Assembly (NCBI GenBank): GCA_016784165.1
Contig: JADHVD010000008.1
Location: 1 to 51,920, forward strand
Origin: Candidatus Woesearchaeota archaeon
GTDB taxonomy: Archaea > Nanobdellota > Nanobdellia > Woesearchaeales > BS150m-G63
DNA: 51,920 bases
Direction: 5' to 3'
In this document: positions 1-51,920 of the stretch, in pieces
Layout: each line of letters begins with the position of its first letter
Numbering within the stretch: position 1 is the first letter of the stretch
Program-made: the position numbers and the translations under genes
The notes under the pieces: generated by a model
What the model was told of the DNA's origin: nothing
Seen by the model: only the letters and a program-made list of their open reading frames with translations
Database searches by the model: none

Positions 1-47
1 TAATAAAACCACAAATAATAAAAACCCCTATAAACCAACAAATTCTT

Positions 48-986
48 ATGAAAAAGTGTATTAAATGCGGAAAAAGAGCAGTATGTTCAGATTTATGTAG
101 ATCTCATTTTATAGATTATTTTGAAAATAAAGTAAGAAAAACAATAAGAAAATTCAAATTACTAACTCACCAAGAGAAAATAGGTGTAGCTGTATCTGGT
201 GGAAAAGATTCCACAGTTATTTTATACATATTACATAAACTCAAATACAAACCAATTGCACTAACAGTTGATGCACTAATTGGAAATTACACAAAAGAAA
301 ACCTAAAAAACCTAAGATCTGTCTGTAAAAAATATAAAATACCTCTAAATGAAATATCTTTCAAAAAAGAATTTGGTTATTCTCTTTGTTATTTAAAATC
401 AGTACTTAACTCAAAAGGCCATAATTATTCTTCTTGCATGGTTTGCGGAATATTAAGAAGATTTTTATTAAACAAATACGCTAAAAAACATAAATTAGAT
501 GTATTAGTAACAGGACATAATCTGGATGATGAAGCACAAGCTTTTCTTATGAATGTATTTAGAAACGATCCTAAATTAGCAAGAAGACAAGGACCAATAA
601 CTGGTTCAAAAGAAACAAAAGCATTTGTAAAAAGGGTAAAACCGTTATATCTTTGTTCAGAAAAAGAAGCAGAAACATATTCTAAATTAATGAAGTTTCC
701 AGTACATTACACTCCTTGCCCATGTAGGACAAATTCATACAGAAAAAAATTCTTAGATATGCTGAATAGATTTGAAAAAGATCACAAAGATGTAAAATAC
801 AAAATAGTAAGATTTTTCTTAGAAACAGTTCATAAACAGAAAGACAAAATAGAAGGAACAGTAAATGAATGCACTATTTGTGAAGGTCCTGCAAGCAAAG
901 AAATTTGTAAAAAATGTGAAATAATTCTTTCTTTAAAAAATAAACCAAAAAAAAAGAAATGTTCAACTAAAACAATTAGTTGCTAA
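48..986 (+). CDS. TtuA/Ncs6-family tRNA 2-thiolation ATPase (TIGR00269-like)
   Basis: PP-loop SGGKDS, N-terminal CxxC zinc motif, central CMVCG, C-terminal CTICEGPAS..CKKC zinc motif. Confidence 0.88.
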   Translation: MKKCIKCGKRAVCSDLCRSHFIDYFENKVRKTIRKFKLLTHQEKIGVAVSGGKDSTVILYILHKLKYKPIALTVDALIGNYTKENLKNLRSVCKKYKIPLNEISFKKEFGYSLCYLKSVLNSKGHNYSSCMVCGILRRFLLNKYAKKHKLDVLVTGHNLDDEAQAFLMNVFRNDPKLARRQGPITGSKETKAFVKRVKPLYLCSEKEAETYSKLMKFPVHYTPCPCRTNSYRKKFLDMLNRFEKDHKDVKYKIVRFFLETVHKQKDKIEGTVNECTICEGPASKEICKKCEIILSLKNKPKKKKCSTKTISC

Positions 987-1056
987 AATTATTACCCATA
1001 TTTAGAAGTAAGTTTTATATACTTAAACCAATATAACTACTCTATTATACTTAGAG

Positions 1057-1455
1057 GTGATATTAATGTGGAATAAAAAAGGTGACTGGGAAGTTGAAAA
1101 AAGTCTTCCGGGATTAATTCTAGGATTACTCATTTTTGCAATGGGAATATTTCCATTACTAAATAAGTTTGGAGTTATAGATTTTAATTTGCCTTACACT
1201 CCAGTAGGGATAGTGTTAGAAATACTCCTTACAGTAGGGGGAATTTATCTTATGATAATGGGTTTTATGGAAGATGAAGATTTCATAAAATGGGTTAGCA
1301 TTATTGCAGGGATAATAGTCGCAGTAATGGGTGTTATACCTCTTTTAGCAAATTTTGGTATAAGTATAGCAATACCTTTCTTAGGATTCTTATATAGCCC
1401 AATCCTTTATGTGATTGTTGGACTAATAATGATAATTGGAGCTTTTTTTATGTAA
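1057..1455 (+). CDS. small multi-TM membrane protein
   Basis: 132-aa ORF with four hydrophobic segments; upstream AGGTGAT. Confidence 0.6.
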   Translation: MILMWNKKGDWEVEKSLPGLILGLLIFAMGIFPLLNKFGVIDFNLPYTPVGIVLEILLTVGGIYLMIMGFMEDEDFIKWVSIIAGIIVAVMGVIPLLANFGISIAIPFLGFLYSPILYVIVGLIMIIGAFFM

Positions 1456-1462
1456 AAAAAGA

Positions 1463-1494
1463 AAAATTTTGCTGAAAATATTCAGCAAAATTTT
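1463..1494. terminator. bidirectional stem-loop between convergent genes
   Basis: aaaattttgctgaa-aata-ttcagcaaaatttt: perfect 14-bp stem followed by T-rich tract, located between converging ORFs. Confidence 0.7.
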
Positions 1495-1498
1495 ATTT

Positions 1499-1711
1499 TT
1501 ATTGTTTTGGTAAAGGTCTTTTAACAGTTATTGGAAGCAATTCTTGATCAAATTCTAAAGTTGCTATCTCTATAGGGTTATACTTTATTGCCCTCAATTC
1601 TTTTTCACTTAATTTTACCAAAAAAGGAGCGCCCTGAGAAATTTGTAGAGCCCTACTCCCAATCATTCTAGCTTTTTCATATTTACTATATACTTTTTTA
1701 TTTTCAGCCAT
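1499..1711 (-). CDS. rpoK: DNA-directed RNA polymerase subunit K (Rpb6)
   Basis: [21 protein letters not shown]...[19 protein letters not shown] signature. Confidence 0.92.
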
Positions 1712-1723
1712 CTTTAGATCACC

Positions 1724-2494
1724 TTAAACAAATTTTCTAAGTTCCTTTGATTTAGTTTTTGCTATTTTTACCATTTCTTTTAAGTCATCAGCAGTTAATG
1801 GTGTTTCTCCACCTTTCTGCATAGCATGTATTGTCTCATCTTCGCCAAAAGAAACCATTAATCTAGCATCAATTTTAGCTTCTTCAGTTATTGTTGGATC
1901 AACAATGAAATGTTTTCCAATTTTTAATACAGTAACTGAAATTGGTTCTTTGTTCAAAGGTAACTTATTTTTAGTTTTCTCTGAATAATCAATTTTATCT
2001 CCATCTAATTTAGGAAAAACAGCATTTTTTACTGCAACTAATGCAGCTAAAGCAGATGCATCAAATAGATTCCCTTCATCATTCATTGGAATAATGTCAA
2101 TAGAAACTACCCACACTTTTTCTCCTTCTTTGATGCAGAGTTTTTTGAAATCAATCATTCCAGATTCCCTAATTCCTCTGTCAACAACTCTTGCTAATTC
2201 AATAGCTTGGATACTTGGCCTTCCTAATTCAAATTCTGGATTAGATAATGGTATTAATTCAGCACCAACCATAATAGTTCCTTCATCAGGACTATCTGGG
2301 TATGGTTCTCTAACTTCCATTTTTACTCCAGCTAAAACTTCTGTACCGCCAATTGTTACTTTTGCAGAACCTTCAGCGTTTTTATAAACACCAGATTCTA
2401 CAGTTATATCTCTGTATTGTAATTTTTTTCTTCCATCAAATCTAACATCAACATCTAATGCTTTTACAAGATGATCTTTATTTTCTTGTTCCAT
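1724..2494 (-). CDS. rrp42: exosome complex protein Rrp42
   Basis: RNase PH fold protein DGRKKLQYRDI..GS(A)KV..G.TEVLAGVK; adjacent to rrp41/rrp4. Confidence 0.93.
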   Translation of the reverse strand: MEQENKDHLVKALDVDVRFDGRKKLQYRDITVESGVYKNAEGSAKVTIGGTEVLAGVKMEVREPYPDSPDEGTIMVGAELIPLSNPEFELGRPSIQAIELARVVDRGIRESGMIDFKKLCIKEGEKVWVVSIDIIPMNDEGNLFDASALAALVAVKNAVFPKLDGDKIDYSEKTKNKLPLNKEPISVTVLKIGKHFIVDPTITEEAKIDARLMVSFGEDETIHAMQKGGETPLTADDLKEMVKIAKTKSKELRKFV

Positions 2495-2510
2495 TTTATT
2501 TATTTTAACC

Positions 2511-3206
2511 TCACTTATATTTATTTTTCAAAGCTTCTCTTTGTATTTTGCTTATTTTTTCACAAGCTTTCTTTCCCATTTCAACTGCTTTGAACAATTG
2601 TTCTTCTGTTATGTCTCCATCCATTTGAAGCAGTGAAATCTCCTTACTTTTATTCAAAAAAGCAAGAGGTACATCTGCTACTGGCGCATCATATGCTTCT
2701 TCATCGTAGTTCAAATCAACAACAACTTGATCATCAACTCTACCTACTGAAATAGAAGAAACCATATCTTTCATAGTTATGCCAGCATCTGCTAAAGCAA
2801 TTGAAGCAGCACAAATACCTGCACATCTTGTTCCAGCATCTGTTTGAGGTAACTCAATAAAGATATCTATTACCGAATTTGGAAATTCACTTAAATCTAA
2901 AACAGGCAATAATGCTTTTTCAGTTACCATTGAAATTTCTTGACTTCTTCGACTTCCGCCAGGTCTTACCCTATTTCCTTTACTAGAAAATGGAAGCATG
3001 TTATAATTGACTCTTATTATTCCTTTCTCAGGATTTTGCATAAATCGTGGATATAATTCTCTTGGACCATAAACAGCTGCATATGCAATTGTGTTTCCGA
3101 TTTTAAAATAACCAGAACCATCTGCTCTTGCTATAACTCCTGCTTTTGCTTCAATAGGTCTTAATTCGTCGAATTTTCTTCCATCTAATCTTTTCTTATA
3201 ATTCAT
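2511..3206 (-). CDS. rrp41: exosome complex exonuclease Rrp41
   Basis: RLDGRKFDELRPIEAKAGVIARADGSGYFKIGNT..; QTDAGTRCAGICAAS. Confidence 0.94.
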   Translation of the reverse strand: MNYKKRLDGRKFDELRPIEAKAGVIARADGSGYFKIGNTIAYAAVYGPRELYPRFMQNPEKGIIRVNYNMLPFSSKGNRVRPGGSRRSQEISMVTEKALLPVLDLSEFPNSVIDIFIELPQTDAGTRCAGICAASIALADAGITMKDMVSSISVGRVDDQVVVDLNYDEEAYDAPVADVPLAFLNKSKEISLLQMDGDITEEQLFKAVEMGKKACEKISKIQREALKNKYK

Positions 3207-4012
3207 TTTTTCTCCTCCTTACTCGGAGTTTCTTTTTTCTCCTCAGTATCTTTAACTTCTGGCTTCTTTTCTTGTTCTTCAGCCTTAGGTTCAACTATTT
3301 TTTTCTTTGGAACTTTTTTATCCAAATATGTTTGGATTGTATCGGTTAATCCAGGAATATGTGCTTCTTTTGCAATTTTCTTAATTACATCAATTGCAAT
3401 AGCTTCCATTTCTGGAGTTCCAGATATCCAAACAATACCATTTTGACCTACAATAACTCTGCAATCAGTTGCTTGTTTTATCATAGATATCATTGAACCT
3501 TGTTTACCAATTATTCTTGGTACTTTGCTTGTATTGACTTCAATAAAACAGCCACCTTCAAGTTTTCTTAATCCAGGGCCCCTCATACTGACATCAATTA
3601 ATTTTTGACTTGTAACATTAGTTATATTAACAGCGATATATTCTCCTATATCGTAATATTTTGTTAAGTCTGCTCCTCTTGCTATGAAAGAAGAAGTAGC
3701 TTCTTTTAAACCTAACATGGCAGAATATGCACTATCTATATCTATTCTCCAACCACTCATTAATACATCTATTACTTTTCCTATTACTGTATCTCCCCTT
3801 TTTGGAGCATATTTTCCTGAGAGTGGAATAACTTTTATTACTTTTCCATCTATCCTAACTAATCCTAGTTGAGAAGCAACTATTTTGTCTCCTTCTCTGT
3901 ATGTTCCTTTAGATGGTAAATAATCCATCCCCTCTACAATATCTTCTCCAGGAACAACAACGTCTCTTTCTTTTACTAATAATTTACTCATTTTATTTTT
4001 TCCTCCTATCAT
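3203..4012 (-). CDS. rrp4: exosome RNA-binding protein Rrp4 (S1-KH); start may be internal at MSKLLV
   Basis: S1 and KH domain signature (PRIIGKQGSMISMIKQATDCRVIVGQNGIVWI); operon context. Confidence 0.92.
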   Translation of the reverse strand: MIGGKNKMSKLLVKERDVVVPGEDIVEGMDYLPSKGTYREGDKIVASQLGLVRIDGKVIKVIPLSGKYAPKRGDTVIGKVIDVLMSGWRIDIDSAYSAMLGLKEATSSFIARGADLTKYYDIGEYIAVNITNVTSQKLIDVSMRGPGLRKLEGGCFIEVNTSKVPRIIGKQGSMISMIKQATDCRVIVGQNGIVWISGTPEMEAIAIDVIKKIAKEAHIPGLTDTIQTYLDKKVPKKKIVEPKAEEQEKKPEVKDTEEKKETPSKEEKK

Positions 4013-4066
4013 GGTGGAAAGTTACAAGAAGAGAAAAAATCCCTTCGAGGTTATTTCCTCCAGTAT

Positions 4067-4780
4067 TTACTTTAATATTTTTGATTCTAAATTTCCATGA
4101 ACAACTTCGTTCAATCTATCAAATAATTCTTGCTGTATTCCAGCAGGAATTTCTACAACTACCGACCAAGAACCATCGTTCAGCCAATTTTCATTTTTTA
4201 TACTGGCAAGATTTCTAACAATAGAATTGGCTTTTCCAGCATGTTCTGCCGGTATTTTTATCTCAATTTCTTTTAATTCAAAACTGATTGGTAAAATAGG
4301 CCTTATCTGTTTTAGTATATCTTGTAGTTGATCTTTAGCAGATTTAAATTCATCAATCCGCACTTTTGCTTCATCAAATGCATTTTCTACCCTTGTTATT
4401 GGGTGAGGTAATCCAGTACTTGGATTCACAGCATTCTTATGAATATTCTCAATGATTTGTTTTCTTTTTACTTCAATTAATCCTTGCCTATATTCTGCAG
4501 TTAATTGAACTTCCCCTTCTTTTAAGATTAGTTTTGCAACTTCTAAAACATCAGCACTATCAAAAACTTCATTCATTTTTGTTTCAGAACATAACAATCC
4601 CTTTTTAGCATCAGAAAACACTTCTTCACTTTTTAACACTTCTCTAATATCTATATCTTCTCCATCTTTAAATTTAATAGCCAAATCAGGGTCTACAACT
4701 ACTTCAAAGTTTTCCCCTTCTTTTTTTATCCTTCCAAGATTCAAGTGAATCTTTTCGTGATCATGTGTTATTCCTACCAT
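4067..4780 (-). CDS. ribosome maturation protein SBDS/Sdo1
   Basis: IIENIHKNAVNPSTGLPHPITRVENAFDEAKVRID. Confidence 0.93.
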   Translation of the reverse strand: MVGITHDHEKIHLNLGRIKKEGENFEVVVDPDLAIKFKDGEDIDIREVLKSEEVFSDAKKGLLCSETKMNEVFDSADVLEVAKLILKEGEVQLTAEYRQGLIEVKRKQIIENIHKNAVNPSTGLPHPITRVENAFDEAKVRIDEFKSAKDQLQDILKQIRPILPISFELKEIEIKIPAEHAGKANSIVRNLASIKNENWLNDGSWSVVVEIPAGIQQELFDRLNEVVHGNLESKILK

Positions 4781-4855
4781 TTTATGAACCTCCGAGTTAT
4801 GTTTTTACAAGGAGTGAACAAGGTTTTAAGAGTATTTACTCTTAAAGTTTGCATA

Positions 4856-5581
4856 TCACTTGCCACCCTTATTAGCTTTATCAATATCTTTTCTTCCCAA
4901 TTTTCTGAATTTTTTATCTTTAACAGATATATACGCTGCATCAACTCTTTCTGTTTTGAAACCTTTTCCAAGAGATTTACTTAACGCTTTTAATGCAAGT
5001 CTTAACCCTTCTTCAAGGCTCATATCATCTTTATACTCTTTTTCAAGTATTTGTTCAACTTCTACTTCCCCTTCACCAATTGCAGCTGCTTTGTACCTGA
5101 AATAGATTCCAATAGGATCTGTTTCAAATAATACAGGGCCAGTTTCATCAACTCCGGCAACTAATAAACTAACTCCAAAAGGACGCAATCCTCCACTTTG
5201 GGTGCAGATTTGTTTTAATTGACAAATATCTTTAACTACGCTCAATATATCTATTTCATTATTATAAGTGACTCTATGTTGTTGTGCTTTTACTTGAGCA
5301 TTTTCTATTAACACTCTTGCATCAGACAATATTCCAGATGCAGTAACTCCTACATGATCATCTATTTGCCATATTTTTTCAATAGCTCCAGTAACCACTA
5401 ATTTGCTTACTATTCTTTTATCTGTAACCAACAACACACCATCTTTACATACCATTCCAATAGCAGTTGAACCTTGTTTTACAGTTTTTTTAGCATACTC
5501 CACTTGTAACAATCTTCCGTCAGGACTAAACATTGTAATTGCCCTGTCATAACCCATTGCTTGATGCGACATTTGATCCAT
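4856..5581 (-). CDS. psmA: proteasome alpha subunit
   Basis: GYDRAITMFSPDGRLLQVEYAKKTVKQGSTAIG signature. Confidence 0.95.
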   Translation of the reverse strand: MDQMSHQAMGYDRAITMFSPDGRLLQVEYAKKTVKQGSTAIGMVCKDGVLLVTDKRIVSKLVVTGAIEKIWQIDDHVGVTASGILSDARVLIENAQVKAQQHRVTYNNEIDILSVVKDICQLKQICTQSGGLRPFGVSLLVAGVDETGPVLFETDPIGIYFRYKAAAIGEGEVEVEQILEKEYKDDMSLEEGLRLALKALSKSLGKGFKTERVDAAYISVKDKKFRKLGRKDIDKANKGGK

Positions 5582-5602
5582 TTTAATTCATTTCCTCCTT
5601 AT

Positions 5603-5941
5603 TTATTGTAAATATTTTTCTTCAGCTTTTTTTAAAATTCCAGAAACACCTACACTTCTTATACTGCTTTCTGTATTATTGATCTGATCAACAAAACATA
5701 ATGCTCCTTTCAAATCATCAACACTTCTATGACTCACTTTTATAATCCCTCTTTGTAATTCTGTGTTCCATTTATTTTTAAGGAAGATTAATCCAGCATC
5801 AGCTAAACCAATACTTCCATGTAAACCTAACATAGATTTCTGTATTTCTTCATAAGGCATTTTATTTACTTTTTTGTTTGAGATAATCTCAAAAGCCAAA
5901 TACCTTTTCTTTTCCCGTAAACTTGGTAATAGAGGTTTCAT
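5603..5941 (-). CDS. RNase P protein component Pop5/Rpp14 family
   Basis: MKPLLPSLREKKRYLAFEI..; GLADAGL..L...W......GIIKVSHRSVDDLK; position upstream of psmA as in the archaeal exosome superoperon. Confidence 0.8.
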   Translation of the reverse strand: MKPLLPSLREKKRYLAFEIISNKKVNKMPYEEIQKSMLGLHGSIGLADAGLIFLKNKWNTELQRGIIKVSHRSVDDLKGALCFVDQINNTESSIRSVGVSGILKKAEEKYLQ

Positions 5942-6031
5942 CTTATATTTAGAGAAAAAGCAAACCTCTTGCTTCTTTTCTTTTTCTTCTTACATTTAAG
6001 GATTAATTAAGCATTTATAAAGGTTTCTATA

Positions 6032-6403
6032 TCACTTACCAAACAACCCTGTTTTCTTAAGTAACCCTTTTAGTTTCCATCCACTCTTTACTTTTCTTCC
6101 AGAATATTTAACCTTATGTTGGGCTTCTTTAATAATTTTCTTAAATCCCTTATGTGCTGTTTTGGATAAATCCCATTCATCAACTTGGGTCCTCAGAATA
6201 TTACTAGGTGCAATTGCTTTAATACTTAAATCATATCTTTTTCTTTTTCCTTCTGTATGGTGTGTGTTAATATCAACTTGAATAGATTTCAAATCTTTTA
6301 ATACTAATTTTATTTTTTCAAAATATTCTTTTGTTAAAACATCTAATTTTTTCTCTTCTTTTTTATTTAATTTATGCAATCCTTTATACACCAAATTTTT
6401 CAT
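6032..6403 (-). CDS. HPF/RaiA-like ribosome-associated protein (tentative)
   Basis: IQVDINTHHTEGKRKRYDLSIKAIAPSNILRTQVDEWDLSKTAHKGFKKIIKEAQHKVK resembles the beta-alpha-beta pattern of ribosome hibernation factors. Confidence 0.45.
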   Translation of the reverse strand: MKNLVYKGLHKLNKKEEKKLDVLTKEYFEKIKLVLKDLKSIQVDINTHHTEGKRKRYDLSIKAIAPSNILRTQVDEWDLSKTAHKGFKKIIKEAQHKVKYSGRKVKSGWKLKGLLKKTGLFGK

Positions 6404-6705
6404 TACAAAACACCTCCAATGTTTTTAATTAACTGTCTTTTTTGTAGACAACTAAGCGTAATAAATTTTCATTACAATATATTGATTATAACTATAAATA
6501 TGATTATTCTTTTAAGAAATACCTCCAATCAAAAGAACCAATAATTTTTTTATACCACCCACTTTCAAAAATATCTTAAACCTTATTCATTAATAAATTT
6601 TTGGTTTTTTTTAAACAACTTTTACATCAAGGAATTTTAATTCTTTTTGTTTAACTTTTTATAAAAAAAGAAAAGTTTAAATACAAACATTCTTTAATCT
6701 TTAAA

Positions 6706-6987
6706 ATGCCAAAAAAGAGTGATTTAGATGTTGATAAAACTTTAAAAGTAGTTCTGGTTGGAGTAATTGCTGTCGCAATTTTAGCATCATTCATATTTCT
6801 ATTCAGTCTTGGAAACACTTCTTCTTTAGCTGGAGAAGCAATAGATGTGCTTACAGATATAAGGGAAGGCCAAATAATGAATTTGACAGAAGGAGAATTT
6901 GAAGAAAGAGAGTATTGTTCTGCTACTGTTGTAAAAACTGGAGATGAAAAAGCAGTATTTTTGTATAATTGTCAAAGCAATCCATAA
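6706..6987 (+). CDS. single-TM exported protein with LAGEA motif
   Basis: N-terminal TM followed by SSLAGEAIDVL; AT-rich TATA-like promoter upstream. Confidence 0.6.
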   Translation: MPKKSDLDVDKTLKVVLVGVIAVAILASFIFLFSLGNTSSLAGEAIDVLTDIREGQIMNLTEGEFEEREYCSATVVKTGDEKAVFLYNCQSNP

Positions 6988-7040
6988 TAATTTAATAACT
7001 TTCAAATTAATTTCAAACTTTAAATCATGGGGGTGATTTA

Positions 7041-7295
7041 ATGGCTGAAGAGTTAAAAGAAATTGGAAAAGTTATGGGATTCTATTCTCACATAAGTGTA
7101 GCTGCAATAGAATTAACAGGAGACTTAGCAGTTGGAGATACAATTGTGATAAAAGGTCACACAACCAATTTAGAACAACCGATAGATAGTATGCAGATAG
7201 AACATGATAAAGTAGAAAAAGCAAAAAAAGGCGACCAAATAGGAATTAAAGTAAAAGATAAAGTAAGACTACACGACATAGTTTACAAAAAATAA
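7041..7295 (+). CDS. EF-Tu domain-2-like translation factor-like protein
   Basis: GKVMGFYSHISVAAIELTGDLAVGDTIVIKGHTTNLEQPIDSMQIEHDKVEKAKKGDQIGIKV. Confidence 0.8.
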   Translation: MAEELKEIGKVMGFYSHISVAAIELTGDLAVGDTIVIKGHTTNLEQPIDSMQIEHDKVEKAKKGDQIGIKVKDKVRLHDIVYKK

Positions 7296-7314
7296 TCATA
7301 AATGAGGTATTAAG

Positions 7315-7491
7315 ATGGTAAAAAAAGAATGTTGTTGCTCAACTTCAAAAACTTGGGGCCTCCTTGTTTTGATTGTAGGTATTTTATACCTTGGTCAGGA
7401 TTTAGGTTGGTGGAGTTTTTGGGCATTGAATTGGTGGACGGTAGCTTTCCTTATAATAGGGATCCACAAATTCCAAAAAGCAATTAAATAA
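7315..7491 (+). CDS. small membrane protein (58 aa), not in supplied ORF track
   Basis: MVKKECCCSTSKTWGLLVLIVGILYLGQDLGWWSFWALNWWTVAFLIIGIHKFQKAIK, preceded by gaggt RBS. Confidence 0.6.
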   Translation: MVKKECCCSTSKTWGLLVLIVGILYLGQDLGWWSFWALNWWTVAFLIIGIHKFQKAIK

Positions 7492-7595
7492 ATAAATAAA
7501 TAAAAATAAAGCAATTTAATTTAGAATAATTTTAGTTCTACTAGGTGATTTTATCTAGATTAATTTAATTGAAAAGAGAAATAATAAGTAAAAAA

Positions 7596-7669
7596 TGACC
7601 CTAGAGGGATTCGAACCCTCATCAGCCGGTCCGAAGCCGGATGCACTATCCAGGTTATGCTATAGGGCC
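7596..7669 (-). tRNA. tRNA-Arg (anticodon TCG)
   Basis: Reverse complement folds as GGCCCTA acceptor/TAGGGTC, loop CTTCGGA (U33, TCG), T-arm GAGGG-TTCGAAT-CCCTC. Confidence 0.9.
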
Positions 7670-7694
7670 ATAATTAACCATAAAAGAATCTTTA

Positions 7695-7739
7695 ATATAA
7701 AAAACTAATGTAAAAAAAGTAAAATAAAGAAAAAATCAG
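7695..7739. repeat. 45-bp direct repeat, copy 1 (upstream of tRNA-Arg)
   Basis: atataaaaaactaatgtaaaaaaagtaaaataaagaaaaaatcag, identical to 9179-9223. Confidence 0.97.
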
Positions 7740-7817
7740 GTTAGATAGAATAATTTTAGAAAGTGAAAAGAACATTAGAATGAGTGGTTAAGAAGTTCCA
7801 CAAAAAGAGATATAATC

Positions 7818-8044
7818 TCAAAAACAATTAACAGATTTTGCATAATAATAATTATTTGCAAATTCAAAATCAAGATCCTTAAATATTTTAATTAGGGTAT
7901 CTAAAGATTTTGTTATTGCAAGTTTATTACAAATCTTTGCAGAATTAGAAATGCCTTTTGTAAAATTTTGTGCATGAACTTTTATTTGATTGAAGTTAAA
8001 GTATTCTTTCTTAACTCATTGGCTATCTCTACCATTGAGTCTCT
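7818..8044 (-). pseudogene. frameshifted remnant of an unidentified protein gene
   Basis: Two joined frames: RDSMVEIANELRK / EYFNFNQIKVHAQNFTKGISNSAKICNKLAITKSLDTLIKIFKDLDFEFANNYYYAKSVNCF*; no intact ORF. Confidence 0.45.
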
Positions 8045-8045
8045 G

Positions 8046-9155
8046 TTAAAGGTCATATACCACCCCTTTATCTCTTAGTAAAGTATATGTATATCTGTTG
8101 TTTTTAGATTTTAATTTTCCTTTAATCAATTTGATAAATTCTTCATAATCTTTAACATCCGCAAAGACTTGACATCCAGTAGAATGTATGTCTACTTTTT
8201 TTGTTATACCTATTGCTTCACCCCTATGAATATTAATATAAAAAATTCCTTTTTCAATTTTGTCCTTATTAAGGGTTAATTTACCATCTCCATCATCATC
8301 TCTGTAAACTTCAACATCTTTTGTTTGAACCAATGCTTCATGGCATCTTTTTAATGAAGTTATATCTTTATTTAATAATTTTCCCTCATTGGTAATTGGT
8401 TTTAAGAAATCATATAATTTTGATTTAATTATATTCTTTCTTCCACCATGATGCAATCCTAACCTGTAAGCGTCAATATATTGGTTCTCCTTAAGTATTG
8501 CAATACCTTTTTTATTAACTTCCAAGTATTTATCACCTTCAAGCCATACTGCACCAGGATCAGTTGTAAATCTATATTGTTTAACGTTCAAATTGTTGTT
8601 TTCATCATACCAGAATAAAATTAAAGTATCGTTAAAATCATCTATAGGGGAGGGTGTTCTGACACCCACTATATTTGCTTTAAAAGGTTCTGTAAATATT
8701 TTATAACCTTTATTTTTCATCACTTTTATGACTTTATCTAGATCATAAACCTTCTCTGGTTTTATTCTTTGATTCTCATTTATAACTGTTTCTTCACTAA
8801 TCTTAGAGTGCATCTCTTCTAATTGCTCAATCAAAGGTTCTACTTCTTTGGCTCTGTTGTTTATTGCTTCAATATCTAGTTTTTCTACTTTCAGAATGTT
8901 TCTTATATCTTCTGCGTATTTAGAATCGCGTGTCTTATAAAAATTTAATAGGTCCTCATAAACTCTTTTTAACTCATCTATCTTTTCAAATAAAGGTTCA
9001 TCTTTAGAAATTTTCTTCTCTCTTCTCTTCAATAACTTGATAAAAGCTTTTAATCTCTTCAACCTTTTTGAATCATGCCACATCAAATTTCCTTCAGAAG
9101 AATCTAAAGCAAGGTTGCCATCAACAAGCTTGTCAAAATGCTTAAAAATTCCCAT
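8046..9155 (-). CDS. L,D-transpeptidase (YkuD)-like / phage-lysin-like protein with N-terminal coiled region
   Basis: INIHRG...VDIHSTGCQVFADVKDYEEF matches the H-x(n)-S-x-G-C catalytic pattern; GLHHGG and EALVQ..VEVYRDDDGDGKL motifs recalled from phage-associated proteins; ATG at 9155 preferred over the track's TTG at 9158. Confidence 0.6.
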   Translation of the reverse strand: MGIFKHFDKLVDGNLALDSSEGNLMWHDSKRLKRLKAFIKLLKRREKKISKDEPLFEKIDELKRVYEDLLNFYKTRDSKYAEDIRNILKVEKLDIEAINNRAKEVEPLIEQLEEMHSKISEETVINENQRIKPEKVYDLDKVIKVMKNKGYKIFTEPFKANIVGVRTPSPIDDFNDTLILFWYDENNNLNVKQYRFTTDPGAVWLEGDKYLEVNKKGIAILKENQYIDAYRLGLHHGGRKNIIKSKLYDFLKPITNEGKLLNKDITSLKRCHEALVQTKDVEVYRDDDGDGKLTLNKDKIEKGIFYINIHRGEAIGITKKVDIHSTGCQVFADVKDYEEFIKLIKGKLKSKNNRYTYTLLRDKGVVYDL

Positions 9156-9178
9156 CAAAACAAAGAATAGAATAACAT

Positions 9179-9223
9179 ATATAAAAAACTAATGTAAAAA
9201 AAGTAAAATAAAGAAAAAATCAG
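9179..9223. repeat. 45-bp direct repeat, copy 2 (upstream of the 8046-9155 CDS)
   Basis: Identical to 7695-7739; offset exactly 1484 bp. Confidence 0.97.
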
Positions 9224-9333
9224 TCTTCAAAAGGGTTTTTACCAGGTCCTACCCAAAGATATTTAGTTTCTTTCTTTTTGAATAATTCTTTGAGTTCGCC
9301 CCAGACTACCCTCGCTAATTTTATTAATTTCAT
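9220..9333 (-). CDS. 37-aa hypothetical protein; stop codon overlaps the 45-bp repeat
   Basis: MKLIKLARVVWGELKELFKKKETKYLWVGPGKNPFED; not in supplied ORF track. Confidence 0.5.
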   Translation of the reverse strand: MKLIKLARVVWGELKELFKKKETKYLWVGPGKNPFED

Positions 9334-9350
9334 CGTCGTTAACCAATTAA

Positions 9351-9641
9351 TTACTCTTTTTTCAAAGTAATTTCTATCGTTGAAACTCTTACGTCTTTGC
9401 CTTCGTTGTTTTTGAACTCTTCTGAATCTATTTCAATTCCAATAACTTTTACCTGATCTTTTAAAAATCTTTTAGTCGTAACTTCGGAGATATCTACTGC
9501 TCGAGAAATAAACTTACCTCTTGCCTTCACTATAACTTCTTTGGCATCCTTGGTTGTAAACTGCATAACTATTCCAGTAACATAGTTCATAAAAGGTTTT
9601 CCACCAACAAAAATTGAGTTATCATTCGACATATTAGCCAC
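9351..9641 (-). CDS. albA: DNA/RNA-binding protein Alba
   Basis: IFVGGKPFMNYVTGIVMQFTTKDAKEVIVKARGKFISRAVDISEV. Confidence 0.93.
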   Translation of the reverse strand: MANMSNDNSIFVGGKPFMNYVTGIVMQFTTKDAKEVIVKARGKFISRAVDISEVTTKRFLKDQVKVIGIEIDSEEFKNNEGKDVRVSTIEITLKKE

Positions 9642-9674
9642 CTCGCTAGTTATTGTTTTGTCTCATGAAGATGA

Positions 9675-9869
9675 TTATAAATCATCATCATTTTTCATTC
9701 TTCTAGTAACATACCCTGCAATCACATTTCTCATCTTTGTAGAGGGAATTTTTGCAAATTTTCCTATAATTTCTTTGTTTTCATCAAAGTCTTTTTTAAG
9801 TTCTTTACTGTGTTCTCTAATCAAATCATTAGTTATCCTTTTTACTAATTGTGTTTTTATTCTTCCCAT
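9675..9869 (-). CDS. rps17e: ribosomal protein S17e
   Basis: MGRIKTQLVKRITNDLI...F..NK..I.....IPSTKMRNVIAGYVTR. Confidence 0.92.
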   Translation of the reverse strand: MGRIKTQLVKRITNDLIREHSKELKKDFDENKEIIGKFAKIPSTKMRNVIAGYVTRRMKNDDDL

Positions 9870-9989
9870 GGTTTCCCTCGGATACTCTATAACCAGAGAT
9901 ATATTTATAAATCTTTCTAAAAGCCAATAATCTTTTGGGAAAACAAGATATAAGAAAGATTTTTATACAGGTTCTCTCTCAAGGATTAT

Positions 9990-11687
9990 ATGCCAGATAT
10001 AAAAAAAGTAGTGCTAAAATACACACTCCAAAACGCTGTAAAATATAATGGCAAAGCACAATTAAAAAATATAATTCCAAAAATAATTGGAAAAGTTCCT
10101 TCTGCTAAAAATAATATAAAAATTTTAGTCCCTAAAATAAACAAGATAATCAGCGAAGTAAATTCTTTATCTCAGGAAGAACAATTCAACCAATTAAAAA
10201 AATTAGCTCCAGAACTGTTAGAAACAAAACCTAAAGAAGAAAAAAAGCTAAAAGAGTTAGAAAACACAGAAAAAGGAGTCATCATGCGTCTAGCTCCTTC
10301 TCCTTCTGGACCTATGCATATAGGACATGCTATAACAGGGGCACTAACTTCTATTTACACAAAAAAATATAATGGAAAATTTATATTAAGGATAGAAGAT
10401 ACAAATCCAGACAATATTTACATTCCGGCTTATGAATTATTACCAAGAGATGCTGATTGGGTATTTGGTAATGTATCAGAAGTATGGATTCAGTCAGATA
10501 GAATGGAAATATATTACAATTACGCAGAAAAATTCATAAAAAAACATACAGCATATATCTGTACCTGCAACCAAGAACAATTTAAACAATTTTCAAAAAA
10601 TAAAGAAAATTGTCCTTGCAGATCTTTATCAATAACAGAAAATCTTGAAAGATGGGAAAAAATGCTCAACAAAAAAGGATTTATGCAAGGTGAAGCAGTT
10701 TTAAGATTTAAATCAGACATGACACATGATAATCCTGCAATGAGGGATTTTCCTTTAGCAAGAATAAATGAATCAAAACATCCAAGACAAGGCACAAAAT
10801 ACAGAGTTTGGCCATTAATGAATCTTTCAGTAATGGTAGATGACTTTTCGGCAGGAATGACCCACATTATTCGTGGAAAAGATCACGCAGACAACGCAAA
10901 AAGACAAGAATTAATGTACAAAGCACTCAATAAACAGCCACCAAAATCATATTTCATAGGAAGATATAAATTCAAAGGTTTAGAAATTTCTTGTAGTAAA
11001 ACAAAAGAAAGAATAGACAAAGGAGATTTTTCTGGTTGGGATGATATAAGGCTCCCATTTTTAGAAGCATTAAGAAAAAGAGGATACCAACCAGGCGCAT
11101 TTATTGAATATACCAAACAAATTGGATTATCGCTTGTAGATAAAGTAATCACAGCAAAAGAATTCTTTAAAGCATTAAATTCTTTTAATAAATCAATTAT
11201 TGAGTCAAAGAGCAATCGTTATTTTTTCATCAAAAACCCAGTAAAGATAAAAATAGAAAACGCACCACAAAGAGAAATAAAACTAAAACTTCACCCAGAT
11301 TATCCAAAAAAAGGAAACAGAACCCTAAAAACAAAAGATTCTTTCTACATAACTAAAGAAGATTTAGCTTTACTAAAAGATAAAAGATTATACAGATTAA
11401 TGGACTGCTTAACTTTCAAAAAAGCAGGGAAAAAATGCATTTTTGACTCAACTTCTCCAGAATCTTATAGGGAAAAAGGAGATCAAATCATGCATTGGCT
11501 TCCCACAGAAACAACCAATATCACAGTAGAGGTACTGATGCCAGATAACACAACCGTAAAAGGATTAGCAGAGCCACTAACAGCCAAATTGAAAGAAGGA
11601 GATATTATCCAATTTGAAAGATTTGGTTTTTGCAGACTAGATAAAAAATTAAAAAATAAATTAATATTTTGGTTTGCTCATAAATAA
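9990..11687 (+). CDS. gltX: glutamyl-tRNA synthetase
   Basis: RLAPSPSGPMHIGHA (HIGH), archaeal GluRS/GlnRS C-terminal beta-barrel. Confidence 0.95.
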   Translation: MPDIKKVVLKYTLQNAVKYNGKAQLKNIIPKIIGKVPSAKNNIKILVPKINKIISEVNSLSQEEQFNQLKKLAPELLETKPKEEKKLKELENTEKGVIMRLAPSPSGPMHIGHAITGALTSIYTKKYNGKFILRIEDTNPDNIYIPAYELLPRDADWVFGNVSEVWIQSDRMEIYYNYAEKFIKKHTAYICTCNQEQFKQFSKNKENCPCRSLSITENLERWEKMLNKKGFMQGEAVLRFKSDMTHDNPAMRDFPLARINESKHPRQGTKYRVWPLMNLSVMVDDFSAGMTHIIRGKDHADNAKRQELMYKALNKQPPKSYFIGRYKFKGLEISCSKTKERIDKGDFSGWDDIRLPFLEALRKRGYQPGAFIEYTKQIGLSLVDKVITAKEFFKALNSFNKSIIESKSNRYFFIKNPVKIKIENAPQREIKLKLHPDYPKKGNRTLKTKDSFYITKEDLALLKDKRLYRLMDCLTFKKAGKKCIFDSTSPESYREKGDQIMHWLPTETTNITVEVLMPDNTTVKGLAEPLTAKLKEGDIIQFERFGFCRLDKKLKNKLIFWFAHK

Positions 11688-11745
11688 TTAAATTAATTAG
11701 TAAATTTTATATACTCTTTTTCTTATATCTTTTTTGGTGATACAA

Positions 11746-11916
11746 ATGTCAGACAATTTAATAGTTAAGTCAAACATAAAGAATGTTGTTGGAAAATACA
11801 ATGTTGCAGGAGATTTCGCAGACGCACTAAACAGTAAAGTGCAAAAACTCATTGTAGAAGCAATCTCTCGTGCAGAATCTAATGGCAGAAAAACAGTTAT
11901 GGCAAAAGATCTTTAA
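11746..11916 (+). CDS. histone-fold protein, short
   Basis: MSDNLIVKSNIKNV...VAGDFADALNSKVQKLIVEAISRAESNGRKTVMAKDL: archaeal histone pattern; ATG at 11746 with GGTGA upstream. Confidence 0.75.
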   Translation: MSDNLIVKSNIKNVVGKYNVAGDFADALNSKVQKLIVEAISRAESNGRKTVMAKDL

Positions 11917-12497
11917 GAATTTTTTAATTTATCTTTAAATGATTTTAATTTAGTTTCAATTATCTTTAATTCTTTTTTATGTTTTCCGCTTTTTTTAAAC
12001 TTTTTATGAACCAATTCAAACTTTTTTATCTGATCTTTAAGTAATTTTAATGTTTTTGATGATTGTTTCCTTTTCTGTTTAACACTTTTTTTAACCACAA
12101 CCTTCTTTGTAGGTCCAGAAGATTTTTGAGGAGCTTCTTTTTCTTCTCGCACTTTAGCCAGCTCATCTTTTAGAATTCTGACTTCTTTCATCAAACTAGC
12201 AATTTTTTCAGATTCAATTTCACGATAAGAAATAATGTCTTTTTCTTTTTTAATCACATTGTGCATTTTTTCCCTTAAAATATCCAAACCACCATCAACC
12301 CTTTTTGTTTTACTAATGCCCGGAGTATTTTTTAATTTTTCAATATGATTATTTAGTTCATCTCGCGCCTTATTTCGATCATCAACTTTCTTATGTGCGC
12401 CAAAAACATGTTTTAGAAAATATTTAACTCTTTTAATGTCTATTTCTTTCTCATTATTAGAATCTGTTTCTTTCTCCATCTTACCTTGGAGGCGCAA
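11913..12497 (-). CDS. coiled-coil Lys-rich protein
   Basis: 194-aa ORF with heptad-like K/E composition. Confidence 0.5.
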   Translation of the reverse strand: MRLQGKMEKETDSNNEKEIDIKRVKYFLKHVFGAHKKVDDRNKARDELNNHIEKLKNTPGISKTKRVDGGLDILREKMHNVIKKEKDIISYREIESEKIASLMKEVRILKDELAKVREEKEAPQKSSGPTKKVVVKKSVKQKRKQSSKTLKLLKDQIKKFELVHKKFKKSGKHKKELKIIETKLKSFKDKLKNS

Positions 12498-12987
12498 TAG
12501 GCGGTCTTCCTGGTGCAGGTCTCATTCTAGAGGGTGGAGGAGCCATACTTCTAGGTCTTGGTGATGGGGAAGGTGCCCTAGCAACGTCATGAGCTGGTTT
12601 TTCTTCTTCATGTTTAATTAAAGGTACTTTCCTATCTTTAATCTCTTTAACCATTTCTGCAACAGCAACAACACCTTCGGCAATTTTGTCATGCTGTTCT
12701 GTTAATCTATCTAATTTTTTATTTAAGTTATCAAATAAAGGAGTAATTTTCTTAATAAATTCAAGTGTACTTGCCTCCTCTTTAATCTCTTTATTAGCAA
12801 CCTTAAATAATTCAAACATATTATCCATACTCTGAGTTAAATTACCAACAGATTTAATCAACTCATTACCAGAAGAACTAGCCCCCAAAGGATTTTCTTT
12901 GAGTTCTCTAACATCTTTTTTAAGGTCATCAACTTCTTTTTTAGGTACAATCTCAAAAGGTTCTTTATCAGCCATATTAATCACCAC
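12481..12987 (-). CDS. coiled-coil protein with Pro/Arg-rich C-terminus
   Basis: RAPSPSPRPRSMAPPPSRMRPAPGRPPIAPPR tail; overlaps the next gene. Confidence 0.5.
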   Translation of the reverse strand: MVINMADKEPFEIVPKKEVDDLKKDVRELKENPLGASSSGNELIKSVGNLTQSMDNMFELFKVANKEIKEEASTLEFIKKITPLFDNLNKKLDRLTEQHDKIAEGVVAVAEMVKEIKDRKVPLIKHEEEKPAHDVARAPSPSPRPRSMAPPPSRMRPAPGRPPIAPPR

Positions 12988-13078
12988 TTTTTTTAAATAT
13001 AAATATATAATAAATATTAACTTTATAAAGAGTTTAGTAATTTATAATATTTTCGTTTTTCAGCAAGAATTTAAAACA

Positions 13079-14716
13079 TTACATAGGTGGCATTCCACCC
13101 ATTCCGCCAGGAGGCATACCACCACCCATTCCCCCTTCCTTATTACTCTCACTCATAATAACATCATCAATTCGTAGAATCATTGTAGCAACTTCAGCTG
13201 CAGAACTCAATGCCTGAGTTTTTATTTTTAAAGGTTCAATAATCCCCATTTTCCAAACATCAATAGTTCTACCATTAGAGATATCTACTCCTGCCCATTT
13301 TTTACCTTTATCATGCATTGCCTTCATTTCTGTAATCACATCAATAGGGTCAAGTCCAGCGTTTTCTGCCAAGGTTCGTGGAATAACTTCCATAGCATTA
13401 GCAAAAGCTTGTACAGCCAATCTTTCCCTTCCAGATAAACTATTTGCAAAATGATCAAGATTACGCGATAATTCTATTTCAATACTTCCTGCTCCACCAA
13501 CAACTTTTCCAACTTTAATTGCAGCTGCAACATCTCCGATAGCATCATCCATTGCTCTTTTTATTTCATCTGTAACATGTTCTGTTCCACCTCTTAAAAG
13601 TAGAGTAACCGATTTAGCGTTTTTACATTTCTTAACATAAGTCATATCTTCATCTCCAACTTTTGATTCTTCAACAACCCCTGCATTACCTAAATCGTTT
13701 TTGCTTAAATCATCTAAATTAGTAATTATTTTAGCACCAGTAGCTCGACTCAATTTTTTCATATCACTTGCCTTAACTCGTCTACAAACATAAATTTCTT
13801 TTTTAGCCAAAAAATGTTGAGCAATATCATCAACTCCTTTTTGACAGAACATAACATCTGCGCCACTTTTAATAATTTTATTTACCATATCTTTGATCAT
13901 TTTTTCTTCTTGATCTAAAAAAGATTGCATTTGTCCAGGATCAGTTATCTGTATCTTTGCATCCATTTCAGTACTTTTTATTTCTATTGGGGAATCGATT
14001 AATGCAACTTTGGCATTTTTTACAACTTTAGGCATTCCAGGATGTATTTTTTCTTTATCTAAAATAATCCCCTCAACAATTTCAGAATCTTCAACAGAAG
14101 CACCAACTTTTTTCTCTATTTTAATATTGTCTAAATCAATATTAATAGAACCATTCTCTTTTTCCATCACACTTTTAACAGCATTTACAGCAAGATCGCT
14201 AAGTTTTTCTTTAGCAACTTCAGCACCTTTACCAGTCATACCAGTAATTGCAATATTTTTTAATAATTCATTGTTATGTTCAGAAATACTTTCTGCAATA
14301 TTATTAAGTATAACTTGTGCTTTTTCAGCAGCCAATCTATATCCTTTTATAATTACAGTTGGATGAATTTCTTGATCCAACAAATCTTCTGATTTCTTAA
14401 GTAGTTCACCTGCCAAAATAACAGCAGTAGTAGTACCATCCCCAACTTCAGATTCTTGAGTTTTTGCAACCTCGACAATCATTTTAGCAGAAGGGTGTTC
14501 TATAGATATTTCATTAAGTATAGTAACTCCATCATTAGTTATAGTAACATCACCCATAGAATCAACAAGCATTTTATCCATCCCTTTAGGACCTAAAGTT
14601 GATTTTACAGTTTCTGCAACTTGTTTAGCAGCAGAAATATTCATCTTTTGTGCATTTTTCCCAGAAGATCTTTTTGAATCATCTGGCATTATAAATATAG
14701 GTTGTACTGAATCCAT
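13079..14716 (-). CDS. thermosome subunit (group II chaperonin)
   Basis: [43 protein letters not shown]-rich C-terminus. Confidence 0.97.
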
Positions 14717-14849
14717 TTTATTCCCCCACGAGTTAATCTGTTAATTAAATCAATTAAATCTTATCAAACAAGAATAAACTTCTTATTTTTTAAAAACATT
14801 TCGGTACAGCAATATGTACTTAGAATCCCTAATGATAATCCAACATTAA

Positions 14850-15500
14850 TCACTTAACATTTATCTTAACACCAACCAAATCTTTGACTCTTTTCTCGAC
14901 AGTTTTCTTCATCTCATCTGTTAAATGCTTTGAAACATTTTCATCAAAAACAACATCAATATTTTTTTCTTTTTGCTCAACCTTGAATTCATTAACCCTC
15001 AAATCCATCTCAATTATTGCCTTGATTTTATCCACAACATCTTTAACTATCTTATTTACTTTTAGAGTATAGACAACATCTTTGCCAGATAAAGGGTGGT
15101 TAAAATCAACCATACATCTTCCGCCACCAACAGTCCTCACAACACCCATCATCCCATCAACTTCAAGTGTAAGGCCTGGAACAGGGTTCATTTTATTTTT
15201 CTTAAAAACAGAAACAGGTATCATTCTGAATAATTTAGCATCTTTTTTACCAAAAGATTCTTCCGGACTTAATTCCACCTTATAGCTTCTTCCAGCTTCT
15301 TTTCCAATTAGTGTATCCTCAATCTTTTTGAATAAGTGCCCTTCACCAACACAGATTACAGCTGGTTTATACTCACTCTTATCAGTAAGTTCATTATCTT
15401 TAGCTATTTTAGCAACAGTAGTATCAAAAACACCATTGGTTTCTTTTATTCTTCCAGTAAAATTCACTTCAATGAAATCTTTTTCTTTTATCTTTGCCAT
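14850..15500 (-). CDS. FKBP-type peptidyl-prolyl isomerase (SlyD-like)
   Basis: VNFTGRIKETNGVFDTT..; ALIGKEAG-like; GRCMVDFNHPLSGKDVVYTLKV. Confidence 0.9.
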   Translation of the reverse strand: MAKIKEKDFIEVNFTGRIKETNGVFDTTVAKIAKDNELTDKSEYKPAVICVGEGHLFKKIEDTLIGKEAGRSYKVELSPEESFGKKDAKLFRMIPVSVFKKNKMNPVPGLTLEVDGMMGVVRTVGGGRCMVDFNHPLSGKDVVYTLKVNKIVKDVVDKIKAIIEMDLRVNEFKVEQKEKNIDVVFDENVSKHLTDEMKKTVEKRVKDLVGVKINVK

Positions 15501-15520
15501 AATACTTCAGAATCTCCCAC

Positions 15521-16063
15521 CTATTTATATGTTTTTTGGATAAATGAAATTATTTTATCAGTAGCCTCTTTAGCAGAAATTTCAGTAGTGTCAATAATCA
15601 AGTCATAATTATCTTTTTTTTCATAATCAAGCCCATAATATTTCTGATATCTTTTTTTATCGCTTTCAATTCTTTTTTTAACTCTTTCTTCAACTTCTTC
15701 TACACCATCAGCTTCAGCTTCATCTTCTCGTTTATCACCAAAAATACGTTTTGCCCCTTCGCGAGCATCAACACTTAAAAATAATTTCAAGGAATCAGGT
15801 ATAAAATGATAACTTAGCCTTCCATCAATGATAAAATTATCTTCCTCTTTTCCTAATTTTTTTTGATATTCATCTGCATCTTCATCTGTAAATGCTTTTT
15901 TTTCACCCAATTTATTTAGTTCGTCAATATTTAGACCTCTGTCAAGAGCCATTTTACCACGTAAATCTCCAATAGAATATTTTTTTAAACTTAATCTTTC
16001 TGCCAATAGATTCCTGACAGTACTTTTTCCAGAACCAGGATCCCCAGATATTGTTATTATCAA
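15521..16063 (-). CDS. cmk: cytidylate kinase, archaeal type
   Basis: MIITISGDPGSGKSTVRNLLAERLSLKKYSIGDLRGKMA; IIDGRLSYHF. Confidence 0.9.
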   Translation of the reverse strand: MIITISGDPGSGKSTVRNLLAERLSLKKYSIGDLRGKMALDRGLNIDELNKLGEKKAFTDEDADEYQKKLGKEEDNFIIDGRLSYHFIPDSLKLFLSVDAREGAKRIFGDKREDEAEADGVEEVEERVKKRIESDKKRYQKYYGLDYEKKDNYDLIIDTTEISAKEATDKIISFIQKTYK

Positions 16064-16319
16064 ATTTATTCACCTCTATTTACTTTTTCTTACTTTTTTT
16101 CTTTTTATCTCTGTTTTTCTTAAATTTCTTCACCACTTTAAGTTCATGAATATGGTGTTCTCCTGTAGTTTATCCACAAACACCTCTATTTTATGCATCC
16201 ACTTTTTCATAATATCAAGATAATTCTTTTTGTTTATTAAATTTTCCGATAATAAATCTAAACAATAAAATCAAAATAATAAAAACTTTTAAATAATCAT
16301 TCTCCCCCTAACATAAATC

Positions 16320-17204
16320 ATGGAAAAAAAGAGGTCAGGGGTAGATTTATTAGTCTTATTGAAATATTATGCTTTATTTATAGTTCCTGTGTTGGTCTCT
16401 CTTTTTCTTTCTTGGCAGATGGCCAAATACGTTGCACCAAAATTAGACATATCCGTTAATGTCACAATACAAGTATTGATGATTGTGTTCACATTTTTCA
16501 TATTCTCAATATTAGTACCCTATATCAGAAAAAGAGAAAATGTAACAGGTGTTAGATACGCTCTTATGGGGTTTTTTCTGTTTGGGATGTTCATGACACT
16601 CCCTTCATTACTCAAAGGATATGGAGGAATGTTGTTGATGCAATTTCTTTACATAGCGAATTATATTTTACTCACATTTATTTATTGTCCGGAAGTGCTC
16701 GGAATCAATACAAGCCTAAAGATTTGGTTCTCCAAATCAAGACAACTTTTAGTTATTTTCATCTACCTTTCAATTGTGTTATTTTATTCAATGGGTTTTG
16801 CATGGCTTTATTTTGAAATGGCTATTGATCCTGTGCACACAGAGGCATTTAGAATGGATGCAAGAGAGCCTATAGATTATAGCACATTTCTTTATTTCAG
16901 CATAATTACTTTTACAACAATTGGTTATGGAGATATAACTCCAGTATCGGTCGGCGCAAGAATGGTGGTTGGGTTTGAAGCAATATTGGGAATGATAATT
17001 AATGTAGTATTCATAGCCATTTTATTTATGTATATCTCTAACATACAGGCAGTGCTAAAAGAAGAAGAAAAAATAATCCAAGAAGAGAAAAGAATAGAAA
17101 AAAAAGAAGAAGAGATAGAAGAAAAAGAAGAAGAAATAATGAAATTTCAATCGAATAAACCACAACACCCATCACCACCAGATATAGAGAAAAAGATAAA
17201 TTAA
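16320..17204 (+). CDS. potassium-channel-like membrane protein with C-terminal coiled coil
   Basis: Selectivity filter TFTTIGYGDITPV between two TM segments. Confidence 0.85.
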   Translation: MEKKRSGVDLLVLLKYYALFIVPVLVSLFLSWQMAKYVAPKLDISVNVTIQVLMIVFTFFIFSILVPYIRKRENVTGVRYALMGFFLFGMFMTLPSLLKGYGGMLLMQFLYIANYILLTFIYCPEVLGINTSLKIWFSKSRQLLVIFIYLSIVLFYSMGFAWLYFEMAIDPVHTEAFRMDAREPIDYSTFLYFSIITFTTIGYGDITPVSVGARMVVGFEAILGMIINVVFIAILFMYISNIQAVLKEEEKIIQEEKRIEKKEEEIEEKEEEIMKFQSNKPQHPSPPDIEKKIN

Positions 17205-17369
17205 TCAGTTAATCAAATTTGCATCTATAGATCCTGTTGTAATTGATAAAGTTTGTTTGGATTTAATTGAAAAAAGGGAAAAAAAGAAAATTTTCAAATC
17301 AAAACATACTATCTTTATGCAAATAAAATTAGTTTAGGAAGTTCTGATTATAATTTGATTGAAATTTAA
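17203..17369 (+). pseudogene. possible decayed ORF
   Basis: Start-less reading NQLIKFASIDPVVIDKVCLDLIEKREKKKIFKSKHTIFMQ then frameshift to KISLGSSDYNLIEI*. Confidence 0.25.
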
Positions 17370-17447
17370 ATTTTAGAAAGATATAAATACATCAAATGGA
17401 TTAAATAAATTAAATAAATTTAATTGATTATTAGGTGAGGTGATTTT

Positions 17448-18614
17448 ATGAAAAAAAAAGTTATTTTAAGTGTATTTTTAATTATGGTTGTTCTTTGTAG
17501 TGTATCTTTAACCATCGCATTTAGTTTTAGAGATTTATTTACTAGAGAAACAGAACCTATTGATTCAAACGAAAGGGGAAATACTGGAAGAGGGAATACT
17601 GGGCAAGAAGATTATGGTGTGGATGAGGAAGAGGAAGAAGTCGAAGATGAAGTCGAAGAGGAAGTTGAGGAAGAGTTAATTGTATCTTTGTATAGTTATT
17701 CTTGTAATGCTGGCGGAAAGGTAAATTATGCTTTTGAAATGAATCAAATTGTAAATGATGGAGATGATTATAAAATCTGTGTTGGTGGAGATTGTGAATA
17801 TGTTTGTTCTAAATCTTCAAACAATTATAAACTTATGTGTATGAGTTTAGAACCTTTGGGAAGTTTAGCAGAAGTTGAATTATACTATAATAACCAAAAG
17901 ATTTTTTCTGAAACAAAACAAATACCTGGGTGTGATGTAGAAGTAGATTTGTATACTTATTCCTGTAATATTGGCGGAAAGGTAAATTATGCTTTTGAAA
18001 TGGATCAAATTGTAAGTTCTGGGGAAGGTTATGAAATTTGCATAGGGGGACTGTGTGAAGATTCTTGTTTGAAAGGTTCAAATGATTATAAGATTTTTTG
18101 TACTAGTTCAAAATTATTAGGAAATTCAAAAGAAGTCAAATTAGTTTATAATAATCAAGAAATTTTTTCTGAAACAAAACAAATACCTGAATGTGAAGTT
18201 CAAATGGATACCATGGCAAGTTTAATTTATTTAAGCGATATAGAAAACATTAATTTTCAATTAAATGGTGTTAATTCTAACAAAAGATATTCTATAAGGG
18301 TAAATTTGGATGTTTTTGATGAAGATTATATGAGTCAAAGCACCCCGTTTTTGAATGGAATTGCTATTGGAACATATAATGTAAAAGGATTTGTTGCAAC
18401 ATGGGATAATTTTGAAGAAGTAAAATATTTTTATGATTTGATAAGAAAATCTTTAATAGATTCCAATAATGATGGCGGTTTGCCATTAAATAGTCAAAGT
18501 CATTTATATGTTAGTGGAGAAGATTGTGCATTTTTAGATGGTGGGACTTATTGTACATTGGATTTATCTGAAGATAGTTATGATCATATCCATTTGATTG
18601 AACAAATTAAATAA
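17448..18614 (+). CDS. secreted protein with two ~87-aa tandem repeats
   Basis: Signal-like N-terminus, acidic linker, SYSCNxGGKVNYAFEMxQIV...FSETKQIPxC repeated. Confidence 0.65.
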   Translation: MKKKVILSVFLIMVVLCSVSLTIAFSFRDLFTRETEPIDSNERGNTGRGNTGQEDYGVDEEEEEVEDEVEEEVEEELIVSLYSYSCNAGGKVNYAFEMNQIVNDGDDYKICVGGDCEYVCSKSSNNYKLMCMSLEPLGSLAEVELYYNNQKIFSETKQIPGCDVEVDLYTYSCNIGGKVNYAFEMDQIVSSGEGYEICIGGLCEDSCLKGSNDYKIFCTSSKLLGNSKEVKLVYNNQEIFSETKQIPECEVQMDTMASLIYLSDIENINFQLNGVNSNKRYSIRVNLDVFDEDYMSQSTPFLNGIAIGTYNVKGFVATWDNFEEVKYFYDLIRKSLIDSNNDGGLPLNSQSHLYVSGEDCAFLDGGTYCTLDLSEDSYDHIHLIEQIK

Positions 18615-18615
18615 T

Positions 18616-18662
18616 TTTTTTCTTTTTTGTTTTATTTTTCTTTTTTATTTTTCTTTTTTTAT
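18616..18662 (+). terminator. poly-T archaeal-type terminator
   Basis: Runs of T6-T8 immediately after the stop codon at 18614. Confidence 0.55.
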
Positions 18663-18745
18663 GTTTTATGTGAGTAAAAACAAGGGGTTTTTAAAAAAGA
18701 TATAAATTATATTAACTATAAATCAAGAATCTCAATTAATTAAAT

Positions 18746-20089
18746 TCACTTAAAATTAGGCATATTTTTCATCATTTGTTCCATCCCTTTCATGCCCTTT
18801 TTACCTTTAAACTTCTTCATAAGTTTCTTACTCATTCTGTATTGCTTAATCAACTCTCTAATAGCACTAACACTAGTTCCAGAGCCTTTAGCGATTCTTT
18901 CAACCCTTTTCCCATCAATCACTTCAGGATCTTCAAGTTCTTTTTGAGTCATAGAATTCATAATATGACGCCATTTTTCCAGTTTGCCTTCTTGCACTTG
19001 TAACATTTCTTTAGGCATCTTTAATTGGCTAAAGCCAGGAATCATTTCCATAACCTTATTCATAGGGCCCATTTTTTTCATAGCACTCATTTGTTCATAC
19101 AAATCAATAAGATTAAAATCACCCTTAAGCAATTTTTTCCCTAAATCTTCTGCGTCTTCCTTACTTATTGCATCTTTAGCTTTTTCAAGAAGCGCTTCAA
19201 TATCACCCATGCCGAGCATTCTACCAACAAAACGTACAGGATCAAACTCTTCTAAATCATCTAATTTTTCTCCAACACCTATAAATTTAATTGGCGCATC
19301 AGTTGCAGCACAAGCAGTTAAAGCTCCCCCACCTTTAGCAGTGCCATCCATTTTAGTTGCAACTACACCTGTAACTCCACAGCTATCATGGAATTGTTGT
19401 GCCTGTGTTTGTGCAGCTTGTCCCACATCGGCAGAAATAACCAAGAAGTTTTCGTTTGCTTTTATTTTTTTATTCAGATTTTCAATTTCTTCTACTAAAT
19501 CTTTAGATAAAGCATCCCTTCCCGCAGTATCAATAATCAAAACATCATATTTTTTTAAGTCTTTTTCAACTTTTTTCCAAATCTTCAGCGCATTTTTTTC
19601 TTTTTTATCTAAAAACACATCAACTTTAGCTTGCTTTGCAATCTGTTCTATCTGTTCCATCGCAGCAGGTCTATGAACATCCAATCCAACAAGTGCAATT
19701 TTATGCCCTCTTTTTGAGAAAAATTTAGCTAATTTACCTGCAGTAGTTGTTTTACCGTTTCCAAATAATCCCACAAGCATTATTCTAAATTGAGATTCAC
19801 CAACCTTAATTTTAGAACCCTTCCCACCAAGAAATTCAACTAATTCTTCATGAACAATATTTACTAATTGTTCTTTTTTAGTTAATCCAGAAGGTAATTT
19901 TTCTTTAAGAGCTCTTTCTTTAATTTTATTAGTTAGTTCAAAAACAAGTTTTACATTAACATCTGATTGTAATAATGCTTTTTGCACTTCCTTGATCAAT
20001 TCGTTAATTAGTTTTTCATCTACAAAAACAGCTCTAGCTACTTTAGCTAGTGTTTCCTTAATAGATGAACCCAGTTTTTCTAATACCAT
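18746..20089 (-). CDS. srp54: signal recognition particle 54 kDa protein
   Basis: GLFGNGKTTTAGKLAKF, DTAGRD, TKMDGTAKGGGAL, Met-rich M domain. Confidence 0.97.
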   Translation of the reverse strand: MVLEKLGSSIKETLAKVARAVFVDEKLINELIKEVQKALLQSDVNVKLVFELTNKIKERALKEKLPSGLTKKEQLVNIVHEELVEFLGGKGSKIKVGESQFRIMLVGLFGNGKTTTAGKLAKFFSKRGHKIALVGLDVHRPAAMEQIEQIAKQAKVDVFLDKKEKNALKIWKKVEKDLKKYDVLIIDTAGRDALSKDLVEEIENLNKKIKANENFLVISADVGQAAQTQAQQFHDSCGVTGVVATKMDGTAKGGGALTACAATDAPIKFIGVGEKLDDLEEFDPVRFVGRMLGMGDIEALLEKAKDAISKEDAEDLGKKLLKGDFNLIDLYEQMSAMKKMGPMNKVMEMIPGFSQLKMPKEMLQVQEGKLEKWRHIMNSMTQKELEDPEVIDGKRVERIAKGSGTSVSAIRELIKQYRMSKKLMKKFKGKKGMKGMEQMMKNMPNFK

Positions 20090-20111
20090 TTAATAACCTT
20101 ATAATAATTAT

Positions 20112-22001
20112 TTACTTTTTATCATTAATCTCTTTCAGAAGCCTCTTTAAAAATGTACTTAATTTAACGCCCATTTCAACATCATTTCCTTTTCTTATAG
20201 CTAATGTTTTATTTTTCTCTTCTTTTTCACCAATCACAATAACATAATTAACTTTTTGATGTTGAGCAGTTCTTACTTTTTTGGAAATACTTTCACTTTT
20301 CTCGTCAAGCTCAACACGAACACCAACCTTACCCAACTCATCCACAACTTCTTCAGCATATTTATTAAAATTATCTGAAACAGTAAGCACTTTAACTTGT
20401 ACAGGACTCAACCATAAGGGGAGTCGACCAGCATAATGTTCAATTAAAATTCCTATAAACCTTTCAAAACTTCCAAGAATAGCTCTATGAATCATTACAG
20501 GTCTATGTTTTTTACCATCTTTCCCTTCGTAAGTCAATTCCAATCTTTCAGGCATTGAAAAATCAACTTGGATTGTTCCACACTGCCAGCTTCTATTCAT
20601 ACAATCTTTTATGTGAAAATCAATTTTAGGCCCATAAAATGCACCATCCCCAGGATTTAGTTGATAATCCAACTTCAAGTCCTTAAGTGCATCTGAAAGC
20701 GATTTTTCTGCATTATCCCACATCTTATCGCTTCCTATTGAACCTTCTGGTCGCGTACTTAACTCTAATTGATAATCTTTAAATCCAAAAGCAGAATAAA
20801 CTTCAATAATCAGTTCTATTAATTTTTTAATTTCATCTTTTAATTGTTTTTCTGTACAAAATACATGCGCATCATCTTGAGTAAAACTCCTTACCCTGAA
20901 TAATCCAGCCAAAACTCCAGACATTTCATGTCTATGAACTAATCCAAATTCTCCTGCTTTAATCGGTAATTCCCTATAAGAATGAACATTATTTTTATAT
21001 ACTAATAATCCACCAGGACAATTCATTGGTTTTACAGCATGTTCTACCTTGTCTATTGTTGTAAAGTACATACTTTCTTTATAATGGTCCCAATGACCTG
21101 ATTTTAACCATAAATCTTTATTTAATATAATTGGGGTGCTTATCTCTTGATACTCTTTTGAACGTAATAAATCCTTCATATAACCCATTACACCATCCCA
21201 AATAATCATGCCCTTATCGTGCCAAAATGGAAACCCAGCACCCTCTTCATGGAATGAAAATAAGTCTAATTCTTTTCCAATAATTCTATGATCTCTTTTT
21301 TTTGCTTCTTCTTGCAATCGAATAAATTCCCTTAACATTTTTCTGTCAGGAAAACTAACTCCATAAATTCTTTGAAGTGATTTATTTTTAGAATCTCCTT
21401 TCCAATAAGCAGCGGAAATTTTTGTCAGTTTGAATGATTTTATCATTCTTGTATGGGGGACATGAGGTCCTCGACATAAGTCCTTAAATTCACCCTGTTC
21501 ATAATAAGAAATTTTTTCGCCTGCAGGTAATTCTTTAATCAATTCTTTTTTATAAGGATTGTCTTTAAACAATTTCAATGCTTTTTCTTTACTAATAATG
21601 TGTTTTTTAATCTCGAGTTTTTCATCAACAATCTTTTTCATTTCTGTTTCTATTTTTTCTAGATCTTCAGGATTAAGAGGGCGAACATCAACATCATAAT
21701 AAAAACCACCTTCAACTGTTGGCCCTATTGTTAGTTTTGCTTTAGGAAACACCCTAAGCACTGCTTGAGCCAACACATGAGCACTTGAGTGATGAAACAC
21801 ATCTTTTCCTTCATGACTATTAAAATCAATTAATTCAATTTCAGAATCTTTATTCACTTTTACAGAAATATCAACAAGCTTATCATTGAGAGTAGCAGCA
21901 ATTATTCCTTGTTTTTTTAAATCATTAGCAATATCTTTTATAGAAACCCCTTTATCATAACTTCTGGTTTTTCCCGATATCTTAACTTTTACCTTCGCCA
22001 T
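20112..22001 (-). CDS. thrS: threonyl-tRNA synthetase
   Basis: TGS domain, MNCPGGLLVYKN, RMEL-type editing domain HHSSAHVLAQAV. Confidence 0.97.
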   Translation of the reverse strand: MAKVKVKISGKTRSYDKGVSIKDIANDLKKQGIIAATLNDKLVDISVKVNKDSEIELIDFNSHEGKDVFHHSSAHVLAQAVLRVFPKAKLTIGPTVEGGFYYDVDVRPLNPEDLEKIETEMKKIVDEKLEIKKHIISKEKALKLFKDNPYKKELIKELPAGEKISYYEQGEFKDLCRGPHVPHTRMIKSFKLTKISAAYWKGDSKNKSLQRIYGVSFPDRKMLREFIRLQEEAKKRDHRIIGKELDLFSFHEEGAGFPFWHDKGMIIWDGVMGYMKDLLRSKEYQEISTPIILNKDLWLKSGHWDHYKESMYFTTIDKVEHAVKPMNCPGGLLVYKNNVHSYRELPIKAGEFGLVHRHEMSGVLAGLFRVRSFTQDDAHVFCTEKQLKDEIKKLIELIIEVYSAFGFKDYQLELSTRPEGSIGSDKMWDNAEKSLSDALKDLKLDYQLNPGDGAFYGPKIDFHIKDCMNRSWQCGTIQVDFSMPERLELTYEGKDGKKHRPVMIHRAILGSFERFIGILIEHYAGRLPLWLSPVQVKVLTVSDNFNKYAEEVVDELGKVGVRVELDEKSESISKKVRTAQHQKVNYVIVIGEKEEKNKTLAIRKGNDVEMGVKLSTFLKRLLKEINDKK

Positions 22002-22097
22002 GTCTCTTTAAAATTGCTTTTTGCTTTAAATATCTTTTGTTTTAAATTCCCTGCATGGAAATCTTTATATACTTATTCTCGTCAAATAAATAACAAC

Positions 22098-22775
22098 ATG
22101 GGGTTAAAAACACCTATAATAATTGTTAATTTTAAAACATACGAGTCAGCAACAGGCAAATCTGCAGAGAAACTAGCGAAAATTTGTGAAAAAGTAGCAA
22201 AAGTCACCAAAGTTAATATTGCTGTTGCTGTTCAAGATGCTGATTTGTATAGGGTTTCTAAGGCTGTTAAAATTCCAGTTTTAAGTGAACATATAGATCC
22301 AATAGATTATGGTGCCCACACAGGTCACACACTTCCTGAAGACCTCAAAGCAAACGGCGCCAAAGGTTGTTTATTGAATCATTCTGAAGATAGATTCAAA
22401 ATAGATGATTTAGAAAAAAGTATTGCAAAAGCTAAAGCACTAAAATTAACTACTGTAGTATGTGCGAGTAGCGACTACACAGCAGAATCTGTTGCAGCCT
22501 TTCATCCAGATTTTATTGCTGTCGAACCGCCAGAATTAATTGGTGGAAATGTATCTGTGAGTACTGCAAAACCTCAGATAATTACGAAAACTATAAAAAA
22601 GGTAAATAATATCAGTAATATACCTGTACTTTGCGGAGCAGGTATTAAGACTAAAACAGATGTGCAAAAAGCAGTAGAGCTTGGTGCACAAGGCATTTTA
22701 ATTGCTTCAGCAATCACTAAATCACCACATCCTGGAAAGATATTAGAACAACTCGCAATGGGGTTTATAGAGTAA
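22098..22775 (+). CDS. tpiA: triosephosphate isomerase
   Basis: IIVNFKTYESATG, LLNHSEDR, VAVEPPELIG, archaeal-length TIM; ATG at 22098 preferred. Confidence 0.93.
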   Translation: MGLKTPIIIVNFKTYESATGKSAEKLAKICEKVAKVTKVNIAVAVQDADLYRVSKAVKIPVLSEHIDPIDYGAHTGHTLPEDLKANGAKGCLLNHSEDRFKIDDLEKSIAKAKALKLTTVVCASSDYTAESVAAFHPDFIAVEPPELIGGNVSVSTAKPQIITKTIKKVNNISNIPVLCGAGIKTKTDVQKAVELGAQGILIASAITKSPHPGKILEQLAMGFIE

Positions 22776-22817
22776 ATCAATGGGTAAGTCAATAATTTCA
22801 TAAGTTAAATCATTTTC

Positions 22818-23447
22818 ATGGATCCTATAAAGAAAACAATTGAAAGCTATAATAAGTTCGCAAAGAATTATGTAGAATATACTTTTGACACTATTTTACA
22901 ATACCAATTAACTCAGTTTATTTCTTTCTTAAAAGGTAAAAAAATACTTGATGTTGGTGCTGGTTCTGGAAGAGATGCCCAGTATTTGAAAGAAGAAGGA
23001 TTAAAAGTCACAGGGATAGAGCTTTCTCCAGAAGTAATTAAAGAAGCTAAAAGAAAAACAAGGTTATCTTTCAAAGAAATGGATATGCGAAAGTTAGACT
23101 TTAAAGATACTGGTTTTGATGGGGTTTGGTGTTGTGCCTCTTTTATTCATCTTCCAAAAAAAGATGCAGAAAAAGCACTAAAAGAGTTCCATAGAGTATT
23201 AACAGAGAATGGTGTACTCTATTTAGGGTTAAAGGAAGGAGAAAAAGAAGGGTTTGAGTCATCCCATAAATTAAACAACAGTGATGTTTATGTTAGCCAC
23301 TATGTTCAAGAAGAAATAGAAGAAAAATTGAGAGATTGTGATTTTGAGATAATAACAACTTATATTGAAAAAGATGCAGAAGGGATATCTTGGATTAATA
23401 CCTTTGCAAGAAAATTAACAATTAAAAAATTAGATACAAAAAAATAG
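22818..23447 (+). CDS. SAM-dependent methyltransferase
   Basis: GKKILDVGAGSGRDAQYLKEEGLKVTGIELS. Confidence 0.88.
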   Translation: MDPIKKTIESYNKFAKNYVEYTFDTILQYQLTQFISFLKGKKILDVGAGSGRDAQYLKEEGLKVTGIELSPEVIKEAKRKTRLSFKEMDMRKLDFKDTGFDGVWCCASFIHLPKKDAEKALKEFHRVLTENGVLYLGLKEGEKEGFESSHKLNNSDVYVSHYVQEEIEEKLRDCDFEIITTYIEKDAEGISWINTFARKLTIKKLDTKK

Positions 23448-23471
23448 AAATAATAAAAACAACCAAATTAA

Positions 23472-24023
23472 TCAAACAACTTCTACATACACTTTCTGGA
23501 TACTCCCATATACTCCACCTGTGCTGTCTTTAACAGTAACTTTAAAGATATATGTGCCTGGAGGTGTTTTCCCACCAACATCACTATTTCGTGGTATTCT
23601 TATAGGTAATCCAACAACTTTATTGTCATTTTTAGTGATTTCATAAGGTCCAAAATCTGTTTTTATCCAATTTGCTTCATTAACAGAACTACTAATATCT
23701 TCCCTATCCTTACTAAAAGCCTTTTCAAATTCCATTTTCACAGTAAAATCTTGGGTGTTACCCATATTGAATATGCCTAATCCAAAATTAACACTTTTAG
23801 CAAGTTTACCTGTTTTATGGTTGAGTGGAATAGAAACAATCTCCCCACTTGTCAAAGCTTCTTCTATTTCTCTTTGAGTAGAATCATCAACATCTTCTCT
23901 TATCTCTTCTGCTTTAGTCATTAAATTATAAGTCATCTTTATACCCATAGCAAATACAGCTATAGCTATAATCATAATTACAAGAAAATTTGCCGATAAT
24001 TGAACTGCTTTCTTATTGTTCAT
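23472..24023 (-). CDS. pilin/archaellin-like single-TM exported protein
   Basis: N-terminal KKAVQLSANFLVIMIIAIAVFAMGIKM hydrophobic helix, beta-rich remainder. Confidence 0.5.
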   Translation of the reverse strand: MNNKKAVQLSANFLVIMIIAIAVFAMGIKMTYNLMTKAEEIREDVDDSTQREIEEALTSGEIVSIPLNHKTGKLAKSVNFGLGIFNMGNTQDFTVKMEFEKAFSKDREDISSSVNEANWIKTDFGPYEITKNDNKVVGLPIRIPRNSDVGGKTPPGTYIFKVTVKDSTGGVYGSIQKVYVEVV

Positions 24024-24065
24024 TTTGTCTTATAAAAATAAAGAAAAAAATAATAAAAAAATTAT

Positions 24066-24290
24066 TTACTTTACAACTTCATACTCTTTCAGTAGCATTG
24101 CCATGAACAACACCAGTATGACTGCTCCAACAACTGCTACTGTAAATCCTTGAGCGAATCCTACCACAAACATAGTATAAAGTCCGAAAGCCATAATACC
24201 AAATCCCAACCACAAGAATTTATCAAGCACTAATTTCATGATTTCAAATTCTTCATGTTGAGTTAATCTTTTTTTAACTTTAGCCATCAT
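24066..24290 (-). CDS. small two-TM membrane protein
   Basis: 74-aa ORF between two pilin-like genes. Confidence 0.5.
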   Translation of the reverse strand: MMAKVKKRLTQHEEFEIMKLVLDKFLWLGFGIMAFGLYTMFVVGFAQGFTVAVVGAVILVLFMAMLLKEYEVVK

Positions 24291-24299
24291 AATTCACCT

Positions 24300-24836
24300 C
24301 TAAACAACTATATCAATAGTTAATTCTGTTCGTTTACTTTCTCCAGCTGAATCAACTGAAACAGTGCAGAAACAGGTTCCTTCACTTGCTTGTGTACTAA
24401 CTTTGATATTAATAGGTAAAACTCTTGTTTCTCCACCTTGAATTTCTGTAGGACTTGATTTATATGCAACTTCAACATCTCCTCCAGTAGCGCAATTTAA
24501 ATCACTTGTTGAACCTCCACCAAGACCTTCACAATCAACACTATTAATAGTATAACTTAATAGATCTTGTTGGTCATTTCTCAAACCTATAAATATTTGA
24601 TCTTTTTCACCAATTTTAATATCTACTTTTGGTCTGCTTAAATCAATCGCCTTACCACTAGCTTTCATCTGGTCAATCATTTGTTTTTTAACAGTCCCAG
24701 AAACTTTTGTAAATTCTTCTGTTGCCCCTCCAAAAATGTTTCTCATGAAACTTAGGCCTAGCCCAAGCATAGTTATTGCAAGAATAAGAACCACAATTGC
24801 ATTAATGGATAGAGTTAAAGAACCCTTCTTTTTCAT
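24300..24836 (-). CDS. pilin-like single-TM exported protein
   Basis: MKKKGSLTLSINAIVVLILAITMLGLGLSFMRN N-terminus; similar layout to the 23472-24023 product. Confidence 0.5.
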   Translation of the reverse strand: MKKKGSLTLSINAIVVLILAITMLGLGLSFMRNIFGGATEEFTKVSGTVKKQMIDQMKASGKAIDLSRPKVDIKIGEKDQIFIGLRNDQQDLLSYTINSVDCEGLGGGSTSDLNCATGGDVEVAYKSSPTEIQGGETRVLPINIKVSTQASEGTCFCTVSVDSAGESKRTELTIDIVV

Positions 24837-24983
24837 TTGATTTCACCTCTTTAATGAATATAATAATATGTTAACCTAACTTATATTAAGATTATTTATA
24901 AAGTTTTCTATAATTATAACCTTTAGATTAAAAGTAATTTAAAGAAAAGCTTTAAATATATATCAAACAAATTAAATAAAAAA

Positions 24984-25748
24984 ATGGTGAGCAACGACGC
25001 ACAAGATAAAGTATTCCAACTTTTATTCGAAGAAGATGAGATAACTTGGCAGAATATACTGTATAATTTAGTGACTAAAGAAAACATGGATCCTTGGGAT
25101 GTGGATATATCAACATTATCAAAAAAATTCATGGGTATGCTTAAACAACTAAAAGATATGGATTTCAATTTGCCTGGAAAAGTAGTACTCGCAGCAGCAT
25201 TATTATTGAGATTAAAATCTTCAAAATTAGTCGACGAGGAAATACTAGAACTCGACAGACTGATAGCATCAACAGAAGAAATTGAAGATGCAGATGATTT
25301 GATTGACTATGAAGAAGTACTCCCAGGGAATTTAATAGGGGAAGAAAAACCAAAATTAATACCAAGAACTCCTCAACCGAGAAAAAGAAAAGTATCTATT
25401 TATGATCTTGTGGATGCTTTGGAAAAAGCATTAGAAGTAAGAAAAAGAAGGGTTACAAGGAGTATTCCACCACAGAATATTAGATTACCAGAGGAAACAG
25501 TTGATATTGGATTTGTTATGAATAGTCTACTTAAAAAAATAAAAGATTTTTTTTCGATAGGCAATAAAAGATTAACATTTCAACAATTAATTCCTTCAGA
25601 ATCAAAAGAAGATAAAGTATCAATTTTTGTTCCATTACTTCATTTAACAAATCAAAGAAAAGTAGATGTTCATCAACAACAACACTTTGGCGAAATTGAA
25701 GTGGAATTATTAAGAAAACAAATAAAAAAGGCAGTAAATAAAAATTAA
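24984..25748 (+). CDS. scpA: segregation and condensation protein A (ScpA kleisin)
   Basis: DPWDVDISTLSKKFM..L......FNLPGKVVLAAALLLRLKSSKL. Confidence 0.88.
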   Translation: MVSNDAQDKVFQLLFEEDEITWQNILYNLVTKENMDPWDVDISTLSKKFMGMLKQLKDMDFNLPGKVVLAAALLLRLKSSKLVDEEILELDRLIASTEEIEDADDLIDYEEVLPGNLIGEEKPKLIPRTPQPRKRKVSIYDLVDALEKALEVRKRRVTRSIPPQNIRLPEETVDIGFVMNSLLKKIKDFFSIGNKRLTFQQLIPSESKEDKVSIFVPLLHLTNQRKVDVHQQQHFGEIEVELLRKQIKKAVNKN

Positions 25749-25749
25749 A

Positions 25750-26151
25750 ATGGAAAATCAACAACAAAATCAGAACCACATACAACTCCAGATGATAGCT
25801 CAACAGATTGGTCAGATGCAAAACCAATTAAAGATGATTGATGATCAATTGAACGAATTGACAATAATCAAACAAGGATTGAATGATTTAGAAAAACTAA
25901 AAAAAGGAGATGAAATACTTGCCCCATTAAGCAATGGAATATTCATAAAATCAAAATTAGAAGACAACAAAAACTTAATAGTGAATGTTGGTGGAAATAC
26001 AACAGCAAAAAAAACAGTGCCAGAAGTAAAAAAAATGCTCGACAAACAGATGGACGAATTGAAAAAGTTACAGACAAACTTATTGACAGAACTTCAAGGA
26101 TTAAATTTACAGGCAAATTATTTTGAAAATAAAATAAAATCTAAGAAATAG
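25750..26151 (+). CDS. pfdA: prefoldin alpha subunit
   Basis: EILAPLSNGIFIKSKLEDNKNLIVNVGGNTTAKKTVPEV in a coiled-coil protein. Confidence 0.88.
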   Translation: MENQQQNQNHIQLQMIAQQIGQMQNQLKMIDDQLNELTIIKQGLNDLEKLKKGDEILAPLSNGIFIKSKLEDNKNLIVNVGGNTTAKKTVPEVKKMLDKQMDELKKLQTNLLTELQGLNLQANYFENKIKSKK

Positions 26152-26158
26152 GTGTTTT

Positions 26159-27505
26159 ATGTTTAAATTTTTAAAAGAAAAATTAAGTAAGGCAGTATCT
26201 GTATTTTCTAAAGGGGTCGAAGAATCTTCAGAAGAAGAAGTAGAAGAAACATCTAAAGAAACATCTAAAGAAACATCTAAAGAAACATCTAAAAAAGAAA
26301 CTAAGAAAAAAGAAGATAAAAAACCTGTCGAAAAAAAGAAAGAAAAGGAAATTAAAGAGAAAAAAACAGAAAAACCAAAAAAGAAAGATAAAAAATCAAT
26401 AAAAGAAGAAAAACAAAAAAAACAAAGCAAAGAAGAAAAAGAAGAAGAAAAAGAAGAATCGAAAGAAGAAGCGAAAGAAGAAAAACCAGAAGAGGAAAAA
26501 CAAGGCTTTTTCAAAAAAATATTTAAGAAAAAAGAACAAGAGCCAGAAGAACTCAAAGAAGAAAAGGAAAAAGAAGAACAAGAAGAAGAACCTAAAGAAA
26601 AGCCAGAATCCCGACCAAAAGAAGAACCAAAAGAAGAAAAACCAAGTTTCTTCAAAAAAATACTTAAGATTTCTATCTCAGACGATAAATTTAATGATTT
26701 ATTTTGGGAAATTGAATTAGCACTTTTAGAAAATAACGTAGCAGTAGAGGTTATTGAAAAGTTCAAGCAAGATTTAAAAGAGGAATTACTGAATAAAAAA
26801 TTAAGCCCATTCAAATTAACACAAGTAGTCAAAAAAAGTTTTGGAAACACATTAGAAGAACTATTTGATATAGAAGAAATAGATTTAATTTCAAATATAA
26901 AAAAACAAAAACCTTACACAATTCTTTTTGTAGGGGTTAATGGAAGTGGAAAAACAACCAACCTTGCAAAAGTAGCATATCTCCTCAAAAATAAAGGATT
27001 TAAACCAGTGATTGCAGCATGTGATACTTTTAGGGCAGCAGCATTACATCAATTAGAAGAACACTGTAATAATTTAGATATCAAATTAATTAAACATGAT
27101 TATGGCTCAGATGCAGCTGCAGTTGCTTTTGATGCAATAAAACATGCAGAATCAAAAAATCTCGATGTTGTTCTTATAGATACAGCCGGACGTTCACATT
27201 CAAATGTGAATCTTATGGATGAGCTAAAAAAAATAGAAAGAGTGTCAAAACCACATCTGACTGTTTTTGTAGGCGATTCTTTAACTGGAAATGATGTTGT
27301 AGAGCAGGCAAGAGCATTTAATGAGTCAGTAGGGATAGATGCAATCATATTATCAAAAGTAGATGTAGATGAAAAAGGCGGAGCTGCAATTTCAGTAAGC
27401 CATATAACTGGAAAACCAATCATTTACATTGGTTCAGGGCAAGAATATAAGGACTTAAAAGAGTTTGATAAAGAATTAGTTATAAATTCTCTCGGTTTAG
27501 ATTAA
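26159..27505 (+). CDS. ftsY: SRP receptor FtsY with long charged N-terminal region
   Basis: VGVNGSGKTTNLAKVAYLL, DTFRAAALHQLE, DTAGRSHSN. Confidence 0.95.
   Translation: MFKFLKEKLSKAVSVFSKGVEESSEEEVEETSKETSKETSKETSKKETKKKEDKKPVEKKKEKEIKEKKTEKPKKKDKKSIKEEKQKKQSKEEKEEEKEESKEEAKEEKPEEEKQGFFKKIFKKKEQEPEELKEEKEKEEQEEEPKEKPESRPKEEPKEEKPSFFKKILKISISDDKFNDLFWEIELALLENNVAVEVIEKFKQDLKEELLNKKLSPFKLTQVVKKSFGNTLEELFDIEEIDLISNIKKQKPYTILFVGVNGSGKTTNLAKVAYLLKNKGFKPVIAACDTFRAAALHQLEEHCNNLDIKLIKHDYGSDAAAVAFDAIKHAESKNLDVVLIDTAGRSHSNVNLMDELKKIERVSKPHLTVFVGDSLTGNDVVEQARAFNESVGIDAIILSKVDVDEKGGAAISVSHITGKPIIYIGSGQEYKDLKEFDKELVINSLGLD
26246..26293 (+). repeat. 12-bp tandem repeat gaaacatctaaa x4
   Basis: Four consecutive exact copies encoding (ETSK)4 in FtsY N-terminus. 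Confidence 0.95.
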
Positions 27506-27528
27506 ATTAAATAATTGGAGGTATTACA

Positions 27529-27873
27529 ATGTTTGGATTCGGAAAACCTTGGTTAAAAAGAAATTTTAAAGATGACACATATTTCTATATGAGGGTAGAG
27601 TATATAATCAAACATCTTGATAAACCAGACAAAAAGAAAGTTGAAGGAAAATCATCTTTTTTTCACCAAGAAGATTGGCAAAATAAAAAAGAGCAAAAAA
27701 TACATAAAGCATTAGATTCTGGAAAAAATCCTTCAAAGTTAGACCCAATTAGGTTAGCAATTCATACAAAAAGAGAGCAATTTAGGGTTGGAGATGGAAT
27801 TTCAAGATTAAGGGCATTCAAAAAAAGAAAAATAAAAAAAATAAATGTAGAACTTTGTATTGGGGAATGGTGA
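27529..27873 (+). CDS. ParB/sulfiredoxin-like fold protein (tentative)
   Basis: KLDPIRLAIHTKREQFRVGDGISRLRAFKKRKIKKINVELCIG resembles the ParB-nuclease DGxHRlxAlk..g....v.v pattern. Confidence 0.5.
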   Translation: MFGFGKPWLKRNFKDDTYFYMRVEYIIKHLDKPDKKKVEGKSSFFHQEDWQNKKEQKIHKALDSGKNPSKLDPIRLAIHTKREQFRVGDGISRLRAFKKRKIKKINVELCIGEW

Positions 27874-27876
27874 TTT

Positions 27877-28548
27877 TTATTTTTCTTCATCTTCATACTC
27901 AATCTTTTTACCATAATAAATCCCTTTTCTTAATTTAACAGGTCGCCAAAGGTCAATAACCAATTCAGCATCCATCCAATCTGCTAATTCTTGTGGGTTT
28001 CCTATCGTAGCACTTAATCCAATAATTTGTGCATTCAACATCTGTTTTAAAATAGTGAGTAAAATTTCAAGTGTTGGTCCTCTGCCAGGATCATTTAGCA
28101 AATGAATTTCATCAACAACAATAACTTTTATATCTTCTATCCACCTAGATTTGTGTCTTATAAGGGAGTCCATCTTTTCAGATGTCGTTAAAATCAAGTC
28201 ATGTTTATACAATCCAGTGTCAGAAGAATCCAAATCCCCAATAGATAATGCAACCTTGATCAACCCACCATATTTTTTCTTAAAATCTTTATATTTCTCA
28301 GATGCAAGCGCTTTCAAAGGTACAACATAAATCGCCTTTCCTCCTTTTTCCAACAACTGCTTTAACATGGCCATCTCAGCAATAAGTGTTTTTCCAGAAG
28401 CAGTAGGCGTACAAACAAGCAGATTTTTTCCTTTAAACAATCCTTTTTTAATTGCTTTTTCCTGTGAAGGTCGTAATTTATTTATGTCTTTATTTAAGAT
28501 TTCATAAAATTCTTTTGGAAGATATTTTTTAATGTCTTTCAATAACAT
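27877..28548 (-). CDS. Ski2/Hel308-type helicase, N-terminal RecA domain only
   Basis: TPTASGKTLIAEMAML, VPLKALASEKYKDF, TSEKMDSL, VVDEIHLL, GLSATIGNPQELADWM, WRPVKLRKGIYYG then stop. Confidence 0.85.
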   Translation of the reverse strand: MLLKDIKKYLPKEFYEILNKDINKLRPSQEKAIKKGLFKGKNLLVCTPTASGKTLIAEMAMLKQLLEKGGKAIYVVPLKALASEKYKDFKKKYGGLIKVALSIGDLDSSDTGLYKHDLILTTSEKMDSLIRHKSRWIEDIKVIVVDEIHLLNDPGRGPTLEILLTILKQMLNAQIIGLSATIGNPQELADWMDAELVIDLWRPVKLRKGIYYGKKIEYEDEEK

Positions 28549-28621
28549 ATAAATTCAAATAGCTCTTAGATTTAAAACATTTTCCTAAAAATTTATATAT
28601 TCAAAAGATAATCAAACAATC

Positions 28622-29215
28622 ATGGCAAAAAAAGAGGTTTATCATATCTATCTATTTAGGCATGGCCAGACCCATTATAACAAAAATCATTATTTTACAG
28701 GTTGGAAAGATTCTAAATTAACTTCTCAAGGAATTAAAGATGCTAAAAAAGTTGCCAAAAAATTAAAAAATAAACAATTTAACATTGCTTACCACTCTCA
28801 TCTTTCTCGTTCAAAAGATACATTAAAACAAGTGCTTAAATTTCATCCAAAGTGCAAGGAATTAATCGAAGATGACAGAATAATTGAAAGGTGTTATGGA
28901 AAATTACAAGGATTTAGCCATAAGTCAATTATTAAAAATTATGGTCAAAAACAATTCGACATTTGGCATCGTTCTTATGATATCCCCCCACCTAAAGGGG
29001 AGAGCGTCAAAATGGTCGAAAAAAGAGTCAACGCTTTCATAAAAGAATTAATTAAAAAAATCAAAAAAGAAAAAATAAATGTAGCTATTTCTGCCCACGG
29101 AAATTCAATGAGGCCTTTTAGAAAATATTTTGAAAAACTAACCCTCAAACAAATGATGAAATTAGAAAATCCATGGGATGATTATTTTGAATATAAAATA
29201 AATATTTCTGATTAG
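28622..29215 (+). CDS. phosphoglycerate mutase, histidine-phosphatase (dPGM-like) family
   Basis: LFRHGQTHYNKNHYFTGWKDSKLTSQGIKDA; SAHGNSMRPFRKYFE. Confidence 0.88.
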   Translation: MAKKEVYHIYLFRHGQTHYNKNHYFTGWKDSKLTSQGIKDAKKVAKKLKNKQFNIAYHSHLSRSKDTLKQVLKFHPKCKELIEDDRIIERCYGKLQGFSHKSIIKNYGQKQFDIWHRSYDIPPPKGESVKMVEKRVNAFIKELIKKIKKEKINVAISAHGNSMRPFRKYFEKLTLKQMMKLENPWDDYFEYKINISD

Positions 29216-29236
29216 TTTTTAAAAAAATAGAAAAAG

Positions 29237-29255
29237 AAGGAGAACGAATCTCCTT
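29237..29255. terminator. stem-loop between convergent genes
   Basis: aaggaga-acgaa-tctcctt perfect 7-bp stem followed by T run. Confidence 0.5.
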
Positions 29256-29280
29256 ATTTTCAAAAAAAAATAAAAAATGA

Positions 29281-29634
29281 CTAAGCTTTTGCTAGGTCAT
29301 ATACATCTTTAAGAGCTACTATCACAACAGCAGGAATAACAAACACCATTATAGCATCGAAAATTCCTCCTAAATATGGACCAATAAATGCAACACCAGT
29401 TAATGTTGATGATGCTCCTCCCATGTAACTTGCGATAACCAGCACAATCGCTGCCATCACAAATTTTTCAGCTTGTTTTCCTGCAATGTTCAGGAATCCC
29501 ACAATTAATCCGAATAAGATTAATAGAGAAACAAGCCATGCTTGGAGGCCACCTAATGATGCGCCTATAAGTCCTAAAATTATTGCTAGTATTACTCCCA
29601 AAATGAATGCCCATTTTCCTAATGTATCTTTCAT
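29281..29634 (-). CDS. small multi-TM membrane protein
   Basis: 117-aa highly hydrophobic ORF with RBS-like aggtg upstream. Confidence 0.6.
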   Translation of the reverse strand: MKDTLGKWAFILGVILAIILGLIGASLGGLQAWLVSLLILFGLIVGFLNIAGKQAEKFVMAAIVLVIASYMGGASSTLTGVAFIGPYLGGIFDAIMVFVIPAVVIVALKDVYDLAKA

Positions 29635-29764
29635 CTTGTGTAATCACCTCTCACTATATGTAAGACTTAACCCCTATTAACCAATAAATTCTATATAAAG
29701 CTTTCTAAAATCTATAATGATGGGATAGTAGTAAAAAATAAGAATCAGAATTTAAAAAACAAAA

Positions 29765-31198
29765 TTAAATATTTAATGTTGAACTATTGGAATGGGAAAT
29801 AAATATTCTTCCTTTAGCACTTTTAAATTTAATAACTGCAGGACTTAATCTCAAAGCTCCTAAAATGCTTAATTTAGATTTTATCTTGTAAGTTATCATT
29901 CTTTCTTCAAAACCTTCTAATAAATCAATATTCCATTTTAGTAAAGTTCCTTTTACATCATGAGTCATAACTTTAGTAGGTTTTAAAGTTCCTAAATAAT
30001 CTTCTTTAACAAGATTTGCAATATTGGGTATTTTTTCTATAACTCTAATATTCTCATTTTTACTTTTAGTTCTATTTTTGATATTCAGAGTTATTTTTAT
30101 TTTAGAAATTCCACCTTCTTGTATTTCTAATACTTCTGCTTTTTTCTTTATGATCACAGAACTTCTCGTTAAGAAATATAACACCACAATAACAATTAAA
30201 ATTATACTTAATGCAAACAAAGATCTAAAGTTTTCAGTATAACTAACCTCTATTTTTTGAGATGGTTCAAGCACCAACTCCCAAACCAAGTAATCATTTC
30301 CTTCTTCTGTAAGTAATTTAGTTTTTGGTTCTGTAATTGTGAATAAACTTCTAAACCAGTTAGTTGGAATCTTATATAATTCAGAACCTTGAGTGTTCCC
30401 ATCATTTAGAATAACTACTTTAGTTTTTGTCTTCAAAAATTCTTTTTGAGTTATTGGAGTATCAACAAAAGCAGAATAACTTACAATCTCAATATTTTCT
30501 TTATCTGGACTGAATACAATATCTCCTGTAGAAACCGTTGCTATTAAAACATCATTTCTTGGATCTGTTACAGGACTTAAAGTTATCACAAAAGTTTCAG
30601 TTCTTTCTTCTAAAGGACCCAATGGAACTATTCTTTTTTTATGTATCAATCCACTATTAGTGGTTAAATCAATTGTAACTTCTTCTAAATCCAAAATATT
30701 AGTGTTTTTTAGATTTACTTTTACAGTGAATTTTCCTCTTGGATCTATTTTAATAGGATCAACAAGCATTGTGGTAATAACAAAAGGAAGATAATCTTGC
30801 ATTTCTAATCCAGTAGATTTGATATAAACAGTAACATCTTCACTATCTGTAGTGCCAGTTGACTGCATAGTGACAATTATAGGTAATTTTTTTGGTCCTG
30901 CAGAAATTCTGTTTGGCGGTATAAGTTGAAGTATTGTTGAATCTGAAGATTGAGCAGGAATCACCATTCCACTAAAATAATCAGATAAAGGATTAGACAT
31001 CAAATCCCATAGCACATCAGAACTAAATTTAAATGTTTGTTCTGTATCTAGGTGATTTTCTACAGTAACATTAAAACTCGCACTTTCATTTTTATAGATT
31101 CTATCATTTATTGATTCAACAGAAACATGAAAATCCCCTGCAAATGCAATGGGAATTAAGAAAATCATTATTGCAATAAGTAATGTTTTACGATTCAT
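29765..31198 (-). CDS. membrane-anchored extracellular beta-domain protein
   Basis: Signal peptide MNRKTLLIAIMIFLIPIAFAG, CARDB/NEW3-like repeats, TM near aa 360; internal ATG at 31198 preferred. Confidence 0.6.
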   Translation of the reverse strand: MNRKTLLIAIMIFLIPIAFAGDFHVSVESINDRIYKNESASFNVTVENHLDTEQTFKFSSDVLWDLMSNPLSDYFSGMVIPAQSSDSTILQLIPPNRISAGPKKLPIIVTMQSTGTTDSEDVTVYIKSTGLEMQDYLPFVITTMLVDPIKIDPRGKFTVKVNLKNTNILDLEEVTIDLTTNSGLIHKKRIVPLGPLEERTETFVITLSPVTDPRNDVLIATVSTGDIVFSPDKENIEIVSYSAFVDTPITQKEFLKTKTKVVILNDGNTQGSELYKIPTNWFRSLFTITEPKTKLLTEEGNDYLVWELVLEPSQKIEVSYTENFRSLFALSIILIVIVVLYFLTRSSVIIKKKAEVLEIQEGGISKIKITLNIKNRTKSKNENIRVIEKIPNIANLVKEDYLGTLKPTKVMTHDVKGTLLKWNIDLLEGFEERMITYKIKSKLSILGALRLSPAVIKFKSAKGRIFISHSNSSTLNI

Positions 31199-31297
31199 TG
31201 TTTGTACCCTTTTTAGTGCAAACCCTGAAGACAGGTTAAATAAGTCTCCATGTTCCAACCACCTTTTATAATTACTTTTTATTTATACTCTTTAATA

Positions 31298-31570
31298 TAT
31301 AAACTTTTCTTTTTAAAAAGTTTATGCTCAAAGACAAAAAGTCTTTTTGTATAAACTTTTCTTTTTTATCAGAACAGGACTTATTAAATGGGGCTGCCGC
31401 AGATTTTTTCAAAAATCTGATCAAAAGATGTGGAACCTGCGCGTTGCTTGGTTCCCCCAACTCTTTCGCTTCGCTTAGTTACTTTTTTATTGAAACCTTT
31501 AAGAATTTTTTAATTCTTAAAGGTTTTATTAAATACTGTGGAGTTTCGTTTTTTTACGAAATTCCATAGT
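31298..31570. other. non-coding region with consecutive stem-loops
   Basis: Stem-loops 31301-31323, 31330-31346 (enclosed by aaaagtttat/ataaactttt), 31400-31419, 31432-31455, 31493-31526 (15 bp), 31535-31570 (15 bp, 2 G-U). Confidence 0.7.
31388..31399 (-). repeat. 12-bp copy of the adjacent tRNA 3' end
   Basis: atggggctgccg, identical to 31600-31611 at the tRNA 3' boundary. Confidence 0.8.
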
Positions 31571-31600
31571 CTTTACTTTTACCTATTTGAGTAATATATA

Positions 31601-31721
31601 TGGGGCTGCCGTGATTTGAACACGGGTTACTAGCTGTTCATGTCACAGCAAGGAAATATAAGGTATCTCCCTCTCCATGAACCCCGAGCTAGTGTCATAG
31701 ACCAGGCTAAACCACAGCCCC
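31601..31721 (-). tRNA. intron-containing tRNA, probably tRNA-Pro (CGG or GGG)
   Basis: Acceptor GGGGCTG/CAGCCCC-A, T-arm CCGTG-TTCAAAT-CACGG, anticodon stem CTAGC/GCTAG separated by ~45 extra nt containing GTTCATG/CATGAAC helix. Confidence 0.75.
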
Positions 31722-31729
31722 TTTATTTA

Positions 31730-34216
31730 TTAATTAACTACACTAATGTGTTCGCTCTTACTAACTTTTAAAACTTTCTCAACAAAACTTTCTATCTTGT
31801 TTTCATGACTCACAATTATTGTTTGTTTTATCCCTAACTGCTCAAGCACATCACGCATCTTGTCTAATTGTTCTGTTGAGAACCCATCTGTTGGTTCATC
31901 CAATATTATTATATCTTTTGTTTTTATACTTTCAACAACATCATTTATCACTTTATTCAATGCAAGTCGATAAGCCAAAGCCAAAGCAGTCTTTTCACCT
32001 CCAGAGAGATTATCAATTTCAGTTTCATAACCGTTTTGCTCAATCACTGGTTTAAATTCATCATCCAACCGAGCATTCAATTCTTCATCCTCAAGAAGAA
32101 TATCAAACCATTTTGTAAATAATTCATTAAATTCAGTATAAACTTTAAGCATAACTTGTTTTTCCATTTTCACCATTAAATCCATAAAATTATCCTCTAG
32201 CCAATAACTTAACTCCTTTAATTTTTTAATTCCTTCTTTAGTTTTAAGTTTCTCAATAATTTCTGTTTTTAATATACTTCTCAATCGCTCAATACCATCA
32301 ACTTCTTTATTCAATACAGCACATTTAACTTCTAATTCTCTTTCTTCTTTTACTAATTCAGCAAAGATGAATCTTTCTTTATCGTAATTTTCTTTCACAC
32401 TTTCAAGACACTTAATTTTTTTTCTTAACTCCATTTTTTTAACATTAATTTTACCAACTTCTTTTTTTATTATATCTTGCAATTTAATTAACTCATCAAC
32501 CCTTTTCTTTTTGTCCTCAAAAATTATTTTCAAATTATTTCTTTCTTTAATTTTATTCAACAATTCTTTTAACCTATTAATTTCATTAATTTTATCGTCA
32601 AGATTTATTTGATTTAATTGATTAATTTTTTCCATAAATTCTGTTTTATCTTTGACAGCTAAAGCAACTTTTTTCTGTTTTTCAATTAAAATATTTCCTG
32701 TTTCTTTTAATAATTTAACTTTCACACCCATTTCAAAAAATATTTTTTCTTTTTCTAACACCTTATCTAGTTTATTTTTTAAATTTTTAAGTCTTTTAGA
32801 AAATTCTTGTTTTTTAGCTTCTAAAAGATATGTAGATTTAGTATATTCTAATATTTTTTTATTTTCTAGTTGTTTTATGTGGTCTTTATGTTCTGAAGAA
32901 ACAGATTGTTTACAAAGGGGACAATTAATCAAACCAATTACTTTTTCTTTCAGCTCTTTTGAATTTTCTACTTTTATATTTGATTCGCTTAACCTTTTAT
33001 TTAATATTTCTAATTCTTTTTCAAATAAGATAATATTATTTTTAAATTCTTCTTTAACAATTATTTCTTTTTGAAGTTCTCTAAGTTTTGTTTCTTTAAT
33101 CATTAAATCTTTAGATAATTCTGCTTTCTTTTTTATTTCTAAATTGAGCTCATCCACCCTTTTTGTAATAACGCTTAATTTTTCATTTAAAATAATCTTT
33201 TCTTCCTTAATCTTATTTACTTCAGAAAGTTTTTTTTCAATCTCTTTAACAAACACAACTTCTTTTATACTCTGTTTATCAGAACTTTGGAGATCATTTA
33301 ATTCTTTTTGATCCTTAATTTCCAATAGTTTTATTTTTTCAATTAATTGAGCTGCTTCTTTTTCAACAATAACTAATTCTTTTTTGTTTCTAGAATCTTG
33401 AGTTATTTTTTCTATTAATTTTACATTTTCAATTTTAAAATCATTATCAAATTTATTAAATAGTTTAACATCTCTTTCAATTTTTTCTACCTCAATCTTT
33501 TTTTCAGAAACCTTTTTTTTATTTAATTCCAATTGAGGTCTAATCTTTTTAATCTTTATTTTTAATTCTTCTAATTCTTCATTTCTTTCTTTTTCACGTT
33601 TTATTTTTTCATCTAAATCAAATATTTGGGCATTCAATTCTCTAACTCTTTGTTTAATTTTCCTATTAAGAATTATAGTATTTTCCCTAATTCTTTTGTA
33701 TTTATCTATCTGAAAAACTCTTCTGAGAGTATCGAGTCTTTGTTCAGCATCTTCTAATAAAATTCGTTTCATTTCATCTTGAGGGGTATATACAGTATAA
33801 CGATAAATTAAAGATTTACTTTTTGATAAAAGTTCTTTCGGATAATTTAATAATTCAAGAATCCATGCTTTTAATTCAACAGCAGTACCATGTTTTTTTT
33901 CTTTATCAATAATAATATATCCAGAATCTTGTTGAACTCCATTCTTTCCCCTCTTCAAAACTCTTTTTATGGTGATTCTTTTTTTACCTATTTTTATATC
34001 TAATTCAACAGAACCTTCCATAGCACCATGCCTTAACAAAGAAGATCCACTGACAGAACCACGCATTAAACCGAATAAAGCAAATTCAATTGCTAAAAGT
34101 ATTGTAGATTTCCCACTACCAACATCTCCGCACAGTAGCATAGAACCACTAGGAAAAGAAATTTTTTGCTCTTTATAACTACGAATATTTTTTAATTCCA
34201 CCCACCTAATAATCAT
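31730..34216 (-). CDS. rad50: Rad50-like SMC-family ATPase
   Basis: GDVGSGKSTILLAIEFALFG, zinc hook CPLCKQ, NLSGGEKTALALAYRLAL, DEPTDGF. Confidence 0.92.
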   Translation of the reverse strand: MIIRWVELKNIRSYKEQKISFPSGSMLLCGDVGSGKSTILLAIEFALFGLMRGSVSGSSLLRHGAMEGSVELDIKIGKKRITIKRVLKRGKNGVQQDSGYIIIDKEKKHGTAVELKAWILELLNYPKELLSKSKSLIYRYTVYTPQDEMKRILLEDAEQRLDTLRRVFQIDKYKRIRENTIILNRKIKQRVRELNAQIFDLDEKIKREKERNEELEELKIKIKKIRPQLELNKKKVSEKKIEVEKIERDVKLFNKFDNDFKIENVKLIEKITQDSRNKKELVIVEKEAAQLIEKIKLLEIKDQKELNDLQSSDKQSIKEVVFVKEIEKKLSEVNKIKEEKIILNEKLSVITKRVDELNLEIKKKAELSKDLMIKETKLRELQKEIIVKEEFKNNIILFEKELEILNKRLSESNIKVENSKELKEKVIGLINCPLCKQSVSSEHKDHIKQLENKKILEYTKSTYLLEAKKQEFSKRLKNLKNKLDKVLEKEKIFFEMGVKVKLLKETGNILIEKQKKVALAVKDKTEFMEKINQLNQINLDDKINEINRLKELLNKIKERNNLKIIFEDKKKRVDELIKLQDIIKKEVGKINVKKMELRKKIKCLESVKENYDKERFIFAELVKEERELEVKCAVLNKEVDGIERLRSILKTEIIEKLKTKEGIKKLKELSYWLEDNFMDLMVKMEKQVMLKVYTEFNELFTKWFDILLEDEELNARLDDEFKPVIEQNGYETEIDNLSGGEKTALALAYRLALNKVINDVVESIKTKDIIILDEPTDGFSTEQLDKMRDVLEQLGIKQTIIVSHENKIESFVEKVLKVSKSEHISVVN

Positions 34217-34289
34217 AGAACCCTTAAAGTAAGAATTGTTTAAAAGGTTTTATGTAATTTAAACTATAATCCAGAATCCAACAACCAAC

Positions 34290-35171
34290 TTATTTAATTA
34301 AAGCAGCAGCACCTATTATTCCAGCGTTTTTACCCAATTTACCTTTCACAATATTTGCTTTATTTATTGCTCGTTTTTTTACTTCATCTTTTAATGAATG
34401 AGCGAAAAAGGTCCATGCTCCAGAAATACCTCCGCCAAGAATTATTTTATCAGGATCAAAAGCATTTGCTAAATTAGCAACAGCTATCCCTAAATATATT
34501 CCCATTTCTTTGAAAAGATGTATAGTGCTAGGATTTTTTTTCAAAGCAAGATTATAGATCTCTATAGGTTCTTCAACTCTCAATCCAAATGATTCTGCTA
34601 ACCTCATTAATCCACGTCGAGAAACATATTCTTCAATACACCCATCATTTCCACAACTTGCAATCATACCATTTAATTTAATAGTCATATGTCCAAGTTC
34701 GCCAGCATTTCCCTTACCATAATATAATTCTTTATTGATTATTATTCCACCACCAACTCCAGAACCAAGAGTCAATCCAACAAGATTTTTGCACCCTTTT
34801 CCAGCACCAAATAAAGATTCGCCAAGAATAAAACAATTAGCATCATTATTCAACACAACTTTAGTTTTAAATCTTTTTTTAATAATCTCTTTAATATTAA
34901 CTCCCTTAAGTGGAAGATTGGGGGTGTCTCCAACAACTCCAGTGATAGGGTTCAAAGGACCAGGACATCCAACACCTATTGAAGGGATTTTTTTGAATTT
35001 TTTAGACTTAACAATAAGAGATATAGCCTTTAGAATATTTTCAATAACAACTGCCTTGCCTTGTTCTGCTTCTGTTAGCACAACAATTTTTTTTAGCACC
35101 TTACCTTGACTAGTAATCAAACCAGCTTTAATTTCAGTGCCACCTATATCCACCCCTATTTTTAGTAGCAT
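34290..35171 (-). CDS. ROK-family glucokinase-like sugar kinase
   Basis: GVDIGGTEIKAGLI, GCPGPLNP, LTLGSGVGGGIIIN, CGNDGCIEEYVS. Confidence 0.9.
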   Translation of the reverse strand: MLLKIGVDIGGTEIKAGLITSQGKVLKKIVVLTEAEQGKAVVIENILKAISLIVKSKKFKKIPSIGVGCPGPLNPITGVVGDTPNLPLKGVNIKEIIKKRFKTKVVLNNDANCFILGESLFGAGKGCKNLVGLTLGSGVGGGIIINKELYYGKGNAGELGHMTIKLNGMIASCGNDGCIEEYVSRRGLMRLAESFGLRVEEPIEIYNLALKKNPSTIHLFKEMGIYLGIAVANLANAFDPDKIILGGGISGAWTFFAHSLKDEVKKRAINKANIVKGKLGKNAGIIGAAALIK

Positions 35172-35179
35172 ATAATGTT

Positions 35180-36385
35180 TTAAAGAACTTCTCCCATAAA
35201 AATGTTGTGTTTTGTTCTTGTTATTTTTACATTAACATTTCCTTTTTTATTACAATCAGGCAAAGTTATAACTCTATCTCTTGCAACAGCTATTTTTTCT
35301 CCAGGAATTCTTCCATCACCAACAATTTTTACCTTAACAATTTCATCTTTTTTGAAAGGTTTAGGTAGTTCATCAACTTTAGTTATCTTAAAATCAGTTT
35401 CATCTAAAATTAATCTCGTGTTATATTTTTTCTCTAACTCTTTTAATTTGCTATGGAATTCTGGCCAGGGAATTGATTTCGCAGGATTCTTTCCAAATCT
35501 ATATCTTAAAAAGTTCTGAAAACCAACTTTAATGGGGGAATTATTTCCAGCACCAATATCAATTGCAAAATCCATTATAGATCCCATTTCCTTATCATTA
35601 ACTCCAAAAATTATTACAGGGGTTATCATAACTCCCATTTTTTTTGCAGCATATCTAGCCATGTTTTGTGCATGCTCAGCATTATAATTTTTGCCACCAA
35701 TTTCTTTAGCAAGTTCATAATTTATAGCATTGATAGAATAATTCAATCGCACTTTTTTGAGTTTTGCTAATTCATCAATTATATTTTTAGTCAATAAAGT
35801 ACCATTAGTATCAATAGACACTAATTTTACATTTTTTATTTGAATTAAATCTTTAACTAACTCAACAATTTCATTGTAAAGAAAAGGTTCTCCTTGTCCC
35901 CCTATGTGTGCCTCAATCTTACAATCTTTAAATTCAACTAATTTCTTGAATTCTTCTACTAGATATTCTCTTTCAATAACAATATCTTTAGTTCTTTTAT
36001 CTTGATTTACAGAACAATAAATACAATCAAGATTACACCCACTTATGGGTTTTAATTCAATAAGATTAGTGCCCCTATCTACAATACCAAAAGAATTACT
36101 ACCCATTAAAGGAATTCCAGAATTTTGATGAATATATATTGTATTTTTTTTAGTTAAATCATTTGTTAAATTGTTTATATGGCTTGAAATTATAAAATTA
36201 AATTTTTTTATCGCCCTACTTTCTTTTATATTTTCAAATTCAATTTCATGTTTTTTTATTCTAAACTTCCCAATATCATCTAATATTTTTTTATCCACCT
36301 TAAATGAAAAAAGTTTGTATAGACTCACAACTAGGTATTTTTTTTCTTCCCTAAATCCTAAACTTTCAAATTTTAACACAACCAT
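35180..36385 (-). CDS. radical SAM protein with C-terminal TRAM-like domain
   Basis: GCNLDCIYCSV cluster motif, HIGGQGEPF, C-terminal DGRIPGEKIAVARDRVITLP. Confidence 0.85.
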   Translation of the reverse strand: MVVLKFESLGFREEKKYLVVSLYKLFSFKVDKKILDDIGKFRIKKHEIEFENIKESRAIKKFNFIISSHINNLTNDLTKKNTIYIHQNSGIPLMGSNSFGIVDRGTNLIELKPISGCNLDCIYCSVNQDKRTKDIVIEREYLVEEFKKLVEFKDCKIEAHIGGQGEPFLYNEIVELVKDLIQIKNVKLVSIDTNGTLLTKNIIDELAKLKKVRLNYSINAINYELAKEIGGKNYNAEHAQNMARYAAKKMGVMITPVIIFGVNDKEMGSIMDFAIDIGAGNNSPIKVGFQNFLRYRFGKNPAKSIPWPEFHSKLKELEKKYNTRLILDETDFKITKVDELPKPFKKDEIVKVKIVGDGRIPGEKIAVARDRVITLPDCNKKGNVNVKITRTKHNIFMGEVL

Positions 36386-36473
36386 ATTTTATTTTTATTA
36401 GTATTAGCTTAAATACTTTATGAAAATATTTATATATGACTCGGTTTTAATGCTTTAAGTCGGGGTAATAATT

Positions 36474-37403
36474 ATGTCAGATAAAGAAATTAATATAACT
36501 TATGAAACTCTTTTTGAATTCTCTCAAAGAGAAAAGAATAGAGAAGAACTTCAAAGTTTAGGGGATAATTTTTATGAAGATGTTTCACACTATATTCAAG
36601 AAAAAATCAAAATTCTACAAAAAGATCAAGGCACTTTAGATACTTTTTCAGAAGAGGAAAAAGAAAAAACAAGAACCCAATTGGGCAATATCAAAAGAAT
36701 TCTTACTCAACTCTATGAAAAGAGAGAGAAAAAGATAATCAACATGGCTACCCATAAATCCAGAGAGCCAGCTACATTGGTAGATGAATCTGTTATGCTA
36801 AATCATGAAAGTGAAATGTATAATCATTTTACTGATTTATTGAATAAATACAGGAAAGAAAAGTTAATGAGTCTTTTAAGCACAAAACCCGCACAACCAA
36901 CACAACCAACACAAGAATCAACAGAACAAACACAAGAACCAACACAACCAACACAAGAATCAACAGAACAAACACAAGAACAAACACAAGAATCAACAGA
37001 ACAAACACAACAAACACAAGAACAAACACAAGAATCAACAGAACAAACACAACAAACACAAGAACAAACACAAGAATCAACACCAGTCAAAGAAGAAGAA
37101 AAACCATTACAAGAAACAGAATCTCCAGAAACACACTTACAACAAGAATCAACACAAGAATCAATAAAACAAACAGAACAAACACAAGAACAAACAGAAA
37201 TTGCAAAATCTAAACAAGAAACATCAGACACTCAAGAAACACAAGAAAAAGAAACAAAAAGAATCAAATTTACACATTATGTTCCTAAATTCCTTGGAAG
37301 AGAGATGGAAGTGTATGGACCATTTGAACCAGAAGATATAGCAACACTCCCAATAGAATTAGCTAAGATCCTAATAACTAAAGGAAGGGCAGAAGAGATA
37401 TAA
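36474..37403 (+). CDS. GINS-like (Gins51/15-type) DNA replication protein with Thr/Gln/Glu repeat linker
   Basis: N-terminal helical domain (YETLFEFSQREKNREELQSLGDNFYEDVSHYI) and C-terminal VPKFLGREMEVYGPFEPEDIATLPIELAKILITKGRAEEI resembling the GINS B domain; upstream of L44e. Confidence 0.7.
   Translation: MSDKEINITYETLFEFSQREKNREELQSLGDNFYEDVSHYIQEKIKILQKDQGTLDTFSEEEKEKTRTQLGNIKRILTQLYEKREKKIINMATHKSREPATLVDESVMLNHESEMYNHFTDLLNKYRKEKLMSLLSTKPAQPTQPTQESTEQTQEPTQPTQESTEQTQEQTQESTEQTQQTQEQTQESTEQTQQTQEQTQESTPVKEEEKPLQETESPETHLQQESTQESIKQTEQTQEQTEIAKSKQETSDTQETQEKETKRIKFTHYVPKFLGREMEVYGPFEPEDIATLPIELAKILITKGRAEEI
36893..37085 (+). repeat. degenerate tandem repeat with an exact 42-bp unit (ESTEQTQQTQEQTQ)
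   Basis: agaatcaacagaacaaacacaacaaacacaagaacaaacaca repeated with 42-bp spacing at 36989 and 37031. Confidence 0.85.
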
Positions 37404-37458
37404 ATAACATCTCTAAAACAAAACATATTTAAATAGGCGTTTTCTCCCAAGTTTAACT

Positions 37459-37776
37459 ATGAAAAAGCCAAAAACTCTAAAGAGGCATTGCCCTCACTGT
37501 AAGAAACATACAGAACATAAAATAACTCAAGCTAAAAGAAAAACTCCTGGAAGTAAGCATCCACTTAGTGCAGGAAGCAAAAAGCGAATGAGGAGAAGAG
37601 GATTAGCAAGAGGGGTTGGAAATAGGGGAAAAATAAGTAGGGGGGCAATTTCTAGTTTTAAGATGACCGGGAAAAAATCAACAAAAAAATCAGATTTTAG
37701 ATATCAATGTAAGGAATGTAAAAAAAGTCATGTTCAAAAAAACGGAATAAGATCTAAAAGAGTGGAATTTGAATAA
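37459..37776 (+). CDS. rpl44e: ribosomal protein L44e
   Basis: MKKPKTLKRHCPHCKKHTEHKITQAK...SKKRMRRRGLARG. Confidence 0.93.
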   Translation: MKKPKTLKRHCPHCKKHTEHKITQAKRKTPGSKHPLSAGSKKRMRRRGLARGVGNRGKISRGAISSFKMTGKKSTKKSDFRYQCKECKKSHVQKNGIRSKRVEFE

Positions 37777-37847
37777 AAACAAGAAGACTAAAAAAACCAG
37801 CCTTCAAGATTTTATTCTCTTCTTAAAATATTAGAGGTCATAAAACA

Positions 37848-38021
37848 ATGGAACCAGAATCAAAATTTGTAAAAGTAAGATGTCCAAAGTGCAAAAATGA
37901 ACAAATAATCTTTGGTAAGGTATCAACAGAAGTAAAATGCCTTGTTTGCGATAAGGTATTAGCAGAACCAACTGGTGGAAAATCTAAAATTAAATCTAGA
38001 ATCTTGGAGGTTTTAGAATAG
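37848..38021 (+). CDS. rps27e: ribosomal protein S27e
   Basis: MEPESKFVKVRCPKCKNEQIIFGKVSTEVKCLVCDKVLAEPTGGKSKIKSRILEVLE; absent from ORF track. Confidence 0.93.
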   Translation: MEPESKFVKVRCPKCKNEQIIFGKVSTEVKCLVCDKVLAEPTGGKSKIKSRILEVLE

Positions 38022-38795
38022 ATGCTTTTTCAAAGGAGGGGTTTCCCCGAAGAAGATGAGTTTGTTATTTGTACAGTAAACAAAGTTTTTCCCCATTCTG
38101 TTTTTTGTACTTTAGATGAATTTAATAGAACCGGAGTTATTCATATTTCAGAAGTATCTCCAGGAAGAATAAGAAACATAAGAAATTTCGTAAAAGAAGA
38201 TAAAAAAGTAATTTGCAAAGTTCTAAGAATTGATCAAGAAAAAGGGCATATAGATTTATCCTTAAGGAGAGTTAATGATGCACAAAAAAGGGGAAAAACA
38301 AATGAGATTAAACAAGAACAATTAGCAGAAAAAATATTAGAATTTGTAACAAAAAATTTAGAATTAGATTTAAAAAAAACATATATGCAATTAACCGAAA
38401 CAATATTTAAAACATACCCTACACTTTATTCTTGTTTTGAAGAAGTTATAGAATCAGAATTAGACCTTTCTTCTTTAGGCATCGATAAAAAATTAGCAAA
38501 AGAATTAACAATAGTAATAAAACAAAGAATAAAACCAATAGAAGTTGAAATTAAAGGAATATTATATCTAACAAATTATGAACCCAATGGAGTAGAAATA
38601 ATTAAAGAAGTTTTAGAAAAAGCAAATTTGGATGAAAAAATCTCAATAACATATAAATCAGCAGGCCAATATAAAGTTTTAGTAAAATCATCAAACTATC
38701 CCGAAGCAGAAGAAATTCTAAAAAAAGCTACAGAAGAAGCAATCGACGAAATAGAAAAAAAAGGCGGAGAAGCTTCTTTTGAAAGAGACAAATGA
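38022..38795 (+). CDS. eif2a: translation initiation factor aIF2 alpha
   Basis: P(E)EDEFVICTVNKVFPHSVFCTLDEF..GVIHISEVSPGRIRNIRNFVKEDKKVICKVL. Confidence 0.95.
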   Translation: MLFQRRGFPEEDEFVICTVNKVFPHSVFCTLDEFNRTGVIHISEVSPGRIRNIRNFVKEDKKVICKVLRIDQEKGHIDLSLRRVNDAQKRGKTNEIKQEQLAEKILEFVTKNLELDLKKTYMQLTETIFKTYPTLYSCFEEVIESELDLSSLGIDKKLAKELTIVIKQRIKPIEVEIKGILYLTNYEPNGVEIIKEVLEKANLDEKISITYKSAGQYKVLVKSSNYPEAEEILKKATEEAIDEIEKKGGEASFERDK

Positions 38796-38965
38796 AACAC
38801 ATTCTCAAATGCATTTCATGTAATAGCTATACATTAAATGAAAAATGTAACTGTGGAAGCAAAGCAGTAAACCCAAAACCAGCAAAATATTCTCCAGAAG
38901 ATAAATATGCTAATTACAGAAGGAAAGTCAAAGAATCTTCATTAAAAGAGAAAAATCTTCTCTAA
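38792..38965 (+). CDS. nop10: H/ACA RNP protein Nop10
   Basis: MKHILKCISCNSYTLNEKCNCGSKAVNPKPAKYSPEDKYANYRRKVKESSLKEKNLL; overlaps aIF2 alpha stop; absent from ORF track. Confidence 0.93.
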   Translation: MKHILKCISCNSYTLNEKCNCGSKAVNPKPAKYSPEDKYANYRRKVKESSLKEKNLL

Positions 38966-39008
38966 TTTTAGAGATAAATTTATAAATCTATTCTCCATTA
39001 ATAAAAAA

Positions 39009-39776
39009 ATGGTTTGGGAAATAAATAAATTAAAACAAAATTTAAAACTCAACAACCCAATAATTATTGAAGGTTTGCCAGGCATAGGCAATGTAGGTAA
39101 ACTGGTTGCAGATTTCTTGGTAGATGAATTAAAAGCAGAGAAATCCATGGAATTTTTTTCAGATGAATTACCTCACATGGTTTTTGTAAATGAAAAAAAT
39201 TTAGTAGAGTTACCTAAAATAGAAATCTACCACAAAAAGCTAAACAAAACACAAGACCTTTTATTTCTCGTAGGAGACATCCAACCAGTAGATAGCAAAA
39301 GTTCATATAATTTTTCAAACATGATACTCTCAACAGCCAAATCTTTAAAAGTTAAAGAGATCATAACTTTAGGAGGTATAGGTCTTCCAAAAATTCCTAA
39401 AAAACCAAAAGTTTATTGCACAAGCACATCTAAAGAAACTATAAAAAAATATAAAGACAAAAAATTACATTCAAAACTATATGGGATAGTTGGCCCAATA
39501 ATGGGGGTTTCAGGTCTATTAGTGGGATTATCTAAAAAAAAGAAAATAGATTCAATTGCACTTTTAGCAGAAACATATAATCATCCAATGTACTTGGGCA
39601 TCAATGGTGCAAAAGAAATATTGAAATTGATAAACAAAAAATTTGAACTTAAATTAGACTTAAAAAAATTAGACAAAGAATCTAAAAAAGTAGATAAACA
39701 ATTATTAGAAAGCATGGGAGAGATTTATTCTATGGCAAAAAAAGAAAAAGGAGTAGATACAACTTACATCGGTTAA
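39009..39776 (+). CDS. PAC2-family proteasome assembly chaperone-like protein
   Basis: IIEGLPGIGNVGKLVADFLVDEL; GPIMGVSGLLVGLSKKKKIDSIALLAETY. Confidence 0.87.
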   Translation: MVWEINKLKQNLKLNNPIIIEGLPGIGNVGKLVADFLVDELKAEKSMEFFSDELPHMVFVNEKNLVELPKIEIYHKKLNKTQDLLFLVGDIQPVDSKSSYNFSNMILSTAKSLKVKEIITLGGIGLPKIPKKPKVYCTSTSKETIKKYKDKKLHSKLYGIVGPIMGVSGLLVGLSKKKKIDSIALLAETYNHPMYLGINGAKEILKLINKKFELKLDLKKLDKESKKVDKQLLESMGEIYSMAKKEKGVDTTYIG

Positions 39777-39816
39777 ACCAAAAATAAACAAAAAACAAAA
39801 TAACAAAAAATAAAAG

Positions 39817-41097
39817 ATGAACTCAAAAATAAAGAAGGTGAAAGCAAGACAGATTCTAGACTCAAGAGGTAATCCTACAGTAGAAGTAGATATAATCACA
39901 GATTATGGATTATCCAGGGCAGCAGTACCAAGCGGGGCATCAACAGGAATTTACGAAGCTAACGAATTAAGGGACAACAACAACAAAAAATATCTTGGCA
40001 AAGGAGTGTTAAAAGCAGTTGCAAATGTGAACCAGATTCTAGCAAAAAAACTCAAAGGAAAAGACTGCACAAAACAAAGGGAATTAGACAATTTAATGCT
40101 TAAATTAGATAATACACCTAATAAATCCAAATTAGGTGCAAACGCAATATTGGCTGTGAGTATGGCTGTATGTAGAGCAGGTGCATCAGCAAAAAAACAA
40201 CCACTTTACAGATATATTTCACACCTGGCAAAAAATAAAAAACCACTAATGCCAATTCCTTCTTTTAATGTGATTAATGGTGGAGTACATGCAGGAAATA
40301 AATTAGACTTTCAGGAATTTATGATCCTCCCAACAGGTGCAAAGAATTTTAGTCATGCATTACAGATTGGCGCAGAAGTATATCATCATTTAAAACAAGC
40401 AATAAAAAAGAAGTATGGACAAGATGCAGTAAATGTAGGGGACGAAGGAGGATTCGCGCCACCAGTACAAAAAGTAGAAGAAGCATTAAACATTCTTACT
40501 AAAGCAGTCAAAGCAGCAGGGCACACAAACAAAGTCAAATTTGGAATGGATGCTGCAGCTTCAGAATTCTATAACAAAAAGAATAAAACGTATCTTTTAG
40601 AAGGCAAAAAAATAACAGCACAACAATTAATGAAAAAATACCTCAATATGGTAAAAAAATATCCTATAATAACTATCGAAGATCCTTTTGATCAAGAAGA
40701 TTTTGAGAGTTTTGCAGAATTCCATAAAAAAGCAAAAAAACTCCAGATAGTTGGAGATGATCTTTTGGTGACTAATATAAAAAGAGTTGAAAAAGCACTA
40801 GAATACAATGCATGTAACGCCCTACTTTTAAAAGTAAATCAAATAGGTTCAATCACAGAAGCATTAGATGCAGCAAACCTTTCTCTGAAAAACGATTGGA
40901 ACATTATGGTTTCTCATCGTTCTGGAGAAACAGAAGATAGTTTCATAGCAGATTTGGTGGTTGGGTTAGGAAATGGACAAATTAAATCAGGAGCTCCATG
41001 CCGTTCAGAAAGGTTAGCAAAATATAATCAACTTCTAAGAATAGAAGAAGAATTAGGGAAAAAAGCAAAATACGCTAAATTCAAAGTAAAATGTTAA
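39817..41097 (+). CDS. eno: enolase
   Basis: [54 protein letters not shown]. Confidence 0.97.
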
Positions 41098-41849
41098 GAA
41101 CAGCAATCAAGGCAGCAAAATTAGCAGGAAAAATAATTAAAACTAACTTTGGAAAACCAATAGATATCTCAACTAAAGAAGGAAACGAGTTCTTTACAAA
41201 TATAGATCTTGAAGCAGAAAAAAATATTATTGAAACAATAAAAGAGAAATATTCACAACACAATATTTGGTCAGAAGAATGTGGGAGTTTAAAGAAAACT
41301 TCTTCAGATTATGAATGGGTAATTGACCCTTTAGATGGCACTAATAATTTCATAAATCAAATACCTATGGTGGGAACTTCAATTGGTTTGATGTACAAGA
41401 ATAAACCTGTTTTAGGGGTTGTTTATTTTCCAATAATCAATCAATTGTTTTATGCAGAAAAAGGAAAAGGGGCATTTCTTAATGGAAAACAAATAAAGTG
41501 TCCAGACGTAAAGGAATTAAGTAAAGCAGTATTGTTCTTTGAAAGTCACCTAAAAACAGCATCACCAAAATATCTAAAATTCTTTTTAACTCTTGCCAAA
41601 AAAATATTTAGAACAAGAATTGCAGGTGCAGCTACAATGAATATTTGTTATGTGGCTAATGGGGGGGCAAACATTTGTGTAGAATCAGGATTAAAACCAG
41701 GGGATATAGCGGCTTCAGCAATTATAGCAGAAGAAGCAGGAGCAGTAATCACAGACCATCAAGGAAAACCTTGGCATCCAAGGTGTAAAAATATCATTGT
41801 AACAAATAAATTTTTACATAAAAAAATTCTAGAACTTATTCAAAAATAA
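41091..41849 (+). CDS. inositol monophosphatase / FBPase-family phosphatase
   Basis: [46 protein letters not shown]. Confidence 0.88.
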
Positions 41850-42369
41850 TCTCGCCTATCTCTTTTCCTTTCTTATACACTTCGTTTTTAGTTAACCCCA
41901 TTAATTCATGGGGGAAAACAATCCAATCATCAACTTTGTTTAAGTAAAAGTCTGGCTTAATATTTGTAATATTATTTTTAGGTTTATAGTATAGTGTGGC
42001 TATCTTTACATTATCACTTTTTCCATTAACTAATTCTTTTATTTTTTCCACAGTCTTTCCACTATCAAAAATATCATCAATGACTAACACTTTATCTCCT
42101 TTAGATATCTTGTCAAGTATATGTTCACTTCCTTCTACATTAACTTTTGTTCTTTCTTCTATCCCTGTATAAGATTTAGCTTTAATGATTCCATGATAAG
42201 GGTTCTCTCCTTTATATTCAAAGAATTCATTGATAATCATACCAACATTACTTCCACCACGCCAAAGTACAATCATGGCATCAGGTTTAAATCCTGAATT
42301 ATAGATATTTTTTGCTAATTGAAAAGAATCTTTTAATACTTTATTTGCATCAATATAAATCTTATCCAT
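41836..42369 (-). CDS. phosphoribosyltransferase
   Basis: VLVIDDIFDSGKTVEKI PRPP loop; MIVLWRGGSNVGMIINEF. Confidence 0.88.
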   Translation of the reverse strand: MDKIYIDANKVLKDSFQLAKNIYNSGFKPDAMIVLWRGGSNVGMIINEFFEYKGENPYHGIIKAKSYTGIEERTKVNVEGSEHILDKISKGDKVLVIDDIFDSGKTVEKIKELVNGKSDNVKIATLYYKPKNNITNIKPDFYLNKVDDWIVFPHELMGLTKNEVYKKGKEIGEIIFE

Positions 42370-42410
42370 AGATATAGATACCCCTATTTAGAAAAAGCAA
42401 AAATAAATAT

Positions 42411-42545
42411 TTACTTCTTCTTCTTCAAAAAGTCAACAGTTATCTGCCCACATTCTTTACAGATTAACTCATTCTTTTCTTCATCATGTACGACATCTAA
42501 GCTACCACAAGCAGGGCAACTCTTTAATTTACTTGCTTCTGTCAT
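42411..42545 (-). CDS. TFIIB-type zinc ribbon mini-protein
   Basis: MTEASKLKSCPACGSLDVVHDEEKNELICKECGQITVDFLKKKK; absent from ORF track. Confidence 0.75.
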   Translation of the reverse strand: MTEASKLKSCPACGSLDVVHDEEKNELICKECGQITVDFLKKKK

Positions 42546-42696
42546 ATACTTCCGAAAATCTATCGGTGATTTAAAAAGCTTTCGGAAATGATTCCCATTT
42601 CCAAAACTTTAAAGCTTCCAAGTCTTCGACTTTCAAACTAAAAAGCTTTTGGTTTTAAGGAAAAGAATTAGTTAAAAAGAAAAAATGTTTTATTAT

Positions 42697-43737
42697 TTAA
42701 GGTGATACAGAATAAGCATCATTACAATTACCTTCAACATCACAAGCATCTGCCGTTATAGTGTAATTTACTGGGCCACAATTTGAACTTGCAACCCCCC
42801 AACAAGTATTACCTCCACAATTTGTGCTGTAAGAAGGATTACATGCTGGAGTAATTGATAAATTTAACCATGCCATATTACTCTGAGAATCCTCTGCAGT
42901 TACATTTGCTTCTGTAGTGTTTCCGTAATTAAACCAACTAAATGATATTTCAGGCCCATCAGTATCTGTTTGTTCAGTCTCATTTCCGGAGGATTCATTA
43001 TCTTCAGATTCTGGTGCTTCAAAATATCTTGTTTCAGTATAATATTCAGTATTATTGTGTATATCCATTGATGATGCTTCTATGGTATAATTTCCTGTTC
43101 CTTGTTCAAGGGTATGTGATGTAGAGCAATATGTTCCGTTACATGAATGACCTTCTCCTGAACCCCCTTCGGGACCATCAAATGACCCTCCAATACTATT
43201 AATTCCAGAACTATCCCATGCTTCAACTAAAACTGTATAACCATTATCTAATTCAGTCCAAGTAACATTCATGAATGGTCCGTCAATATCTTCTGGTCCA
43301 CATTCTGGTGCAGAGTCACAGGTGTATGTTGGCGTTAAATCATTAATAAACGTAAAATCAGTGCCACAGTTCATATATTGCATCATTTGACAGGAATCTA
43401 AACAACAACCCATCCATTCACATTGTGTTTCAGTACAAGGCACACCAGGATTAAATACTTCAGAATCACATTCATCTGATCCACAGCATTCCTGAGCTGT
43501 TAATGAGTCCTGACAAAAATTATCTTGAGCAAAACAACACCCAGTTCCTTCAGTCTCATTTCCTGAGGATTCATTGTCTATTGGTAAAGGTTCAATCAGT
43601 AGTTTAAGCTTACCTTTTTCCTTAAACGCTTCCCCGGCTAAATCACTTTTTGCACAACCAGAGAAGAATAAGATGGCAATAAGTATAACAATAACTGTCA
43701 GAAATTTATATGAACTCTCTTTTTTCGTTGTAATCAC
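42697..43737 (-). CDS. Cys-rich extracellular protein with LAGEA motif, possibly lipid-anchored
   Basis: TM then FFSGCAKSDLAGEAF; many Cys pairs; DNESSGNETE repeated twice. Confidence 0.55.
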   Translation of the reverse strand: MITTKKESSYKFLTVIVILIAILFFSGCAKSDLAGEAFKEKGKLKLLIEPLPIDNESSGNETEGTGCCFAQDNFCQDSLTAQECCGSDECDSEVFNPGVPCTETQCEWMGCCLDSCQMMQYMNCGTDFTFINDLTPTYTCDSAPECGPEDIDGPFMNVTWTELDNGYTVLVEAWDSSGINSIGGSFDGPEGGSGEGHSCNGTYCSTSHTLEQGTGNYTIEASSMDIHNNTEYYTETRYFEAPESEDNESSGNETEQTDTDGPEISFSWFNYGNTTEANVTAEDSQSNMAWLNLSITPACNPSYSTNCGGNTCWGVASSNCGPVNYTITADACDVEGNCNDAYSVSP

Positions 43738-43884
43738 CTAAGTTTTTTGATTTATTACTATCTACACACTTGGATATATATACACATATATATATATATA
43801 TTCTGGAGTATATATTTCTATCTTAAGATAATAAAAACAAAGAAGATTAAATAAAACAAATAAGTATATAATTTAAGTTGATTA

Positions 43885-44802
43885 TTACATAAATTCATAT
43901 TGTTTTATGTATTCTTTAAAACAAAAGCTACATATCGCTTCAATCTTTCCCCTTCTTGAATTGTTTAATGCAGAGATATACTGGACTCTTTTTTTAACAT
44001 GGATTGCCAAAGGGCTTAGATTTTTATACATAAGAAGCCAATTTAATAATAATCTGCCAATTCTTCCATTTCCGTCAACAAATGGGTGAATAATCTCAAA
44101 TTGAGCGTGGGACTGGAATGCAACTTCAAAATCATTAATCTTTTTGAAGGCTTTATTTATCCAATCCATCAGCATTTCCATTTTTTCTTCAGTAAATAAA
44201 TAAGAAGATGTATATTCCTCTCCAATATAATTTTGAACTTTTTTATATTCTCCAAGAGTATCCTTTCCTTCTATTTCTCTGTTAACTAATCTATGCAATT
44301 CACATAAATCCTTTTTTGTAGGCATCATTTTATGATTTACCTCAACATACCTCCATGCATCCAATAGATTAGAGGCCATAAACAGCTCTCTCTTTTTATG
44401 GCCACCAGGCACCAAATCCTCGAAAAGATAATTAAAAGTGTCTTTAACTGTTAATGTGGATCCTTCTATTGCGTTGCTGTTTGATATGAAAATGCTTAAG
44501 AATTTCTCTTTCTCCTTTTCTCTAGAAATTTTATCCAAGTTCTGTATATATTTTTTATGTGAATTGGATGCAATCTTCATCTTTTCATGCTTTTGATAAG
44601 ACAATTCATCAACAAAATCATTTAGCACCCAATCATCTTCTTGGTAAGATAGTTTCATACATTCAAATTCATCTTTAGTTATTGGTCTCTTTTTTCCGAT
44701 ATACTTAATTGTTTTTTGAATGACTTTCTTTCCTTCACGTACAGATTTAACTAGATAAAGATATTCTTTCCCTTTTATCTTCTTTGATATAATACTTACC
44801 AT
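43885..44802 (-). CDS. Fic/DOC family protein (class-II-like)
   Basis: HPFVDGNGRIGRLLLNWLL Fic motif; N-terminal SNAIEG matches the (S/T)xxxE(G/N) inhibitory motif. Confidence 0.92.
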   Translation of the reverse strand: MVSIISKKIKGKEYLYLVKSVREGKKVIQKTIKYIGKKRPITKDEFECMKLSYQEDDWVLNDFVDELSYQKHEKMKIASNSHKKYIQNLDKISREKEKEKFLSIFISNSNAIEGSTLTVKDTFNYLFEDLVPGGHKKRELFMASNLLDAWRYVEVNHKMMPTKKDLCELHRLVNREIEGKDTLGEYKKVQNYIGEEYTSSYLFTEEKMEMLMDWINKAFKKINDFEVAFQSHAQFEIIHPFVDGNGRIGRLLLNWLLMYKNLSPLAIHVKKRVQYISALNNSRRGKIEAICSFCFKEYIKQYEFM

Positions 44803-44806
44803 GGAG

Positions 44807-44822
44807 AAAGTTAACCACTACA
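44807..44822. promoter_or_regulatory. operator-like repeat copy 1 at Fic promoter
   Basis: aaagttaaccactaca, identical to 44873-44888, immediately upstream of Fic start codon and next to a TATA-like tttataaa. Confidence 0.55.
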
Positions 44823-44872
44823 TATTTATAAATCTTTCGTCTAATAAGATAAAATATCTAATATATTAATAT

Positions 44873-44888
44873 AAAGTTAACCACTACA
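44873..44888. promoter_or_regulatory. operator-like repeat copy 2 at Fic promoter
   Basis: aaagttaaccactaca, 66 bp from copy 1. Confidence 0.55.
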
Positions 44889-44896
44889 ATAAAAGA

Positions 44897-46762
44897 CTAT
44901 TTCCCATTAATCTTAACAATTTTCTTTAGAATTCCTTCTTTCCCTTTCCAGTCAAGCACTTCTTTCAGCACTTCAGAAATCACACTAACAGGTATTATCT
45001 TGATTTTGCCTTCTTTTTCCTTATCTATTATAATGTCTTTCAGATTGGCTTTTGGTACAATCACTTTTTTGATGCCAGTTTCAATTGCAGCCTCAACTTT
45101 AGCACTCACACCACCAATAGGCAACACCTCTCCACGTACAGAAAGAGAACCAGTCAAAGCATACTCTTGTTTAATAGGTAATTTTTTTAAAGCAGAAATT
45201 ATGGATGTTGCAACAGCAATCGAAGCAGAATCACCTTCAACACCTTCATAAGTTTGTAAAAATTGAACATAAATATCATATTTCCCTTTAATATCTTCAC
45301 CAAAGTATTTTTTAATAATTGCAGAAACATTCTTAATGGCCTCTTTAGCAATCTCGCCGAGTTTTCCAGTAGCAACAATGTCTCTTTCTTTTCCACCATG
45401 AGTAACTTCTGCCTCAATAGGCAACAAGATTCCTGAAAAAGCATCACTAGCACCCATCACAGCCAACCCATTAACTCTCCCAACTCTTTTTCCAGAAGTA
45501 AGTATAACTTCATACTCTTTTTTCTTTTCAATATATTTATCAGCTATCTGTTGTTCCAAGGTTCTTGCTATTTTTTTAGCTTCAAGAATGTGTTTTTTCT
45601 CAACTAATTTAGCATCTTTTTCTTTAGCTAAATCACCAGCAGCTCGAATTAAACCACCAAGCTCCCTCAATCTTAAAGTCAGATGACCTTTTCTATTAGC
45701 CATTCTTCTTGCTTGTTCAATCATTTCATCAACAGCACCATTTGAAAAATGAGGAATTTTTTTATCTTTAACAACTTCTTGCGCAACAAACACTGCAATT
45801 CTTTCCCTATTTTGGGCAGTATCTTCTATTGTATCACTCATATAAATTTCATATCCATAACCCCTAATTCTTGATCTAAGGGCAGGATGCATTTTTTTAA
45901 CAGTCTCTAAATTTCCTGCAGCAACAAGAATAAAATTACAAGGAACTGCTTCTGTTCTAACCATTGCACCAGCACTTCTTTCGCTTTGGCCAGTTATGGC
46001 AAATTTACCTTCTTGCAAAGCAGTTAATAATTCTTGTTGTGTAGCCGGATGTAATGTTGCAATCTCATCTACAAACAAAACCCCTAAATTAGCTTTATGA
46101 ATCATTCCCGCAACCACTCTTTCATGTGCAGGGGTGCCTAACCCGCCTGATTGAAATGGATCGTGTAAAATATCTCCAAGCAATGCACCAGCATGAGCAC
46201 CAGTAGCATCTAAAAATGGGGCTTTTTTCTTTTTGAAATTATCTACAATAACACGCGGAGCCATAACTTTATTTTTGCCACCCATTTTTTGCCCTAAACT
46301 AATAAATATAACAAAAGCAGCCAAGAATATCATGCCACCTAAAAAGAAAGCAGTAAACATCAAATCAGAATTATACTCTTTTCTAATCCACCAAGGCGCA
46401 ATCATTGAAATTATTGCTAAAATAAAAATAAGTATATTTTGATTTTTAAACATACCCATTCCTTCCATTTTGGCTTTCAGAGACATATCTCTTCCAGTGC
46501 CTGCTGGGACTGTTCTTATCAAGGGTTGGTTATCATCATTAGGGTTGTAAAAAGAAACAAGATCAACTAGTTTTTCTTTGGGCAACATTTCTGCTAAACC
46601 AAGACCAAGCATACTTTTTCCAGTTCCAGGTTCACCAATCAACAAAACATGTCTTCTTTGCAATGCTGCTTTTTTCATAATTCTTACAGCACCATCTTGA
46701 CCTATAATCTGGTCAATTATTTTTTTCTCAACTTTGATTTCTTTTGTCGATTTGAATTTCAT
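44897..46762 (-). CDS. lonB: archaeal membrane-anchored Lon protease (LonB)
   Basis: [17 protein letters not shown], two TM insertion, VFVDEIATL-type Walker [21 protein letters not shown] catalytic domain. Confidence 0.95.
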
Positions 46763-46922
46763 TTTATTTTTAAGAAAATACCATCACTTCTTCTTATCAA
46801 AAATGTTTAAGTAGTATAAATAGTTTTTCCTTTACTTTTTTGAAGATTCTTCAAAATCTTTAATATTATCTCCGAATATTTTCACTAAACACTTATTAAT
46901 TTCAACAGCCATAAATTAATTT

Positions 46923-47261
46923 ATGCAAGAAAATACACTTTTAAAAATAGCACTTATTTGTTCAATAATTGGATTAATATCAATTTTTCTGCTCTCTAAA
47001 AACTTAACTTTTGACCAAACAAACCTTATCACCAAAGATGAGTTGGACCAAACTATAAAAGTAAAAGGAGTAATCAACAGAATCACTAATTATGAAAAAA
47101 ACACAATAATAGAAATAACAAGAACAGAAAAACTAGATATAGTTCTCTTTGAAAACAACATAAACTTAAAACCAGGAGAAAAAATAACTGCAACAGGACA
47201 ATTAAAACAATACAAAGGTAATTTTGAACTATTAGCAGATGAAATAAAAGTAATTAATTGA
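46923..47261 (+). CDS. single-TM OB-fold-like protein
   Basis: TM followed by VKGVINRITNYEKNTIIEITRTEKLDIVLFENNINLKPGEKITATGQLKQYKGNFELLADEIKVI. Confidence 0.6.
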   Translation: MQENTLLKIALICSIIGLISIFLLSKNLTFDQTNLITKDELDQTIKVKGVINRITNYEKNTIIEITRTEKLDIVLFENNINLKPGEKITATGQLKQYKGNFELLADEIKVIN

Positions 47262-47270
47262 ATTTCACAA

Positions 47271-47951
47271 CTAATTAAAATTCATATTATGTTTGATAGG
47301 GGACTTTTCAAACTTTAAAACACTTTTTTTATCTTTTAAACCTATTGAATCCATCAAAAATATAAATTTAGAAAATAGTTCATGGGTTGCCTTTACATCA
47401 CTCATTGCTCTATGCGCAGTTATGTTAACAATCCCAAAATGTTCACATAAGTTAGAAAGTTTTTTACTCCCCAGAGCAGGAAGTAATCTATTAGCAAGTT
47501 TTCTTGTACATAATCTTTCATTTTCTACCAACAAACCAAGATACTGTTCAGCATTATAATTAATAAACCCATAATCAAACGTTGCATTGTGAGCAACAAG
47601 AACACTACTTCCTAAAAATTCTAAAAACACAGGAAGCACTTTTTCAATTGGTTGTGCATCTTTTACCATTTCATCTGTGATTCCAGTAAGTCTTGTAATA
47701 AATCTAGGTATTGGTTTGAGTGGATTAACCAACATCTGAAATTCTCCAACAATTTTATTATTCTTAACTCTCACAGCCGCAATTTCAGTTATATTATGTC
47801 TGTATCTAGAAAGTCCTGTTGTTTCAATATCCACTATTACATATTCCTCGTTTTTCAATCGTATCACCAATTTTATAAGAAAGGTACTAAAGAGAAACCC
47901 ATAACTAATATATAAATTTTGGCCACAAAAATCAACAAAATTTTCAATCAA
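47271..47951 (-). CDS. DnaQ-like 3'-5' exonuclease (start uncertain; may begin near VIRLKNEEYVIVD)
   Basis: YVIVDIETTGLS, VAHNATFDYGFI, HRAMSDVKAT (ExoI/II/III motifs). Confidence 0.85.
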   Translation of the reverse strand: MIENFVDFCGQNLYISYGFLFSTFLIKLVIRLKNEEYVIVDIETTGLSRYRHNITEIAAVRVKNNKIVGEFQMLVNPLKPIPRFITRLTGITDEMVKDAQPIEKVLPVFLEFLGSSVLVAHNATFDYGFINYNAEQYLGLLVENERLCTRKLANRLLPALGSKKLSNLCEHFGIVNITAHRAMSDVKATHELFSKFIFLMDSIGLKDKKSVLKFEKSPIKHNMNFN

Positions 47952-48035
47952 TCACTAACCTTTTTCAAAAAACACCACAACATTTCCGATAATCATTCAA
48001 CCATAAATATAAATCTTAAAATATTAACACTAATT

Positions 48036-49235
48036 ATGTATTTAGAATTATTATTTTTAATTATCACAGGAATTTTTTTTGGAATAATAACAGGCCTTAC
48101 ACCAGGAATCCATATAAACTTAATCTCTTTATTATTGCTCAGCATTTCTCCTTTACTTCTTTCATATTTTAGCATCATTTCACTTGCTGTTTTTATAATC
48201 GCAATGTCAATAACTCATACTTTTCTTGATTCAATTCCTTCAATATTTCTTGGGGCGCCAGAAGCAGCAACAGCATTAGGGGTACTCCCAGGCCACAGAT
48301 ATCTTCTAAAAGGAAATGGATTAATGGCATTAAAATTAACAATCATTGGCTCTTTTGGAGCACTAATCCTGAGCATACTTTTATTCCCTTTAATTTTACC
48401 AATAATAAAATTCATCTACCCAATAATTAAAGATTATATTGGCTGGCTTTTACTTTTAGTAGTAATATTTATGATACTAAGGGATAAATTTAAGATTTGG
48501 GCATTATTTATTTTTCTTCTTTCAGGCATCTTTGGCCTTTTAGTTTTTAATTTAAATCTAAAAAATCCCTTATTTCCAATGCTTTCAGGACTTTTTGGAG
48601 TAAGCACATTATTGATTTCTTTATCTCAAAATCAAAAAATTCCAAAACAAAAATATAGCACAGATATTAAATTAGAACCATCAAAAACCCTTAAAGCTCT
48701 TGGTTCTGGACAATTCTCTGGATTTCTTACATCAATGTTTCCAGGTCTTGGTGCAGCACAAGCAGCAGTGTTATCAATGCAAATAACCCCTAATTTAGGA
48801 GATCATGGATTTATGGTATTGATTGGTTCAATTAATACAGCAAATTTTACAATGAGTTTAGCGACATTATATGTTTTAAACAAAGCAAGAAATGGTTCAG
48901 TAGTAGCAATATCTAAACTTATGGAATCTATTAATCTCACACACATTCTTCTTTTTTTGTTTACCTCATTAATAGCAGGTTCAGCAGCAGTTTTCTTGGC
49001 ACTAAAGATAGGAAAGGTATTTGCAAACCTAATTAATAAAGTAAATTATAGGATACTAATTATATCAATAATAACTTTTATAGTACTATTAACAATCATC
49101 TTAACAGGACCTCTTGGTTTCTTCATATTGATCATCTCAACATCAATAGGAATAATTCCTGCAATTGTTAAAACAACAAGAACACACGGCATGGGTTGTT
49201 TGTTGTTGCCTGTTATGATTTATTTTTTACTTTGA
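48036..49235 (+). CDS. TctA/DUF112-like polytopic membrane protein
   Basis: GIITGLTPGIHINL, FLGAPEAATALGVLPGHRYLLKGNG, SGFLTSMFPGLGAAQAAV; ATG at 48036 preferred. Confidence 0.75.
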   Translation: MYLELLFLIITGIFFGIITGLTPGIHINLISLLLLSISPLLLSYFSIISLAVFIIAMSITHTFLDSIPSIFLGAPEAATALGVLPGHRYLLKGNGLMALKLTIIGSFGALILSILLFPLILPIIKFIYPIIKDYIGWLLLLVVIFMILRDKFKIWALFIFLLSGIFGLLVFNLNLKNPLFPMLSGLFGVSTLLISLSQNQKIPKQKYSTDIKLEPSKTLKALGSGQFSGFLTSMFPGLGAAQAAVLSMQITPNLGDHGFMVLIGSINTANFTMSLATLYVLNKARNGSVVAISKLMESINLTHILLFLFTSLIAGSAAVFLALKIGKVFANLINKVNYRILIISIITFIVLLTIILTGPLGFFILIISTSIGIIPAIVKTTRTHGMGCLLLPVMIYFLL

Positions 49236-49289
49236 TGAATCAATAAGGTTTTTATATATATATAACAGATAAAAATATAAAGAAAAGTA

Positions 49290-50033
49290 ATGACAAAACT
49301 AAAGATGATAAAAATAAAAGATATTTTTACAAAAAGAAAAAAATTAATTTCTTTAATAATGCCAGTTTATAATAATGAAAAATATATTGAAGAGGCAATT
49401 CAATCAGTAATGAATCAAACTTATTCAAATTGGGAATTAATTATTGTCGATGATGGTTCCACAGATAAAAGTGGAGAACTTGCAAAATCTTACACAGAAA
49501 AAGATGATAGAATCAGATTTCATAAAAGTGAAATTAATTTAGGAATTCCAAAAACAAGAAATATAGCACTACGATTATCAAAAGGAGAATATATTGGGCA
49601 TATTGATAGTGATGATAAGTTAGATGAAAATGCACTACTCAATTTTACTAATATAATAAATAAAATAAAATCAGATTTAATATATTCTAATTTTTTTATC
49701 TGCGATAAAGATATGAAAATACTTTCTAAACATAATAGTATTGAACCATCAAGAAAAAATTTAAAAAAGTCACCTAAATGGTCTCACTTAGTATTATATA
49801 ATAGAAAGATTGCAATAAAGTTGGGAGGATTTAACGAGAACCATGATACATGTACTGATTGTGAACTTCTCCTAAACTTTGCACAAAAAAGAAAAAAAAT
49901 CAATAAATTAAATAAAGAAACTTATTATTATAGACTTCACGATTATAATTCAAGTAAAAAAATAAGAATCGGATGTAAAGATTGCAATCAAATAGAAAAA
50001 TGTAATGTGCCAAACATAATGGGTAAGCTTTAA
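49290..50033 (+). CDS. family 2 glycosyltransferase
   Basis: LIMPVYNNEKYIEEAIQSVMNQTYSNWELIIVDDGSTD; C-terminal IGCKDCNQIEKC cluster. Confidence 0.9.
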   Translation: MTKLKMIKIKDIFTKRKKLISLIMPVYNNEKYIEEAIQSVMNQTYSNWELIIVDDGSTDKSGELAKSYTEKDDRIRFHKSEINLGIPKTRNIALRLSKGEYIGHIDSDDKLDENALLNFTNIINKIKSDLIYSNFFICDKDMKILSKHNSIEPSRKNLKKSPKWSHLVLYNRKIAIKLGGFNENHDTCTDCELLLNFAQKRKKINKLNKETYYYRLHDYNSSKKIRIGCKDCNQIEKCNVPNIMGKL

Positions 50034-50034
50034 A

Positions 50035-51039
50035 ATGTATAAACCAAAAAAACTTTCATTAATAATTACAAGCGTTTGCAATGCTAAATGTAAATACTGC
50101 TTGTATGAAAAGAAAAGAGAACATTTGCCTCTTGAAGATATTAAAAAAATAGTTACAGAAGCAAAAGAAATTGGAATAGAATGTGTAACAATTACCGGTG
50201 GAGAACCAAGTTTACATCCTCAATTTTTTGAAATATTAGATTATATTACATCACAAGGATTATCAATTGGATTAATCAGCAACGGTTTCCAAATGAACAA
50301 AGAAAAAGTAAAAAAAATTCTGGATTATGGTATTGTTTACCCTTGGACATCAATTGACTCGCATGATGAAGAAATAAATGATAAATCAAGAGGAAAAAAT
50401 GCATACAAATATTCAATAGAATTCATAAAAATGATTAGGGAGATAAAACCCGAACAATATATTGGAGTTATATCAATAATTACACAGTATAATATTAATA
50501 GTTATGAAAAAACTGCTGATTTCCTAGTAAACGAATTAAAATTTAATATGCTTAGGGTAGACAGACCAGTTATAATAAATCAGGCAGAAAAAAATAATAT
50601 ATCAAATGAACATATTACAAAAAAATATCTTGAACTATGTAAGGAACTTGTTAAGAAAAATGAAGACATAATTAAACCAGTAATGTTTTCTCACGGACAT
50701 GAATGTCCAATTTTCAATAAAAATTATTTTGAAGTAAATGTTTTTCCTGATGGTAATATAATACCTTGTTGTTTTATGCATGATCCAAAATTTAGTATGG
50801 GTACAGTAAAAGACAAATTGTCAAAAACATTAAATGATAAAAATGTAGATAGATACAAAAATATTATTAACACTTTTTTCAGAAATAGATCAAGTAAAAT
50901 TGGTGAAAAAGGTATATTTGGTTGTGTTGAATGTGTTGAGGAATATAAAAAACTCCGTAATAGCGGTAAACTAGATAAATTAATACAAAAGAAATCAATA
51001 AAAAATATTGTGGTAGACTTCTTTAAGGGAAAAAAATAG
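50035..51039 (+). CDS. radical SAM protein with SPASM/twitch-like C-terminus
   Basis: SVCNAKCKYCLYEKK cluster motif, GGEPSLHP, C-terminal FPDGNIIPCCFMHDP and GCVECVEEY. Confidence 0.88.
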   Translation: MYKPKKLSLIITSVCNAKCKYCLYEKKREHLPLEDIKKIVTEAKEIGIECVTITGGEPSLHPQFFEILDYITSQGLSIGLISNGFQMNKEKVKKILDYGIVYPWTSIDSHDEEINDKSRGKNAYKYSIEFIKMIREIKPEQYIGVISIITQYNINSYEKTADFLVNELKFNMLRVDRPVIINQAEKNNISNEHITKKYLELCKELVKKNEDIIKPVMFSHGHECPIFNKNYFEVNVFPDGNIIPCCFMHDPKFSMGTVKDKLSKTLNDKNVDRYKNIINTFFRNRSSKIGEKGIFGCVECVEEYKKLRNSGKLDKLIQKKSIKNIVVDFFKGKK

Positions 51040-51106
51040 TTTCAAGGATATGAAAACACTGTTTTTCCGAAATCTTTTTAAACCAACCATTTATCCAATA
51101 CTCAAC

Positions 51107-51370
51107 ATGGAAGCAATAATCAGTAATTTCAGAAGATCAAGGCACACAACCTATGATAATCATATGATTATTTTAGTTGATGGAGTAGATAATAAGGAAA
51201 AAGCAGCTAAATTAGTTGGTAAATTAGTAACATGGATTGCTCCAGGAAAAGAAAAAAAAGAGATTAAAGGTAAAATAAGTGCAGCTCATGGTAATAAAGG
51301 CGCACTAAGAGTTCTTTTTGAAAAAGGTATGCCTGGTCAAAGTGTAGGCACCAAAGTAAACATTGCTTAA
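51107..51370 (+). CDS. rpl35ae: ribosomal protein L35Ae
   Basis: MEAIISNFRRSRHTTYDNHMIILVDGVDNKEKAAKLVGKLVTWIAPGKEKKEIKGKISAAHGNKGALRVLFEKGMPGQSVGTKV; internal start preferred. Confidence 0.9.
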   Translation: MEAIISNFRRSRHTTYDNHMIILVDGVDNKEKAAKLVGKLVTWIAPGKEKKEIKGKISAAHGNKGALRVLFEKGMPGQSVGTKVNIA

Positions 51371-51486
51371 ATTCTTTAAATTTAATGAAATTTTCTATAG
51401 ATTAATTCAAAAATATAATGAATAGTACATCTACAGAAGGTTATTTAAACTTTGATTATTATTCAATCACTAAAAACAGGTGTTTT

Positions 51487-51920
51487 ATGTTGGATATAAA
51501 AAAACCACTATTGATTTTACCAATTTTATTAGCTATTCCTTCAGCTTTAGCTGTAGATATACCTGATGTTTCTGGCTTGATTGGAGGCATTGGTTCCAAT
51601 GTTTGGAATATGCTTCAAAACGATATGACTGTTTTCTTTTTCACATTTATCTTTTTCTTTGTGTTGCTTTATGGAATTTATGCAGCTGCATTAAGAAAAG
51701 TAAAAATATTTTCAGAAGGAGACACAATAAGTAGGCAAGGAAAATTGGTCGCAGTATCTTTCGCAATGCTTTCTTCTTTTGCAATCTTCTTTGTAACAAG
51801 AGAGCAAGGCATAAGGGCATTTCTTGAGAATATTTTAGAACCATTAGGATTATTTGCAGGAGTACTTTTAGGAATCACAGTTTTTTCAATAATTTATTTT
51901 GGATTTAAAGGCCCATCAGG
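51487..51920 (+). CDS. membrane protein, truncated by window end
   Basis: Signal-like MLDIKKPLLILPILLAIPSALA then several TM segments; no stop before window end. Confidence 0.6.
   Translation, partial: MLDIKKPLLILPILLAIPSALAVDIPDVSGLIGGIGSNVWNMLQNDMTVFFFTFIFFFVLLYGIYAAALRKVKIFSEGDTISRQGKLVAVSFAMLSSFAIFFVTREQGIRAFLENILEPLGLFAGVLLGITVFSIIYFGFKGPS

Follow-up and report, generated by a model that had tools for sequence, protein, structure and literature searches.

How did a 1.44-kb fragment carrying a phage-type gene come to lie immediately upstream of a tRNA-Arg gene in a Woesearchaeota genome, framed by two identical copies of a short regulatory element? The window analysed here is a stretch of 51,920 nucleotides from Candidatus Woesearchaeota archaeon (assembly GCA_016784165.1, contig JADHVD010000008.1). 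The explanation that we favour, at a probability of roughly 0.6, is a one-off capture of a foreign fragment, with duplication of a 45-bp terminator/TATA target and each neighbour keeping a copy.

The duplicated element

Positions 7695-7739 and 9179-9223 form an exact 45-bp direct repeat, with a start-to-start spacing of 1484 bp and 1439 bp of DNA between the copies. The identity claimed in a preliminary description of this DNA is confirmed, and 45 bp is far above chance: 60 windows of equal size, simulated with an order-3 Markov model, held no exact direct repeat longer than 21 bp. The 45-mer occurs twice in the genome (26 contigs, 865,243 bp) with up to 3 mismatches allowed. No third copy was found in these 865 kb at that tolerance, so the additional copies next to other cargo that the preliminary description had proposed to look for did not emerge. 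A search of IMG/VR with the 31-nt core of the 45-mer gave no match, and folding of the 45-mer gave 0 kcal/mol, with neither a single-strand fold nor an attC-like one. The features of the locus are as follows.

9675-9869: S17e, named from reading the sequence
9351-9641, minus strand: Alba (PF01918), the start of a conserved neighbourhood with S17e
9220-9333, minus strand: a 37-aa ORF (orf37) downstream of Alba, with its TGA stop inside copy A
9179-9223, minus strand: 45-bp repeat, copy A, in front of the cargo gene, with the orf37 stop codon, a poly-T terminator-like tract and a TATA box
9156-9178, minus strand: spacer of 23 nt from copy A to the cargo ATG, read from the sequence
8046-9155, minus strand: cargo CDS of 369 aa, with an N-terminal helical part and a C-terminal lysin-like domain
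7821-8015, minus strand: 5'-truncated end of a tRNA-dihydrouridine synthase (dus) gene, its last ~50 codons and stop
7740-7820, minus strand: non-coding right end of the insert, with a 14-bp match between 7746-7759 and 7522-7535, the latter downstream of the tRNA
7695-7739, minus strand: 45-bp repeat, copy B, in front of tRNA-Arg and the source of its TATA box
7595-7670, minus strand: tRNA-Arg (TCG), 24 nt from the edge of copy B

Read on the minus strand, the 45-mer leads from the stop codon of the 37-aa ORF, by way of T-rich tracts, to TTTTTTATAT. Such an appearance is expected of an archaeal terminator with a TATA box behind it, and the preliminary description had correctly delimited the element as reaching from a stop codon and poly-T tract to a TATA-like sequence: the TGA of the 37-aa ORF is inside the repeat and the TATA box is at its other edge. 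In copy B the TATA box precedes the 5' end of tRNA-Arg by 33 nt, and in copy A it precedes the cargo ATG by 31 nt; several other tRNA genes of the genome have a TATA box at the equivalent position. From this spacing, both copies are presumably active promoters, and a TATA box at -31 suggests that the cargo mRNA may be leaderless or nearly so. The repeat copies had been described as lying 26 nt from tRNA-Arg and 24 nt from the CDS. The adjacency stands in both cases, while the distances become 24 nt for the tRNA and 23 nt for the cargo, whose ATG is at 9155. The tRNA is the sole TCG tRNA among those in the genome to which ARAGORN gave an anticodon, and an Rfam search of the region returned nothing but tRNA above its gathering score.

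Other repeats were seen in this genome. Within the window, 36895-37196 and 26244-26293 are tandem repeats with periods of 42 bp and 12 bp, probably coding repeats, and 17711-18189 holds two pairs of 28-31-bp exact repeats, both spaced by 261 bp, probably a repeated protein domain. Outside the window there are 11 copies of a structured non-coding element of ~100-150 bp, most of them directly at the 3' ends of tRNA genes (Phe, Ile, Ser-gga, Ser-cga, Gly-tcc, Cys and others; loci L041, L042, L061, L094-L103 and L184-L189 on contigs C9, C10, C12, C14, C18 and C24 of this genome, G000). The element terminates in CC/GG-AAAACGTAGGTTCCAAAT and, in most copies, a copy of the adjoining tRNA's 3' end. 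It is tandem at tRNA-Phe and tRNA-Ile, and its stems show compensatory changes as judged by eye. It is absent from Rfam, and a covariance model found none in 60 relatives.

The DNA between the copies

The cargo gene and the dus end are the only genes of the insert. No transposase and no integrase or recombinase gene was found between the copies, in agreement with the preliminary description. The ends of the insert share no terminal inverted repeat beyond GTTA (P 0.89), no tRNA remnant was found inside it, and its base composition is similar to that of its surroundings.

The N-terminal ~135 aa of the cargo are predicted to be helical, and no relatives of this part were found. Residues ~136-366 form a lysin-like domain of phage and bacterial type that belongs with PHROG 3000, a phage protein family of unknown function (profile match E = 9.3e-24, best over residues 271-361). 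In tblastn searches crAss-like phages match residues 144-366, and the domain also matches proteins of other phages and of bacteria, some of them annotated as peptidoglycan-binding. The cargo retains every column in which 37 viral relatives are invariant, including H235, H310 and S325-x-G-C328. An IMG/VR search with the single cargo protein gave no match, and one with an alignment as query gave hundreds. A structure model of the domain (mean pLDDT 84.6) matches viral predicted structures, one of which is named 'Lysin' of a marine phage (E = 7e-15). Against the PDB, the fold has no match below E = 0.25 and no transpeptidase among the 50 matches listed, and a sequence search returned nothing meaningful.

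H310 and S325-x-G-C328 presumably resemble the catalytic His and Ser-x-Gly-Cys of YkuD, and the gene had been labelled L,D-transpeptidase-like. Pfam recognises no family in the cargo or in any of the 38 aligned members, and the label is thus a guess at the level of a motif. NCBIfam has none for the cargo domain either. Assignment of the cargo to the YkuD L,D-transpeptidases therefore draws no support from Pfam, NCBIfam or PDB folds, and the CDS is not recognisable as one of them.

Relatives of the cargo are rare among archaea of this order. BLAST found none in 60 related genomes, and a profile search was positive in two of 359 genomes of the order, this one and G213. The G213 protein (43% identity) is a stand-alone protein of 237 aa encoded between archaeal genes; the other relatives are mostly phage proteins.

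The ~300 nt between the CDS and the tRNA-side copy are not empty, since they hold the 5'-truncated dus end. This end is about 35-49% identical to the full-length Dus of relatives, and the complete enzyme is absent from the insert. Its best match is in G231 (30.3 bits), against 17.9 bits for the genome's own intact Dus, which is encoded on another contig. Many relatives' Dus match it better than the genome's own does, which makes a foreign source probable, so that by this comparison the dus end is probably foreign too. The dus tail had no match in phages, and a search for a second version of the insert tail elsewhere in the genome gave only short AT-rich matches.

The locus in related genomes

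The gene content of the genome reads as that of a DPANN-type archaeal lineage. Of the 29 relatives at order level that have an Alba locus, most carry S17e and Alba together, and tRNA-Arg(TCG) follows close behind Alba in about ten. G007 belongs to a different family within the same order, so that the empty site is known at that distance only. Here Alba, a homologue of orf37, a T-rich tract with TTTAAATA and tRNA-Arg follow one another in ~60 nt, with no insert. The orf37 homologue ends in YIWVGDGENPF followed by a stop. The window's orf37 belongs to no Pfam family, and its C-terminal motif, Y(L/I)WVGxGxNPF, recurs in related short ORFs behind Alba in G007, G013, G044 and G014. Loci with a short conserved ORF of this kind and a Y(L/I)WVGxG-like motif are L005, L009, L010 and L020.

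These sequences support an ancestral layout, at order distance, of S17e, Alba, a small ORF, a terminator/TATA element and tRNA-Arg. The core of this layout (37-aa ORF, terminator/promoter, tRNA-Arg) had been proposed from the window alone, together with a comparison of empty sites across relatives. G007 has the predicted uninterrupted arrangement, and about ten other relatives show the adjacency of Alba and tRNA-Arg. Because relatives show the layout without the insert, the insert is derived and one of the 45-bp copies is a duplicate; the earlier proposal that a module entered this site is borne out in the same way.

A member of the same family, G001, indicates to which gene the promoter first belonged. 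There, TTTTTTATATTA precedes tRNA-Arg, and the TATA region is the same as in copy B. The TTTTTTATATTA common to G001 and the window extends 2 nt beyond the repeat, on the tRNA side only. This argues that the promoter was ancestrally that of the tRNA and that the cargo has a borrowed copy. The occurrence of TTTTTTATATTA before tRNA-Arg in G001, together with the TATA position, agrees with the earlier view that the cargo possesses a separate copy of the tRNA promoter element. A direct empty site was not found in G001, whose contigs are interrupted within Alba and shortly upstream of tRNA-Arg. Upstream of tRNA-Arg in that genome (L192 1-165, G001:C188) is an incomplete ORF, possibly glycosyltransferase-like (Pfam E = 0.03 only), which continues into the promoter of the tRNA. 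A scan of genome contigs with GluRS for a congener returned two distant archaea only, neither with a useful locus.

The interval between Alba and tRNA-Arg varies between relatives (L005, L007, L010, L015, L016, L029). Named from reading the sequences, its genes include a ribbon-helix-helix and RelE-like pair in G014 and LAGLIDADG-like ORFs in G008 and G044; other, differing genes occur in G021, G023 and G057. This diversity suggests that the site tolerates insertions, and the interval looks like an insertion hot spot. No exact direct repeats of at least 20 bp at a spacing of at least 150 bp were found at these relatives' loci.

Origin of the insert

Any explanation starts from what is established: the duplication itself, the insert-free layout of relatives, which two genes are represented in the insert and where the TATA boxes lie. 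In the capture that we favour, an acquired fragment comprising the lysin-like gene and the broken 3' end of dus would have entered between the Alba-orf37 operon and tRNA-Arg, in a single non-homologous event that also doubled the target site, perhaps through a staggered break or a template switch. The 45-bp terminator/TATA element between orf37 and tRNA-Arg would have been duplicated in the process. Copy A would retain the stop codon of orf37 and the terminator and act as the cargo promoter, and copy B would retain the TATA box of tRNA-Arg. One edge of the repeat coincides with the orf37 stop codon and terminator, the other with the tRNA-Arg TATA box. Since the duplicated element would leave both neighbours working, the insertion may have been tolerated for this reason, and selection may explain why such an event is observed. 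The insert has no recombinase, inverted ends or repeat fold, the repeat lies outside the tRNA and the dus gene is broken; together this points to random capture of a foreign fragment with target duplication, rather than to a cassette or an integrative element.

Integration of a circle that bore one 45-mer together with the cargo and the dus end is unlikely. A single crossover at the chromosomal 45-mer, homologous or assisted by a recombinase, leaves exactly one intact copy at each end and would allow re-excision. The genome also has two tyrosine recombinase genes on other contigs and other elements at tRNA ends, and the 9-bp TTATTCTAT is present at both ends of the insert (the longest common word, P 0.046). 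However, the circle would already have had to bear the host's own terminator/promoter, and the 45-mer is nowhere else in the genome and its core is absent from IMG/VR. Moreover, the insert has no integrase and no part of the tRNA gene is included in the repeat. More doubtful still is a tandem duplication that came first, in which a unit of ~220 bp (45-mer, tRNA-Arg and 3' flank) was doubled and the first tRNA was later replaced by foreign DNA. Weak support comes from TAGAATAATTTTAG, which lies beside copy B (7746-7759) and in the 3' flank of the tRNA (7522-7535), at a nominal P of about 0.001-0.005 for a match picked after the fact. The match is only 14 bp long, however, the score of the whole alignment is not significant (P 0.39-0.62), six extra bases separate the match from copy B, and the insert holds no tRNA remnant.

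It is tempting to speculate on an excisable promoter-capturing circle of 1.48 kb that integrates by short homology at a host terminator/promoter and thereby always falls under a strong host (tRNA) promoter. To our knowledge, such gene uptake has not been described for these archaea, and we consider it very improbable. The promoter-hijacking cassette of the preliminary description, taken as a recurring mobile unit, is unsupported: it is a single case, with no further 45-mers and no att/attC or inverted-repeat anatomy, and the broken piece of an unrelated gene in the insert fits a randomly captured fragment. Least probable of all is an assembly artefact, in which the graph used the shared 45-mer to join a separate molecule or a strain variant. 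The draft genome has 26 contigs, but for a loop through the 45-mer there must be reads that truly connect it to the insert on both sides, the composition of the insert resembles its surroundings, and the dus sequence within it is of archaeal type. In addition, 45 is not a usual assembler word length.

Comparison with known systems

Like archaeal integrated elements at tRNA hot spots, the locus has acquired DNA near a tRNA gene, flanking direct repeats and a site that varies between relatives. Known tRNA-targeting integrases recombine within the tRNA gene, usually at its 3' end. Here, in contrast, 24 nt separate the repeat from the tRNA 5' end, on the upstream side, none of the repeat is tRNA sequence, and integrase genes are found on other contigs, not in the insert. 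Insertion sequences and transposons differ in their terminal inverted repeats, which the insert does not have. Cross-domain gene capture has also been considered for archaeal integrons (PMC9668308). Unlike integron cassettes, the insert has no attC fold, array or adjacent integrase, and there are two 45-mers only.

The C-terminal 230 aa of the cargo are like the PHROG 3000 and crAss-like phage lysin-like proteins in all invariant residues of the 37 viral relatives. The phage proteins examined are stand-alone domains or have other N-termini, whereas the cargo is encoded on an archaeal chromosome and has an added helical N-terminus of ~135 aa. In carrying a bacterial or phage-type, possibly wall-active domain in an archaeon, the cargo resembles, as judged from sequence, the archaeal peptidoglycan hydrolases acquired from bacteria (PMC12352652). 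The main text of that paper mentions neither transpeptidase nor YkuD.

Implications for the organism

Support for a promoter-hijacking cassette does not extend past this one locus; the insertion is a neat but in essence ordinary uptake of foreign DNA beside a tRNA gene. It illustrates clearly how a compact archaeal genome can take up a foreign gene without harm to a tRNA gene, ready-made promoter included. The phage-type, lysin-like cargo is found in an archaeal lineage that is not expected to make peptidoglycan, and is a small addition to the question of whether such archaea act on bacterial walls.
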